Source: Aphrocallistes beatrix (Eukaryota > Porifera > Hexactinellida > Sceptrulophora > Aphrocallistidae). Taken from it: a DNA stretch of 64,000 nucleotides. Below, one piece after another: positions 1 to 64,000 of this stretch (positions within the stretch are counted from its first letter, which is position 1; each line of letters begins with the position of its first letter). Location: positions 3,968,001 through 4,032,000 of the forward strand of contig OY725490.1 of assembly GCA_963281255.1 (NCBI GenBank), given 5' to 3'. The notes under the pieces are model-generated. The model was given only the letters and a program-made list of their open reading frames with translations, did not search any database and was not told the origin of the DNA. A program made the position numbers and the translations under genes.

Positions 1-31
1 TACTGTGAGGCATTATTAGAGTAGGCTATGG
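1..31. repeat. Terminus of the CATAGCCTACT inverted-repeat family
   Basis: The first 31 bases, up to TAGAGTAGGCTATGG, match the right terminus of the palindromic element at 6899-7964. The rest of this copy lies outside the window or has been lost. Confidence 0.6.
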
Positions 32-278
32 TAGATCATATATTCGAAGGATGACAGTACATTCCAGTTGGGACAAAAATGCTACAGCATTTATTTCAGT
101 GGTAAATGAACGAGAGAAGCTATATAAGTAATATGCTGAAAACCCCAAATCCCTTTAGTAGGTACAAAAAATAACGTGAAAAGAAGTTTAAAGTACAATC
201 CGTAGAGATAGTGCAAAGAATCCAAAGATTCCAACACCAGGAAAATATCCAAGGAAGTGTGAATGGGTATCCGATCGA

Positions 279-346
279 TCGCGGGCCAGGAAAATCTGTC
301 TGCGGGCCAAATATGACCCGCGGGCCGCATGTTGGGCAGGCTTGAT
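279..346. mobile_element. hAT-like MITE end (fragment)
   Basis: On the minus strand this reads GCCTGCCCAACATGCGGCC followed by GCGGGTC and several TGGCCCGC-like motifs. This is the style of hAT-type non-autonomous termini. It is a GC-rich island in AT-rich sequence. Only one end is visible, and no target duplication was found. Confidence 0.45.
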
Positions 347-1250
347 CTAGATTCTAGACGATGCAATACTGAATCATTTAAAAATATTGCTGCATTATAT
401 ACCATTAAAAGGATAGCGTCGTGTGGTATAATCTAACATCTCATGATGAAATAAATATATCATGTGACAATTATATATTAAAATATACTTCTGAGAGATA
501 TTCGTATTAAATAATAACTATATATAAGAGTTTTAAACCATCGAATTTACAAGCTAAAGAAAATTATTTCATCTTAAAATGGGATTTCATGAGGATTTTT
601 TTAGTGTAGCATAAACATTGGGTCATGTTTGCTACTAATGTTCTAATTATAGCACGTAAATTTAAAAGAATTCGTAAGGAAATTGTAAAAGGAATATAAT
701 TTGTAATGTTTAAGACTAAATCCGGTAACTGGATTAAGTACAAAATCTACGATTTGGAAAACCGCAAAGAAAATATACAAATTTCTATTTGCACGTGTTA
801 GATTTCAATAATCAAAAGTCAATGTTCAACAAAATAAAATCAAAATTTCAAATTTTGAAATACCAACAGAGGGGGGGTGAAATCAAGATCGTGAAAGGTG
901 AAATATTTTTTGAAATCAGATTGTGAATTTACACCATTTAGAGAAACTAATTGTAGAGGTATCACTTCTGGGTTACGATATTTATAAAATAATCAGTTTG
1001 GCTTTGGCATGCTGTGTAGACGGATATTTCAACTTAGATTCTCAATTTGATTTTCAAATTTTTGTACGAGGCAATCGTGTTGATTTTAAATCATGTCCAT
1101 TTTACCGAATGTTACCCCATATTACAGTCTGTCACACTATTATTTGCACTCACTAAGTAAAGCATAGCTACAAGAAAAGGAGAGAATCTATTGATTTAAT
1201 TATACTGTGTTGACACCCTCAGTGTAACTATGCATTGGAGGTAAAATTTA
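347..1250. other. AT-rich sequence with no recognisable gene
   Basis: Short open frames occur on both strands here, but they have no recognisable motifs, biased composition or splice context. I see no structured repeat. Confidence 0.5.
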
Positions 1251-1602
1251 TTCAATAGTTAATTTTCTTCCCTCCCGAAGCTATTACCAAATTGCATCGC
1301 TTCCTCATAGAATGATTGAAATTGCGGAGAAAAGAGAGACAAAAGTTTCCCACTCCTCTTTGATTATGTTTTTTCCACTTCGCGAATGCTGCTTGGGGCT
1401 TCATCCTGGATTCTATGCTTAAGCACGGCCCATACTTTCTCATTGGGTTTAAATCAGGGTTGTTTGATGGCCAATCGATAGTACGGATGCCACGAAAATC
1501 CTTGTAGGCTGTAGATAATTTAGATCTGTGAATACTTGAATTGTCCCCCTGAAGTTTCCAGTCATCTGGGTATAAGGTGTTAGCATTTTCGATTAGAACT
1601 TC

Positions 1603-2241
1603 CAGGGCCGGCGCCACCGGGGGTGTCCTGGGTGTCCAGACACCCACTGCGTCCTGTTTTATCATATTGTACAATATACACTAAGCAGACAAAAGTATTT
1701 CAACACTTGATTCTTTCGCATACAAATAATACTAAATCGGATTATTTCATGAAGGGCAATACGTTCAAATTCAAAGAGATACTAAAAATCTGATTTCAGA
1801 TTCGAAATATACACATTCGAATTAGTCATAGTTGAACATAATTAATAAATTACCCAACTCAATGAACAATCTTATCAGCCTGAGCCACCATAGGTAATTC
1901 ATTGCCATCATGTATAGTGGTCAAAATGGGTGTATGTGGCATAAAGTGGCACTGATTGATAATTACAAAAAGTTAGGAATGAATGATTAATTAGATAAAA
2001 TTAACCTGTGACTAATTTGGATGCGTATTATTCGAATCTAGAATCCGATTAGCTGTATCACATACCGTTTAGAAGTAACCCTCTTCATGAATAGACCCAT
2101 TTTAGTATTATTTGTATGGGAAAGAATCAAGTGCTGAAATACTTTTGTCCGCTTAGTGTATATCCCTCCATAAATGGACACCCACTTTCAGGGAAATCCC
2201 TCTTAGGACACCCACTGCCGATAAAAAATGGCGCCGGCCAT
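1603..2241. mobile_element. hAT-like MITE (CAGGGCCGGCGCCA type) carrying a nested MITE
   Basis: The left end is CAGGGCCGGCGCCACCGG and the right end is an inverted GGCGCCGGCC. An uninterrupted 161-bp copy at 16237-16397 shows that the core, including GACACCCACT motifs, is one small element. In this copy a 480-bp MITE sits in the middle. It is inserted in the Tc1-like pseudogene; the flanks share only ACTTC, so the target duplication is uncertain. Confidence 0.65.
1679..2158. mobile_element. TA-target palindromic MITE, type A (copy 1)
   Basis: Inverted ends CACTAAGCAGACAAAAGTAT and its complement are flanked by TA on both sides, the Tc1/mariner target signature. Most of the element folds back on itself. 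The core contains GTGGCATAAAGTGGCAC. A near-identical copy is at 8583-9060. It has no coding capacity. Confidence 0.8.
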
Positions 2242-2841
2242 GACTTCATTGAGCACATTACAATATCTTGTGAATTGGAATTTTCTCTGAAAATGTGGAC
2301 AGGTATAGCCCCACGAGTGGAGATTCCACCCCAAGTGTGGAGTTTAGGTGTATGCTTTGGAAGGTTGAGGATAGGTTTCTGAGACCCTTTAGTGTAGATG
2401 TCCAAATTGCCCCCATGAAGCCAAATAGAGCATTCGTCCGTAAAATACTCTTGCCAATGTATGAATCGATGTTTTTTGGCCAAACAAATCTCGTTTTCTC
2501 ATGGGTGGGCGTGATATTAGGTCCTCTGACTACATATTTTTTTGAATATCCCATTTTAATAAGGGTTCGCCTGACGGTTTCATGGGACACTTTCAGACCT
2601 CTGGAATTGTTCAAATTATTGGCCATCGATCGTAATGAGACCCTGGAGTTATTTTTAATAGATAAAGACAAAGAGATCTTATCGTTTGAGTAACTTTACA
2701 CTTTTGACAAGCCCCTCTTCTATGTTCCATATTTTCCCATTTAGCGAGCCTAGATTTTGTGCATAAGACAGTCCTCTTAGAGACATCACACCTTTTTGAT
2801 ATCGCTTCAATTGAAAGCTCAATATTTGAAATAAGTTCAAC

Positions 2842-2843
<2 letters not shown>

Positions 2844-2897
<54 letters not shown>
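2844..2897. repeat. (CT)n microsatellite
   Basis: About 27 uninterrupted CT units, next to the 5' side of the Tc1-like pseudogene. Confidence 0.95.
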
Positions 2898-2899
<2 letters not shown>

Positions 2900-3094
2900 A
2901 CTCTCGATGCATTTTACACTAGTTTTCTTGGGAATAGAACAAAATTTCAATCAAAAATCTAACTTAATGGAAGAAAAAACAACAAAAATCAGCAAGAAAT
3001 TTAGGTCAGACCCCAAAAAAATTCAATAAAAGGGAGACCATGCTGATATTGATTAAATTTGTTTTATTTACTGTCATAATTATAACCCAATCAA

Positions 3095-3280
3095 TAATTC
3101 CATGATGAGTCGACATTTTCGTCTGAGGTCAGAACTTAGTGGAGCCATAGCCAAAAGACGCCCACATGCCCAAAATCAGCTTATATATAAGTATATATAG
3201 TATGTAACGAATTGATTGAAGAAACTGCCAGGCAAAGAAAGCTGATTTTTGGCATTTGGCATGTCTTTTGGCCGTTATCA
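3095..3280. repeat. Helitron-like repeat fragments, head to head
   Basis: A plus-orientation fragment (ATGATGAGTCGACATTTTCG onward) is joined through a short TA tract to a minus-orientation fragment (GTAACGAATTGATTGAAGAA). Both belong to the Helitron-like family described at 26790-27222. The two halves form an inverted pair. Confidence 0.6.
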
Positions 3281-3605
3281 ACCCCATGTGTGCTTGTAAA
3301 TATATTATTAACTGCTATAAGAGACAAGATTAGGGATTTTTAGCTCATTTATAATGTTACATCACAGCTTTCAAATACTAATTACATTTAGAGTAGATAT
3401 CGGATATAAAGTAATATTTTGGACAAAGTAATATTTTGACCCAAATTCCCCACCAATATCACTATCATTATATCAAATATCTACTGTCCCGTGATTACCC
3501 GAACCTGCTTAGGTGAAAGGATAAACAAAAAATTAGAACCGCGAATTTAGTCGAAAGTGTATCGAAATATTGAGAGAAAATAAGGAATACCTGGTAAAAA
3601 CTTAC

Positions 3606-4659
3606 TTTGAGCATTATTAGACTCTTGAATGTTTCTTTTATTTTTATTATTATCTCTCTTAATCCGAGATTCTAATAGATTAGAATGGGATTTGGATCTC
3701 TTAAAATGCTTCTTATTAATCTTTTGAGAACAAAAACGTAAAGGATTCGATATTTTTGGGATATCAAGCAATTTATCCTTTTTAACATTTCGCTCAATGT
3801 CCAACTTTTTATCTATTTTATTTAATTGAGTAGTAGCTTCACGAACAGATATGATATGATTCTTTTTCTTTTTTTTAGAGCTTCGACTTGTCTTTGCTGA
3901 AGTAACAGAAGAAAAACTATTTTCAGAAATCGACGAGAGACCCTTCTCCACACCTATGCCTAAACTTTCTTCAACTGTATCATTTTCACTTATTGAATCT
4001 GAACTTGTGTCATTCTCATCACAAGACGAACAACTTCTACTAGGATTGATTAAAGTACTTTCGACTACATCAGATAACAGTTCACAAGAAATTGCATCAT
4101 TGATTTTGGAATTATTGGCTGAGACAATTTCATTAGCAAGAGGTGTTTTATTAACAATTTGAGACCCTCTATGAACAACACTGCTTATTTGTTTCGATGA
4201 TCGATTTATTTTTCTATTTTTTCCTCCACTAATATATTCTGAATTGTCTCCAATCGGAGTGAAAGTTAATAACTGTTTATGGATAGGATTGGCATATTCT
4301 ATTAAATTCATTTGGGACAATAATGTTTCAGAATTATCATGTTTAGATATCTCATCACATGTTGAACCATTTTCACTCTTTAAAATAGGTTTACATAAAC
4401 TAGGAATCGATTGATTATTTCTCGAAATATCCAAAATCTCGGCCTTATATTCATTATCCAAATTGGATCCATCTAACAATCTAGAAGTCTGACTATTTTC
4501 TCTATATCTGTTTGCATCAGTTTCAATTTTACTGACAGTAGGACCAGATAATGAGGCAGTTGGGCCCAAGCGATCATAAACACTAGGCCGAGGACTATGA
4601 CTCGAGACCTTCTTAGAAGCCTTTTTCGATCTTGAAATATCTAGAGAATTCCGAGACAT
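3606..4659 (-). CDS. 5' exon of an unrecognised basic, disordered protein
   Basis: A long open frame starts at the ATG at 4657-4659 and encodes about 351 residues before a strong splice donor (AAA|GTAAGT) at 3606/3605. Without splicing, the frame runs on only to a stop at 3547. The protein is rich in Ser, Lys and Asn, with no predicted folded domain, membrane segment or signal peptide. It has a basic run SSKKKKKNH that could be a nuclear-localisation signal, and near its N-terminus a motif PSVYDRLGPT. Motifs of the form S-V-[FY]-x-R-L-G occur in several nuclear RNA-processing proteins, but I cannot assign a family. No downstream exon was recognised at lower coordinates; it may lie outside the window. 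The length of the open frame in such AT-rich DNA argues for a real gene. Confidence 0.6.
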
Positions 4660-4918
4660 AATATCAAGATAAGTAAATTCTAAAAGTTAAAATGTGAGAA
4701 ATAAATTAATTTTCGAATACATTAGTAAATAATAATAGAATCAAGTTAAAAGTAGTTTACTGTATCCTATATTATCGAATGGTAATTAAAAACTAAAACT
4801 AAAGATATACGATCCAATTAAATCTTAAATGAAATGATAGATATGAAAATATATAGATTCTTCAAACATCCCTTTGTCAAAAAAAATATTTCTCGAATTA
4901 TCATGGAGTTCATTGCAA

Positions 4919-5386
4919 CAAGAGCGCTTCGCTTGCTTGCGCTCGCGGCTGGCGGACACTTTATGTCCGCCGGAGGCGCCCTCTGGGCGCCTGGGGTCAC
5001 ATGGATGGATTGTAGGGGAGATAACACCTCTAAATATGTCTGTCCTACTGTTATAATCGATATCACACGAAAAATCACCAAATTTGTCAATTTTTAAAAT
5101 TTTGATGAGTAATGATGACGTCATAACAAAGTGATGAGTCATCATTTTTTGATGATAGTTGCATCATATGTGAGGTATGTTAGTATACAGATTCTATTAA
5201 AATTTCAGCATCTCCTATAATGACCGAGTTATGCTCGAAAACTGTATTGCTTAACTTTTAAAAATGTGACAATGACGTCATAATTCCATGATGAGTGGAC
5301 ATTTTCGTCTGAGCTCAGAACTTAGTAGAGCCATAGCCAAAAATCAGCTTTCTGCGCGTGGCAGTTTTTTCAATCAAATCGTTACA
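4919..5386 (-). repeat. Helitron-like repeat copy
   Basis: The GC-rich hairpin end (GCGCTTCGCTTGCTTGCGCT) is at 4923. It is followed by the core with TGATGACGTCATAACAAAGT and ends at CAATCAAATCGTTACA. The TA tract and TC terminus expected next are missing; a foldback element begins there. Confidence 0.7.
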
Positions 5387-5967
5387 GGGTACAATTGCAG
5401 TATCTTACACCCCCCCCCCACTTTTTGTACGATGGGCAAAATCGCTATATGCACCGTTATAGAACTCGTCGAAAGAAGCTTATAGAGCAAAAGATTTCAA
5501 AAATCGGTCCACAAACAAAAAAGTTACGACAAATTTCCTATCTAAGCCAAATCCTATAGGGAAAATTGTATTAGTCACTTCCAGTCAAATTGCATTGGTT
5601 TATGCATTGCAAACTACCATAGTAATGCGCATACTAGATGTTGAGGTAAAAAACGCATCTAGTATAAACAATATAGAGGGATACGTAATTGAAGAAGTGC
5701 GATTAACCTCAACATCTAGTATGCGCATTACTATGGTAGTTTGCAATGCATAAACCAATGCAATTTGACTGGAGTGACTAATACAATTTTCCCTATAGGA
5801 TTTGGCTTAGATAGGAAATTTGTCGTAACTTTTTTGTTTGTGGACCGATTTTTGAAATCTTTTGCTCTATAAGTTTCTTTCGACGAGTTCTATAACGGTG
5901 CATATAGCAATTTTGCCCATCGTACAAAAAGTGGGGGGGGGGGGTGTAAGATACTGCAATTGTACCC
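5387..5967. mobile_element. 581-bp near-perfect foldback element
   Basis: Both ends read GGGTACAATTGCAGTATCTT in inverted orientation. The arms are about 260 bp with very few mismatches, around a loop of roughly 60 bp near 5646-5705. A C-run in the left arm (near 5410) faces a G-run in the right arm (near 5935). There is no coding capacity. It is inserted in a Helitron-like copy. Its arm identity is far higher than in neighbouring palindromes. Confidence 0.8.
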
Positions 5968-6182
5968 ATTACAATTGTTGTTAATAATGTATACAGAAAA
6001 AATTGAACACTTTTCATAATTATTTAGAAGTACAGACTTTGGACCTTCCATATACGGTCAGAACCCCCATTTAGGGTTCAAAAAGAGATATCTTTCTATC
6101 TCTGGAATTTTAAGTGCAAATTCTTAGTTGTCAATTGCAAAAATACTTTTTATAACGATATATATACATATATACATATATA

Positions 6183-6679
6183 CACTGGAACCTCTCTTAT
6201 CCGGGCAGTGCCGGACCGGATGGTGCCCGGATAACAGAATTTGTCCGGATATCGGAGGTCCGGATGAGAGAGGTGCCCGTAACTCAGAAATCAACTTGAA
6301 TAGCAGTTTATAGTGTTAAAACTGTCAATTTGTATAATGGGTGAGTTTAAACAATATCTAGTGCCCGGAACTTAGAGGTTATCAAAATTTCTGGATAAGA
6401 GAGGTGATTGTAAAATAGATATTCTATAAATGAAAAGAAACTATTCCATTGCGATTGATTAATACATTTTAAGCAGTATTTACCCCTGAATATATTAGAT
6501 GTCGCAATTTCTTCCAAATTCATTATCAAAGTTCATTAAATAATATTACATGATCATGATTGCTGGAATTGTGGTTAATAATTGACTTGAAAATAGGACA
6601 ATGCACTAAATGTCGAAAGGGCTGCCCGATTGAGAGAGGTGCCCGGATATCGGAGGTCCGGATAAGAGAGGTTCGAGTG
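6183..6679. mobile_element. pogo-like MITE
   Basis: Inverted ends CACTGGAACCTCTCTTATCC and GATAAGAGAGGTTCGAGTG are flanked by TA. The motif GTGCCCGGAT recurs inside. Ends of this kind are typical of pogo/Tigger-derived MITEs. Confidence 0.8.
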
Positions 6680-6731
6680 TATATCTATCCTTACTATTAA
6701 AACTCGATTAATCTATATGTGTGTATATATA

Positions 6732-8280
6732 CAGTACCCGGACAAAAGTATTCGACCACCACAGAAACCGCCATACAAATAGTATTAAAGTGGGTCTATT
6801 CATGAAGGAATTTGTACTCAAACTGTAAGGAATACTCAATTTTTTATTTCAAATTCGTAAACTACACAATCTATTTACTCATAATTGATAGCCTCAGCCA
6901 TAGCCTACTCTAATAATGCCTCACAGTAAAATAACCAAGGATGCGGTAATAGCCGAATGGATTAATACACGATTAGCCTAAAGTCGTCAACCATGTAGGA
7001 TAGGCATTAAGAATGTATTACCAGTATATATAAACATGGCATCAAATAACATATATCCGTTGTCAAAATTTCGATTCGTTATCATATCATTGCGCAACAG
7101 GTCATTTTAAGCACGATTTTGGCAATTTTCTAAGCTGTTTTAACCCTATTTCTAAATGATATTAAGGTGTGATTTTTGTGCAGAACCAAGATTAGTACGA
7201 GTTGATTTGAAAATTTTAGAATTTTTCAATGGAATGTTGTTACATTCCTGCGTTGCTATGGTAAAGCATTTTGGTCAGTTTGGGCCATATCCTGCAAACT
7301 GTAAGAACTAGGTCTTCAAATCTGATCTTATTTGATAGGCAATTAGCTACTTCCTATTAGGTAATAATACAATTTAAACTTCTAAATTCACAGACTATAG
7401 AGTTATGAGACAATTTAGTGTTTTGGTCACATTCTTAAATCAACCCATAACTCAAAACTCGTTGAATTTAGAAGTTCAAGCTGTATTATCACCTAATAGG
7501 AAGTAGGCCATTGCCTATCAAACACGATCGAATTTGAAGATCTAGCTACTACAGTTTGCACGAAATGGCCCAAACTGACCAAAATGCTTTACCATAGCAA
7601 CGCAGGAATGTAACAACATTCCATTGAAAAATTCTAAATTTTTCAAATCAACTCGTACTAATCTTGGTTCTGCACAAAAATCACACCTTAATACCATTTA
7701 GAAATAAGGTTAAAACAGCTTAGAAAATCGCTAAAATTGTCCTTAGAATGACCTGTTGTGCAATGATATGATAACGAATCGAAATTTTGACAACGGATAT
7801 ATGTACTTTGATATCATGTTTATATATGCTGGTAATACATTCTTAATGCCTATTCTGCATGGTTAACGATTTCAGGCTAATCGTGTATCAATCCATTCGG
7901 CTATTACTTCATCCCTAGTCCATGATTTTCAGTCTACTGTGAGGCATTATTAGAGTAGGCTATGCCTCAGCTTAATTACTAACTCCCAAGTTAATAAATA
8001 TCAACATTTGATACTTGATGCTACTTGTCCGAAGTCACAGCCATTATATATAATGGCGTTTAGTGACACAAAGTGGCATAGGTTGATAATTTTCTACATA
8101 AGAATAAGTAATTGAGTTGAAACTCTCAATTATGGGTAATTAGAATGTGTAGATTACGAATTTAAACTAAAAAAAGAGTATTTTCTACTGTTTAAGGACA
8201 TATTCTTTTTTAATAGATCTATTTTAATACTATTTGTATGGAAGTTTTCGTGGTGGTCGAATACTTCTGTCCGGGTAGTG
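6732..8280. mobile_element. TA-target MITE type B carrying a nested palindrome
   Basis: Ends CAGTACCCGGACAAAAGTAT and its diverged inverted copy ending GTCCGGGTAGTG are flanked by TA. About 480 bp belong to the MITE itself; the remaining 1,066 bp are the palindrome inserted at 6899. The core carries GACACAAAGTGGCATAGG, shared with MITE types A, C and D. Confidence 0.8.
6899..7964. mobile_element. 1,066-bp palindromic element (CATAGCCTACT family)
   Basis: The ends are CATAGCCTACTCTAATAATG and its exact inverse, flanked on both sides by CCTCAGC, a 7-bp target duplication. The two arms of roughly 500 bp pair almost along their whole length. It has no coding capacity and no recognised superfamily. 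Related copies or ends are at 1-31, 10417 onward, near 25240-25620 (core only) and at 31818-33951. Confidence 0.8.
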
Positions 8281-8521
8281 TATATATATATATATATATA
8301 TGTAACGAATTGATTGAAGAAACTGCCGGGTGCAGAAAGCTGATTTTTGGCATGTGGTAGTATTTTGGCTATGGTTCAACTAAGTTCAGAGCTCAGAGCA
8401 AAATGTCGACTCATCATGGAATTATGACGTCATTGTCACATTTTAAAAAGTTAAGCAATACAGTTATTCGAGCATAACGACGTATTTAGAGATGTTATTT
8501 GCCTTATTATTAATCAATGTG

Positions 8522-9842
8522 AAAATTCCTGGCCGTTGCTAGGCACGGACAACCAAAAAATTCTCCAAATATGGTCAATATACACTGAGCGGACAAAAGT
8601 ATTTCAACACTTGATTCTTTCGCATACAAATAATACTAAATCGGAGTATTTCATGAAGGGCAATATGTTCAAATTCAAAGAGATACTAAAAATCTGATTT
8701 CAGATTCGAAATCTACACATTCGAATTAGTCATAGTTGAACATAACTAATAAATTACTCAACTCAATGAACAATCTTATCAGCCTGAGCCACCATAGGTA
8801 ATTCGTTGCCATCATGTATAGTGGTCAAAATGGGTGTATGTGGCATAAGGTGGCACTGATTGATAATTACAATAGGTTAGGAATGAATGATTAATTAGAA
8901 AAATTAATCTTTTACTAATTTGAATGCGTATTATTCGAATCTGGAATCCGATTAGCTGTATCCCATATCGTTTAGAAGTAACCTCTTCATGAATAGACCC
9001 ATTTTAGTATTATTTGTATGGGAAAGAATCAAGTGTTGAAATACTTTTGTCCGCTTAGTGTATATATCAAATTGCTGGAAATTCAATGCAGGACACGAAT
9101 TCAGAATGATGATCTGACATGGTTCAAAGAAGTTTTTGATCTGGGATTCCGGCGGATACTATCGAATGTGGTTATTTTTGGGCGACCAGTCATCAATGAC
9201 CAGTTTGTCACACTTTTGATGGCGAAAATTTCTGATATACCATATTTTAAAGTTAAGTACTGCTATAAGTTGTCGAATAAGGATATTTGCATGTTATTTA
9301 ATATTTCAAAGCAGCTAACTTGATGGAAATTGTGGGATATATATAAATATTTTCTAAATCCTATTTTCTGAGACTTTTTTTCAGCAATTTTAAATGTGAT
9401 AACTTTTTGCAAATTCAACATAGAAGCGAAAACACAACGGTTTTTAATATATCTCGAAGAGTAGAACCTAATGAACAGAATTTTGATATTACGAATAGAA
9501 AGAGAATTATGGATAAAAATAGTGTGAAAATTGCTAAAAAAATTCCTCGAGTGTTTAGTGTGAATTTTTAACAATTTTCAAAATTTCATAAATATGTCTC
9601 TTCATTAGATAGATCATCCATTTATGAATGAATTTGAAAAGTTTCTAAAGGATTGTAAGCATATTGTCTCCGATTTCTTCCTTGTAAATTGACCAATATT
9701 TTTTCAAAATTTTCTATCTGTTGAATTATTTCTATTATTAATGCAGTTTTGCAGATAACTCTGCGATTCAAATCTGCACTGAAAAATTAAATGAATCGGT
9801 TGAAAAAGTCAAAAGTTAGCAATTATAGGAAAGGCCAACCTT
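8522..9842. repeat. TAAGGTTGG palindromic repeat copy with a nested MITE
   Basis: It starts inside the conserved core TTCCTGGCCGTTGCTAGGCA. MITE type A copy 2 interrupts it. It ends with the family terminus GGAAAGGCCAACCTTA at 9842. The open frames inside are shadows of repeat sequence. Confidence 0.65.
8583..9060. mobile_element. TA-target palindromic MITE, type A (copy 2)
   Basis: The ends CACTGAGCGGACAAAAGTAT and its inverse are flanked by TA. It is very similar to the copy at 1679-2158, which implies recent activity of this type. Confidence 0.8.
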
Positions 9843-10116
9843 AAAAACGGTTGGAATGCATGAATATCTTTAAATCGATAAAGTTCCCACGCTTACCATC
9901 TTATAAAGCTTCATCATTTGCTGTAAGTCAAATAAAAGGGTCTTTTAAGGGCGGTATCCTTAAGTTTAGTGAATACGGCTCTAGGTTTTGTCTATATCGC
10001 AAAATGAGGTATAACAACAATGACAAATTTGAGCCTTCTTTCTCAAGTTAAATCTGTCATTTTACGACGGCCAATTTAATTTTAAATTCCCGAGATATAG
10101 GGATTTTATGTTCAAG

Positions 10117-10250
10117 TGGAATCTTCTCGCTCCGAGCATTCGGAATGCCCCTTAACCCCATATATTAAAAAAACTGCTAAAAACTCACCTTTTCTTCATC
10201 GCACATCCCACAGCTACTTAATTAAGCACTTAATATACACACCTTAAAAT
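10117..10250 (+). mobile_element. L2-type LINE 3' fragment
   Basis: The segment GTGGAATCTTCTCGCTCCGA followed by GCATTCGGAATGCCCC matches the C-terminal end of the reverse transcriptase ORF of the better-preserved LINE at 56995-57845. It is a short 5'-truncated piece. Confidence 0.65.
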
Positions 10251-10298
10251 AATTTTAGCGCAATTATTTTATTATATCATTATATTATTAATATTATT

Positions 10299-10416
10299 AC
10301 AAGCGCGCTTCGCTTTCTTGCGCTGCGCGGCTGGTGGACACTTTGTATCCACCAAAGGCGCCTGGTGTCACATTGATTAATTATAAGCGGGATAACATCT
10401 CAAAATACTTCTGTCC
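10299..10416 (-). repeat. Helitron-like repeat, hairpin-end fragment
   Basis: It contains the GC-rich hairpin end and the first ~100 bp of the core, and is then cut off by a CATAGCCTACT terminus at about 10417. Confidence 0.65.
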
Positions 10417-11518
10417 ATAGCCTACTATATATAAGGCCTAAGAGTAACTTAACCAGGGATGCGGTAGAAGATGGATGAAGAAATACATAAGCTGCCTTAA
10501 ATCATTAACAAAGCACAATAGAGCTTAGGAATGTATTACCAGCATATATAAATATGGTGTCAAAGCACCCATATCCGTTGTTAAAATTTAGATTAGCCAT
10601 CAAATGATTGCGCAACAGGTTATATTTGGGTCAAATTTAGTGATTTTCAGAGGCCGTTTAAGGGCACTTCTAAGTGTTTTTATTATAAGGTTTTTCGCAT
10701 AGAACTGAGAAGTGAATGTGTTAAGGTCTATTCTACAGTCTGTTTCAAAAGTATTGGTACTTTTTTTAAATTCAGAAATTCATCTGCCAATTGAGTACAA
10801 TGCAGTTTCTTATGTATCATATTGCCCAATCTTGTTGCATATTATATCCGCAAATCAAGTTTTAACTTCAGAAAGCAGTCTTGATAATTTCATTTTATGA
10901 AGTACCTTTTGAAAACTCTTTGCTATAGGAAAAATTACATTTTCAAAATCAAGGTCGTCAAGCAGAATTGTTTCATATTTCTCGTTAATGAATGCCTTCT
11001 TTAAACCTATTAGATTCTAAAATGACTCAATTTGATCAAAGGAAGACGATAAAATGTTAATTGATGCAGGGACTACTTCAGGAGGAAATATTTCGCGAAG
11101 AACTGGAAGACCGATGAGGACCTGAACTGAAAAGAAGTACATTGACACCCTGAATGAGCGTTTAATTGAGATTGCAGATGTGTACTATCAAGATGGATGG
11201 ACACTGTAAGAGGACAATTCCCCAATTCATAAATAGAAGTTCGGTAAATCATGGAAAGAGAGTCAACATCTGAAGTTATTGGAATGGCCAGCTTACACAC
11301 CGGACTTAAACCCTATTAAAAACATCTAGGGGGGTACTCAATCAGAGAGTGTCTACTCAAGAGTTCACTGACTTGCCCGAATTAGAAATAGTTCTCCTTC
11401 ACAAATGAGAAGACTTTTTTTAAAAAATTCGCATTTTATATAAACAAATCAAAATGTAAATAAATCAAAGGGGAGAAAATAAATTACTGGAATTCTGGAA
11501 TTAGCATCTACATAACCT
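10417..11518. repeat. CATAGCCTACT-family element, left half, with Tc1 remnant
   Basis: It starts CATAGCCTACTATATATAAG and follows the left arm of the palindrome at 6899-7964 (GGGATGCGGTA; GCGCAACAGGTTA) for about 250 bp. It then diverges into sequence holding a Tc1-like remnant. No matching right end was found. Confidence 0.5.
11040..11470 (+). pseudogene. Tc1-like transposase remnant
   Basis: Plus-strand translation shows DTLNERLIEIADVYYQDGW, then EDNSPIHK, then LEWPAYTPDLNPIKNI. These are the second and third catalytic blocks of a Tc1-type transposase. In-frame stops occur within and between the blocks, and the N-terminal half is missing. Confidence 0.7.
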
Positions 11519-11520
11519 TA

Positions 11521-11850
11521 TTATCCTTACAATTAAAACTCGATTAATGTATATATATACAAGCGCGCTTTGCTTGGTTACGCTGCGTGGCTGACGGACA
11601 CTTTGTGTCCGCCGGAGGCTCCCTTCGGTCGCCTGGGGTCACATTGGTTAATTATAAGGGAGATAACATCTCTAAATATGTCTATCTTAGTGGTAAAATC
11701 GATATCACTCGAAAAATCACCAAATTTAATAATTTAAAAATTTTGATAATTGAAAAAATTGGTGATTTTTCGTGCGATATCGAATATAACAGTAGGACAG
11801 ACGTATTTAGAGATGTTATCTCCCTTTTAATTAATTAATGTGATCACAGG
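11521..11850. repeat. Helitron-like repeat copies, rearranged
   Basis: A TC-end fragment (TCCTTACAATTAAAACTCG) runs through a TA tract straight into a hairpin end in the opposite orientation. That copy then turns back on itself near 11765. Confidence 0.6.
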
Positions 11851-11879
11851 GCGCAAGCAAGCGAAGCTCTTTATATAAA

Positions 11880-12380
11880 TCTGTAACGAATTGATTGAAG
11901 AAGCTGCCAGGCACAGAAAGCTGATTTTGGCATGCGCGTGTCTTCAGGCTATGGCTCCACTAAGTTCTGAGTTCAGACGAAAATGTCTACTCATCATGGA
12001 ATTATGACGTATTTGTAACCTTTTTAATAATTAGAAATTAAAGTTTTTTGACCATAACTGAGCCATTTTAGGTCATAGAAGGCTGAAATTTCAATAAGAT
12101 GTGTGTATTAATATACCTCACATATGATGTAACTACGTATATTCAAAAGATGATGACTCATCACTCTGTTATGACGTCATCATAATACGCATCAAGATTT
12201 TATAAATTGACAAATTTGGTGATTTTTCGTGCGATATCAATTATAACAGTTGGACAGACGTATTTAGAGATATTATCTCCCTTACAAATAATAAATGTGA
12301 TCCCATGCGCCCAAAGTGCGCCTCCGGCGGACACAAAGTGTCCGTCAGCCGCTCCGCACAAGCAGGCGAAGCGCACTTGT
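11880..12380 (+). repeat. Helitron-like repeat copy
   Basis: A nearly full core from CTGTAACGAATTGATTGAAG to the GC-rich end GCGAAGCGCACTTG, followed by T. Confidence 0.75.
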
Positions 12381-12402
12381 ATATATATATAGAGAGAGAG
12401 AG

Positions 12403-12790
12403 ATGTAATGAATTGATTGAAGAAACTGCAAGATACAGAAAGCTGATTTGTGGCATGTAGGAGTATTTTGGCTTTGGCTCCACTTTCTGAGCTCAGAGGA
12501 AAATGTCAACTCATCATTGAATTATGACGTCATTGTCACCTTTTTACTATTAGAAATGTCAGTTTTTTGACTATAACTCAGCCATTTTATGTGATAGAAG
12601 GCTGAAATTTTAATTGAATATGTATATTAATATATCTCACATATGAAACAACTATCTTCAATGATGACTCATCACTCTGTTATGACGTCATCATTATATA
12701 TCAAAATTTTAGAAATTGACAATTTTTGTGATCTTTCTATTTATATCGATTATAACAGTAAGGCAGACGTATTTAGAGATGTTCTCTACC
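12403..12790 (+). repeat. Helitron-like repeat copy, truncated
   Basis: It starts ATGTAATGAATTGATTGAAG immediately after the end of the previous copy, in the same orientation, and stops before the hairpin end. The two copies form a tandem pair separated by a short TA/GA tract. Confidence 0.65.
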
Positions 12791-13083
12791 ATATACTTAT
12801 TCAAAGTGAGCCTTAGTAAAAAATGACTTTGCTTTTTAAACCAATCCATCGTGCAGAAACGAAGTTGGCGCCATTGCCTTAGAGTATTAGAAAGCTTTGG
12901 GCCAGCGTTGCGAAGCCAGGGCAAATAATTAAATTCAACTTTTTTCAGCTAGTCCCTGCATCTAAGACCTGAGGAGAACCTCAAGGTACTGTAGTGGTTA
13001 TAAAGGAGATCCAAGAAGCATACCGTATTTGAGCGAAACCTAACTGGGCGAGACAATTAGTTACGATAATACTCGTACTCTTA
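12791..13083. other. Intergenic sequence
   Basis: No gene seen. GGCGCCATTGCCTTAGAGTA near 12867 recurs in diverged form near 52975 and, inverted, near 60140. Confidence 0.4.
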
Positions 13084-14420
13084 CTACGGGCGTTCAATAA
13101 GTAGTCGTTATTGCAATTTATCTTGGTTGTTCCATTTAATTCAGAATTGGGTTAGCATATCTAATGTAGCCCTACCGATGCTCTTTCAAATGATACTTTA
13201 CTTTTTCAATTCTGAGCTTTGGTTTTTATACTGTGGCTATTATTAGTTTGGCATTTTTATATACTGGCATTTATTATGGCTTCCGAGAGTGCAGATTTCA
13301 AAACTGAGCAGCGAGCCTATGTAAAGACTCATACACTGCTCCAAGTTTCTTCAACCGACATCCACAAGGATTTGATGGAGGTTTATAATGATAGAACTCT
13401 TCCATATTCCACGATAGTTGACAGGACCCGACGTTTTCGTGAGGGAAGAGAGTCGATAGAAGATAAGCCCAGAGCAGGGAGGCCGATTTCCGGCGCCAGT
13501 GACAAATTTGTCCTCGAGGTTTCCGAATTACTTGAAGAAGACCCCCTATTTCATTGATGGAGATAGCTAATGCAGTTGGGGTCTCAACGGGAACCGCTCA
13601 TACCATTGTGCATGACAATTTTCAATTTAGGAAAATCTGCGCTCGGTGAGTCCCGCATGCACTAACACAGGCCCAGAAAACTAAGAGGGTTCAATGTGCT
13701 CAAAAGTTGCTTTCTGACTTCGATAGAACCGACTCCAGGAGTCTATTCGAGATCGTGACTGGTGATGAGACTTGGGTGCGTTATAGCGAGCCTTTGTCAA
13801 AGGAAGCTAACAAAGTATGGGTAGCTAAAGGCCAGGACCCACCAATAATCCCTCGATATGACTTCCGGAACCCCAAGGTTATGTACTGCATATTTTTTGA
13901 TTCTTATGGTCCAGTGTGCCAGATTTGTGTCCCCAAGAATACCACTATTACTGGATCATTTTACATGAGTGAGTGCCTATCTGAGGTTGAGAAATTCTAC
14001 CACAATCGACGGCCAAGGACTGGAACTCGAGGATTGAGATTATTGCATGATAATGCCCGACCCCACTAGACCAAGCTGGTAAGGGAAAAGTTGGAAAGTC
14101 TGAGAGTTGTAGAGCTAGATCATCCTCCCTAATCACCAGACCTCGCTCCATGCGACTTTTGGCTCTTCCCTAAGCTGAAGAAACACCTTTCAGGGAGGGA
14201 ATTCGAAAGTCGGCCTCACCTCGGATCGGCGATTTTTCAGTATATGAAAGGTATACCACGTGGAGACTTCAAAAAAGTTTTTTGGATTGGATTAAGAGGC
14301 TAATACTAGTTATACAGCATCAAGGAGAGTAGTTCGAGAAATTGCAGCATTGATATTAATTATATTACTTGTTTTGGGGAAAGTATACTATGATAACGAC
14401 TACTTATTGAATGCCCGTAG
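13084..14420 (+). mobile_element. mariner-type transposon
   Basis: Inverted ends CTACGGGCGTTCAATAAGTA (left) and TACTTATTGAATGCCCGTAG (right) are flanked by TA. At 1,337 bp it has the usual mariner size. It contains one degenerate transposase gene. Confidence 0.9.
13276..14310 (+). pseudogene. mariner transposase pseudogene
   Basis: The frame starts MASESADFKTEQRAYVK at 13276. It shows the N-terminal DNA-binding half with TIVDRTRRFREGRESIED, then the catalytic blocks VTGDETWVRY near 13760, RLLHDNARPH near 14050 and SPDLAPCDFWLFPKLK near 14140. This spacing and the third Asp fit the DD34D mariner clade. Several in-frame stops occur (for example after DPLFH, after ICAR, after NARPH and after HPP), with one frame shift near 13557. 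The gene is inactive but its domain order is intact. Confidence 0.9.
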
Positions 14421-15520
14421 TAGTACTCAAAAACCATGATATTTTCCCGACAACTTAAAATTGGAGGGAGAGCAAATGTGAGCATTTAGGATTGAAATAG
14501 TGAGAATGAAAGTGGTGAGAATGAAAGTGGCATATTAATTTCATGAGAGGGTACAGTGTGGTATTTTAGGCCTTATTTACATTTGCAGGTTCTAAGTCTT
14601 ATTCCTACTTCAAATTAGGCTTCATTGCATCGATTCGTCAGAAGGTATAATAGGAATGGAAATTAAGAAGTCGGAAAATGCCAACATGGAGTAAAAGCTT
14701 TCGTTCAAATGCTAACATGGAGGAGATGTAGTCGAACAAATGCCAACATCTAAAATTCGGGAAAATGGAGGCACACCGCACGGAGTAGAGAATTCAAGTC
14801 TAGTCTTGGCAATCAATCCATTTAATATTTCGCTCAATTAAGATTTGCCCAGTTAGCTTTTGCTCAATTAAGTTTCGGTTAACTGGGGGCAAATCGTCCA
14901 TTATTGCAATTGCGGTCTAGGCTTCCTGCAACATCATACAAAGAGGTGAAAGAATGAATTAATGTTATCAATACAAACCGTCAGGTCTCTGTTTGGTCTA
15001 ATTTTATCGCCATTTTTTCATTTTTTTCTTCTTTTGTGCAAAACTTAATCTATGCAATAAGCAAATATCTTAAATCAAAAGTTGTGATTTTGACATCTGT
15101 TTTGTATAAAAAAACGCAGAGAATCATTTAACTTTAGAGGCTATTTTACCTAGAATGTCTAAAATGTATAAATAGTTAAAACTTTGGGTATAAAATTTCA
15201 TAAACATCCACAACCACAAATCCTTGGCGAGCATAGCTTAAAATATATTCATTGTATCAGCTCATAAAGATGCAGAATTAGTCGAGAGTCTCTTACTCAA
15301 AAGGCTGGTTTCGAAGTTTGAAAAATGCTTTTAAGGTAGTTATACCGCCCCAAAGGTCACCTAAAAATATGTTTCTTCTTCCTTTGAAATGACATAACAA
15401 CCTTAAAATTTTTCAAGATCCTAACCAGTAATTTTGTAGAGGAGAGCCTTTTTTTTTAAAAAATGTGAATTAGGCCGATAAATCAAAAACTGTATACGAT
15501 AGAACTTTTAAATATATTAT
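14421..15520. other. Intergenic sequence with short repeats
   Basis: No gene seen. Near 14490-14530 GAGAATGAAAGTG is tandemly repeated. Near 14820-14890 there are two copies of a GCTCAATTAAG / GCCCAGTTAG motif. Confidence 0.4.
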
Positions 15521-15522
15521 TA

Positions 15523-16690
15523 CCATATACAAACATCATATCAGGGTATGTAATTCAGTTGTCAAAATATTGATATGTATGTCAACATGTGGTTGCTCAT
15601 TGGCACTTTTTAGAGCGAAAAATGCTGCAATTCTAGTTCATTTTAAACATTGTTATCAGCATTTCTAATGCTTGATTTTTTTAGAAGAATAATAGGAAGG
15701 TCTTAATCCAAAAAATCTGAAAATCTTAATTGGAATATGTATGCATTCCTCAGTTGCAATTGAAGCAAAAAATGGAATTCTTAAGCCATGACTCAAAAAG
15801 TATAGTTCGTAAACACTAAGAAAATATAGCATTCAATCCGCAAGTTATTACTTCCTATATCACGATCTATAGAGAAGTAACGAGATGTGACCCTAATCCT
15901 AGATAACTCAGATAATATTGAAAACAACCTGTGAACAGTTTAATTATCACATATGAAGCTAAGTTGACTAATTCATTGAAAATTGCTCAAGAATAATGAA
16001 CTATTCAATTTTAGAATAATTTAACATAATCTCGAAGATTAGTGCAAATTTATCCTTAAAAGCAGTATAATAGTGGCACATAATATATGCATCTGATAAT
16101 GCCCCGCCTAGAAAGAGAATATTAAATACTTTAGTGAATTTTAGATTTAAACGTTGAATAATTCATTTTTTATTCTGAATTGGTCAACTTAGAATGAAGT
16201 AAAAGCTTGCGGGTTGAATGCTATTATTTCTTAGATCAGGGCCGGCGCCACCGGGGGTGTCCTGTGTGTCCAGACACCCACTGCGTCCTGTTTTATCATA
16301 TTATACAATATATCCCTCTATAATTGGACACCCACTTTCAGGGAAATCCCTCTTAGGACACCAACTGCCGATAAAACATGGCGCCATGCCGGCCTTGTAG
16401 TTCTATACTTTTTGAGTCATGGCTTAAAAATTCAATTTTTGTTTCCATTGCAACTGAGGAATGCATAGACATTCCAATTAAAATTTTCAGATTTTTTGGA
16501 ATAAGACCTTCATATTGTTCTTCTATAAAAAATCAAGCATTAGAAATATGGATAACAAAGTTTAAAATGAGCTAGAATAGCAGCATTTTCCGCTCTAAAA
16601 AGTGTCTATTGCGCAACAACATGAAGACATACGTATCAATCTTTTGACAACTGAATTGCATAGGGTACCTTGATATGATCTATGGTAATA
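15523..16690. repeat. Long inverted repeat interrupted by a MITE
   Basis: The left arm (about 15523-15800) and right arm (about 16400-16690) are complementary; for example ATGACTCAAAAAGTATAG pairs with CTATACTTTTTGAGTCAT. Divergence between the arms is moderate. A 161-bp hAT-like MITE lies at the inner edge of the right arm. Confidence 0.65.
16237..16397. mobile_element. hAT-like MITE (CAGGGCCGGCGCCA type), uninterrupted copy
   Basis: The ends are CAGGGCCGGCGCCACCGG and GGCGCCATGCCGGCCTTG. At 161 bp it is the reference copy for the interrupted element at 1603-2241. Confidence 0.75.
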
Positions 16691-17149
16691 ATATATTTCA
16701 AAGGTCTTTCGTACGTAAGTCAGACCGAAAGTTTTTAGACTAAAGCACTTAAGGGTATCAGAATTAGCTATAATTTCGTTACAGTTTTCAAAGTATTCCC
16801 CACTACAATCCACAATGGCTTAAAATGGTAGTTGGTAAGGAATATAGGAATTTGTGTGTACAATAGTTAGAAATCGTTTGGCGGGGCCAAAATTAAGTCT
16901 GGCTTCTATTCTACACGTCATGACGTTATAATGACGTTGCCTTATTGATTGTTTATTATTAAGTATTTATCATTGATCATTGATCATACTAGTACAACAT
17001 ACTTTTGACAATAATTTCATGTTAGAACTTTCATTCTTCTTCCTGTAACATTTAGCTCTACTCGTATGTCTAACTGTATGACATTTTTCACACAATAGCT
17101 TTGACCAAAATCGCATCAATAACGGATCGCTTTCAGAAATTAATTTTAC

Positions 17150-18505
17150 AAAAATGTCAGAAATGTTTGCTTCAAAGCTAATCTTTCTCGATTAATGTTC
17201 ACGATACCTTCGGATAAGCTTGTACATGTTTGGATCCTTCTTCAGATATAAGTCCAAAACCAGAATTAGAATATCTGAGTTCTTCAGAAATAGTCAAAAT
17301 CTTATGGAGAGTGGGTGTGAAACTTGCCCATGGAAAACTTTCCAAAATCATTATATAAGTTTCTCTACAAACATTTCCGATAATATTTGTTTTTCCTTTT
17401 TGACTCGAGTTTATTATTCGTAGGACAGAAGAGATATTTGCATGTATTTGCAATAGTGAATCCCTGTGTTGGACTTCAATAATGGATAGTATACAATCCA
17501 TATAGTTGGATTCATCTGAAAAAGCTTGTTTAGCGACGTGTCCGGTAGAGCTTGTTCCATTTCTCGAATCTGGTTGATCAATTCTAAGACCAGTCTTCAC
17601 TTTGACAAGTGTACGAAAGAAGTGCATTGATTCTTTAATCTGTGGGGAAGTAGGAGCCCACATTTTCTTCTCAATATTTGTGATAAACGAGAAGATTAAA
17701 CCAACGGAAAATACATGAGTATGCATGAAGGGGAGAAGCAGGATTAATATCGATGGTAGAAATTGGTTCATGAGTCAAGTTAAAACGTTGATTAGCCGGG
17801 AGTGATAGAAAATGGCCAATATCTTCAAACTCTCCAAATACTCTAACACTAAACATCAATTCACGATCTTTGAGATCTTCGTGATTTGTTGTGCGCATTT
17901 GACAGCTTGCCCCGCCGGCTCCGGAAATAATCCCAGACATCTTCTCATCAATCATAGAACGAACAATTTTAACATGTACGAATCCTTCGGGAAGTGTAAT
18001 TCCTTCCAGCTTCATTCGGTCTGTATCGGAGTTGATGAGCTCACACATTAACATCCGAATATTCGGTTCGGATTCTTTCATAGCCACAGATAAAAACAGG
18101 TCTTTGTGAAAATGTAGAATTTGGTGAATTTGATTGCCAGATCAGTTCATTATGAACTGTGGTCACAGATATTGGTTTAAAACAAAAGATAAGATAATTT
18201 TTAGTTTGTTTATTTGTCTTGGATTGGTTGTAGATACTGTGATTACTGAAACTATCATGGCCATCTGCTATCTGAAACCAAAGAGGGTAATCTTCGGGAA
18301 GTAGAGGATGTTCATTAGAAAGAATTCTTTCTAAGGCGTGCCTAACCATTTTCAAATATGGTAGGAAAATGCCAATTGGAGTTTGCAGATTTGGATAAAG
18401 TTGGATATGTGGCCGTGATACGATTAGATTCCTTTCTTCAATTATTTCTTGATATGCAGGAAATTCTATGCTATTTGGAAAATTAAAGTTGCCGTAGACT
18501 AGCAT
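17150..18505 (-). pseudogene. RAG1/Transib-like transposase pseudogene
   Basis: Three overlapping minus-strand frames read in order like the RAG1/Transib core. The N-terminal block has FQIADGHDSFSNHS near 18265, comparable to the RAG1 region around its first catalytic Asp. Next come IWQSNSPNS and VHVKIVRSMIDEKMSG near 17960, resembling the RAG1 segment before its CxxC motif; here CQMRTTN keeps one Cys. SPLHAYSCIFRWFNLL follows near 17740, then FPWASFTPTLHKIL near 17320 and GFGLISEEGS near 17240, comparable to the Glu-bearing block of RAG1/Transib. After a frame change LIRRYREH follows near 17200. At least two frame shifts and a stop show it is dead. Transib and RAG-like families are both possible; the W-x-N-x-x-P-x-S block and HKIL favour Transib. 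CACAATGG at 16811 resembles a Transib end, but no partner was found. Confidence 0.55.
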
Positions 18506-19450
18506 ATTTCATTTTGCCAATTTCTAAAAATCGAGAAGAAACAAGGATTTGTAAATCGAGACTCGCTTTTTTATTGCATCACCAAATCTCCCTCATAAGC
18601 GATCGTTTTTGATATCTTAGCTACCTGATGGTTATCTTTTTGATTGGAAATCTATTGTAAAGCGAGCTGCAATTGGGATTTCGGCAAGTCTTCAACTTCT
18701 GCAATTTATTTGATACATTCTAATACTTTAGAAAGGTGGACTCGCTATTGCTTCAAAAAATAGTAGTAAGACTCTTTCTATGGCTAATTCCACTTGCTAC
18801 TTCTAATATACCGTCAGATACATCAGATGAATCTTGATAACCTGAAGAGAAAGACGACTCTTTTTCAATCGTGTATTTAAAGAGAGTTCCGCATTCCACC
18901 ATTCCCTATCTAATTCGTCAATTGATTTCTTATTCTTCCTTACATTATTTCGAACTCACTAGAATAAAGATCGTAGTGTATTTGTTAGAGGAGTATCTAA
19001 TTCAACAAATTCCGTTAATTCAGCTATTGCTGCCTGGGTACTGAATTAGTGTGACTTCTATATTTTGGCCAAATCAAGTCTGGTCTTGGGGATCTCACGA
19101 TTATCTGGCATTATGAGAAAATCTCAAATTTGTGTATGAATATACAAAATGATATTCCTTTTTACATGTTATTAGCTATATATTCGACATGGGAAAATAG
19201 AAGCATCATCATTTGCGGGTCAAAGTTAGCATTGAATTGCATAGTTACCAAAACGGATGAAAGAATTTCCATAGCATCCAAATAATCTCATTGGAATTTA
19301 TTTAAAATTTTCATTTTGCGCTCTGAACCGGATACTGTGAGTTGCACACTCGTTTAAAATACAATAATTGATTACCCAATTTTATAATCCCATTGCATTT
19401 GTCTGCATAAATACTATTTCAGCTAGTCTGAATTTTTATTTTAATTCAAT
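18506..19450. other. Possible degraded N-terminal part of the transposase, then AT-rich sequence
   Basis: Up to about 18900 the minus strand has short fragments that could be the decayed N-terminal region of the pseudogene at 17150-18505. No motif is secure. Beyond that nothing was recognised. Confidence 0.3.
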
Positions 19451-19452
19451 AC

Positions 19453-19530
19453 AAGCACGCTTCGCTTGCTTGCGCTGCGCGGCTGGCGGACAATTTGCGT
19501 CTGCCAGAGGCGCCCTTCGGCCGCCGTACA
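19453..19530 (-). repeat. Helitron-like repeat, hairpin-end fragment
   Basis: Only the GC-rich end ACAAGCACGCTTCGCTTGCT and the next ~60 bp remain. Confidence 0.6.
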
Positions 19531-19894
19531 CTCTCGTGCAACTTTTCGATTATGAGCAGGCGCAGAATCCTATTGGAAATAGAATAAAACTTGTGATCGA
19601 TAAAATGTTCAGTATGGATGTCTATATTATTGAAAATCAAATTCTGTAGTTTTCAACTTAGAAACTTCAAATTGATGTGTGTACATTGATTTCATCTATG
19701 CATTATTTTACCACAAACCAATCTGGAAACATATTGATTTATTTGTATTTAAAATATAGGTAAACAGTGTGGCTTTGTGTGCATGTTTGCTATTCCAAAG
19801 AAACTCAATTACTGAAATGGAGATATTTGTGCTCTAGGACAGCGCAAATCAACAGCACTTAAAAAGACAGATGGGATACGAGTAAGGTTTACCA

Positions 19895-20960
19895 CATTTG
19901 GTTAAGGTGGGTGTTTCCTTCCAGAAAAAACTGAAAAAGTTTTCATTATTTTATCCTGAAATTTTCTGTGGAAACTGTTCTCGATGAGTTAAATGCAAAA
20001 TACACTTTTTGGGAGCTCAAGAAGCAAGAAAATTTTTCCTTCCTCAAGTCACATAATTTATAGAGGACATTCAAGGATCATTCAAAGGCTTATGCCCACT
20101 TTACGCAATTATTCTTGTACGAAATGGTTGAATAAAGAAAATAATAGATATAGAATTTTCAATTTTAACCCAATTAAAATTTTCTATCCTATTTCGTTGC
20201 TACAATAGTTAGAGCAGATTTTCGTATGGAAAAACATTTTAACGTTTTTCTAACGTAGAATATCGAAAATCTGTCTCTATCATTTTGTTAACGTGACGAG
20301 ATCTTTCCAAAACAGTCGAGTTTTTTACTGTACTACCTTGGTAACTGAATATACCTTCTGTGCAAAATTGATTTTATTAAGTGCTAAAAACAGGCTGCAA
20401 AACAATTTTTTCGGAAAGGCTTGATTTCCATTAGTTTTTAGTATTCAAATATTAAATAACATCCTTAATCAACAACTTATAGTAGTACTTAACTCAAAAA
20501 TATTATACATTAAAAATTTTCACATCATGACACCTTCAAAAGTGTGAAAAAGTTGTCAGTTATGATTGAGGACCCAAAAATGATCACGTCCGACAGCATC
20601 CGCCGAAATCCCAAAACATTAACTTTATTTGACCATGCCAGATCGTTATTTTAATACTGAATTCGTGCTCAGTACTAGATTTCCAGCCATTTGATATGCA
20701 TATTGACCATATTTTGGTTGCCTGTCCCTAGCAACGGCCAGGAATGTGAAAAAATTCCTGGCCGTTGCTAAGGCACAGTCAAACAAAAATTTTCCAAATA
20801 TGGTCAATATATAGATATCAAATTGCTGGAACCTAGTGCTGAGCACGAACTCAGTATTAAAAAGATGATCTGGCACTGTTAAAGAAGTTATAGATGTGAG
20901 ACATTTCGCTTCTAAAATGTGTCGTTTTTTGACACTAGGTGATACAAGTGGCGAAATATT
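19895..20960. repeat. TAAGGTTGG palindromic repeat copy
   Basis: It contains the arm found at 39300-40620 (CATAATTTATAGAGGACATTC near 20049) and the core CTGGCCGTTGCTAAGGCAC near 20760. The open frame near 19993 is repeat sequence. Confidence 0.6.
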
Positions 20961-21230
20961 GGGGCTGCCAAATTTGTCACGAGTGCCATAGGTTGCCGAC
21001 CCCTGTAGTAGTGGATAACAACTGAAAATGTCAATTTGTTAAAATTTGAACACTAATATGTTTACTAAATAACTCGGGAGACCTTCGTTGATGACACAAT
21101 AATATTTCCAAAATGGTCCCAAATATAAGCAACCGCTAAACTATAATTGAAGCTAAATTACGAATAAGAATCAAATCTAAAATAACATAATACGAATGTA
21201 TAATTATTCCTAATGCAAATACATTCTACT

Positions 21231-21414
21231 CTATCTATATCTACGTAGTGAAAGTGTGTTCCTTCGTTTCCAACAGCTCCGCCGAGATCCACCAATCACT
21301 TTGCTATGTCTGTGTCCTTTACCCAGACCACGGTTTTTACGTCCAGCAGATGTTAGGCCTCGAAGCTCTCTGTGTTTATGACCAGGTTTGCATATCCAAT
21401 TTGTACGCGCGTCC
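21231..21414 (-). CDS. RPL15: RPL15 coding exon 4 (C-terminus)
   Basis: The acceptor TTCTAG precedes GGACGCG; its first G completes an Arg codon split across the intron. It encodes the [15 protein letters not shown] block and ends TLSLRRYR with TAG at 21231-21233. Confidence 0.97.
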
Positions 21415-24400
21415 CTAGAATTATTAATCTAAAAAAGTATCTTAAAGCAGAAAAATACAATTAAATTATACACTGCAGTATCGATTTTACGTACACCGAT
21501 TTTACGAATTATTCCCAAGTATTTATCGATTTTACGAATTATCCTCTCCAAATTCAATTTATAAATACTTATAATATTTGTATCCTGGAAAACAATTTTG
21601 GTTGTCTTTTATATCAATATTGCATACGAAGTGTGTATACAAATGACGTACTATTATCGATTTTACGAACTCAAACTATCGATTTTACAAACAGAAATTA
21701 TCGATTTTACGAACTCAAACTATCGATTTTACGAACTGAAATTATCGATTTTACGAACTCAAACTATCGATTTTATGAACTCAAACAATCGATTTACGAA
21801 CTGAAATTATCGATTTACGAACTCAAACAATCGATTTTACGAACTCAAACTATCGATTTTACGAACTGAAATGATCGATTTTACGAACTGAAATGATCGA
21901 TTTTACGAACTCAAACTACGTATTGATTTTACTAATTCATATCAATAGATACATGATTCTAATGAAGTCATGGTTGGCTTAGAAGTTAAAGTTTGAATTA
22001 TACAATGCATTGCGTAATCTAAAACTTGAAGTTTGTAGTTCCAAACAAGCCTAATTAGGAATATAAAATGGTTGACAACTTTTCTAGGACTAGTTCAGCA
22101 TCCAGTTTATTGAGCGAAATAATGTTTGTTTAATGAATAATACTACTCGTATATGTATAACTCTATACAGGGCAACTCCGCTAATCGGGACACCGGTTAA
22201 TCGGGACAACCGCTTAATTGGACAAGTCTCCAGGAATGAAATGGTTCTCATACATAGAAGCTAATACTAAATTTCATCGGTTAATTGGGAACTCCGCTTA
22301 ATCAGGACAAAATATCCGGGAGCAAAGTGTCCCGATTAAGCGGAGTCACCTGTATTATATTTCGGATCAGAGAATTGGACGGTGTTATAAAATAAAAAAA
22401 TCTTTGTTTGTATTTATTTCCAACCACAAGTCTTGAACAAAAAATTAAATTAAGTTATAAAGGATGATCGATTTTACGAATTATTCGATTTTCCGAACAG
22501 TTTGGGTCCCAACTAGTTCGTAAAATCGATACTGCAGTGTATATTTAAACAAGCGCGCTTCGCTTGAATGCGGTTAATTTGTATCCGCCACAGGCTCACA
22601 TTGATTAATTATAAAGTAGATAGCATCACTGGATACATATGTCTTACTGTTATAGTAATCAATATCACTCAATTCTTGATGCGTAAAAATCGACAATCTC
22701 TTTCTCCAGGGTATTCAACTCTCATGGTCTCACGACAGACCGCACAAATCTTAGTATCGAAATACAGTCGACTCCGCTTAATAGGGCCACATCGGTCAGA
22801 GGACATTAAATCCTGCCAAAAGTGGCCCGATTAAGCGGTTAACCCGATTAAACAGTGGCCCTATTAAGCGGAGTCGACTGTATCACAATATACAAGCGCG
22901 GTTCGCTTGCTTGCACTGCGCAGCTGTCGGACACTTTGTGTCCGCCGGATGCGCCCTTTGGGCACTTGGGGTCACAATAATTAATCATAATGGGGATAAC
23001 ATCAATAAATACGTCCGTCCTACTGTTATAATCGATATCGCACGAAAAATCACAAAATTTGTCAATTTTATTAAATTTTTGATGTGTAATGATGATGTCA
23101 TAACAGAGTGATGAGTCATCTTTTTTGATGATAGTTGTATCAAATGTGAGATATATTAATATACACATTCTTTTAAAATTTCAGCCTTCTATCACTTAAA
23201 ACGGCTGAGTTATGGTCGAAAAACAGAAATTTTTAATTATAATAAAGGTGACAATGACGTCATAATTCCATGACGAGTCGACATTTTCGTCTGAGCTCAG
23301 AACTTAGTGGAGCCATAGCCAAAAGACTCCCACATACCAAAAATCAGTTTTCTGTGCCTGGCAGTTTCTTCAATCGATTCGTTATATGTATATATACTAC
23401 ACTGCCCTACCAAAAGTATTCGTACACCTCAATATTTCCCATTAATATAGTACTAAAATGGCTATATTAAAGAATGATCATGCAGTTAAAATATAAGAGA
23501 TATATTATATTTGATTTCAGATTCGTATTCTACGCATTTGAAATACCTATTTTCGAAGTTTCAAATCAATTGCTAATTGCCAAGGTTAAAATTCCGGACC
23601 TGTGCCACCATGTACCACTTTTCTAGAGTCTCCACCACTGTAGCAGATGGTGATGGTGACACAGGGTAGCACAGGATGATAAATTTCGGCATAGTTAAAA
23701 CTTAATTGATTTGAAAACTCTAAAATAGGTAATTCAAATGCGTAGAATACGAATCTGAAATCAAATATACTGTATTTCGCCTAGTTTAACTGCATGACAG
23801 TTCATTAATAGACGCATTTAGTACTATTTTAATGGGATTTATTGAGGCGTACGAATACTTTTGGTAGGGTAGTGTATATATACGCAAACAAACATTAATC
23901 GAGTTTTAATAGTAAGGATGAGCAAAATGCCACGATTTTAATGAATATATACTTTACAGTTTTGGGAACTGAAGCTCATGATTTCTACAAATATATACCT
24001 AAGAATAGTTCAATATGACCAATGAAATCTCGCTCTACGAATTACTTGACGTAATTCAGCAGGACTTACCTCAAGCATTTACCGGTGAGGATTTGAGCAT
24101 AACCCCCCCCCCCATTTTCAGGGGTCAGCGTCTTGCCTAAATCAATTTTATGGTTGAATTATACCCTATAAAAGTGTTTCTAATAGATAGAAACATGATA
24201 AATGTGCCGTGATGTCACTTTGACAGACTTCCAAATAAAGGATAATCGAATGTTATGATCAGGGAACCTTTGTTTTAACCTGTCAGAGTAAAACGTAGTT
24301 TATTGTGGGCAAAATTAAAGGTGGGCTCTTCTGGATGCATATTTATTATCGACAGGAATTGTACAGAGGATTTGCCAAGCTGTTCATTTTCACCATGCAC

Positions 24401-27400
24401 AATATACATCATTCCTTCCCAATTGGGAGTTTGTCGGTGAAAGTCAAAAAAAATTTAAACAGCTTGGGGGCGCGGGAATTAAAATTAAGTGACTGTCAGA
24501 CTTTTTTTAATTGTATTAAGATAGATAGGAATAAAAGATTCCCTAGTATTTATGATTGAAATTTGAAAACCACATGCTAGAAATTATACATAATATAATT
24601 ATATTGAATATGATACCTGCGGATTGCTTTATGGAACGGATCCACTAAAATAACTTCAAAATATTTGAAGGTCGAATCTTGTCCGACCCAATAAGAATTA
24701 AGAACTCTCAAAGCAGCACAATACCTTCCAGCCTTCTCCTAAACAAAAATATTTCGTAACTGTTAAGCAAATTTGATACCAAAGTCCACATACAAAACAG
24801 ACAAGAATCTACACATTCTAAATTTGACAATCAAATCAATGCTAGTAATCCACATCCATTCTCCATTCTGAAGCGATACCCGTAAAAGCAAAATATCAAA
24901 TTCGACAGGATAGCTTTAATCAGAAAAAAATTGATCCAACACCCTTCAGTTACTTAAACTAAATGTTTAAAAGTACCAACCTGGTTGGTGTTTTTAATTC
25001 TGCACTCTAAACACAATCAATATAAGGTGAAAGGTCACATTTCGGACGCCCTTATATTAGTGATATTACTCATTGAATGTTTTCCATAGATAGATGTAAT
25101 ATTTTCGCATAACTCAAATCTCCTAGCAAATCATAGACTACTTAATATTATTGACTATCGACTCTCCTACTCATGTTTGCAATGTGAGTTATGTGATTTT
25201 CACACCTGCTTTTCATAGACATAAAATAAATTTGGCGATATTCTGATCTCGTTATTAATGCATGATTTTCAAAGATAATCCAGGTGGGGACGGGTTGATT
25301 CGAAAAATTTGAGCTTTTCTAAAGGAATACTGTTACATTCCAGCGTTGATGGGAAACGGAAATTTACCATTTGAACCTATTTCTAGAAAATCATTATAGC
25401 TATACATTCAAACAGTATTTGAAAGATAAAAAGCTACTTAAGCTGTCGTTAAAACATATTCAAAAATTAACTCAATTGAAAAAATTAGGTATGGATATCA
25501 AAGAAAGTTATTAAATTATGCATGGTTAGCTGAAAATCGTCAGGATATTAGATAAGCGTAAGAATGTATTTCTAGGTTCAGTAATTGAGTTGCATGATTC
25601 CAAATGAATCCAAATATAGAGTATCTCCTAATTTACTAATGACCACAGCTACTGTTGGAAGATTCATAGTCAAATAAAGGCAAGAATAATTCCAATTTTA
25701 ATATCAACCATATGATTGATGAAATTAATATGAAAACAAGTTCAGAACAGCGAAATTTAAGTTTTATGAAATGAACATAATGTTTTCTAAAAATAAAATT
25801 AAAAATTTCATTGCAAAAATATCGTTTACTAGCGGGGTTTGCGAGGGTTTGCTAGCCCGCCAGAAATTTTTAAAAATCTTAAATGCTCAAATACCGAAAT
25901 ACAGTTATTGTTGTTACCTAGGGAAAATAAAATTTCGGACTATAGTGGAAGAAACATGTGATTGGGATATATATTTAGACACAATTAACAGAATTTTGGG
26001 GTTTAGTTGTAAGATAAGTTTGTGTGGAGTCCTGCCATACCACAGCTTCGTCCACTGCTCCATTGACCAGCACCATGGCCCAGACCTAGGGGGAGGCTGC
26101 CCCCCACAGGTACCCACACTGGGCGCCTATGTTAGATGTTAAGCGTGGGCACGTATGTCTTTTTAGAAATACATACTCAAGTATTTCAAACCGCTTTTGA
26201 TTCTAATATCTAGTTTTTGAGATACAGCATTTGAAGGTCAGGTTTTTCCGTTTTACTAGTACATCCTAATGGTAGGCACTCGTCCACTCAAAATAAAGTT
26301 TGGAACATACCATAGAAACAAACGCTTCCCTTAAAATTGATTCATAGATAGCCTATCATATTTCCACCTCATAGGAGCAAAAGAAAGTTAAACGACAAAA
26401 ATTGTAAATCTTATACTGATCTGAAAGAAAAGTCAAACCCCATAAAGTCGGTTATTTTGTGTAAATCACCAATAAAATCAAGTTATAAAATATCGAAAAT
26501 CGAGTGGTCCTTCGTTCATCGAATAATATGGAACAACTATTGAAATTTTAACCCTCTACCTCAAACCAAGTTCAACATTTTTTATTTTAGCGACGGTTAA
26601 TTTAGAAATTTTAAAGTTCCGAGATAGAGGGATTTTATGTTTAAATATCAAAAACAATATCAAAAGAATCATTAAGGATAAATAAAAGCATTTGTAGGCA
26701 TATATTCGCATTTTACTAATGATTTGAATATATTCGGACCAAATATCCTTGAGCCCCCAAAACTTGATATATTTTCAGATGATTGTGAATCCTTACTATT
26801 AAAACTCGATTAATATTTGTTTGTTTGTTTGCTTGTATATATATATATATATATATATATGACGTCACTGTAACCTTTTTTATAATTAGCAATTTAAGTT
26901 TTTCAACCATAACTCAGCCGTTTTAAGTGATAGAAAGCTGAAATTTTAATAACATGTGTATATTAACACATCTCACATACTATGATATAACTATCATCAA
27001 ATAAAATCACTCTGTTATGACATCATCATTACACATCAAAATTAAAAAAAATGACAAATTTTGTAATTTTTCGTGCGATATCTATTATAACAGTAGGATA
27101 GACGTATCTAGAGATGTTACCCCGTTATAACTAATTAATGTGACCCAGGCGCCCAAAGGGCGCATCCAGTGGACACAAAGTGTCCGCCAGCCGCGCAGCG
27201 CAAGCAAGCGAAGCGCGGTTGTATACATATATATACAGTCGAACCTGCTATAACGGCCACTCTATATAACGGTCACCTGTCTATAGCGGTCACCAATGAA
27301 CAGTCCCGTCCGAAATTCCATAATATTGAACCTGTGTATAGCGGTCACCTGCTCAACGAGGCCAGCGGCCACCCGTTTGTAGTCCCTTACTGACCCTTAA

Positions 27401-30400
27401 ACTGCGTATAATGGCCATCACCTGCCTATAAAGGCCACTACCCGTCTATAACGGCAATCACCTTTTTCACTTTTTAATGTGTTTACTATTACAGGACCTG
27501 CTACGAACGATAAACAAGTTTATGTAATTACTTCAAGTAATGGATTTCAAAAACTTGATATTTATTGCACTGCGCTAATACCTTTTGGAGATTAAGACAA
27601 TAACCTGTATATTAAAAAAAAAAAGAAGCGTATTAGCAATTGAGAACTAAGAATTTGGGCATATATTTAATGAGATAGAGAGGTATATTTCAATGACCCA
27701 GAAATAAATGGTTTTAACCGAAATATGTAAGGTGGCCAGAATTTCCAAAACAATTATGAAAAGTGTTAAAATTTGTCTGTACAAATTAATACCTAGTAAC
27801 AATTGTATCAAAACTGACGACCAAATGGTCGGATCTGAGATATTTTTTTAAAATGATCAGAATTTTATTTTTGATACAATTATTGCTAAATATCTGCTAC
27901 TAGCGCGATTCGATTGCATGCGCTGCGAGGCTGAAGGACACTTTGTGTCCGCTGGAGGCGCCTAGGCTCACATTGATTATTTATAAGGTAGATAACATCT
28001 CTAAATACGTCTGTCTTACTGTTATAATCAATATCAATAACTCGAAAAATTACCAAATTTATAAATTTTCGTAATGATTGCGTCATAACAAAGTAATGAG
28101 TAATCATTTTTTGATGATAGTTACATCATATGTGAGGTGCATTGATATACACATTATATTGTGTATATCAATGCACCTCGGCCATTTTAGGTGATGGAAG
28201 GTTGAAATTTTAATTAATAGAATATGCATATTAATATACAGTCGACTCCGCTTAATAAGACTACATCGGTCAGAGGACATTATTGCCCGACTAAGCGGAG
28301 AACCATATTAACCGAAAATATTTCGTATTAGGTTCTATGTATGAGAACTACTCCAGTCCTGCCAAAAGTGGTCCGATTAAGCGGTAGACCCGATTAACGG
28401 TGGTTCTATTAAGCGGAGTCAACTGTATCTCAAATATGATACCACTCTCATCAAAAAATGATGACCCATCATTATGTTACGACGTCATCATTACGCATCA
28501 AAAATTGAGAAATTGACAAATTTTGTCATTTTTCGAGTGATATCGATTATATATATAACATTAAGACATACGTATTTAGAGATGTTATCTACCTTATAAT
28601 TAATTAATGCGAGCCCAGACGCCCGCAGGATGCCTCCGGTGGACACTAAGTGTCCACCAGCCGTGCAGCGTAACTAAGCTAAGTGCGTTTGCATTATGAT
28701 AATTTTGGAACTACCCTACGAATATCAGAATATATTAATCTCAGCCATATTCTCTAGTAACATCTTTAGAGTCAGATTAATAAAATGATCAAATTCTTGC
28801 GAAATAGTAGTACTTCCAGGATAAAAACAAGAAAATATTAGAACTTTCTAATTCTCAAATTTGAAATCTACAGATGGAAATGCCCAATAGCACCTATTTC
28901 GTATTAAACTTTAAACATCAATTAATCCCAATGTGAAAATATGACCAGACTATTCGTATTTCTATAAGTATTTAGCCATGATTATAGGGCAATCATTTAT
29001 TTACCTAAGTCAATCATATTTAATAATTATGTCTTTATAACTTGTTCATATACTTTGAATTGGTTTGACTCCCTATTAGTTAATAATATTAGAGCGAAAT
29101 GTAAATGTTAAATCTCCTCGATTCTGATTGGGTAAAACAATTCGACACATTTTGTAAAAGGTGTGAAAATTCAAAAAGGCTGCGCACCCAGTTTCCATTC
29201 TCTAGCATAGTAAATATTATATACTATACTGGATATTTGGATTTTGGCCTAATAGAGTTCCCATGGATGAGCAGACGCATATTGGAATGTAGGGATGTTA
29301 CACACCGTTGATGCCATAAGGGAAGCTCCGCAGCTTCTATTATAGGAGCTGCACAAAAATAAAATAACTTTGAGTACTTATTTTATATTTAGATAAACTA
29401 ACTCACCTCAGCAACTGCTTGCTTACTCCTTTGGGATTTAAGCTGGTTAACTCCTTGATGAACTGGCTTGCCATAGACTGCTCCCTTAGCAACTTGTCGC
29501 TTCCTACCTCCTCTGCGTACCCTCACCCGATATATTATAAATCCTTGTTTAGCTTTGTAACCCAGACGTCGAGCCTATTATATAAAAAATATTCATAATA
29601 TATATACGATTAAAAATCAATTGTTGCTGTGTTTGTGTATTTATATCGATGTCTGGAATAACTAAAAATATTATCTGAAAAATCATCTGAGTGAGCATTT
29701 TTAAGTTAAGAAACTATATACGTATTTAAATGGTACTTGAATTTGATTAATCAGCGTCAGATTTCAAATGCATACATACTAGGGTGGCACAAAAATCAAC
29801 GTAGTTGAACTCGATATATTTTGTGGCAAATGATGTCTTTAAAAAGCCCGGCTTTAGGGCACCAAAACTGTCACATGGGACGAATTATAACAAGATCTTT
29901 TAACACATTTTTCAATAGCCAAACCTTTGTGTCAGTCCAACCAAGGGAGTCTCCATGCTATCGTGATTCTTTTGTTACCAATCTAGGCAGATCGAGATAG
30001 GACGTTTTTGCGAGTTATGATTGTTTAAAATTAAAGATCTCAACTATTTAGGTGGTGTTCGAACTTACAAACACCATGACTCGCAAAAACTGCATAGTAC
30101 AGTCTGTAACGGAATTATTCACAGTTTTTCATTTTGAATTAAGTACCATACTATCAATTATTGGTCAATAATTGATAACCACTATGTTTTTATATTAATT
30201 AGGAGTATTATTTATGCTTAAATCGAATCGCTATGTAATATAACTTCATTTTTTTGGAAGTGCAAAGTATTATTTTTTATTCATTTACTACCTATTTTTT
30301 ATATGAGGTTATATTTTTCTTCATTTTTCAGGGTTTTCGCTTAAAATGCAAAGAATTAAGAGAGATGATATCTCTAAACATCTTATAGATAACAAGCGCG

Positions 30401-33400
30401 CTTCGCGCTTGCTTGCGCTCGCGGCTGGCGGACACTTTGTGTCCGCCGGAGGCTCCCTTCAGTCGCCTGGAGTCACATTGGTTAATTATAAGGGAGATAA
30501 CATCTCTAAATATGTCTGTCCTACTGTGCTAATCGATATCACTCGAAAAATCACCAAATTTGTGAATTTAAAAATTTTTGATGCGTAATGATGACGTCAT
30601 AACAAAGTGATGAGTCATCATTTTTTGATGATAGTTGCATCATATGTGAGACATGTTAGTATACAGATTCTATTAAAATTTCAGCCTTCTATCTCCTATA
30701 ATGGCTGAGTTATGCCCGAATAACTGTGTTGCTTAACTTTGAAAATGTGACAATGACGTCATAATTCCATGATGAGTCGACATTTTGCTCTGAACTCAGA
30801 ACTTACTGGAGCCATAGCCAAAAGACTCCCACATGCCAAAAATCAGCTTTCTGAGCCCGGCAGTTTCTTCAATCAATTCGTTACAGATATAGATATATAT
30901 ATACAGGGTGACCCATAAGTTCTGTTACAAGCTTCATTAGGTATAAAATTTCTTTTACTCAAACGATCTTAGTTATTATGGTCCTTAGAGATTGTAATTC
31001 GAATATCCTCAATGATTTTAAAAGATTTTTCGATTCTATGACTTAGAAATGTGTTTTGTATGGTGAGTTTTGAGATAAAAAAATGTGTCCTGGACCGCAG
31101 CGAAAATCGTGAATCAGGCCCCACTGCTTCTGTAAAAAATGTCTTCATAATCGATGTCCCATGACGATTTAGCACCAGGTACCTTTCTTCGCCATAAAAA
31201 GATTTCATAAATCCCCTGAATTCGTTATCAGAAACGAGAAAAAGTTATTCAGTCGCAGTTCAAATTAGGTACATTTTGCAAAATTCCCCAAAATGGCACT
31301 TTTTTTCACATCACATAAAAATATGATCCAAATGGTCTTCAAAATGCACTGATCTGAACATCTTATATCTCTACAAATTTAGAGTTCGCGAGGGAAATGT
31401 GTGAGCTAATTTTTCCTAGAATTTGAAGACTCTGGGAAGAGAACTTGAAAAGCAGTGGGGCCTGATTCACGATTTTCGCTGCGGTCCAGGACACATTTTT
31501 TTTCTCAAAACTCACCATACAAAACACAATTCTAAGTCATAGAATCGAAAAATCTTTTAAAATCATTAAGGGTATTCGAATTACAATCTCTAAGGTCCAT
31601 AATAACTAAGATCGTTTGAGTATAAGAAATTTTATACCTAATGAAGCTTGTAACAGAACTTATGGGTCACCCTGTATATATACACAAATAACAATCGAGT
31701 TTTAATAGTAAGGATAAACATTTATTTAAAGCAGTGGTTCTCAACATATTTTCTCTCGCGACCCCATTATACAATATTTGATCGCTTGCGACCCCGCCAT
31801 AAAGATATTATGAATAACCATAGCCTACTACATACAGGCCATTTCACTACTTTAGACCAGGGATAAGATAAAGTCGAGTTTTTAATACAATGAAATTTAA
31901 CACAATATCATTTTGATATGTTTAATATCGTGTAATTATACATCCTCTACCCCACAATAATGATATTATTGACTGCTGGCATAATTTAGTTGACGGACAA
32001 GTAATACTACATAAATATATAGGTGCATATATATACACATATATTAATTAGAGGTAAGTTTAAGTATCTTCCTTTGAGTATCTTTGGGACAAGAGGCGGT
32101 AGAAGTAATATTCTTGGCCTTGTTGTTGAGTAAACAGTTACTTGAAGTCATTAAAATACAACGTAGCATATCTTTTCCGTCAATACAGCAATCAGTACAC
32201 TCAAAAGCCCAATCCTCACATTCTTCATCCTCAATTTTTAGAATAGCCACTGAGCCTCATCCAAATGCTCTAGGGGCGTATCGAAACTGGGCGAGTGGAT
32301 ACATGTGTAATCAACAAATGCCTGTACATTCGGACACCCTCGTAGAACCTGGTCTACCGCTCGCTGATAGGTAGCCTGTGAGTTTGACAATCCAAAAGGC
32401 ATGCGGTTGAATTCAAACTGGCCGGGCGTTGAAACAAACGCAGTGAACTCCCTATGCTTTTCCTTCACAGGCACGCTCCAGTATGCGGATGCCCCATCCA
32501 GTGTAGAGAATACAGTTGCCCCTCCTATACGATCGAAAACATCTCGGGGATCCGGCATCGGATAGGCATCTCGCTTTGTCACATCGTTGAGATCCCGGCA
32601 ATCTACGGTAAATCGATGGGTCCCGTCCTTTTTCTCACTAAGATCACTCGACTCGCCCAAGAGGAAGAAGAGGGACGTATGATCCCATTCTCGAGCATTT
32701 CATCTATCTGCTTGGATACCTCCGCCTCAATTTCCGGAGAAACACGCAACGGCCGGCTTTTAGTCGGCAGCTCATCCAGAAGAGTGATAACGTGTTCCGC
32801 GGTTCCAATTTCGCGCGGGTTCTTCGGGTTCCCCGCGAAAACGTCTTTCCATCTCGACAGCGCCTTGCGTATTGCGGCCTCTTCTCGCGGTGATAGTTTC
32901 GGGTTAATATCGAACCTGGACTCCAAGCTATCTCCCTCCTTTCCCATCTCAGTCTGCATAATTTCTGCTCTAGTCGCCGCGTATCCCCCGCGTGCCGCAG
33001 CTAGAGGTTTTCCAACAACCACCTAGCCTAACTCTCATGTTTTCCCAATCGAAAGTAGTATTCTTGAAGCGCGCGAGGAACCTTCGCCCCAATATAACCA
33101 CCCTATTGCTAGTATCGAGTACTTCGATTTCGTGTTCTAGTGGTCGACCACCCCCCACATCTATCGCCACGCAGGCCGTACCACAGACTGCAAGCGCTGT
33201 CCGCCCTAGCCCATACACTTGACTATACTTTGTGCTGTAAGGGATATTCATCTTTTGTACGGTGCCTCTGTCCACCATCGAAGGATCCGCCCACGTGTCC
33301 ATCATTATGTTGCAGTCAAAGTGCGTTTTCAGCAAAACGCGTTTTGGCTGAAAACGCACTTTGACTGCAACAATTACATTGATGGGTTAACCGTTCCATT

Positions 33401-36399
33401 TAACTGGTACCACAACCGCCGTCTCATGTACAACACTATGCTGCGTCGTGACCTGAAATACCCCTCTTCGACATCGTGTATGTGGGCAATAGCGGACCTC
33501 GTGTCCTCTTTCGCCACATTTCGCACAGTGCCGTTCCGGGCATTGGGCCATAAAGTGCCTGTCCGAGTCGCAAATAAAGCACCGACCCTTCTTAGGGAAT
33601 TGGCTTGCCGGATACTTCCTTGTAGGTCCATCCCGCCTCCCCATTGCCCCTTTGCTGCGTGGCGCATCCTTATATGTATAGAAACAGTTGAGAGCAAATA
33701 TTCAAGAACAAATACAACGTAAAAGTAAAAAGGAACCATATAGCAGAGAAAGAAAATAGCCATAACATTGATATATAATTTATTGGAACGTAGACTAGTT
33801 CCATATAGTTATGCATCAAACAAATGATGAATTAGATTTGGAACAAAAAATATTTATTCATATTATGGGTGCGTAAGAAAATCCACTTTATCTTATCCCT
33901 GGTACCATGGAAAATTGTTCAGTGAAAAGGCCTTATTGTAGTAGGCTATGGGATTATCTATTACATTTCTATAACTTCGGACTGGTTTATCTCATTTTTA
34001 AAAGTTAAGCAAAAGAGTTATTCGAGCATAACTCAGCCATTATAGGAGATAAAAGGCTGAAAGTTAGAATATGTATACTACCATATCTCACATATTGTGC
34101 AACTATCATCAAAAAATGATAACTCATCACTTTGTTATGACGTCAAAATTTTCAAATTTGGTGTTTTTTCGAGTGATGTCGATTTTAATAAATCACTAAG
34201 ATGGTCATATTTAGAGATGCTACCCCCCTTATAATTAACCAATGTGACCCCAGGCAACCAAAGGGAGCCTCCGGCGGACACAAATGGTCCACCAGCCGCG
34301 CAGCGCAAGCAAGCGAAGCGCGCTTGTTTACTGTAATTGTACAACTTATTCATCATTTTAATTACTTTAATAGAGAAAACATCCTTAGATAACTTCAAAT
34401 ATTTTGAATCATAGCAAAGTCTTAGTAATTGTCAAGAAATTTGTAATAGTAATAGTAATAAGTAATAGTAATAGTAATAGTAATATATTACATATAAACA
34501 AAATGTAATTGTAATAGGAATAATAGGAAAAAATATAAGTAATAGTAATAGTAATATATTACATTTCAAAGTAATTGACCCCAGGCCTGCAACTGTATAT
34601 ATATACAGGGTGACACATAAGTTTTGTTACAAGCTTCATTAGGTATAAAATTTCTTATACTCAAACGATCTTAGTTTTTATGGTCCTTAGAGGTTGTAAT
34701 TCGAATATTTTCAATGATTTTAAGAGATTTTTCGATTCTATGATTTAGAAATGTGTTTTGTATGGCGAGTTTTGAGAAAAAAAATGTGTCCTTGCACGTA
34801 GCTCGTGAATCGTGAATCAAGGCCCACTGCTTTTCAAGTTATCTTCCCAGAGTCTTCAAATTCTAGGAAAAATTAGCTCACACATTTCCCTAGAAGACTC
34901 TAAATTTATAGAAATATAAGATGTTCAGATCAGTGCATTTTGAAGACCAATTGGATTAGATTCTTTTGTGATGTGAAAAAAAGTGCCATTTGGGGAATTT
35001 TGCAAAATGTACCTGATTTGAACTGCGACTGAATAACTTTTTCTAGTTTCTGATAACGAATTCAATGGATTTATGAATATTTCTATGGCGAATGAAAGGT
35101 ACCTGGTGCTAAATCGTCATGGGACATTGATTATGGAGACATTTTTTACAGAAGCAGTGGGCCCTGATTCGCGATTTCGCTGCGTGCCAGGACACATTTT
35201 TATTTCCCAAAATTCACCATACAAGACACATTTCTAAGTCATAGAATCGAAAAATCTTTTAAAATCATTGAAAATATTCGAATTACAATCTCTAAGGACC
35301 ATAATAACTAAGATCGTTAGAGTATAAGAAATTTTATACCTAATGAAGCTTGTAACAGAACTTATGTGTCACCCTGTATATATATATACGTGCATATATA
35401 TATACATTAATACACAAACATTAACCGAGTTTTAATAGTATGGATTCTTATCGCCTATTACTTCGGAATCAATATGTACGTCGTATATTAATAAACTCCC
35501 CACATATTATGTTTATATTTTAGTCAAATTCAATATTAATATTCAGAAATTATGGCCACAGCATCCAAAAAGTGTAAATATATACTAGAAAAATATTGTT
35601 CAAACCATGGAGTACCCACAGTGAACATCATTGTAAACTAAAGCATGAAACATATGTCAAAGGTTGTTATATGGATGCCAAACCTCGTAAATTTCCGGTG
35701 AATTGAGAAGGGATCTAGAGCGACTCAAACATTAAATTTGTACAATATATAGACCATCTTCAAATGCAGAGGGGACTCGAGCCACCCCCAGCACTCTTTT
35801 CCAGGTTCGGTGCCTTTGGACGGCCTGAGAGGTGGTGGGGGGGGCAGGGCCTGTGAAGGGCATTTTTCGTTACTAGTTACTGCATTATATACCACTACGA
35901 TAAAAAAAGAATTAATATTTTCAGGGATCCCATTTCCTAATGACCTAATACTGAAACATAGTATCCTATATCATATGGTTGGAAATTTAATGCATTTGTA
36001 AAATTACAAAATAAATAGGAACATAGTATATCGCATTGCCCCGTCTACAAATGATAATTTTATATTAAACCAAAATAACCCCCTGAAAACATATCAGCAT
36101 GGATTCGAGGGGTATATAAATCTATAAACTTTTAAACTTTAGTAAAAATGAGATATGGAACAGGCTAAAACATTGTAACTATTGAGTGGAGATTAGATAA
36201 TAATATAAATGTATAATGACGAATTTAAAAATAAAATAGATATTAAATGAGCTTGTACCTTGTCAGGGCGAGTGGGCCTTGGAGCCCGGTGGATAGCAGT
36301 CAACTGTCTATACTGCCAACAACGAATTCGCTGAACGAATTTCATAAGATCAGATTGCTTCTTACGGTATAATTCTTCTACATACTTATAAGCACCCAT
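21231..36399 (-). CDS. RPL15: Ribosomal protein eL15 (four coding exons)
   Basis: This is a component of the large cytosolic ribosomal subunit. Exons are 36259-36399, 29407-29574, 24617-24738 and 21231-21414. All junctions are GT-AG, and the exons total 615 nt: 204 codons plus stop, the usual length of animal eL15. The start [17 protein letters not shown] is the conserved N-terminus of the family. Landmarks in order are [67 protein letters not shown] and the terminal RYR. The reading frame is open and the protein looks fully functional. The gene spans 15 kb because introns of 6.7, 4.7 and 3.2 kb are filled with mobile elements. A noncoding first exon probably lies upstream of 36400 but could not be placed. 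Confidence 0.97.
21650..21925. repeat. Tandem array of the ATCGATTTTACGAACT motif
   Basis: About 13 units of roughly 22 bp alternate between ...CTCAAACT and ...CTGAAATT variants; some units have lost one or two T's. The unit echoes the terminal repeat of the surrounding element. It creates spurious plus-strand open frames of [10 protein letters not shown] repeats. Confidence 0.9.
22168..22352. mobile_element. pogo-like MITE (CAGGGCAACTCCGC type)
   Basis: The ends CAGGGCAACTCCGCTAATCG and CGATTAAGCGGAGTCACCTG are flanked by TA. The element is 185 bp. It has the same plan as the CAGTCGACTCCGC MITEs at 22765, 28239 and 42234. Confidence 0.75.
22550..22700 (-). repeat. Helitron-like repeat, degraded hairpin-end fragment
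   Basis: ACAAGCGCGCTTCGCTTG at 22550 is followed by a diverged and shortened core. Confidence 0.5.
22765..22880. mobile_element. pogo-like MITE (CAGTCGACTCCGC type)
   Basis: The perfect inverted ends CAGTCGACTCCGCTTAATAG are flanked by TA. At 116 bp it is an internally deleted relative of the copies at 28239 and 42234. Confidence 0.8.
22893..23919 (-). repeat. Helitron-like repeat copy with a MITE in its TA tract
   Basis: The hairpin end is at 22893. The core runs to TTCAATCGATTCGTTAT near 23386 and a TA tract follows, split by MITE type C. The TC terminus (CGAGTTTTAATAGTAAGGA, then T) is at about 23900-23919. Both ends are present. Confidence 0.75.
23400..23874. mobile_element. TA-target palindromic MITE, type C
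   Basis: The ends CACTGCCCTACCAAAAGTAT and ATACTTTTGGTAGGGTAGTG are flanked by TA. The element is 475 bp. The core has GACACAGGGTAGCACAGG, parallel to the GTGGCAC cores of types A, B and D. Confidence 0.8.
23920..24616. other. RPL15 intron 3 sequence without a recognised element
   Basis: A run of C's lies near 24106. The open frame at about 24305-24559 has no recognisable features and is probably chance. Confidence 0.4.
24617..24738 (-). CDS. RPL15: RPL15 coding exon 3
   Basis: The acceptor TTGTTTAG precedes GAGAAGGC and the donor AG|GTATCA follows. It encodes [19 protein letters not shown] and continues to VDPFHKAIR, ending two bases into an Arg codon. Confidence 0.97.
24739..26129. other. 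RPL15 intron 2, mostly diverged palindrome-family sequence
   Basis: Around 25280-25380 the sequence (GGTTGATTCGAAAAATTTGA; TGTTACATTCCAGCGTTG) resembles the arm of the palindrome at 6899-7964. The open frame at 25771-26142 has no domain signature and is not called. Confidence 0.4.
26130..26660. repeat. GTTAAGCGTGGGC palindromic repeat, partial copy
   Basis: It shares GTTAAGCGTGGGCA, TCTAGTTTTTGAG and TTAAAGTTCCGAGATA with the arm at 43081-43700. Confidence 0.55.
26790..27222 (+). repeat. Helitron-like repeat, best complete copy
   Basis: It reads A|TCCTTACTATTAAAACTCG, then TTTGTTTG, a TA tract, and a core with AACTCAGCCGTTTTAAGTGA. The subterminal palindrome GGACACAAAGTGTCC comes next, followed by the GC-rich end GCGCAAGCAAGCGAAGCGC and TTG|T. 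The T/C start, A|T flanks, terminal hairpin and lack of target duplication resemble non-autonomous Helitrons. The terminal CTTG seen in most copies (GTTG here) departs from the usual CTRR. Confidence 0.6.
27236..27470. mobile_element. pogo-like MITE, one-ended
   Basis: It starts CAGTCGAACCTGCTATAACG after TA. The internal motif TATAACGG/TATAGCGGTCACC is repeated several times. A matching right end was not found. Confidence 0.55.
27580..27895. repeat. Fragment of the GTTAAGCGTGGGC palindromic family
   Basis: GAGAACTAAGAATTTGGGC near 27642 and ATGATCAGAATTTTATTTTTG near 27854 match internal parts of the copies at 43048-44938 and 62870-64000. Confidence 0.5.
27902..28690. repeat. Inverted pair of Helitron-like copies with a nested MITE
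   Basis: A minus copy (hairpin end at 27902) meets a plus copy (ending GCGTTTG near 28690). At the junction lies a near-perfect palindrome, GAGGTGCATTGATATACACA and its inverse, at 28133-28182. A pogo-like MITE is inserted in the second half. Confidence 0.65.
28239..28425. mobile_element. pogo-like MITE (CAGTCGACTCCGC type)
   Basis: The ends CAGTCGACTCCGCTTAATAA and TTAAGCGGAGTCAACTG are flanked by TA. The element is 187 bp. Confidence 0.8.
28691..29406. other. RPL15 intron 2 sequence without a recognised element
   Basis: AT-rich. The frame at 29105-29311 has no recognisable motif. Confidence 0.4.
29407..29574 (-). CDS. RPL15: RPL15 coding exon 2
   Basis: The acceptor ATAATAG precedes GCTCGACG and the donor GAG|GTGAGT follows. 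It encodes 56 residues, including [20 protein letters not shown] and [13 protein letters not shown], both in phase with the neighbouring exons. Confidence 0.97.
29575..30390. other. RPL15 intron 1 sequence without a recognised element
   Basis: No gene or clear repeat end was seen. Confidence 0.4.
30391..31713 (-). repeat. Helitron-like repeat copy with a MITE in its TA tract
   Basis: The hairpin end is at 30391 and the core ends with TTCAATCAATTCGTTACAG near 30885. A TA tract follows, split by a palindromic MITE. The TC terminus (ATCGAGTTTTAATAGTAAGGA, then T) lies at about 31692-31713. Confidence 0.75.
30904..31674. mobile_element. TA-target palindromic MITE (CAGGGTGACCCATAAGTT type), copy 1
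   Basis: The ends CAGGGTGACCCATAAGTTCT and AGAACTTATGGGTCACCCTG are flanked by TA. Arms of about 330 bp fold back almost completely. A second copy is at 34606-35376. It is probably mariner-derived and is noncoding. Confidence 0.85.
31726..31817. mobile_element. hAT-like MITE left end, truncated
   Basis: CAGTGGTTCTCAACATATTT followed by CGCGACCCC is a common hAT-MITE terminus. It is cut off where the CATAGCCTACT element begins. Confidence 0.55.
32044..32250 (-). other. Short cysteine-rich open frame
   Basis: 68 codons with [18 protein letters not shown] and further cysteines, ending in a stop at 32044. It lies just downstream of the retroelement fossil in the same orientation. A possible acceptor (CTCAG) precedes it, so it could be a captured host exon or part of the composite element. 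No family recognised. Confidence 0.3.
32240..33660 (-). mobile_element. Ty3/Gypsy-type LTR retrotransposon fragment (fossil)
   Basis: On the minus strand, in order, there are a zinc-knuckle region (near 33480-33600), a protease-like region (near 33100-33340) and a reverse transcriptase region (near 32250-32900). No LTRs, RNase H or integrase region were seen. It is broken, with several interruptions. Its base composition is much richer in GC than the surroundings, which points to fairly recent arrival compared with nearby AT-rich repeats. It sits inside the inverted-repeat element at 31818-33951. Confidence 0.85.
33985..34327 (+). repeat. Helitron-like repeat copy, truncated
   Basis: The core begins at AAAAGTTAAGCAAAAGAGTT and ends with the hairpin GCGCAAGCAAGCGAAGCGCG and CTTG|T. 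The TC half is missing. Confidence 0.7.
34441..34565. repeat. (TAATAG)n-like microsatellite
   Basis: Repeats of GTAATA/GTAATAG, interrupted once by AT-rich sequence. Confidence 0.85.
34606..35376. mobile_element. TA-target palindromic MITE (CAGGGTGAC type), copy 2
   Basis: The ends CAGGGTGACACATAAGTTTT and GAACTTATGTGTCACCCTG are flanked by TA. It has the same length (771 bp) as copy 1 at 30904-31674. It is inserted in the TA tract of a Helitron-like end fragment. Confidence 0.85.
35377..35446 (-). repeat. Helitron-like TC-end fragment
   Basis: A TA tract followed by ACCGAGTTTTAATAGTATGGA and then T. Only the TC-terminal part remains. Confidence 0.6.
35447..36258. other. RPL15 intron 1 sequence, proximal part
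   Basis: No gene or repeat end was recognised. A G-rich run lies near 35837. Confidence 0.4.
36259..36399 (-). CDS. RPL15: RPL15 coding exon 1 (N-terminus)
   Basis: Contains the start codon at 36397-36399 and 47 codons, ending [10 protein letters not shown] in phase 0 before the donor AAG|GTACAAG. Confidence 0.97.
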
Positions 36400-36642
36400 C
36401 TTGTGTATACCTAGTTAGCTGGTAAATTTAACAAATGAAACACTGCAAAAAAAACAATAGAAACAAGGTAAAAATAACCAGTAAGTGAAACTAGGAATAA
36501 TCAAGGTAAAACATATCATTAATTAATTAATATGCTTTAGTTTGCCTCGGATTTTATCATGCTGTCGCCATCCAGACATCCAAAATGTGCCGCGAATCCA
36601 AGTGAGTTTAAATAAACTAAAAATTGATCCTTAATATACTTA
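36400..36642. promoter_or_regulatory. Probable RPL15 upstream region
   Basis: This is the only sequence between the RPL15 start codon and a cluster of palindromic repeats, so the promoter and any noncoding first exon probably lie here. No TATA box or pyrimidine-tract start could be fixed. Confidence 0.3.
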
Positions 36643-39071
36643 AGGTTGGTCTTTCCTATGGGCATTTTGTTTTTATCAAAAATTTGCAAAAGGACTTTTT
36701 AATCATTTTTAGAACCGTAAAGGGGTTCTAAACATTAATCTCGATTTTTAGAATTTCAATGCTAATATTTCGCCACTAAGAGCCACTTGTACCACCTGGT
36801 GTCGCTCAAAAAGGACACATTTTTGAACCGAAATGTCTCATATCCATAACTTCTTTGAACCATGTCAGCTCATCATTTTAATTAATGCTAAATTCCTGCT
36901 CAGCACTAAATTTCCAGCAATTTGATATATATATTGGACACATTTGGAGAAATTCTTTGGCTGCGGGTTCCTAGCAACGGCCAGGAATGTGAAAAAATTC
37001 CTGGCCGTTGCTATGCACGGACATCCAAAAAATCTCCAAATATGGTCAATATATATATCAAATTGCTGGAAATTCACTACTGAGCCCGAATTTAGCATTA
37101 AGGTTGGCCTTTCATATAATAGCTAACTTTTGACTTTTTCAACCGATTCATTTAATTTTTTCAGTGCAGATTTGAATCGCTAAGTTATCTGCAAAAAACT
37201 GCATTAATAATTGAAATATTGCAACAGATGGTCATTTTACAAGGAAGAAATCGGACACAATATGCTTACAATCCTTTAGAAACTTTTCAAATTCATTCAT
37301 AAATTGATGATCTAACTAATGAACAGACAGATTTTTGAAATTTTGAAAATTGTTAAAAATTCACACCAAAACACCCGAGGAATTATATTTTTAGTAATTT
37401 TGACACTATTTTTTTCATAATTATCTTTTTATTCCTAATATCAAAATATGTCTGTTCATTATGTTCTACTCTTCGAGATCTATCAAAAACCGTTGAGTTT
37501 TCGCCCCTATGTTGAATTTACAAAAAGTTATCACCTTTATAATTGCTGAAAAAAAAGTCTCATAAAATAGGATTTAGAAAATATTTATATAAGCCCCTCA
37601 ATTTCCATTAGTTTTAACTGCTTTGGAATATTAAATAACATGCAAATATCCTTATTCGACAACTTATAGCAGCACTTAAGGTTGGTGTTTCCCATGGGAC
37701 ATTTGTTTTTACTAAAATGTGCCCAAATTGCTTTTTTTCATTTTTAGATCCGAATAGGGGTTCTAAATAATATTTCCGATTTTTATACTCCAGCCCCAAT
37801 ATTACGCAACTATGAGCCACTTGTATCACCTGGTGTCGATCTAAAAACGGCACAATTTAAATGCGAAATGTCGAAAGGCTAAAACTTCTTATAAGGTTGG
37901 CCTTCCCTATAATAGCTAACTTTTGACTTTTTCAACCGATTCATTTAATTTTTTCAGTGCAGATTTGAATCGCAGAGTTATCTGCAAAACTGCATTAATA
38001 ATCGAAATAATTCAACAGGTAAATTTTTTAAAAAAAATTTGGTCAATTTACAAGGAAGTAATCGGACACAATATGCTTACAATCCTTTAGAAACTTTTCA
38101 AATTATTTCATAAATCGATTATCTAACTAATTAACTGACATATTTTTGAAATTTTGAAAATTGTTAAAAATTCAAACTAAAACAAACGAGGAATTTTTTT
38201 CAGCAATTTTGACACTATTTTTTTCATAATTCTCTTTTTATTCGTAGTATCAAAATTCTGTATATTCACGAGATCTATTCAAAACAGTTGAGTTTTCGCT
38301 TCTATGTTGAATTTGCAAAAAGTTATCACATTTATAATTGCTGAAAAAAAAGTCTCAGAAAATAGGATTTAGAAAATATTCATATATACTAGTACCCCAC
38401 AATTTCTACCTATTTTAGCTGTTTTGGAACATTAAATAACATGCATATATCCCTATTCGACAACATATAGCAGTACTTAACTTTTCATCAAATTTTCACC
38501 ATCAAAAGTGTGAAAAACTAGTCATTGATGACTGGCCACCCAAAAATAACCACTTTCGATAGTATCCGCCAGAATCCCAGATCAATAACTTCTTTGAACC
38601 ATGTCAGATCATCATTTGAATTCTGAATTCGTGTCCCGCATTGAATTTCCAGGAATTTGATATATATATATTGACCATATTTGGAGAATTTTTGGTTGTC
38701 CGTGCCTAGCAACGCCCAGGAATTTTTTCACATTCCTGGCCGTTGCTAGGAACCCAGAGCCAAAGAATTCTCCCAATGTGTCCAATATATATCAAATTGC
38801 TGGAAATTTAGTGCTGAGCACGAATTTAGCATTAATTATTAAAATGATGATGTAACATGGTTCAAGGAAGTTATGGATATGAGACATTTCGCTTTAAAAA
38901 TGTGTCCTTTTTTGGGCGACACCAGGTGGTTTAAGTGGCTCTAGGTGGCTAAATATTAGCATTGAAATTCTAAAAATCGAAATTTATGTTTAGAACCTCT
39001 TTAGGGATTTAAAAATGATTAGAAAGGACTTTTAGCAAATTTTTGATTAAAAAAAATGCCCATAGGAAAGT
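36643..39071. repeat. Composite TAAGGTTGG palindromic repeat
   Basis: The left terminus is TAAGGTTGGTCTTTCCTATG and the right terminus an inverted CATAGGAAAGTCCAACCTTA. The outer arms (about 36643-36990 and 38740-39071) are complementary. Inner termini of the same type appear at 37096, 37677 and 37891, so several copies are nested or joined. A core hairpin CAACGGCCAGGAATGTG / TTCCTGGCCGTTG recurs. Confidence 0.6.
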
Positions 39072-40620
39072 CCAACCTTATCAGTGCCAGATCATCTTTT
39101 TAATGCTGAATTCATTCTCAGATTTCCTGCAATTTGATATATATATTGACCATATTTGGAAACATTTTTGTTTGCCCGTGCCTAGCAACGGCCCGGAATT
39201 TTTTCACATTCCTGACCGTTGCTAGGAAAAGGCAACCAAAATATTCTCCAAAAATGGTCAATATATATATCAAATTGATGGAAATTTAGTGCTGAGCACG
39301 AATCCAGTATTGAAATAACGACCTGGCATAGTCAAATAAAGTTATAGATATCATGGTCATTTTTGGGTCCCCCAGTCATAACTGACAACTTTTACACTTT
39401 TTGAAGGTGTCATGATGTGAAAATAATTGATATGACATACTTTGAAGTTAAGTACTACTATAAGTTGTTGATTTAGGATGTTTGGATGTTATTTAATACT
39501 AGGATACAGTAAAAACTAATTGAAATCAAGCCTTTCCGAATATAATTGTTTTGTATCCTTTTTTTAGCACTTAAAAATCAATTTTACAAAGGAGGAATCT
39601 TTAGTTACTAAGATCGTAGAGTAAATGCTCGACGGTTTTGGAAAGATCTCGTCACTTATAGAACAAAATGATAGAGACAGATTTTCGATATTCTACTTTA
39701 GAAAAACGTTAAAATATTTTTCCATGCGAAAATCTGCATCTAAATACTATTGTTGCAACGAAATTGTTAAGAAAAAATTAATTGGGTTAAAATTGAAGAT
39801 TCTATTCTTATTATTTTCTTTATCCTCTATAATTAGGTGATTTGAGAAAAATTTTTCTCAAATCACCTAATTTATAGAGGACATTCAAGTAAACTTCAGT
39901 GGCTTATGCCTCTTTTACTCAATTATTCTTGTACGAAATGGTTGAATAAAGAAAATAATAGGAATATAATTTTCAATTTTAACCCAATTAATATTTTCTT
40001 TACAATTTCGTTGCTATAATATTTAGAAGCAGATTTTCGTAAGGAAAAATATTCAACGTTTGTCTAAAGTAGAATATCGAAAATCTGTTTCTATCATTTT
40101 GTTCTACGTGACGAGATCTTTCCAAAAATGTCGAATTCTTTTACTCAACGACCTTAGTAACTAAAGATTCCTCCTTTGTAAAATTGAATTTTTAAGTGCT
40201 AAAAAAAGGATACAAAGCAATTTTCTCCGAAAAGGCTTGATTTCCATTAGTTTTTGCTGTATCCTAGTATTAAATAACATCCAAACATCCTAAATCAACG
40301 ACTTATAGTAGTACTTAACTTCAAAATATGGCATAACAAAAATTTCCACATCATGACACCTTCAAAATTGTCAAAAAGTTGTCATTTATGACTGTGGACC
40401 CAAAAATGACCATGTCCGATACTATCCGCCGAAATCCCATATCTATAACTTTATTTGTCTATGCTAGGTCGTTATCTTCGTACTCAGCACTAAATTTCCA
40501 CCAATTTGATATATATATTGATCATATTTGGAGAATATTTTCGTTGCCTGTTCCTAGCAACGGCTAGGAATGTGAAAAATTCCTGGCCGTTGCTAGGCAC
40601 GGTCAAACAAAAATCTGAAA
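39064..40620. repeat. Palindromic repeat centred at 39852
   Basis: The centre is a perfect hairpin, GGTGATTTGAGAAAAA with its inverse. Arms of roughly 750 bp pair on both sides and end in the CCTGGCCGTTGCTAGG core. The open frames inside are repeat sequence. Confidence 0.65.
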
Positions 40621-40715
40621 AATCCATAGGTTTGGCCATGGACTTCTAAACTACCTGGACAGTCCACTCTATTTTGAATCTATACCAAGTTAGGCCAGTT
40701 TGTATCGATACTATT

Positions 40716-41980
40716 AAAACTCGATTAATCTCTCTCTCTATATATATGCATATATAAGGCTGATTTTTGGCATTTGGGAGTCTTTTGGGTATGACTCCAC
40801 TAGGTTCTAAGCTCAGAGCAAAATGTCGACTCATCATGGAATTATGACGTCATTGTCACATTTTTAAAAGTTAAGCAACACAGTTATTCGAGCATAACTC
40901 AGTCATTATAGGAGATAGAAGGCTGAAATTTTAATAGAATCTGTATACTAACATGCCTCACATGTAATGCAACTATCTTTAAAAAATGATCATTCATCAC
41001 TTTGTTATAACGTCATCATTACGCATCAAAATTTTTTAAATTGACAAATTTTGTGATTTCTCGAGTGATATAGATTTTAACACTAAGATAGACATATGTA
41101 GTGATGTTATCTCCCTTATACTTAGGGCATTCAAAAAGTTCTCATCTCATATCTGTATCTCAAATGATAGTGAAAATAGGATATTTCCGATTTGTCCATT
41201 GTATTCCTTAGGGGATCAGCTTCCAATTTATATATTGGTTTATTTTAAAAGGACAATTATTGTAGTTCCTACATTAGATTTTTTGTGCATCGGTTTAGGG
41301 TAGTGTCGAAAAGTTGGAATCTCCCCATTGAAAATGGCTTAAAACTAAATTTGGAGAATAAAAGTTGTGAAAATCGTAGAATAAGGTCATTAAAAGGTTA
41401 AATAATTAAGAACCAATGTGAAAAAGTAAACGGGAGGTGTTCAATAGTATTGCTCGTGTTGAAAAAATATCATGCTACTTTAAGTGGATTTTTTGTCAAT
41501 TTTCGCCACTCAAAAAGTGGGACAAAAATGGTAGTAAACCACTTCAAAACATAGTATTCCCTCAGCCTCAAACTATAATACTTCAGAAAATTCAATCTAT
41601 ATGTTAGTTGATGCGTAGAATTCGATGGAGGGATCAGTTTTAATCTAAATTTGCTCAGAACTGAAATATATCAAAGGGAACCCGAAAAATCACGTTCAAA
41701 GGGACTACCTTAAACCGATGTACAAAAATATAATGTAGGAACCACAACAATTGTCCTTGTAAAATAAACCAATATACAAATTGGAAGCTGATCCCCTAAG
41801 GAATACAATAGACAAATAGAAAATATCCTATTTTCACTATCATTTGAAATACAGATTTGGGATGAGAACTTTTTGAATGCCCTAAGTAATTAAACAATGT
41901 GATCCCAGACAACCGAAGTGAGCCTGCAGCGGACACAACGTGTCCACCAGCCGCGCTGCGCAAGTAAGCGAAGCGCATTT
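40716..41980 (+). repeat. Helitron-like repeat copy interrupted by a MITE
   Basis: It starts near AAACTCGATTAATCTCTC, runs to 41124, is split by a 758-bp MITE, and ends with the hairpin GCGCAAGTAAGCGAAGCGC near 41975. Confidence 0.65.
41125..41882. mobile_element. TA-target palindromic MITE (GGGCATTCAAAAAG type)
   Basis: The ends GGGCATTCAAAAAGTTCTCA and TGAGAACTTTTTGAATGCCC are flanked by TA. The arms fold back over most of the 758 bp. Uninterrupted Helitron-like copies show the pre-insertion sequence (CTTATAATTAA). Confidence 0.8.
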
Positions 41981-42233
41981 GTATATTGTTATCTCGAAAA
42001 CTATTCATTATATGTGTAGCAGTTATATGGTGTATCTGTAGTATGACATATATGGTAAAACTATGTTGCTAGTAGTTATTCCGCCTAAACACAACCTAGG
42101 AAGGGGTATCAATGATATTACCATATATGGAATTGTGTGAAAACCGCAAAACTAAAAAAAACATGAATATTTCAAGTATACCGATGTGACCAACGAAATC
42201 CCCATAAACGAATTGCTATTCAACATTAATATA

Positions 42234-42421
42234 CAGTCGACTCCGCTTAATAGGGTCACATCGGTCAGGGCGGATTTTGACCCGATTAAGCGGAGAACCC
42301 TATTAACCGAAATATTTTTGTATTATCCTCTATGTGTAAGAGCTATTCCGGTCCTGCCAAAAGTGATCCGATTAAGCGGCTGACCCGATTAAACAGTGAC
42401 CTTATTAAGCGGAGTCGACTG
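42234..42421. mobile_element. pogo-like MITE (CAGTCGACTCCGC type)
   Basis: The perfect ends CAGTCGACTCCGCTTAATAG are flanked by TA. At 188 bp it sits near the centre of the inverted duplication. Confidence 0.8.
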
Positions 42422-42465
42422 TATTTAATACCAATATAATGAATAGTTTTCGAGATATCAATATA

Positions 42466-42972
42466 CAAGCGCGCTTCGCTTGCTTGTGCTGCGCGGCTGG
42501 TAGACACAAAGTGTCCACCGGAGGCTCCTTTCGGTCGCCTGGGGTCACATTGTTTAATTATAAGGGAGATAACATCTCTACATATATCTATCTTAGTGTT
42601 AAAATCTATATCACTCGAGAAATCACAAAATTTGTCAATTTAAAAATTTTTGATGCGTAATGATGACGTTATAACAAAGTGATGAGTCATCATTTTTTAA
42701 AATAGTTGCATCATATGTGAGGTATGTTAGTATACATATTCTATTAAAATTTCAGCCTTCTATATCCTATAATGACTGAGTTATACTCGAATAACTGTGT
42801 TGCTTAACTTTTAAAATGTGACAATGACGTCATAATTCCATGATGAGTCGACATTTTGCTCTGAGCTCCGAACCTAGTGGAGCCATAACCAAAAGACTCC
42901 GACATGCCAAAAATCAGCTTTATATATGTATATATATATATAGAGAGAGATTAATCAAGTTTTAATAGTAAG
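42466..42972 (-). repeat. Helitron-like repeat copy, both ends present
   Basis: It runs from the hairpin end at 42466 through the core to a TA tract, and ends TCAAGTTTTAATAGTAAGGA|T at 42972. No MITE interrupts the tract, so it shows the basic structure. Confidence 0.75.
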
Positions 42973-43047
42973 GATACAAACTGGCCTAACTTGGTATAGA
43001 GTCAAAATAGAGTGGACTGTCCAGGTAGTTTAGTAGTCCATGGTATG

Positions 43048-44938
43048 GCTTACAGCATATATCAAGAATATAGATATATAAGATGTTAAGCGTGGGCAGG
43101 TAGTGCAATTAAAAAATATTGAGACATGCCAAACAGTTTTTGGTTCGCATTTCTAGTTTTTGAGTTACAGCGTCTCAAAGTCGGTTTTTTCCGTTTTTCC
43201 CTAGCACATCTTAATGGTAAGCCCTCCTCCACTCTGTGATTTTTTTGAAACACATGTTTGGATCAAATGCTTCGAAAATTTATTCATATATAGTCTATAA
43301 AATTTGCAATCGCATAGAACCAAAAGAAAGTTAAAATAACCAAAATTGTTAATTTTATAGGGCTTTGAAAAAAAATTGCCAAAAAACGGCGAAAAAAGAA
43401 ATTTTCTTTGGAAATCAGCAATAAAATCACAAATTTATAAGATATCTAAAATCGAGTGGTCCTACGCTCATCGCCTAATGATATGGAACAACTCCTGAAA
43501 TTTTCAAACCTCTATCTTAAAGCAATTTTGAGTTAAAATTTTTGAAAGACGGTCAATTTTGGAATTTTAAAGTCCCGAGATATAGGGATTTGAAGTTTTG
43601 ATGTTAAGAACGATGTAAAATGAGCTATTAACGATAAATAAAAGCATCCATGGGCATTTAATCGCATGTATACTAATGAATTAAATGTATTCCAACAGAT
43701 TTTGGTGAAAATAGCAAAATTATATTGAAAATTCATAAATTACCTTGATGCCTCTAACCCTGAATATTTTGAACCAATTAGGGAATATAATTCATATTCC
43801 TAGCACTACAAAGTATAATTCATCGGCTTAGAATGAATAAAGAGCTTCTAAAAAGTATATTAGGAAGTTAGAGCGAGAGTCTACGACTTTTAGTTTGAGT
43901 CTACGACTTTAAGTAGGATTTTCGAAAAATGCTACGTCATCACGTGATAAAAATTTAAAACTTTGCATTCCATTCCATGTAGTACACTTATTATTTAAGA
44001 ATCAGATATATACCGTCTTGAAAAGTATATTAGGAATTGAGAGCTAAGAATTTGGGTGTATATTTCCCGAGATATGGAGGAATCTGTTTTTGGACCATAA
44101 ATGGAGGGCTTTGACCGAGTTTTGGAGATAAATGCTTTGAACTTCCAAAATAATCATATTGAGTGCTTCAAAATTTCTGTATACATTGTTAGTGACTATT
44201 GCATTGTTTTTTGAGTATAATAGCTACTTTGGGAACTTATTTTATGACAAGATTCGCCATTTTCTAATATATTCAAAGTTCTCCATAGAATTTGTATTAC
44301 AATATAATCGATGATAACTCAAGAAATATTTACTTTTTGACAAAGATGTTTGAGGAACCTATATATTATCATATATATCCTTTCATTTAAGATTCCAATA
44401 GATTATATATCTTCAATACTTTTTAAGCATTGACATCGAGCACTTTCGGAGCCATAGAGAGGTTTGATGTCCGAACTTTACCTACAATATACTATAACTT
44501 ACGAACTAATGGTCGGATCTGAACAAATTTTTTTTTTAACTGTTCAGAATTCTTTTCTATACACAATAGCTAATATCACAACGGCCATTTCCCGAGCATT
44601 TTAGAAATGAAGTCCCTCNNNNNNNNNNNNNNNNNNNNNNNNNNNNNNNNNNNNNNNNNNNNNNNNNNNNNNNNNNNNNNNNNNNNNNNNNNNNNNNNNN
44701 NNNNNNNNNNNNNNNNNNNNNNNNNNNNNNNNNNNNNNNNNNNNNNNNNNNNNNNNNNNNNNNNNNNNNNNNNNNNNNNNNNNNNNNNNNNNNNNNNNNN
44801 NNNNNNNNNNNNNNNNNNTCAGAAATAAAATTCTGATCGTTTCAAAAAAAATTTTGTTCGGATCCGACCATTTGTTCGTGATATATCGCTTACTATAGGT
44901 AAAGTTCGGGCATAATATCTCCCTTTGCCATAGAGCAC
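43048..44938. repeat. GTTAAGCGTGGGC palindromic repeat, left part
   Basis: From GGCTTACAGCATATATC and GATGTTAAGCGTGGGCAGG it runs to the Ginger insertion site. The segment 43081-43985 is complementary to 50780-51620 across the transposon. An assembly gap lies inside. There is no coding capacity. Confidence 0.65.
44619..44818. other. Assembly gap (200 N)
   Basis: A run of exactly 200 N. The flanks (GAATTCTTTTCTATACACAA and TCAGAAATAAAATTCTGATC) have inverted similarity, so the gap lies at or near a palindrome centre. Open frames reported across it are meaningless. Confidence 0.99.
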
Positions 44939-45240
44939 TGTTGCATGAGATATTGACCCCCCCTCTAATAATGACCCCCCTCTTTAAGGAACCATGGATA
45001 CTCAGGGGGGTCATTATCTCATGGGGGTCATTATCCTACACGACCTGCGTGAGATAATGACCCCCCCTTATTTAGTATTATAAAATTAGTTTGTAACTGT
45101 AATGCAGTGAGCTCTTACCTCATTGATGCGACTTGATTGTTGTCATCATTGCATGACAGTTACAAACTAATTTATAATACTACACTTATTAAACCACAGG
45201 AAGCACTAAATGTTCTGGTATCTATTACGTTATTATTCTA
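44939..45240 (+). repeat. Ginger1 left terminal inverted repeat
   Basis: About 300 bp. The outer part has four or more copies of a GGGGGGTCATTATCTCA-type motif in both orientations, plausible transposase binding sites. The inner part has inverted TTAGTTTGTAACTGT motifs that form their own hairpin. Confidence 0.85.
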
Positions 45241-45350
45241 ATGAGTTGACAACGCACTAATAACACTATATAATATTGTTTGCAATGCATGGATATAAAA
45301 CATTGTGTATAATTTATCTTTGTTTATTGATTCAATTTGGAAATCTCAAA

Positions 45351-48300
45351 ATGGATTCAACTGAATATGATGAATTGTGTAATTATTTATTGCGCCAAAA
45401 GTACCCAGAACATTTGGGGAATTGTAAAAATTTGAAGAGGAACTTTCGACGAAAGGCATTAAAATTTCGTGTAGATGAAAAGAATGTACTTTACCAAGTA
45501 AGTTTTAACAATTTTCAATATAAACAAATAATTCAAATTCAAAATACAATCATTTTATAATTTATATTTTATTAGAAAGTCCAGTTACCAAATGGAACTG
45601 AAGTGTTTTTACGATATCCTCTAAAGTCAGAAGTGCCAGATATCTTGAAGTTATACCATGACGAACACCATCCTGGGATGAACGCAACTCTAACCAATAT
45701 CCGCAGGGAATACTACTGGATTGGGATGTGCGACGAAGTTAAACTCTACGTAAGTATAGTTATTCGTAACTAATTAATGATTCCTTTTGAGTTCCATTAG
45801 TTTTATCGGCCGTCGATAATACTTATCTTATTGAGTAATGTTAGATGATTTTATAGCCGATAGAAATCAATTCTGACCGATAATGCAAATTCAAGGCGTT
45901 TTAAAATCTCGCCATCTATAAGTAGTCCCTAAATTAAAATGTAAAATCTCTCAACTAAAGTCTGATCTTGTGTAATAAGTGTAAACATTTCATGTAGATC
46001 AGTGGTTCTCAAACTTTTTACAGCGCGTACCACTTCAAAAAATATTAGGGTCCCCGCTTACCACCATAATGATCGATATTTAAATTCACCCCCGAAAAAT
46101 AAACCATATGAAAAACACTCGTGAGATGGACAAAATTACAATAAATAGAATATGATTGACAAAAGTACAAATCATAATTTTAATAATATTCAAATTTTGA
46201 TATATTTTTAACGTAAAATGAGATACCTCCGCCTACTACTAGAAGGAGCTCGCGTACCACAGTTTGAGAATCACTGATGTAGATATTCAAGTGGTTCATA
46301 GACTCATGCCCCATACCAATTTTCAGGTTTCTATTATTTAACATTCCTCAATCAATTCGAATAGAATTTACAATATTTGAATTTTAATGTGGTATCGGAT
46401 AAAAATAGAGTCACATCCTGTATGCCAATGAGGTTTTCTTCTTTTAGACAAAAAGTTGCGATGATTGCCAGAAGCTAGCAGCTGTGAATACAAACCAAAA
46501 TCGTTTACTCCAGCCCATACCACCCCCCGAAAGGCCATGGCAGCATATCGGTGTTGATTTAGTATGCGACTTGCCAATTAGTAAAGATGGTTATTTACAT
46601 CTCTTAGTTGCGGTATGCTATTTGTCAAAGTATGTAGTTGCAAGGCCACTCAAGTCTAAGCGTTCCAGTGAAGTGATAAATCGACTACGCAACATTTACT
46701 TAACACTAGGTACCCCCCAAATAATACAACACGACCAGGGTCCTGAGTTCAGGAGTAAGGTTAGTAATTAGCTTTAAAAAATTGAATTATCATGATACAT
46801 ATTATTATTTATGCCTTTTTACTATCGTAGGAGTGCCAACAGTTCCATAAAGAATTAAAAGTAGACAATAGGTCAACAGCGGCTTACCATCCTCAAAGCA
46901 ATGGCCTCGTGGAATCTCATAACAAGATATTGAAAAAGTACGTCGTGATTGTATAGTTAGTTGGGGTATCCCCCTTTCTTGTATCAGGTCTTGAATGAAG
47001 TTATTTAATTATCTAGCAAGCTTGAGAAATTTCGATCCAACATGAATGTTGAATGGCCAGATCGGATATATGAGGCATGCTTAGCTGCGAATACGCACCT
47101 CAAAAAGGCTACTAAGACTACGCCATTCCGACTAATGTTTGGTAGAGATTTTAATCCTGCGTACCTGTTTCGAGCAAGCAACATAGAAGTTGAGGAATGT
47201 TCAAGCTCTGAAGATGAAGCTATACTTGAGTCTGAAACATACGAGAGCATTTATGATCCACCTATTAATGCGAACGATTGGATGGAAGATATGGATTCAT
47301 GCCGGAATTCCGAATGTGAAGTTTCCCAGAAAAATATTATCCAAGATCAAGCTCGTCAAAAGCGAATCTTTGATGCAAAGGTCCAACGAAATAGGTATTA
47401 ATTTTAAATAAACAGGTTCATAGCTCATCAGCATTACTACATGTAACTTAATAACTACTAGTATAAAGTGTATACAATTAAAATGAGTGTTTATGTGGCT
47501 GACTTTGTAAGTATCTGACTTGATATCATATTCACAACACCGCATGCAAAATTAATATTTGATATTCCGCATAGGTCAAACATCGAGGAGTCGGACAACG
47601 TACTCATTCGGAATGTAAAGAAGGACAAAAAACTTCCTGGAACGAAAACACAACCAAAATATCTTGGTCCATATGAAGTGCACAAAGTCACTAAAGGGCA
47701 TGTAATCGTTACAGATAAAATGAAGTCCAAAAAGGTCCCATTCCACCTTACTAAAAAATATTTGCAGCGCAATACACAGGTACTATATTTATTCAAAAAA
47801 TCAAGACTAAATTTGTATGTATCTGTTAGTTACTATTTCAAACTTGTATCATAGAAGAGTGATAAAACTCCAGCAGAAATGTCCATCCGGGTATCAAGGA
47901 AACGCAAATCATCAATGCCAAAACAACTCTTTCGTAAGGTAATTATCAGATGGAGATTTTATGTAATTTTGATTTTAATGATGGATTACCATTCTCTATA
48001 ATTTAGTCAAAAACTTCCCGTTCAACTCCACAAATTTCCAACGCGAGTGAAGAGCATTTGCATTCGACTAGCTACCAATACACCAGTGATCAATGTAAGT
48101 ATGTGTTCAAATTGTATTTATAACAATATATAGACTTTTAAATTAACAAGCACGATTCGCAGGCTTATTTTAGTACTCGATTGCTCCCAGCTACCTTGTT
48201 GATTGCCCCTTTGGTTTTTGACAAAGTATATTGATTTTACGTAAACCAACTATCCATTTTAAAACTCAAGTTGATTTTACAATTTATTTAATTCTTTATT

Positions 48301-50328
48301 GGAAAATTATGCACATTTAGAAAGTTGATTGGAAAGCTAGGCGAGGATGAAACCAAAGAAATATCGCCTAGATTCTATACTTAAAATATAATAAATTTTT
48401 ATTACGTTCTTGAATTACGTATTTTCACCCGATTAGGCAATAGGCAAGTACGTAATTGTGTGGTTGGAAATCTTAGAAAGCTGTCTGATTACACCAGTCA
48501 ACTAGTAATGAAATTACGATATTTTGTTCTAATTTCTAACAACTACATTTGCTTTAACAACAGACACAATTTTCAAGAAAAAAAGTTCACATTTGTAGAA
48601 CGATTAAATGTAACAGTTTGTAAAATAATTTTTAGCTTACTACTACGATGTATGGTATTTTTTAATTGATTAAAAAGCACACAAGTATACATAGATTTCT
48701 TATGAGTTCTGGCTCTTTGCGATAACCTCCCTCATGGTTAACTTCACTATATCTGAATACCCTAGTAACGATCAAAACGACGTTTTTGGGAATATGGATT
48801 CAGAAATTTGTTTAGCTTTTACTTGTAATGAAAAACATGGGTTTATCCAGTATCACATACCCGTTATATTATTTAGTAGTTGTGGTCAAATGATATTTAT
48901 GAACCTGTTGAGATTGGTATACTAAAATATAGTGATAATACTGCCAGACAACCAGACAGTAGATGCTCGATATACGAATAAGCTTTTGCAAAATTCCAAA
49001 TTTTATTGATTTTAAAAAATTTAGGTGGAGACGGTAATATTGGTGCAATGGCTGAAATTTTCGAATCTCCTGCAAAGCCACCTCACCTTTCAGAAGAACA
49101 ACAGCTCGAAATTATTAATGAGATCAAGCCTAAACTTCTGACCGCTTTAAATGAGGAATCATTTTTGTCTGATCTCCACAAACAGCTCGATGAAAAATCA
49201 AAGTACATGCGTTTTAATGACCTCATAGCATACCATCCCACAACTCCATTTGATTATAATTTCAAAGAAAAATTTGCTTGTTTAGCTTCCCAGTGGTATG
49301 ACGAATATCTTGTTTGCAGACAGATAGACATTAGTGATGCCCAGAAACGAGACTATCCTCTAACTGTTCTCCTACCAGTTATTCTTGAATATATCGCGAA
49401 TTCTCAGGTTATCTACGTCGAATCGGATATTGAAGATAGAGAACTCGGTATGGACGTCATATCAACCTCTGTTGACCTAGAATACAATTCGTACTCGCCC
49501 AGTTCTATGTTTGAAAACTTATGCCCAGTTTGGCAGGGACAATTTAATGACATCTCTCACCTCAATACATGCTCGATTGATAATCTAATTTCGTTAATCA
49601 GTCTCTCTCAAAGCAAAATAGAAGAAGCTCTCGATTTCGCAGAAATTTCACAAAACCCAGATGTAAAACATTTTTTTGAACTCATACATGCCCTAAAATT
49701 TGATGAACTCCGAGACTATATTGCAAGATTAATTAATATTAAAGTAACGTACGATGTTATAGTCAAACAGTATGATTTTTATGGCTCTGAATCTTCTTTC
49801 ATCAAAATACTAAGAAAATTTGGCATTTCCAATGACGTTTATTCATCCACTTTACAATGCTACAGTTGCTGTGATCAATTTACCATAACACCTCAACTGG
49901 GAAGCTTAAGTAATGTCACGTCTACCCTACAAACCAGCATTGATAAGAGGATTTTACCCCTAAAATGTAAGAAATGTCAATCGAATGACTGTAGTCTTGA
50001 GCAACTCTCTGGATATTTCCTTGCAATTCCTTCAATATTCATTATTGAGCTTGGTCATCTTCCTAATATTCCCTGCACCCCTCAAGATATTGATGAGATC
50101 ATCTACATCACTGATACGCGTAAAGCTCAAAATTGCCTCTGCTATAAACTAGCCGGATTTACAGTATCGATGGGTAACCATTTCTACTTAATAATACGTC
50201 TCAATGATGTATGGTACAAGTATAACGATATGCTATCACCTAAGCTAACAGAATGGCAGAAAGGTACTTCTCTAGGAAAAGTTAATACGGTTTTTTATAT
50301 TCTACATCCGGATTTGTATATTCATTAG
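45351..50328 (+). CDS. Ginger1 transposase: integrase fused to a USP-like protease
   Basis: Nine exons, all GT-AG and phase-consistent: 45351-45497, 45576-45749, 46448-46759, 46831-46937, 47017-47394, 47575-47779, 47855-47938, 48007-48094 and 49025-50328. They total 2,799 nt (932 codons plus stop). The start MDSTEYDEL has a good context (AAAATGG); an upstream in-frame ATG at 45285 is possible. Domains in order: an H2C2 zinc finger (YHDEHHPGMN in exon 2, CDDC in exon 3); a DDE integrase (IGVDLVCDL, IQHDQGPEF, HPQSNGLVESHNK); a GPY-type module (YLGPYEV); a basic linker (SRKRKSS); and a C-terminal cysteine-protease-like domain. No internal stop was found. Integrase would catalyse strand transfer; the protease role is unknown. 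Confidence 0.82.
46000..46276. mobile_element. hAT-like MITE in a Ginger1 intron
   Basis: The ends CAGTGGTTCTCAAACTTTTT and CAGTTTGAGAATCACTG are flanked by ATGTAGAT on both sides, an exact 8-bp target duplication. It is 277 bp and lies in intron 2 of the transposase gene, so it need not disrupt the protein. Confidence 0.9.
49025..50328 (+). CDS. Ginger1 last exon: USP/USPL1-like protease domain
   Basis: The exon begins after TTTTAAAAAATTTAG and completes a Cys codon split from exon 8. The catalytic Cys candidate is in HLNTCSIDNLISLI near 49570. A zinc ribbon follows (CYSCC near 49860 and LKCKKCQ near 49970). The His box is SMGNHFYLIIRLNDVWYKYND near 50170-50230, with the likely third residue in YND. 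This order (Cys box, CxxC pair, CxxC, His box with a W-Y-x-x-x-D) is the plan of ubiquitin-specific proteases and of the related SUMO protease USPL1. Whether the substrate would be ubiquitin, SUMO or neither cannot be read from sequence. All catalytic positions appear intact. Confidence 0.7.
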
Positions 50329-50455
50329 TTGTTAATTCATTTCTGTCTCCTCTCTTGATATATTCCTAAATTTTGCTGTTCCCAAAAGTAATTTAATCCA
50401 ATCAATTGGTATTACTTGTCTTTCATTACTAATCTAGAATTATTGCGTAGTAAGC

Positions 50456-50775
50456 TAGAATAATAACGTAATAGATACCAGAACATTTAGTGCTTCCTGT
50501 GGTTTAATAAGTGTAGTATTATAAATTAGTTTGTAACTGTCATGCAATGATGACAACAATCAAGTCGCATCAATGAGGTAAGAGCTCACTGATGTTGCAG
50601 AATTCAGCATAATTATTATTGAACATGATGAAGCTTAATTAATAAGGGGGGGTCATTATCTCACGCAACTCGTGTAGGATAATGACCCCCATGAGATAAT
50701 GACCCCCCTGAGTATCCATGGTTCCTTTAAGAGGGGGGGTCATTATTAGAGGGGGGGTCAATATCTCATGCAACA
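50456..50775 (-). repeat. Ginger1 right terminal inverted repeat
   Basis: Inverse of 44939-45240, with a small extra segment near 50594-50640. High identity between the two ends suggests recent insertion. Confidence 0.85.
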
Positions 50776-51690
50776 GCACTACATCCTATGGAATGTAAGT
50801 TTCTGAATTTTGTCATATGATGACGTAGCATTTTTCGAAAATCCTAACTTGGAAACTAAAAGTCGTAGACTTTCGCTCTAACTTCCTAATATACTTTTTG
50901 GAAGCTCTTTATTCATTCTAAACTGATAGATTATACTTCATAGTGCAAGGAATATGAATTAGTATTCACAATTATCTCAAAATATTCGGGGTTAGGGGCC
51001 TCAAGGAAATTTGCGGATTTTCAGGTTACTCTTTCTATTTTATGTAAATATTTGGTTCGAATATACCTACATAAATCAGCAGTATAAATGCGAATAAATG
51101 TCTGTGAATGCTTTTGTTCATTTTAATTTTAATAATCTCTATATCTCGGGACTTTAAAATTTCAAAATTGACCGTCTTTCAGAATTTTAAGTCAAAATTG
51201 GTTTGATATAGAGGTTTGAAAATTTCAAGAGTTGTTCCATATCATTAGGCGATGAACGTAGGACCACTTTATTTTCGATATCTTATAACTTGGTGATTTT
51301 ATTCCTGATTTCCCAAAAAGAACAGGCATTTTCGCCCTTTTTTGGCCCTTTTTTTTCGGACACCGATAAAATTTACAATTTTTGTCATTTTAACTTTCGT
51401 TTGGTCCTATGAAGTGGCAAATATGATAGACTATCTATGATCCGATTTTGGAAGCGTTTGTTTCCTTGGTATGTTCTAATTTCTATCATTAAGATGTGCT
51501 AGCGATAAACGAAAATGACTTTGAGAAACTGTATCTCAAAAACTAGAAATGAGAATCAAAAACTGTTTGGAATGTGCAAGTATTTCTTGACGGAGAGCTT
51601 AACATCTCTTATAGCTCTACTTTCATCGTATGCTGTAAGCCAAATCATATGATTTTTCGAGGGCGGTATCCTTAATTCACTAATTAACTC
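50776..51690. repeat. GTTAAGCGTGGGC palindromic repeat, right part
   Basis: It continues the sequence broken by Ginger1 (GCAC, then TACATCCTATGGAATGTAAG). It ends with GAGCTTAACATC and TTTTTCGAGGGCGGTATCCT, the family terminus. Confidence 0.65.
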
Positions 51691-52320
51691 ATAGTATTGA
51701 TCCTTAGTCAGCACAACGACCTTTGCTCAGAAATTTATGGAATTAATGATTCTCTAAAACGAACCTCTAAAGGATTATCCTTCAGTAGTATCAGGTATGG
51801 TGTAGATTTTCGAATTTCGATATTTATGCCTCAAATTCAATAATAGGATTCGAATGTTATTTGTTTTCAATTTTGTTTTGTACTGTCAGATTTATCAATG
51901 AATAGTCGTTTTTGTCAAATCGCATAGTGAATAGATGTTTTCTTTTTTATACATTTGGGTTTCTGCCCTGATTAAACATTCTGGCAATCCGTCAAATTTA
52001 GTGCTTGAATTTTCAGCCAATTTATAAATTGCCTGAAGATTTCAGTCATTTTAACATTTGACTAAGTGAATTAGTCAATTTATGAAATTATTGAAATTTT
52101 CAGGCAATTTATAAATTGCCTGATTTTACATATTGACGGTAGCATATGTACAATATGGAATTCTGATGAAAGGCTATCGACAAGAAAAGGTAACGTCATT
52201 CATCTATGCTTAAAACCTTTGAATGTTTGGTCAATCAAGACAAGTTTGTCAATAATACAATTTTTAGAAAAAAACAGGGATTCTTGTCCCGTATTAGGCC
52301 TATTGATATTCAGAGCAATA
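51691..52320. other. Intergenic sequence with small inverted repeats
   Basis: CAGGCAATTTATAAATTGCC occurs near 52103, and a partial copy near 52017. TTGACTAAGTGAATTAGTCAA near 52056 is palindromic. No gene seen. Confidence 0.4.
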
Positions 52321-52329
52321 TTATTAAAG

Positions 52330-52650
52330 GAGCGCACTCCTATTTTGAGAAGTGAGCGGAAGTCGGAGCAGCGCTCCTATTTTTGATGCGCGCTCTGAAC
52401 GCCTCTTTTATCTTTGTTTTCAAATTCTCGATATCTCATTTTTCTCAACGTTACTGAAATTATATGGATAAATGAATCAAATTTCTTTTAAAAGTATTTG
52501 GAAGAAAGCAATAGCGCGCTCCTTTATTTTAGTGGCGGGAGCGCGCTCACTTTAAAATTAAGAGCAGAGGCTGTAGTGCACTTCAATTATAAGGGGTATT
52601 GAGCGCGGAGCGGGAGCGCGCTCCGAATTTTGAGGAGCGCTTAATGTTCT
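52330..52650. mobile_element. GAGCGCGCTCC-type MITE, candidate
   Basis: A cluster of GGAGCGCGCTC/GAGCGCACTCC motifs in both orientations, around an AT-rich middle with CTCGATATCTCAT. Clear ends and a target duplication were not found, so its limits are approximate. Confidence 0.45.
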
Positions 52651-52659
52651 GTTGAAAAT

Positions 52660-53188
52660 AAAAATCTAATTTGGCCTGGGAAAATATGGATATTGGTGTC
52701 CCTAGATTATAAATAAATGCATAGTTTGTTCTACTTCATTAAAAGTTGAGTATCGCTCATCCCAAAATGTGAGGAGATTATTGTATTTAATACCCCATCC
52801 TCCATCCTAAAAATGGGATATTTATGCCTCTGCTAGATAAGTATTAATTAGTAAACAGTTAGATCCCTGTGCATTGGCAGCCACTTTGGCCGCCCCCCCC
52901 CAGAAGAAATTTCTAGCGCTGCTACTGGTAGGCATAGGTCGTTTAGCCAGCCCATAGTCTTAATAAAAAAGTTAGCACCATTGCCTTAGTGTATTAGAAT
53001 GCTTTGAACGGTCCATCTCGGTGCCATACAAGGTGCGCCAAAAATTAACTAACATCTAGTAATAACACAAAATACATACAGTATCGGTAAAACAATCGAG
53101 TAAAATGAAGAGTGTAGTAACGAGATTATTCGGAGGTGGTCGTCAAGGTTCTAGAATACGTAGTAATCATCTTGTTTTAAAGTGTCTT
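52660..53188. other. Intergenic sequence next to Ginger element 2
   Basis: No gene seen. The left terminal repeat expected for the decayed Ginger element at 53189-59647 was searched for here and not found. Confidence 0.4.
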
Positions 53189-53851
53189 CTAGGAGAATGT
53201 TGGAGTGAGACTGTTTATCATTGTAGTGACAGGTTCGTAGTGTTCGTAATAATTTGCGATGTATATGGCACTGTTTTCATCATTGCTGTTTGAAGAACTT
53301 ATCCGTGACCAGCGTACTTTTGGGATAATACTGTCCTCAGTTCTATATATTCTGTTGGCAACATATATATCCGTCTTAAGAAGTGAGGAGGCGGTCATCA
53401 GTTCAACGTCACTTCCACAAAAACCTTCGTTACACATGCATTTATTTCCAAGATATTCAGCAGGAGTAGTTGCCAGAACCTGTTCAAAGTACCAACTTAT
53501 ATCATCTTTCCCATCACTCAGCATGTAGCGGCATATCTCCCCTCGGAGTTTGGTGTGGTATTCTTCAGTCCCTGAGATAATTTTAGACAGACATCTGAAC
53601 ATGCAGTTGCCATCACCCGTAATAGTGTCGAACTTCCACGGCTCAAATAAACGCAACTTGTGCCTCTCAATCCTGGAATGTTGATCAGTTCGCTGTCGGA
53701 ATTTGATGTCTAACAGATTGCACTTATCTTTTTGCCACTCAATAGTGATGGGAGTTATTATAGGGTCGTCGGACCTTAGGTGGTGGAAATCGAGACGTGG
53801 AAATCCATCTGGCCTCAGAGTGAATAATTTATTTTCAATGAATTCCAATGC
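53189..53851 (-). CDS. OTU-type cysteine protease exon of Ginger element 2
   Basis: The frame runs from the acceptor CAATTTAG at 53852 to a stop at 53189 (about 220 residues) and is uninterrupted. ITGDGNCMFRCLSKIISG near 53590-53640 holds the D-G-N-C catalytic signature of ovarian-tumour (OTU) deubiquitinases. DVELMTASSLLKTDIYV near 53370 and IYIANYYEHYEPV near 53240 supply the conserved middle block and the catalytic His. It sits at the 3' end of the transposase gene, the position taken by a USP-like domain in the element at 44939. An OTU domain is known in some Ginger1 elements. Although the rest of the element is decayed, this exon has kept its frame. Confidence 0.85.
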   Translation of the reverse strand, partial: ALEFIENKLFTLRPDGFPRLDFHHLRSDDPIITPITIEWQKDKCNLLDIKFRQRTDQHSRIERHKLRLFEPWKFDTITGDGNCMFRCLSKIISGTEEYHTKLRGEICRYMLSDGKDDISWYFEQVLATTPAEYLGNKCMCNEGFCGSDVELMTASSLLKTDIYVANRIYRTEDSIIPKVRWSRISSSNSNDENSAIYIANYYEHYEPVTTMINSLTPTFS

Positions 53852-53960
53852 CTAAATTGAATGAAAATATAAGGATCTAATATCACTAGTATAATAGGTG
53901 ATTTCTATCATTAGATGTAATTCGTAGAATCAAATTATTACTTACCACTCCATATAGTAC

Positions 53961-54473
53961 TGTTGCATGAAAGAATGCCCCCCCGTGAAAAAATGCCCCC
54001 ACCATGGATATTCATGTATTATGGGGGGGGGCAAAATTTCATGGAGTTAGCGTGAAAAAATGCCCCCCCGTGAAAAAATGCCCCCACCATGGATATTCAT
54101 GTATTATGGGGGGGGGGGCAAAATTTCATGGAGTTAGCGTGAAAAAATGCCCCCCCGTGAAAAAATGCCCCCCACCATGGATATTCTAAAGTATGCCAAT
54201 GCTTATACAAAACATTTTGAATGCTATTTGGCTTCTATTCGTTTACTAAAGCATTGCAAATCAACAAACTAGTCGTGTGAAGTAATAACAATGACTTTCA
54301 TAAATGTATGGAATATAAATAGTATCAGCAATATTTAGTGCTAAACTCAAGAATATCCATGGTGAGGGCATTTTTTCACGGGGGGGGGGGGCGATTTTTC
54401 ACGCTAACTCCATGAAATTTTGCCCCCCCATATTTACATGAATATCCATGTGGGGGCATTTTTTCATGCAACA
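53961..54473. mobile_element. Ginger-type MITE
   Basis: It begins TGTTGCATGAAAGAATGCCC and ends with the inverse (TTTTTTCATGCAACA), flanked by GTAC on both sides (4-bp duplication). The left side has a direct duplication of about 80 bp with GTGAAAAAATGCCCCC and ATGGAGTTAGCGTG. The G-runs and ACCATGGATA motif parallel the ends of the element at 44939. It is noncoding and lies between the OTU exon and the next exon of element 2. Confidence 0.85.
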
Positions 54474-54724
54474 GTACTTTGTCGACGTAGTCGCAGGTTT
54501 TCGAGGTTATATACCATACGTTATATACCTTTAGGTTATATACTTTTATATATACTTTTAGCGAACTCCAATAGATTGTAATTGATCTCTCTCCTCTATA
54601 AAGATGACCAGTATGTATACGATTGAAAATTGCAACATTTGATTTCAGATCCAGCAAGATTGTCAAAGGATAATATTCAATGTAAACTTATGTTCATAAA
54701 TTCCTCTTTAAATATCATACTCAC

Positions 54725-54868
54725 CACTGTTTCGGGACATGAATCTTTCAAAACTTGATAAATGATTACATTGGGGACATAGAACCCTTTTACATTAAGT
54801 GCCTTATTCAATTCTTCGTGAAGTATGGAGAGGTATGCTCCAGGGGTTAAGTGATCTTTAAACACCAA
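54725..54868 (-). CDS. Ginger element 2, short internal exon
   Basis: Acceptor CTTTTAG and donor AGTG|GTGAGT bound 48 codons (HLTPGAYLSILHEELNKAL, then YVPNVIIYQVLKDS). No known domain. A likely neighbouring exon near 54927-55040 reads PRNSIPHELAIRHFEGSVLK. Confidence 0.6.
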
Positions 54869-55112
54869 CTAAAAGAAAAGTTATAACTTATATGTTAATC
54901 CTGATAAAGTACTAATATGTTGAAATTTACAACTAAATAAATATTAGATGCATTTCTGAACTTGAAGTCATCTAATTCTTTGAGGACAGATCCTTCGAAA
55001 TGCCGAATTGCCAATTCGTGTGGGATACTGTTTCTTGGGTACTTTCCTAGATTATAAAATGTTTGGGATCATATTTAGAAAAAAAGTATTGTGAAGATTT
55101 TACTCCTATTAC

Positions 55113-55383
55113 CTTGAATTTCTTGCTTACAACAACTGTTTGGAGATCATCATTGCTTTTATGTTTGGTAATTTTGGACCTCGGAAAATACTGTCTTGAT
55201 ATATGAAGCGGAACCTTCTTATATTGACAATCGCTGCCGTCCTTGAGAACTAAAGCATGGTTATCTGTCACGTCAGCTGCTATCATGGGTCCGATATACT
55301 TATGTTCTGTTTTGGTTCCGGGCATTTTCTTTGCTTTTTGCATATTTCTGTCAATAATATGATCTCCTTTCTTTAGATTCGAC
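55113..55383 (-). CDS. Ginger element 2, GPY-like module exon
   Basis: Frame with KKGDHIIDRN, KKMPGTKTEHKYIGPMIAAD and a following basic segment. It corresponds to the YLGPYEV exon of the element at 44939; the same KLPGTKT/KMPGTKT lead-in is seen. The donor is AAG|GTAATA. Confidence 0.7.
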
Positions 55384-55532
55384 CTGTTTAAGTAGATTGC
55401 ATTAATTTAATATAAATTGACTTGTAAAATAACATAGAAATGAGATTATATAATTAAGTACCTGTTTTTCTTGACTTTGTTATCGAATACATGTTTTTGT
55501 AAAAGTTGCTCTTTGCGAATATTGTCACAAGC

Positions 55533-55893
55533 AAGGCTGGATTCAGTTAACCGGTTAACCCGGTAACCGCCGTCGATCTCGGTTAACGGTTAAGAAAATC
55601 TTGGATCGGCTAGCCGATCTGCTTTATTTTCTAAATATTTACACTAATTTCATTGTTTTTCGACAGAGATTCATGAATATTAGTAAATTAATAATACATT
55701 ATTATTTCTATTTTTAACCATATAGTGTATTTCGAGACAACTGAAAATTATCAAATTAATCACTTGCTGGTTAAATATTAGTCTAAAAATCCATATTTCA
55801 ACCAATTAGTATTGACATCGGTTAACCGGTTAACCGCCCTAGAGGAAACCAAAATAACCGAGCCCTAAAATCGGTTAACCAACCCCAGCCCTG
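55533..55893. mobile_element. hAT-like MITE (GTTAACC-rich)
   Basis: The ends AAGGCTGGATTCAGTTAACC and GGTTAACCAACCCCAGCCCTG (to 55893) are flanked by TCACAAGC on both sides. GGTTAACCGGTTAACC motifs repeat within. The insertion splits a coding exon of Ginger element 2 (KARSRSKLQACD side). Confidence 0.8.
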
Positions 55894-56219
55894 TCACAAG
55901 CTTGTAATTTTGATCTGGACCGAGCTTTCATTAGAGGTTCTATCCATTCTTCAGGATGTCCAAGTTTAGGAGAGAATTCGTCTAGTACTTCATTATCGCT
56001 ACTGTCCACATCACTCAACATCGCCAGGTTTGTATGCTCGAGCAGATGAGCGCAATTGGCTTCTCTCCCATACATTAAATAGAATGGCGAGTAACCTGTT
56101 GCTCTCTTCCAGCAAGTGTTGGCAGCTAGGACAGCAGTTTGTTCTTTACTCGGCCACTCTGCTCCTGTTTCTATCACAATCTTGTGAAGTTTACTAAAGT
56201 GTACAAAGAAATATGACAA
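55875..56219 (-). pseudogene. Ginger element 2, integrase C-terminal part
   Basis: The frame reads ETGAEWPSKEQTAVLAANTC, then YSPFYLMYGREANCAHLL and PEEWIEPLMKARSRSK. It matches TPFRLMFGRDFNPAYLF in the other Ginger gene. A MITE cuts it at 55893. Confidence 0.75.
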
Positions 56220-56474
56220 ATTATCCGCTTACGTTCGAATTAATTGGACCGTATTTAATATGCAGTACTAACGTTTTGATTATTTTATTGTGAGCTTCTA
56301 CAAGGCCATTGCTCTGTGGGTGGTAAGCTGTTGTTTTCGATTATCCACTCCTAATTTGCGATGAAATTCCTGGAACTCCTAAATCCATGACAATAATGCG
56401 TAATTGGTAATTTAGCAAAATACATTGCTATTAAATAGTATACAAGTACGATACTACGTTCCAAGTTTACATAC

Positions 56475-56810
56475 CTTGCTGACGAACTCAGGTCCTTGAT
56501 CGTGCTGTATAATCTGAGGTACTCCGAGAGTCAAGTAAATGCTCTCCAGCTGAGCCAATACCTCGCTACTTCTCTTTGTTTTCAATAGCCGTACTGCGCA
56601 GACTTTGGATAGGTAACAAATTGTTACAATATGTTTGTACCCTTCTGCATTCTCCTGCAAATCACAGACCAAATCAATCCCGATATGTTTCCAGGGCTGA
56701 TCTGGAGGAGGAATTGGTTGCAATTTCTTTTGAGGTTGAGGTGGTAACGCAGCTGCCATTGGAGGTCCAATCATGTCATAATGACAATTATGACATGATT
56801 GGACCTCCAA
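56475..56810 (-). pseudogene. Ginger element 2, integrase core exon
   Basis: PPPDQPWKHIGIDLVCDL near 56690 has the first catalytic Asp and IIQHDQGPEFVSKV near 56490 the second. The partner Glu is in HPQSNGLVEAHNK near 56300. The donor AAG|GTATG closes the exon. At its upstream edge the sequence runs into a perfect hairpin at 56759-56810, and the expected C-x-x-C of the zinc finger is altered there. Confidence 0.8.
56759..56810. repeat. Perfect 24-bp hairpin
   Basis: TTGGAGGTCCAATCATGTCA and the next four bases pair without mismatch with 56787-56810 around a GACA loop. It lies at the boundary between integrase coding sequence and unrelated sequence. Confidence 0.9.
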
Positions 56811-56994
56811 GGGTGAATAAAATAATAAAGTATTCGAATAACAGAATTGTTTACTGTCTTACACATGGATTTGATCAATGCAGTACGTAGTAAGTTCCAA
56901 TACCACATAAGTGATAATATGTAATTTTATTATGACTTGTCTCTGCCAAAATCTTGCGATACCGTATCAAGTAGCTAAATTTTAATTCTGAATA

Positions 56995-57845
56995 ATATTC
57001 AAACCAAATATTTCCAAAGAAGTACGGAATCTTGGAACTTGGCTCGATAATACCCTCTCAATGTCTACTCAGGTCAGCAAAGTTGCCTCCTCCTGCTTCT
57101 ACTACATCTATAACATCCGGCGTATTAGAAAGTATCTCTCTTAATTCTCTTATCACATCTCGTCTTGATTATTGTAACAGTCTCTTGTATGGTTGCCCCT
57201 CATCCCTCTTAGCTCGACTCCAGCGAGTCCAGAACAGTGCAGCCAGGCTTATCTACAATGTTTCTCATACCTTTTCGTCATCTCCTCTTCTTATTAACCT
57301 CCACTGGCTGCCTGTTAAACATCGTATCCTCTTCAAAATCCTTCTCATAACTTACAAAGCCATCCATTCTCTTGCTTCGGACTATATCATCCAGCTCATA
57401 CAGGTTAAGTCATCCAATCGTACTCTACGATCATCCAACGCCATCCTCCTTGAGCATCCTACTATCAAATCTTCCAAAACTCTGGGTGATCGTGCATTCA
57501 CTTTAGCTGCGCCTGTTGAGTGGAATCTTCTACCTCCGAGCATTCGGAATGCCCCCTCACTTCTTCTCTTCAAAAAACTCTTGAAACCCCATCTTTTCCG
57601 TATCGCGCACGACACATCCACTTAAATTAATTTCAATGCATATAATACCTTACAAGCATACATACACATACATACGCATACATACACATACATACATACA
57701 TACACATACATACATACATACATACATACATACATACATACATGCATAACACACACCTACTTTTATTGAATTGTACAGCGAACTTGAACATATTAATATG
57801 GAATCTGCGCTATATAAATGTATATTATTATTATTATTATAAAGG
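56995..57845 (+). mobile_element. L2/CR1-type LINE, 5'-truncated
   Basis: It encodes the C-terminal end of a reverse transcriptase ORF: VRNLGTWLDNTLSMSTQ, YNIRRIRKYLS, SRLDYCNSLLYG, RLQRVQNSAARLIYN, LHWLPVKHRILFKILL, and GDRAFTLAAPVEWNLLP to about 57625. A small deletion with a frame change lies after KYLS near 57140. The 3' end has CGCTATATAAATGTATATTA and an ATT repeat tail, typical of L2-like LINEs. It lies within Ginger element 2. A short copy is at 10117. Confidence 0.88.
57655..57745. repeat. (ACAT)n microsatellite in the LINE 3' end
   Basis: ACATACAT units with ACATACGC and ACATACAC variants, between the end of the LINE ORF and its ATT tail. Confidence 0.9.
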
Positions 57846-58026
57846 AAGTTGCAAAACACCACCACCATGATTTTCTGTAAAATGTCTAGCAACATGCCTA
57901 GATACGTAAACCTAGGTATGCCAAATACATGAAATATCGTACATATTAAAATAGCAACGCTTCGAATAATCGCCCCTCTGAATGAATGTAAAAATATTGT
58001 ATCTCCCAGGTATAAATGTTCATATA

Positions 58027-58505
58027 CTCTAATCGGACAAAAGTATTTGAAATTCTTACTATTTTCCATCATAATTAGTTATAAAGTGGGTCTATTCATG
58101 AGTGAAATGTAATCAAACTGTTACAGAGATTGTAAATTCGATTTCAAATTCATATTCTACACATTCGAATTACACAGGTTAGATGCCTTCTATTGATGTA
58201 TTCATTTCCAAAGCTAAGATGCATCGAACTGTGCCACTTTGTGCCACTCCTCATCATCATGTCTAATGGTAATGGGAGTGAAAGGTGGCACAAAGTGACA
58301 TAGATTGATAATAATTCAACTTATGAATGAATATTGAAATTAAAGGTTTCAAACCTGAGTAATTCGAATGTGTAAAATATGAATTTGAAATCGAAATTCC
58401 AGTATCTGTCACAGCTTGATTACGCTTCTCTCCATGAATAGACCCACTTTAGACTAATTATGATGGAAAATAGTAAGGATTTCAAATACTTTTGTCCGAT
58501 TAGAG
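58027..58505. mobile_element. TA-target palindromic MITE, type D
   Basis: The ends CTCTAATCGGACAAAAGTAT and ACTTTTGTCCGATTAGAG are flanked by TA. The element is 479 bp. The core has GGTGGCACAAAGTGACATAG. It is inserted in Ginger element 2. Confidence 0.8.
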
Positions 58506-58715
58506 TATATTAATTTCCTCTTTATATGAATATCCTTTTCGAACGATCACATTTCTCGAAAATAATTATAACTTGTTAGATTAAAGGGAGCAAAATTGAA
58601 TAATCACCCGCACATCTGAGATATTATCCTTTATACTGCAACTTGCATAAAACCAGAGAGGTTGTATCATATTAGTTGTATCATATTAAAGATTGAGTAA
58701 ACAATTAAAACTTAC

Positions 58716-58886
58716 ATAATTTCTAACATCTTTGCTTAGTCCTGGCCAAAAATATTTCTCTTTAATTGATCATACTGTTGTGTTAATGCCAGGGTGTGCG
58801 ACACTGTCGTGATACAGCTTGAAAATCTCAGAAACTCGATCTGAGCTAACGACTTCGTGCGTACGTGATGTATTATCACCAGTCAC
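58716..58886 (-). pseudogene. Ginger element 2, H2C2 zinc-finger exon
   Basis: It reads LYHDSVAHPGINTTV, then SIKEKYFWPGLSKDVRNY, with an in-frame TGA between. It matches LYHDEHHPGMN and REYYWIGM in the intact element. The His spacing differs (HDSVAH against HDEHH). Confidence 0.75.
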
Positions 58887-59182
58887 CTGTTTTTACATTA
58901 ATTTATCACATACATCATATTAATTAATCAGGGAAAGAAATTGAAATAGCCATAGTACATGGAACGTCCAACACCGTCAAGTTGAATTATAAACAAGCAA
59001 AAGCTAGTCTTCTTATAAAAAGAAATTCTAAAAGTGATGGAATTATGACCCAATTGCTCCAAATAATTCCTTGAATATTATATTGGACTGTCATTATTAA
59101 GTAGTATTCAAACCTTGCACTAAGGAAATATCAGAATTTCATAATCATTTTCACCAAAGAAATAATGTAAAATATTACTCAC

Positions 59183-59365
59183 CTTGAAAATTTTGCTAGC
59201 CTCTCCAAATACATATTGTGAAGCTTTCACCCGAAAATTCTTCTTGGCGTGACCCATTTCTTTGATTTAAATATATCTGTAGGATGCAAGTTATGTTTGA
59301 GGAAGTTTGATATTGCGTCGTAGTCCTCTGATAACATCTTCGAGAATTCGGATTCTTTTGAATAA
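59183..59365 (-). pseudogene. Ginger element 2, N-terminal exon
   Basis: DYDAISNFLKHNLHPTD in one frame and KKNFRVKASQYVFGEASKIF in another align with EYDELCNYLLRQKYPEH and LKRNFRRKALKF of the intact gene. One frame shift separates them. The donor is AAG|GTGAGT. Confidence 0.65.
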
Positions 59366-59647
59366 ATATTCGGTCTGTATTCTTGTTGGGTAATCTTCAG
59401 TTGTTGTTGATTGTTTCAATAAAGGCCAGTTTTTATTATAGTCACTGACTTATATAGTATTCATAAAAGCTCGATACAGTACAATATCCAAACAAACACT
59501 TAGATACTTGAATATAGTTTATAGAACCGCACTATGTTAAACTATCCCCAGTACATTTTAAGAGTTTAAATCTCATGCAAGGGAAACCTCACGCTACTCT
59601 AATAACCCTGGTCCACTAGTATAGGGGAGTTAAAATCTCACACAACA

Positions 59648-60699
59648 GACTTCATCCTCGAGAATACCACATATCCATAATCAAGAGGATTGAGGCCTAG
59701 TGAATTTGATAGCAAATCATTCTTGTGCCAGAAATCGATATTCTTTTTTCACGACATATTTTGAATTCAAAGGCTTATCGTGCCTTTCGAATGAGTAGCC
59801 GGAATATGTCCTACGGTAAAAACAATATATCCTACAACCTCAAACCGGAATATGTCCTACTTTTTTTCTGCTGTAGGAATATGTCCTACCCACAGGCTAC
59901 TTAACTATAGCCTATTCGCGGTACGAATTTTACCTCACCATGGATTACTTCGAGTCTATTTTGTAAACAAACCTGTGTTTAAAATAAGTTTTAATACGAT
60001 AAAATGCTGTGTACAATATAGGATAAGCATCGTTGTTGTAGTTTATAATGTATTACTTACAATATTTCATACATTTTCTTCCTAATTCCCAATTTATTGA
60101 TCCACACGTACATTTTTCTTAGCAGTATGCATTTTAATACACTAAGGCAATGGCGCAGACCTTTTTTTCTGGACCATGGATTGATTAAACGAGCTAAGTG
60201 AATTTTTCACTTATTATCAATTTAACATTTATTCGTTTTCTATTTTTGCACCACACTTACTAAAGTCATATCATTGGGTTCAAAAGGTTAAGTACTTAAT
60301 AAATTAGCTTATATAACCATAATAAGTTCAATTTTAATTGGCAAACAAACAAATACATTCGAAATAGATTCATAGCACAGCACGGCAAGACTAACAATTA
60401 GACACTAAGTACGAATAATCATTATTGAAATGGCGAATTACATAAATTAAAATTAGTAAACTGAGGGATGTTATGAAGAGAAGATAATATTCTAAAATTA
60501 AGGAAGATCAAAACGTTGTTATTCCGTTAGACATCACTTCTCTTTCTTCATCCTTTATCCGGTCACAGCATTCCTAAGAAAAGAAGAATTATTATACTTT
60601 TGATAGTTTAGAGTTGTTTGTTTTTGACATTAGAGCATTATAATTAAATTTTTTTACGAGGATACGGTTACACATGGTTTTACAATTTTTATGAATATA
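59648..60699. other. Intergenic sequence with a short tandem motif
   Basis: Near 59795-59890 GGAATATGTCCTAC or close variants occur three times. No gene seen. Confidence 0.45.
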
Positions 60700-62050
60700 C
60701 AGTTTGTCCCATAATTATTGTGACAAAATCGTTTTTGTTATTGAACCTTATAAAATCTACGAATACTTTCCAATAGTATCATTTTTTAGTTTTATTTTAT
60801 CATTTATAGCTTATAGACCCAAAAAGAGCATATTTCTTCTGACATTATATAGTATTTCGATTTATGCTTACTAATTGGAACTATGACGTCATCTAAATTT
60901 ATTATTTTTCTAAATGATAGAATTTGTACTCTATTCCACCTCTAATTTTTCTAAATGGCACAGCACTCCAAGAGACATCAAATACAAACCTTATTGGAAG
61001 CATAAAAGTGTTCGATAGCAGAAATCGCTCATCAGGTGGGCGTTGCGCGCTAAACTGTCTATCGTTTAAAAACCGCATTGGACAAAATGAGCCTCTTGTT
61101 CACAAGAAGGGGGTGATAGACCGGCGAACAAATGTGATAAAATCAAATACAGCTGCGCAAAATACATCCAGCATGATGCTCAAAAACCAGTGAGAGAGAT
61201 CGCATCAGAAATTCATAGTAAAAGTGGGATTAGTGTGTCTAAAAGTACCGTCCACAGGTGTCTGAAAGGGATGGGATATTCGAAACCTTATTTAACAAAG
61301 GTACCCATGTTAAGCGAGAAAAACCGCTTGAATCGGATTGAATGGGCGAAGAGAAACAAAGGGAGGAGATGGTTTCGTGCTGTATTTAGTGACGAAGCAT
61401 CATTTTGGCTCAGAAGTGGTCGAGTTCGCATGTGGACAAAAGGAAACCATAAAAAGGTCCTCCCCACGGTAAAGCACTCTCCAAAGATCCACATCTGGGC
61501 TACGTTTTCAGCTATGGGTACATTCCCATTGTGCATTTTTACTCAGAATCGATGCTAAATTCTTCGTACACATTCTAAAATGGCACTTGATCGATCAAGC
61601 AAGAGCTTTTCATGGAGACAGTTGGATTTTGATCCAAGATAACGACCCAAAACACACATCACGATTGGCGAAGTCCTGGATGGAAGAAAACATACCAAAA
61701 AATCGGTTCGATTGGCCTAGTCAGAGCCCTGATTTGAACCCCATAGAAAACATATTCGGTTGGATGAAGCACAAGCTTCAACGGATTGAAATCTCTTCCA
61801 TTAACGATCTGAAGGCACATCTGGAAGAGCTCTGGGAATCTATTACCCCAGAATTTTTAGAGCCATACTATAGATCAATGAAGTGAAGGTGCGAGATGGT
61901 GATAGAAAATGAGGGCTATTCTATCAAATATTGATCACAGATGTTTAATATATCTTTCCACCAAATATGATAACTATATCTCATTTAGATAACAATTTAA
62001 GACAATTTAATTACTTTTGTCTAGTGTCACAATAATTATGGGACAAACTG
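60700..62050 (+). mobile_element. Tc1-type transposon with both ends
   Basis: The ends CAGTTTGTCCCATAATTATT and AATAATTATGGGACAAACTG are flanked by TA. It is 1,351 bp and contains one broken transposase gene. Confidence 0.92.
60955..61886 (+). pseudogene. Tc1-type transposase pseudogene
   Basis: It starts MAQHSKRHQIQTLLEA, with an N-terminal helix-turn-helix part (IAEIAHQVGV). Then come STVHRCLKGMGYSKPYL near 61240 and the three catalytic blocks: AVFSDEASFWL near 61390, LIQDNDPKH near 61640, and SPDLNPIENIFGWMKHKL near 61730. The spacing fits DD34E. In-frame stops lie in the first 200 bp and near 61556, with frame changes near 61190 and 61560. The C-terminal two thirds is otherwise well preserved. 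Confidence 0.9.
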
Positions 62051-62869
62051 TATCCCATCGTTATACATCACAACACAATTCTCTCTCCACATATCAATCC
62101 ATTGGTCATCAACTATGATTAAAATGGATAAAACTGTTTTCGAAGAACTTCAGAGTTAGCAATTTGATGAAAGTTTTATGGATAATACAAGTAGTAACGC
62201 AGTCGATAACAGCAATATATGGATACATAAGTGACCCTGTCTAATAAATCTACGATAATTTATTGAGATCCTGCATCACTTGATACTTACATCGTTTATC
62301 AGTTGTTAAATAGGTTAGATTTTTTGTATAAGAGAAAACTGCACACCCAGCCACGTTATTTAGGTACTCAATTTGTGACTCATCAAATACAGGTCAGCAA
62401 TATATTTTATTTCATATGTAACAAACTCAAAATCAATATCAATTAAATCCATTTCTTCATTAAAATCCCTGCAAACTATTCAAATATTCTTTAAGAGCTA
62501 TGGCTACTGTTAATAGTAAAGTTGTTTCAGCTCTAAAAAGACCTTCAGTTGGGATGCGGCAGGCGTTATATCATGAGTATTATCTCATTATTTTATAATA
62601 CTATAATCAAGGCTGCTAATTTGATATACGTATAAATGGCTACTAATATTCAATTCACGCATTGAAGTCTTAATAACCATCAATATATTTTGAAATGCTG
62701 GTATATCAACTGTATAACTCGATCTCTAACACGCAAATTCTCATGAAATATAAAGGGATACTGATCCCAATAATGACAATATATACGGTAGCTAAATGTT
62801 GATGCGGGCGAGGAGATGAAACACAGTCCCAATTAACAGTCCAATACTAGGATTATTGGATTGTTGTTT
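62051..62869. other. Intergenic sequence
   Basis: AT-rich, with no gene or repeat end recognised. Confidence 0.4.
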
Positions 62870-64000
62870 AAGGATACCGCCCTCGAAAAAACATATGATT
62901 TTGCTTACAGGATACAATGAAAGTAGAGCTATAAGAGATTTTCGATAAATGCTACGTCATCATATGACAAAAATCTAAAACTTACATTCCATAGGATGTA
63001 GTGCAATTATTATCAATGAATCATATATGTACCCTCATAAAAAGTATATTAGTAGATGAGAACTATGAATTTGGACTTATATTTACAGATATAGAGAGAT
63101 ATCTCTTTTTAGACCCTAAATGGGGGTTTTTGAACGAATCTGGGAGGTCCAAGGCCAGAACTTTCAAAATAATTATCAAAAGTTCTCCAATATTCCGTAC
63201 ACATTATTAACGACAATTGTATTCTTTATTTAGCATAATAGCCACATTTGGATACATATTTAATGATTAGATTCGCCATTTTCTAATATATTCAAAGTTC
63301 TCCATAGAATTTGTATTACAATTAAATCAATGATAAGTCGAGAAATATTTATTTTTTGACAAAGGATTGTTTGAGGAACCTATATTTTTCGCACATATAT
63401 TTTCATTTAAGATCATAATAGATTATATATTTTCAATAGTTTTTAAGATATGACATCGGCCTCTTTCGGGACCATAGAGAGATATTATGCCCGAACTTTA
63501 CCTATAGTAAGCGCTATATCACGAATAAATGATCGGATCCGAACAAATTTTTATTTTTGAAACGATCAGAATTTTATATCTGATCCAGTTATCGCTAAAT
63601 ATCTGATATCAAACAGGCGATTTCCTGAGCATTATATAAATGAACTCCCTTATAGAGCTATTTTGTTTGGATTTTATTTGGCCATTCTTCTAAACCTTTG
63701 TGTTATATAGTCTCCAAAGGTGCCAAAACAATGTTAAGGCCCATATCATTAAATATTATCAAATAAGTTAAAAACTAATTGGTAAATGCGTTAAAAACCT
63801 CCAATAATTTTCAATTTTTAGCAACGCTAAACTTTAGGGGGTTAACTAAAATCAAAATAAATACCGTCCAACTAGTACTACCAGATGGTAGACCGCTCAG
63901 TAATACAATGGAATTAACAATAATCTATTATATTCTTAACTAAAAGGATATATGCGAAAATATATAGGTACCTCAAACATTCCTTCGTCAAAAAATAAAT
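62870..64000. repeat. GTTAAGCGTGGGC palindromic family, partial copy
   Basis: It starts AAGGATACCGCCCTCGAAAA, the inverse of the terminus at 51671-51688. It follows the arm at 43985-44610 and 44819-44930 (GAGAACTATGAATTTGGAC; TCGGATCCGAACAAATTTTT) and runs off the window. Confidence 0.65.

Follow-up and report, generated by a model that had tools for sequence, protein, structure and literature searches.

A Ginger1-like transposon of Aphrocallistes beatrix whose integrase carries a putative USPL1-like protease module

The transposon described here lies in the window, the stretch of 64,000 nucleotides from Aphrocallistes beatrix that was analysed. Its protein is best read as an integrase-type transposase with a cysteine-protease module of the USP superfamily, closest to USPL1, attached through a basic linker; the module is predicted to remove SUMO in aid of transposition. 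We give this reading a probability of about two in three. The fold of the module, its catalysis, its preference for SUMO and its role in transposition we infer. Why transposases should carry ubiquitin or SUMO proteases has been a standing question since Ginger1 was described (Bao et al. 2010, PMC2836005).

The element, its copies and its gene

The features of the element are collected in Table 1. The window copy is a complete element with TGT...ACA ends, and its boundaries are fixed exactly by GCAC on either side, as the first-pass annotation had read them. The inverted ends, which it had put at about 300 bp, are present but slightly longer, about 300-320 bp. The arms pair in three stretches, of 136, 103 and 50 bp, whose complementarity is 100, 95 and 94% respectively, and repeats of the GGGGGTCATTATCTCA type occur in both orientations inside the left arm. 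The 20-bp terminus is found 46 times in the genome at one mismatch or less, while the reversed pattern is found 0 times. The nested insert in intron 2 is about 290 bp long; we take it to be hAT MITE-like, and related stretches are present elsewhere in the genome.

A look for other near-identical copies, which the same annotation had advised, found five in the genome besides the window copy. All five copies that keep both ends (window, C19, C2, C7 and C14) have a perfect 4-bp target-site duplication. The target sites are GCAC, GCTC, GTAT, GTCC and GGCC; CCGG or CCGT was found at none of the five. Because of these target sites, the element is filed as Ginger1-like and not as Ginger1. The C19 copy differs from the window copy by 7 mismatches in 4,816 aligned bases, plus a 1,021-bp deletion, in agreement with the earlier proposal that the element is recent. 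As to the suggestion that it may also be active, among the same five copies the coding region is unbroken only in that of the window. As judged from these copies, the element is most likely a recently mobile cut-and-paste DNA transposon of Ginger1-like type.

The gene had been proposed to have nine GT-AG exons of agreeing phase and a length divisible by three, and this model holds. The exons total 2,799 nt and encode 932 residues without internal stops, and the eight introns are all GT-AG and phase-compatible. Several splice boundaries recur in divergent families at the matching place or within a few bases of it. The assignment to a Ginger1-type transposase with H2C2, DDE and GPY parts is likewise supported by Pfam matches and catalytic residues. 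The H2C2 finger matches PF17921 (2.9e-15, residues 66-116) and the DDE core matches PF00665 (3e-12, residues 135-232), with a catalytic triad of D144, D203 and E239 in which 35 residues separate the last two. The N-terminal motif of Ginger1 is YPYY, to which a YP in exon 1 may correspond. The basic stretch KRKSSMPKQLFRKSK of exons 7-8 resembles a nuclear signal by eye.

Table 1. Positions of the features of the window copy, numbered from the first letter of the window
Feature	Position	Strand	Remarks
Whole Ginger1-like transposon	44939-50775		First bases TGTTGCATGA, last bases TCATGCAACA
Left target-site duplication	44935..44938	.	GCAC
Right target-site duplication	50776..50779	.	GCAC
Left terminal inverted arm	44939..45240	+	Starts TGTTG
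Right terminal inverted arm	50456..50775	-	Final bases CAACA
Exon 1	45351..45497	+	Start codon at 45351
Exon 2	45576..45749	+	First part of H2C2 zinc finger; its two Cys in exon 3
Nested insert, intron 2	45992..46284	.	Inverted ends CAGTGGTTCTCAAACT; ATGTAGAT repeat on each side
Exon 3	46448..46759	+	Catalytic D144, D203 of DDE integrase
Exon 4	46831..46937	+	Catalytic E239 (D203-x35-E239)
Exon 5	47017..47394	+	Remaining integrase core, acidic linker
Exon 6	47575..47779	+	GPY module, GPY at residue 404
Exon 7	47855..47938	+	Basic linker; KRKSSMPKQLFRKSK extends into exon 8
Exon 8	48007..48094	+	Linker
Exon 9	49025..50328	+	Putative USPL1-like C-terminal domain (residues 499-932), stop
Candidate catalytic Cys681	49570..49572	+	In NTCSIDN, Asp at C+3
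Candidate zinc ribbon	49858..49977	+	C777xxC780 ... C813xxC816, spacing 36
Candidate catalytic His884	50179..50181	+	Followed by Phe
Candidate third catalytic residue Asn899	50224..50226	+	Asp in several families

Identity of the C-terminal domain

The C-terminal domain is, at the sequence level, under amino-acid constraint: in exon 9, pN is 0.248 and pS is 0.731 between the window family and L022. The candidate catalytic Cys is kept in 9/10 rows of the family alignment A1 and the His in 10/10. All four ribbon Cys residues are present in nine of the ten rows, and L027 lacks the last one. AlphaFold2 predictions from single sequences have pLDDT values of 31.4 for the 433 residues of exon 9 and 33.4 for a 275-residue core, so low that matches of such models to known folds would carry no meaning.

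The first-pass annotation had called this domain USP/USPL1-like and proposed a profile-HMM search against the peptidase families C19, C98, C48 and OTU. In HMMER searches the window domain matched no family of Pfam, NCBIfam or PADLOC. PF15499 (Peptidase_C98) has no match on the protein and 0 in the genome; PF00443 (USP, C19) has none on the protein, and its genome matches lie elsewhere, as compared by eye. Only chance-level matches (E 0.5-1.4) were returned by a PDB search with the window domain. Zn_ribbon_3CxxC (PF13695) was found weakly in three of the ten A1 members (best 0.00033) and is taken as the ribbon only. One viral-contig scan and one prokaryote-genome scan, with a single peptide pattern each, gave no relatives. 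Three other protease classes were considered and rejected. The window protein has no OTU or Ulp1 match in Pfam, and three single host Ulp1 domains scored 15.8-20.9 in hhalign, near the control level. The Asp-x-His motif of VTD is missing from the His box, by eye.

The proposed USP/USPL1-like character of the domain is supported by profile similarity to USPs and by sequence features that point toward USPL1. In hhalign, the domain-family profile scored 42.1 against ten host USPs, while 200 column-shuffled controls had a mean of 14.0 (sd 2.6, maximum 24.4) and two reversed-profile controls gave 18.6 and 18.4. The integrase scored 16.7 against the same USPs. The C-terminal half reached 40.3 (maximum of 150 controls, 21.2), and with the window's own family left out the score was 44.6, a value without a separate control. 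The hhalign probabilities are modest (31.4, 68.9, 52.8 and 83.8%). Single Ginger families scored 20.6 (L058), 23.8 (L030), 30.1 (L039) and 31.7 (L032) against the host-USP profile, some of them near control. Real USPL1 as a single sequence scored 29.1 on that profile, to which the Ginger families are comparable, not superior.

The similarity to host USPs also favours an alternative: the module could be a USP relative of the usual kind, directed at ubiquitin, that would deubiquitinate the transposase and keep it out of the proteasome, a role already proposed for the VTD domains of Helitrons. Against USPL1 alone the Ginger profile scored 18.9 (shuffle mean 14.3, maximum 24.4). Single host USPs scored from 13.9 to 25.8, a span that includes this value, so hhalign does not pick USPL1 over USPs; the C-terminal half scored 19.4 against USPL1, which was matched by 3/60 shuffles. 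According to the portion of PMC9741609 used here, the deubiquitinases that Helitrons carry cut several kinds of chain, K48 being one of them. Asn398, a SUMO-contacting residue of USPL1, is not retained and corresponds by eye to Lys in the Ginger domain; a hydrophobic residue may occupy the SUMO-contact position of Phe335, also by eye, and no counterpart of the further contact residue Arg324 could be placed in the alignment.

It is a table of five features that carries the USPL1 reading; it was compiled for ten Ginger rows (L022 and L025 are near-identical) and eight of the ten host USPs (L052 and L054, which could not be parsed, are left out). The residue at C+3 is Asp in all ten Ginger rows and in USPL1, and in the host USPs it is Asn (7) or His (1). 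Phe follows the His in 10/10 Ginger rows and in USPL1, while Tyr does so in 8/8 host USPs. The CxxC-CxxC spacing is 36-37 in all nine measurable Ginger rows, 36 in USPL1, and 49, 50, 58 and 88 in the four host USPs with two clean pairs. The Tyr-to-His distance is 12 in ten of ten, 13 in USPL1 and 16-17 in host USPs. The distance from Cys to His is 193-204 in the Ginger rows, 220 in USPL1 and 240-393 in host USPs. USPL1 is described in PMC8983731 as marked by Phe after the His and by missing blocking loops; in the Ginger domain the absence of these loops is judged from length alone. The Phe, the Asp, the short blocking-loop length and the ribbon spacing are all of USPL1 type, and they make the ubiquitin-directed alternative unlikely.

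The domain may also have lost protease activity, or never had it, and serve as a tether instead, binding SUMO or ubiquitin so that the transposase is directed to modified chromatin. This would suit the Asn as third triad residue in the window copy and the replacement of the Cys-box Cys by Ser (L059), Trp (L060) and Phe (L061). However, close relatives of these changed copies (L058, L039 and L032) retain the Cys, the A1 rows keep Cys and His as given above, and Cys-His-Asp/Asn is the USP triad as stated in PMC8983731. We consider such a tether improbable. A domain unrelated to USPs, with an independent and perhaps DNA-binding zinc fold whose likeness comes from the ribbon and chance, is improbable as well. 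It is favoured by the HMMER results, without a family for the window domain and with the weak zinc-ribbon model, and by the N-terminal Cys-box half, which alone does not rise above controls (17.6 against a maximum of 18.2; 15.8 against 19.0). However, the similarity persists with all cysteines masked (26.3 against a maximum of 20.6 in 150 controls; hhalign probability 4.2%), and the USP 'LPxxL' strand, the Tyr, the His and W..[YF][DN] align in order.

Integrase and domain in one protein

In the intronless family L056, the integrase and the same C-terminal domain are contained in one ORF of 911 residues, which aligns to residues 1-925 of the window protein in a single stretch. The fusion is therefore independent of intron prediction. 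In 26 of the 30 loci L016-L045, exons of the integrase side lie ahead of the domain; within this set L016 is the window copy itself and several others are near-identical copies. The association was counted on 129 of 184 integrase, 56 of 100 USPL-like and 98 of 149 OTU matches. Among the 129 integrase matches listed, the domain is downstream on the same strand of 27 and on the other strand of 1; in two of the 27 pairs the partners lie 3.2 and 8.8 kb from each other and may not belong to one element. An OTU domain is downstream of 49/129 matches listed, and neither domain is downstream of 53/129, a number inflated by partial lists.

Given the single ORF, the recurrent order and the strand preference, there is a negligible chance that the fusion is an artefact of the gene model, with exon 9 a chance ORF or a gene of its own. 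In favour of this one could cite the reading of the gene from DNA alone, the length of intron 8 (about 930 bp) and the exon 9 acceptor, which is visible in L022, L024 and L013 but does not show where extrapolation would put it in the divergent families L026, L027, L032, L034 and L039.

Proposed role and comparison with known systems

In the mechanism proposed as most likely, the N-terminal part would bind the long inverted ends, excise the element and insert it into 4-bp targets of GNNY-like sequence. The protease module at the C-terminus, carried to the same place, would take off SUMO, or with less likelihood ubiquitin; its substrate would be either the transposase itself or proteins of chromatin and repair at donor or target. 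This removal may help the complex to persist or the break to be repaired; the first-pass annotation had suggested that the protease may protect the transposase from ubiquitin- or SUMO-dependent removal. The USPL1-like features predict SUMO, not ubiquitin, as the substrate; if this is true, the protein would be a naturally integrase-fused desumoylase.

The USPL1-like domain occurs on distant integrases, while one close integrase carries OTU. A further protease class, the constraint on the domain and this distribution over integrases together suggest that the needed property is the removal of ubiquitin-like proteins and not one fold. We propose tentatively, at somewhat less than even odds, that Ginger1-type integrases are a platform for interchangeable, unrelated ubiquitin/SUMO proteases (OTU, Ulp1, USPL1-like) recruited or swapped more than once, with transposase desumoylation repeatedly selected. 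A bolder extension would be that animal USPL1 and the transposon domain share a mobile-element history.

The element resembles Ginger1, as presented in the part of PMC2836005 used here, in its TGTNR ends (here TGTTG), 4-bp target duplication, H2C2, DDE and GPY/F modules and a C-terminus of cysteine-protease type. However, the Ginger1 elements of that paper sit at CCGG (75%) or CCGT/ACGG (24%), unlike the five target sites found here. Published arms are about 40-270 bp, and Table 1 of that paper lists 0-4 introns, against the longer arms and eight introns of this element. The C-terminal domains in the same table are OTU or Ulp1, with one PHD and one family marked not applicable. This bears out the statement of the first-pass annotation that some Ginger1 elements carry OTU or Ulp1 domains; the domain here is USPL1-like instead.

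With USPL1/C98 (PDB 7P99, 7ZJU) the domain shares the order of Cys box, CxxC/CxxC ribbon and His box, the Asp at C+3, the Phe after the His, the spacing of 36 and a short loop before the His. It differs in the unmatched PF15499, a somewhat shorter Cys-to-His distance, the absence of Asn398 and the fusion to an integrase. With USP/C19 it shares profile-level similarity from the ribbon to the His box and [DN], but it has HF in place of GHY, Asp in place of Asn at C+3, no blocking-loop length and no PF00443 match.

Ubiquitin or ubiquitin-like proteases are borne on other transposon proteins as well: VTD and OTU on Helitrons (as described in PMC9741609), and Ulp1 on Mutator and a C19 domain on a Trichomonas Transposase_11 protein (both mentioned in PMC2836005). 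As far as these sources describe them, those cases differ in the type of transposase or in the class of protease; in Trichomonas it is Transposase_11 with C19, and here an integrase with a putative USPL1-like domain. No report of an integrase fused to a USPL1-like protease was found in the literature searched, in accord with the earlier remark that such a fusion is not known to have been described. A ubiquitin/SUMO protease on Ginger1 as such was already known; new here is the USPL1-like class, as predicted, on a Ginger1-type integrase.

Structure of the element and its predicted protein

The inverted arms of the element are about 300-320 bp long. Its gene model consists of nine exons with GT-AG introns and agreeing phases, and the 2,799 nt encode a protein of 932 amino acid residues. 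Pfam identifies an H2C2 zinc finger (2.9e-15) and an integrase core (3e-12); two related integrase models match this region with scores short of the cut-off, and no match lies beyond residue 250. The catalytic residues of the integrase are D144, D203 and E239, the last two separated by 35 residues, and a GPY module is located at residue 404. The insert in intron 2, which we take to resemble a hAT MITE, has related stretches elsewhere in the genome.

Location of the features in the window and in the genome assembly (G000; C, contig)
Feature	Location	Strand	Remarks
N run	window 44619-44818		200 bp; element begins about 120 bp to its right
Element studied	window 44939-50775	plus	ends TGTTGCATGA...TCATGCAACA; GCAC either side
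Insert in intron 2	window 45992-46284		CAGTGGTTCTCAAACT inverted ends; 8-bp ATGTAGAT repeat
Second Ginger1-like element	window 53189-58835	minus	OTU domain at its end
Its OTU ORF	window 53189-53851	minus	PF02338, 8.2e-9
Its integrase exons	window 58835-58713, 56810-55917, 55553-55113	minus
513-bp stretch	window 53961-54473		TGTTGCATGA ends; GTAC both flanks
Reverse transcriptase-like ORF	window 56996-57625	plus	like C-terminal part of non-LTR retrotransposon enzyme (by eye)
Locus L058	G000:C13:2800300-2804000		frame of 813 residues
Locus L059	G000:C17:1481800-1484500		frame of 566 residues, without integrase core
Locus L078	G000:C4:961350-964200		long single ORF
Locus L079	G000:C8:3397600-3400750		long single ORF
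Host USP-like cluster	G000:C17:3630818-3668145	one strand	more than 10 matches

Exon 9, which encodes the C-terminal domain, has at least 100 scored matches in the assembly (100.5 Mb, 28 contigs), with identities from 100% down to 27%. Integrase-side exons are found upstream of the domain in 26 of 30 loci (L016-L045, a count that includes the window itself, L016, and in which L042 and L044 are one place); they are absent in L031, L041, L042 and L043. Several splice boundaries are shared, at or near the matching place, with divergent families, and the exon 9 acceptor is not evident at the matching place in L026, L027, L032, L034 and L039. At locus L056 the entire protein is one open frame of 911 residues, which aligns unbroken with residues 1-925 of the window protein at 27% identity. 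Since this locus encodes the whole protein in one open frame, the integrase-domain architecture is settled without RNA, and the predicted protein is a fusion of the integrase and the C-terminal domain. Comparison of exon 9 between the window and locus L022 gives pN 0.248 and pS 0.731, the latter near saturation; by this sequence measure, exon 9 is under amino-acid constraint between families. Among near-identical copies the ratios for exon 9 are 0.60, 0.66 and 1.60, closer to neutral and drawn from few changes.

Relation of the C-terminal domain to USPs and USPL1

The domain has no credible match in the Pfam, NCBIfam, PADLOC and PDB libraries. In the alignment of ten stop-free Ginger copies, a weak zinc ribbon model matches three members. 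PF15499 has no match anywhere in the genome, and the PF00443 matches, compared by eye, are located away from the domain loci. The blocks common to the ten copies are W-x-G, NTC-x-x-D-N, C-x-x-C, C-K-x-C, GH, G, H-F and Y-[ND], and residues C182, N186, K315 and C317 are present in at least nine of the ten rows.

Profile-profile comparison of ten Ginger sequences with ten host USPs gives a score of 42.1 (shuffled mean 14.0, maximum 24.4, n=200), and 44.6 when the window's family is omitted, while integrase and Ulp1 comparisons reach only 15.8-20.9. The Ginger-USP alignment starts at the first CxxC and ends at the [DN] that follows the His. The C-terminal half of the domain carries this signal (40.3 versus a control maximum of 21.2, n=150); the Cys box is in register with the USPs, yet its score is within the control range. 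With all cysteines masked the score is 26.3 versus a control maximum of 20.6 (n=150), and the probability is only 4.2%. On the host-USP profile, the single sequence of real USPL1 scores 29.1 and those of Ginger loci score 20.6 (L058), 23.8 (L030), 30.1 (L039) and 31.7 (L032), so the link of Ginger to USPs shows up roughly as clearly as the link of USPL1 to them, and less clearly in some families.

Five measured features place the transposon domain with USPL1, apart from host USPs: the residue at C+3 is Asp, the His is followed by Phe, the CxxC-CxxC spacing is 36-37, the Tyr-to-His distance is 12 residues and the Cys-to-His distance is short (ten Ginger rows, two of them near-identical; eight of ten host USPs parsed). 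Passages of PMC8983731 describe USPL1 Phe457, next to the His, as standing where ubiquitin USPs keep Tyr, and the blocking loops as absent from USPL1; features other than those in these passages weigh less because they were picked once the sequences had been seen. However, by eye, Asn398 of USPL1 corresponds to Lys in the transposon domain, and the hhalign score of the Ginger profile against the single USPL1 sequence, 18.9, is not significant (shuffle maximum 24.4) and no better than those of single host USPs (13.9-25.8). Because of this substitution, and because hhalign does not favour USPL1, the putative protease domain is called USPL1-like and not a member of C98.

Relatives carrying OTU domains

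In the exon-3 integrase segment, the minus-strand OTU element is 68.7% identical (57/83) to the element studied. The integrases of L056 and L058 carry the USPL1-like domain, yet are only about 35% identical to the element studied in the same segment. Among the matches listed, with pairing limited to domains no more than 9 kb downstream on the integrase strand, a USPL1-like domain lies behind at least 27 of 129 typed integrase matches, OTU behind at least 49 and neither behind at most 53 (opposite-strand control, 3/129). Among the matches listed, the two classes have overlapping ranges of identity to the window integrase: 33-97% for USPL1-like and 52-72% for OTU. The USPL1-like domain may have been gained more than once, or else exchanged.

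The 513-bp stretch separates the OTU ORF of the minus-strand element from its integrase exons and looks like a non-autonomous Ginger-type insertion. At L058 and L059 the USPL1-like core follows another kind of integrase, one that has PHD-like segments and Cys-rich, CXC-like ones (named by eye). The genome has at least 149 OTU matches; at L078 and L079 a terminal OTU is located on a different, non-integrase transposase-like protein (by eye).

Recent movement and comparison with known Ginger elements

Genome searches found five near-identical copies beyond the window, on C19, C2, C7, C14 and C1; the first four were compared base by base, and the compared sequence covers only part of the C1 copy. 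The C19 copy lacks 1,021 bp and has 7 mismatches in 4,816 aligned bases, and divergence from the window copy is 1.02% (C2), 1.05% (C7) and 0.66% (C14). A perfect 4-bp duplication flanks all five copies with both ends in the compared sequence: GCAC in the window, and GCTC, GTAT, GTCC and GGCC among the other four (C19, C2, C7 and C14, in no stated order). Among these five, the window copy alone has a coding region without stops, frame changes or splice losses. The 20-bp terminus has 46 genome matches at one mismatch or fewer, and its reversed pattern has none. The sequences show a recently moved element that is flanked by 4-bp duplications and encodes a conserved protein of integrase-protease-like type.

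By analogy with Ginger1, the element would move by cut-and-paste with DDE chemistry, and the C-terminal module is predicted to cleave SUMO conjugates close to the transposition complex. Among the papers listed in searches of the open PMC library, none describes a Ginger element that carries a USP or USPL1-like domain. Passages of PMC2836005 carry the suggestion of Bao et al. that such proteases act on repair factors, and the VTD study (PMC9741609) suggests protection from degradation. A SUMO preference would favour the repair-factor role proposed in those passages of PMC2836005, or self-desumoylation. The target sites of Ginger1 are given in the same passages as CCGG or CCGT; in contrast, these occur in none of the five target duplications here, all of which match GNNY.
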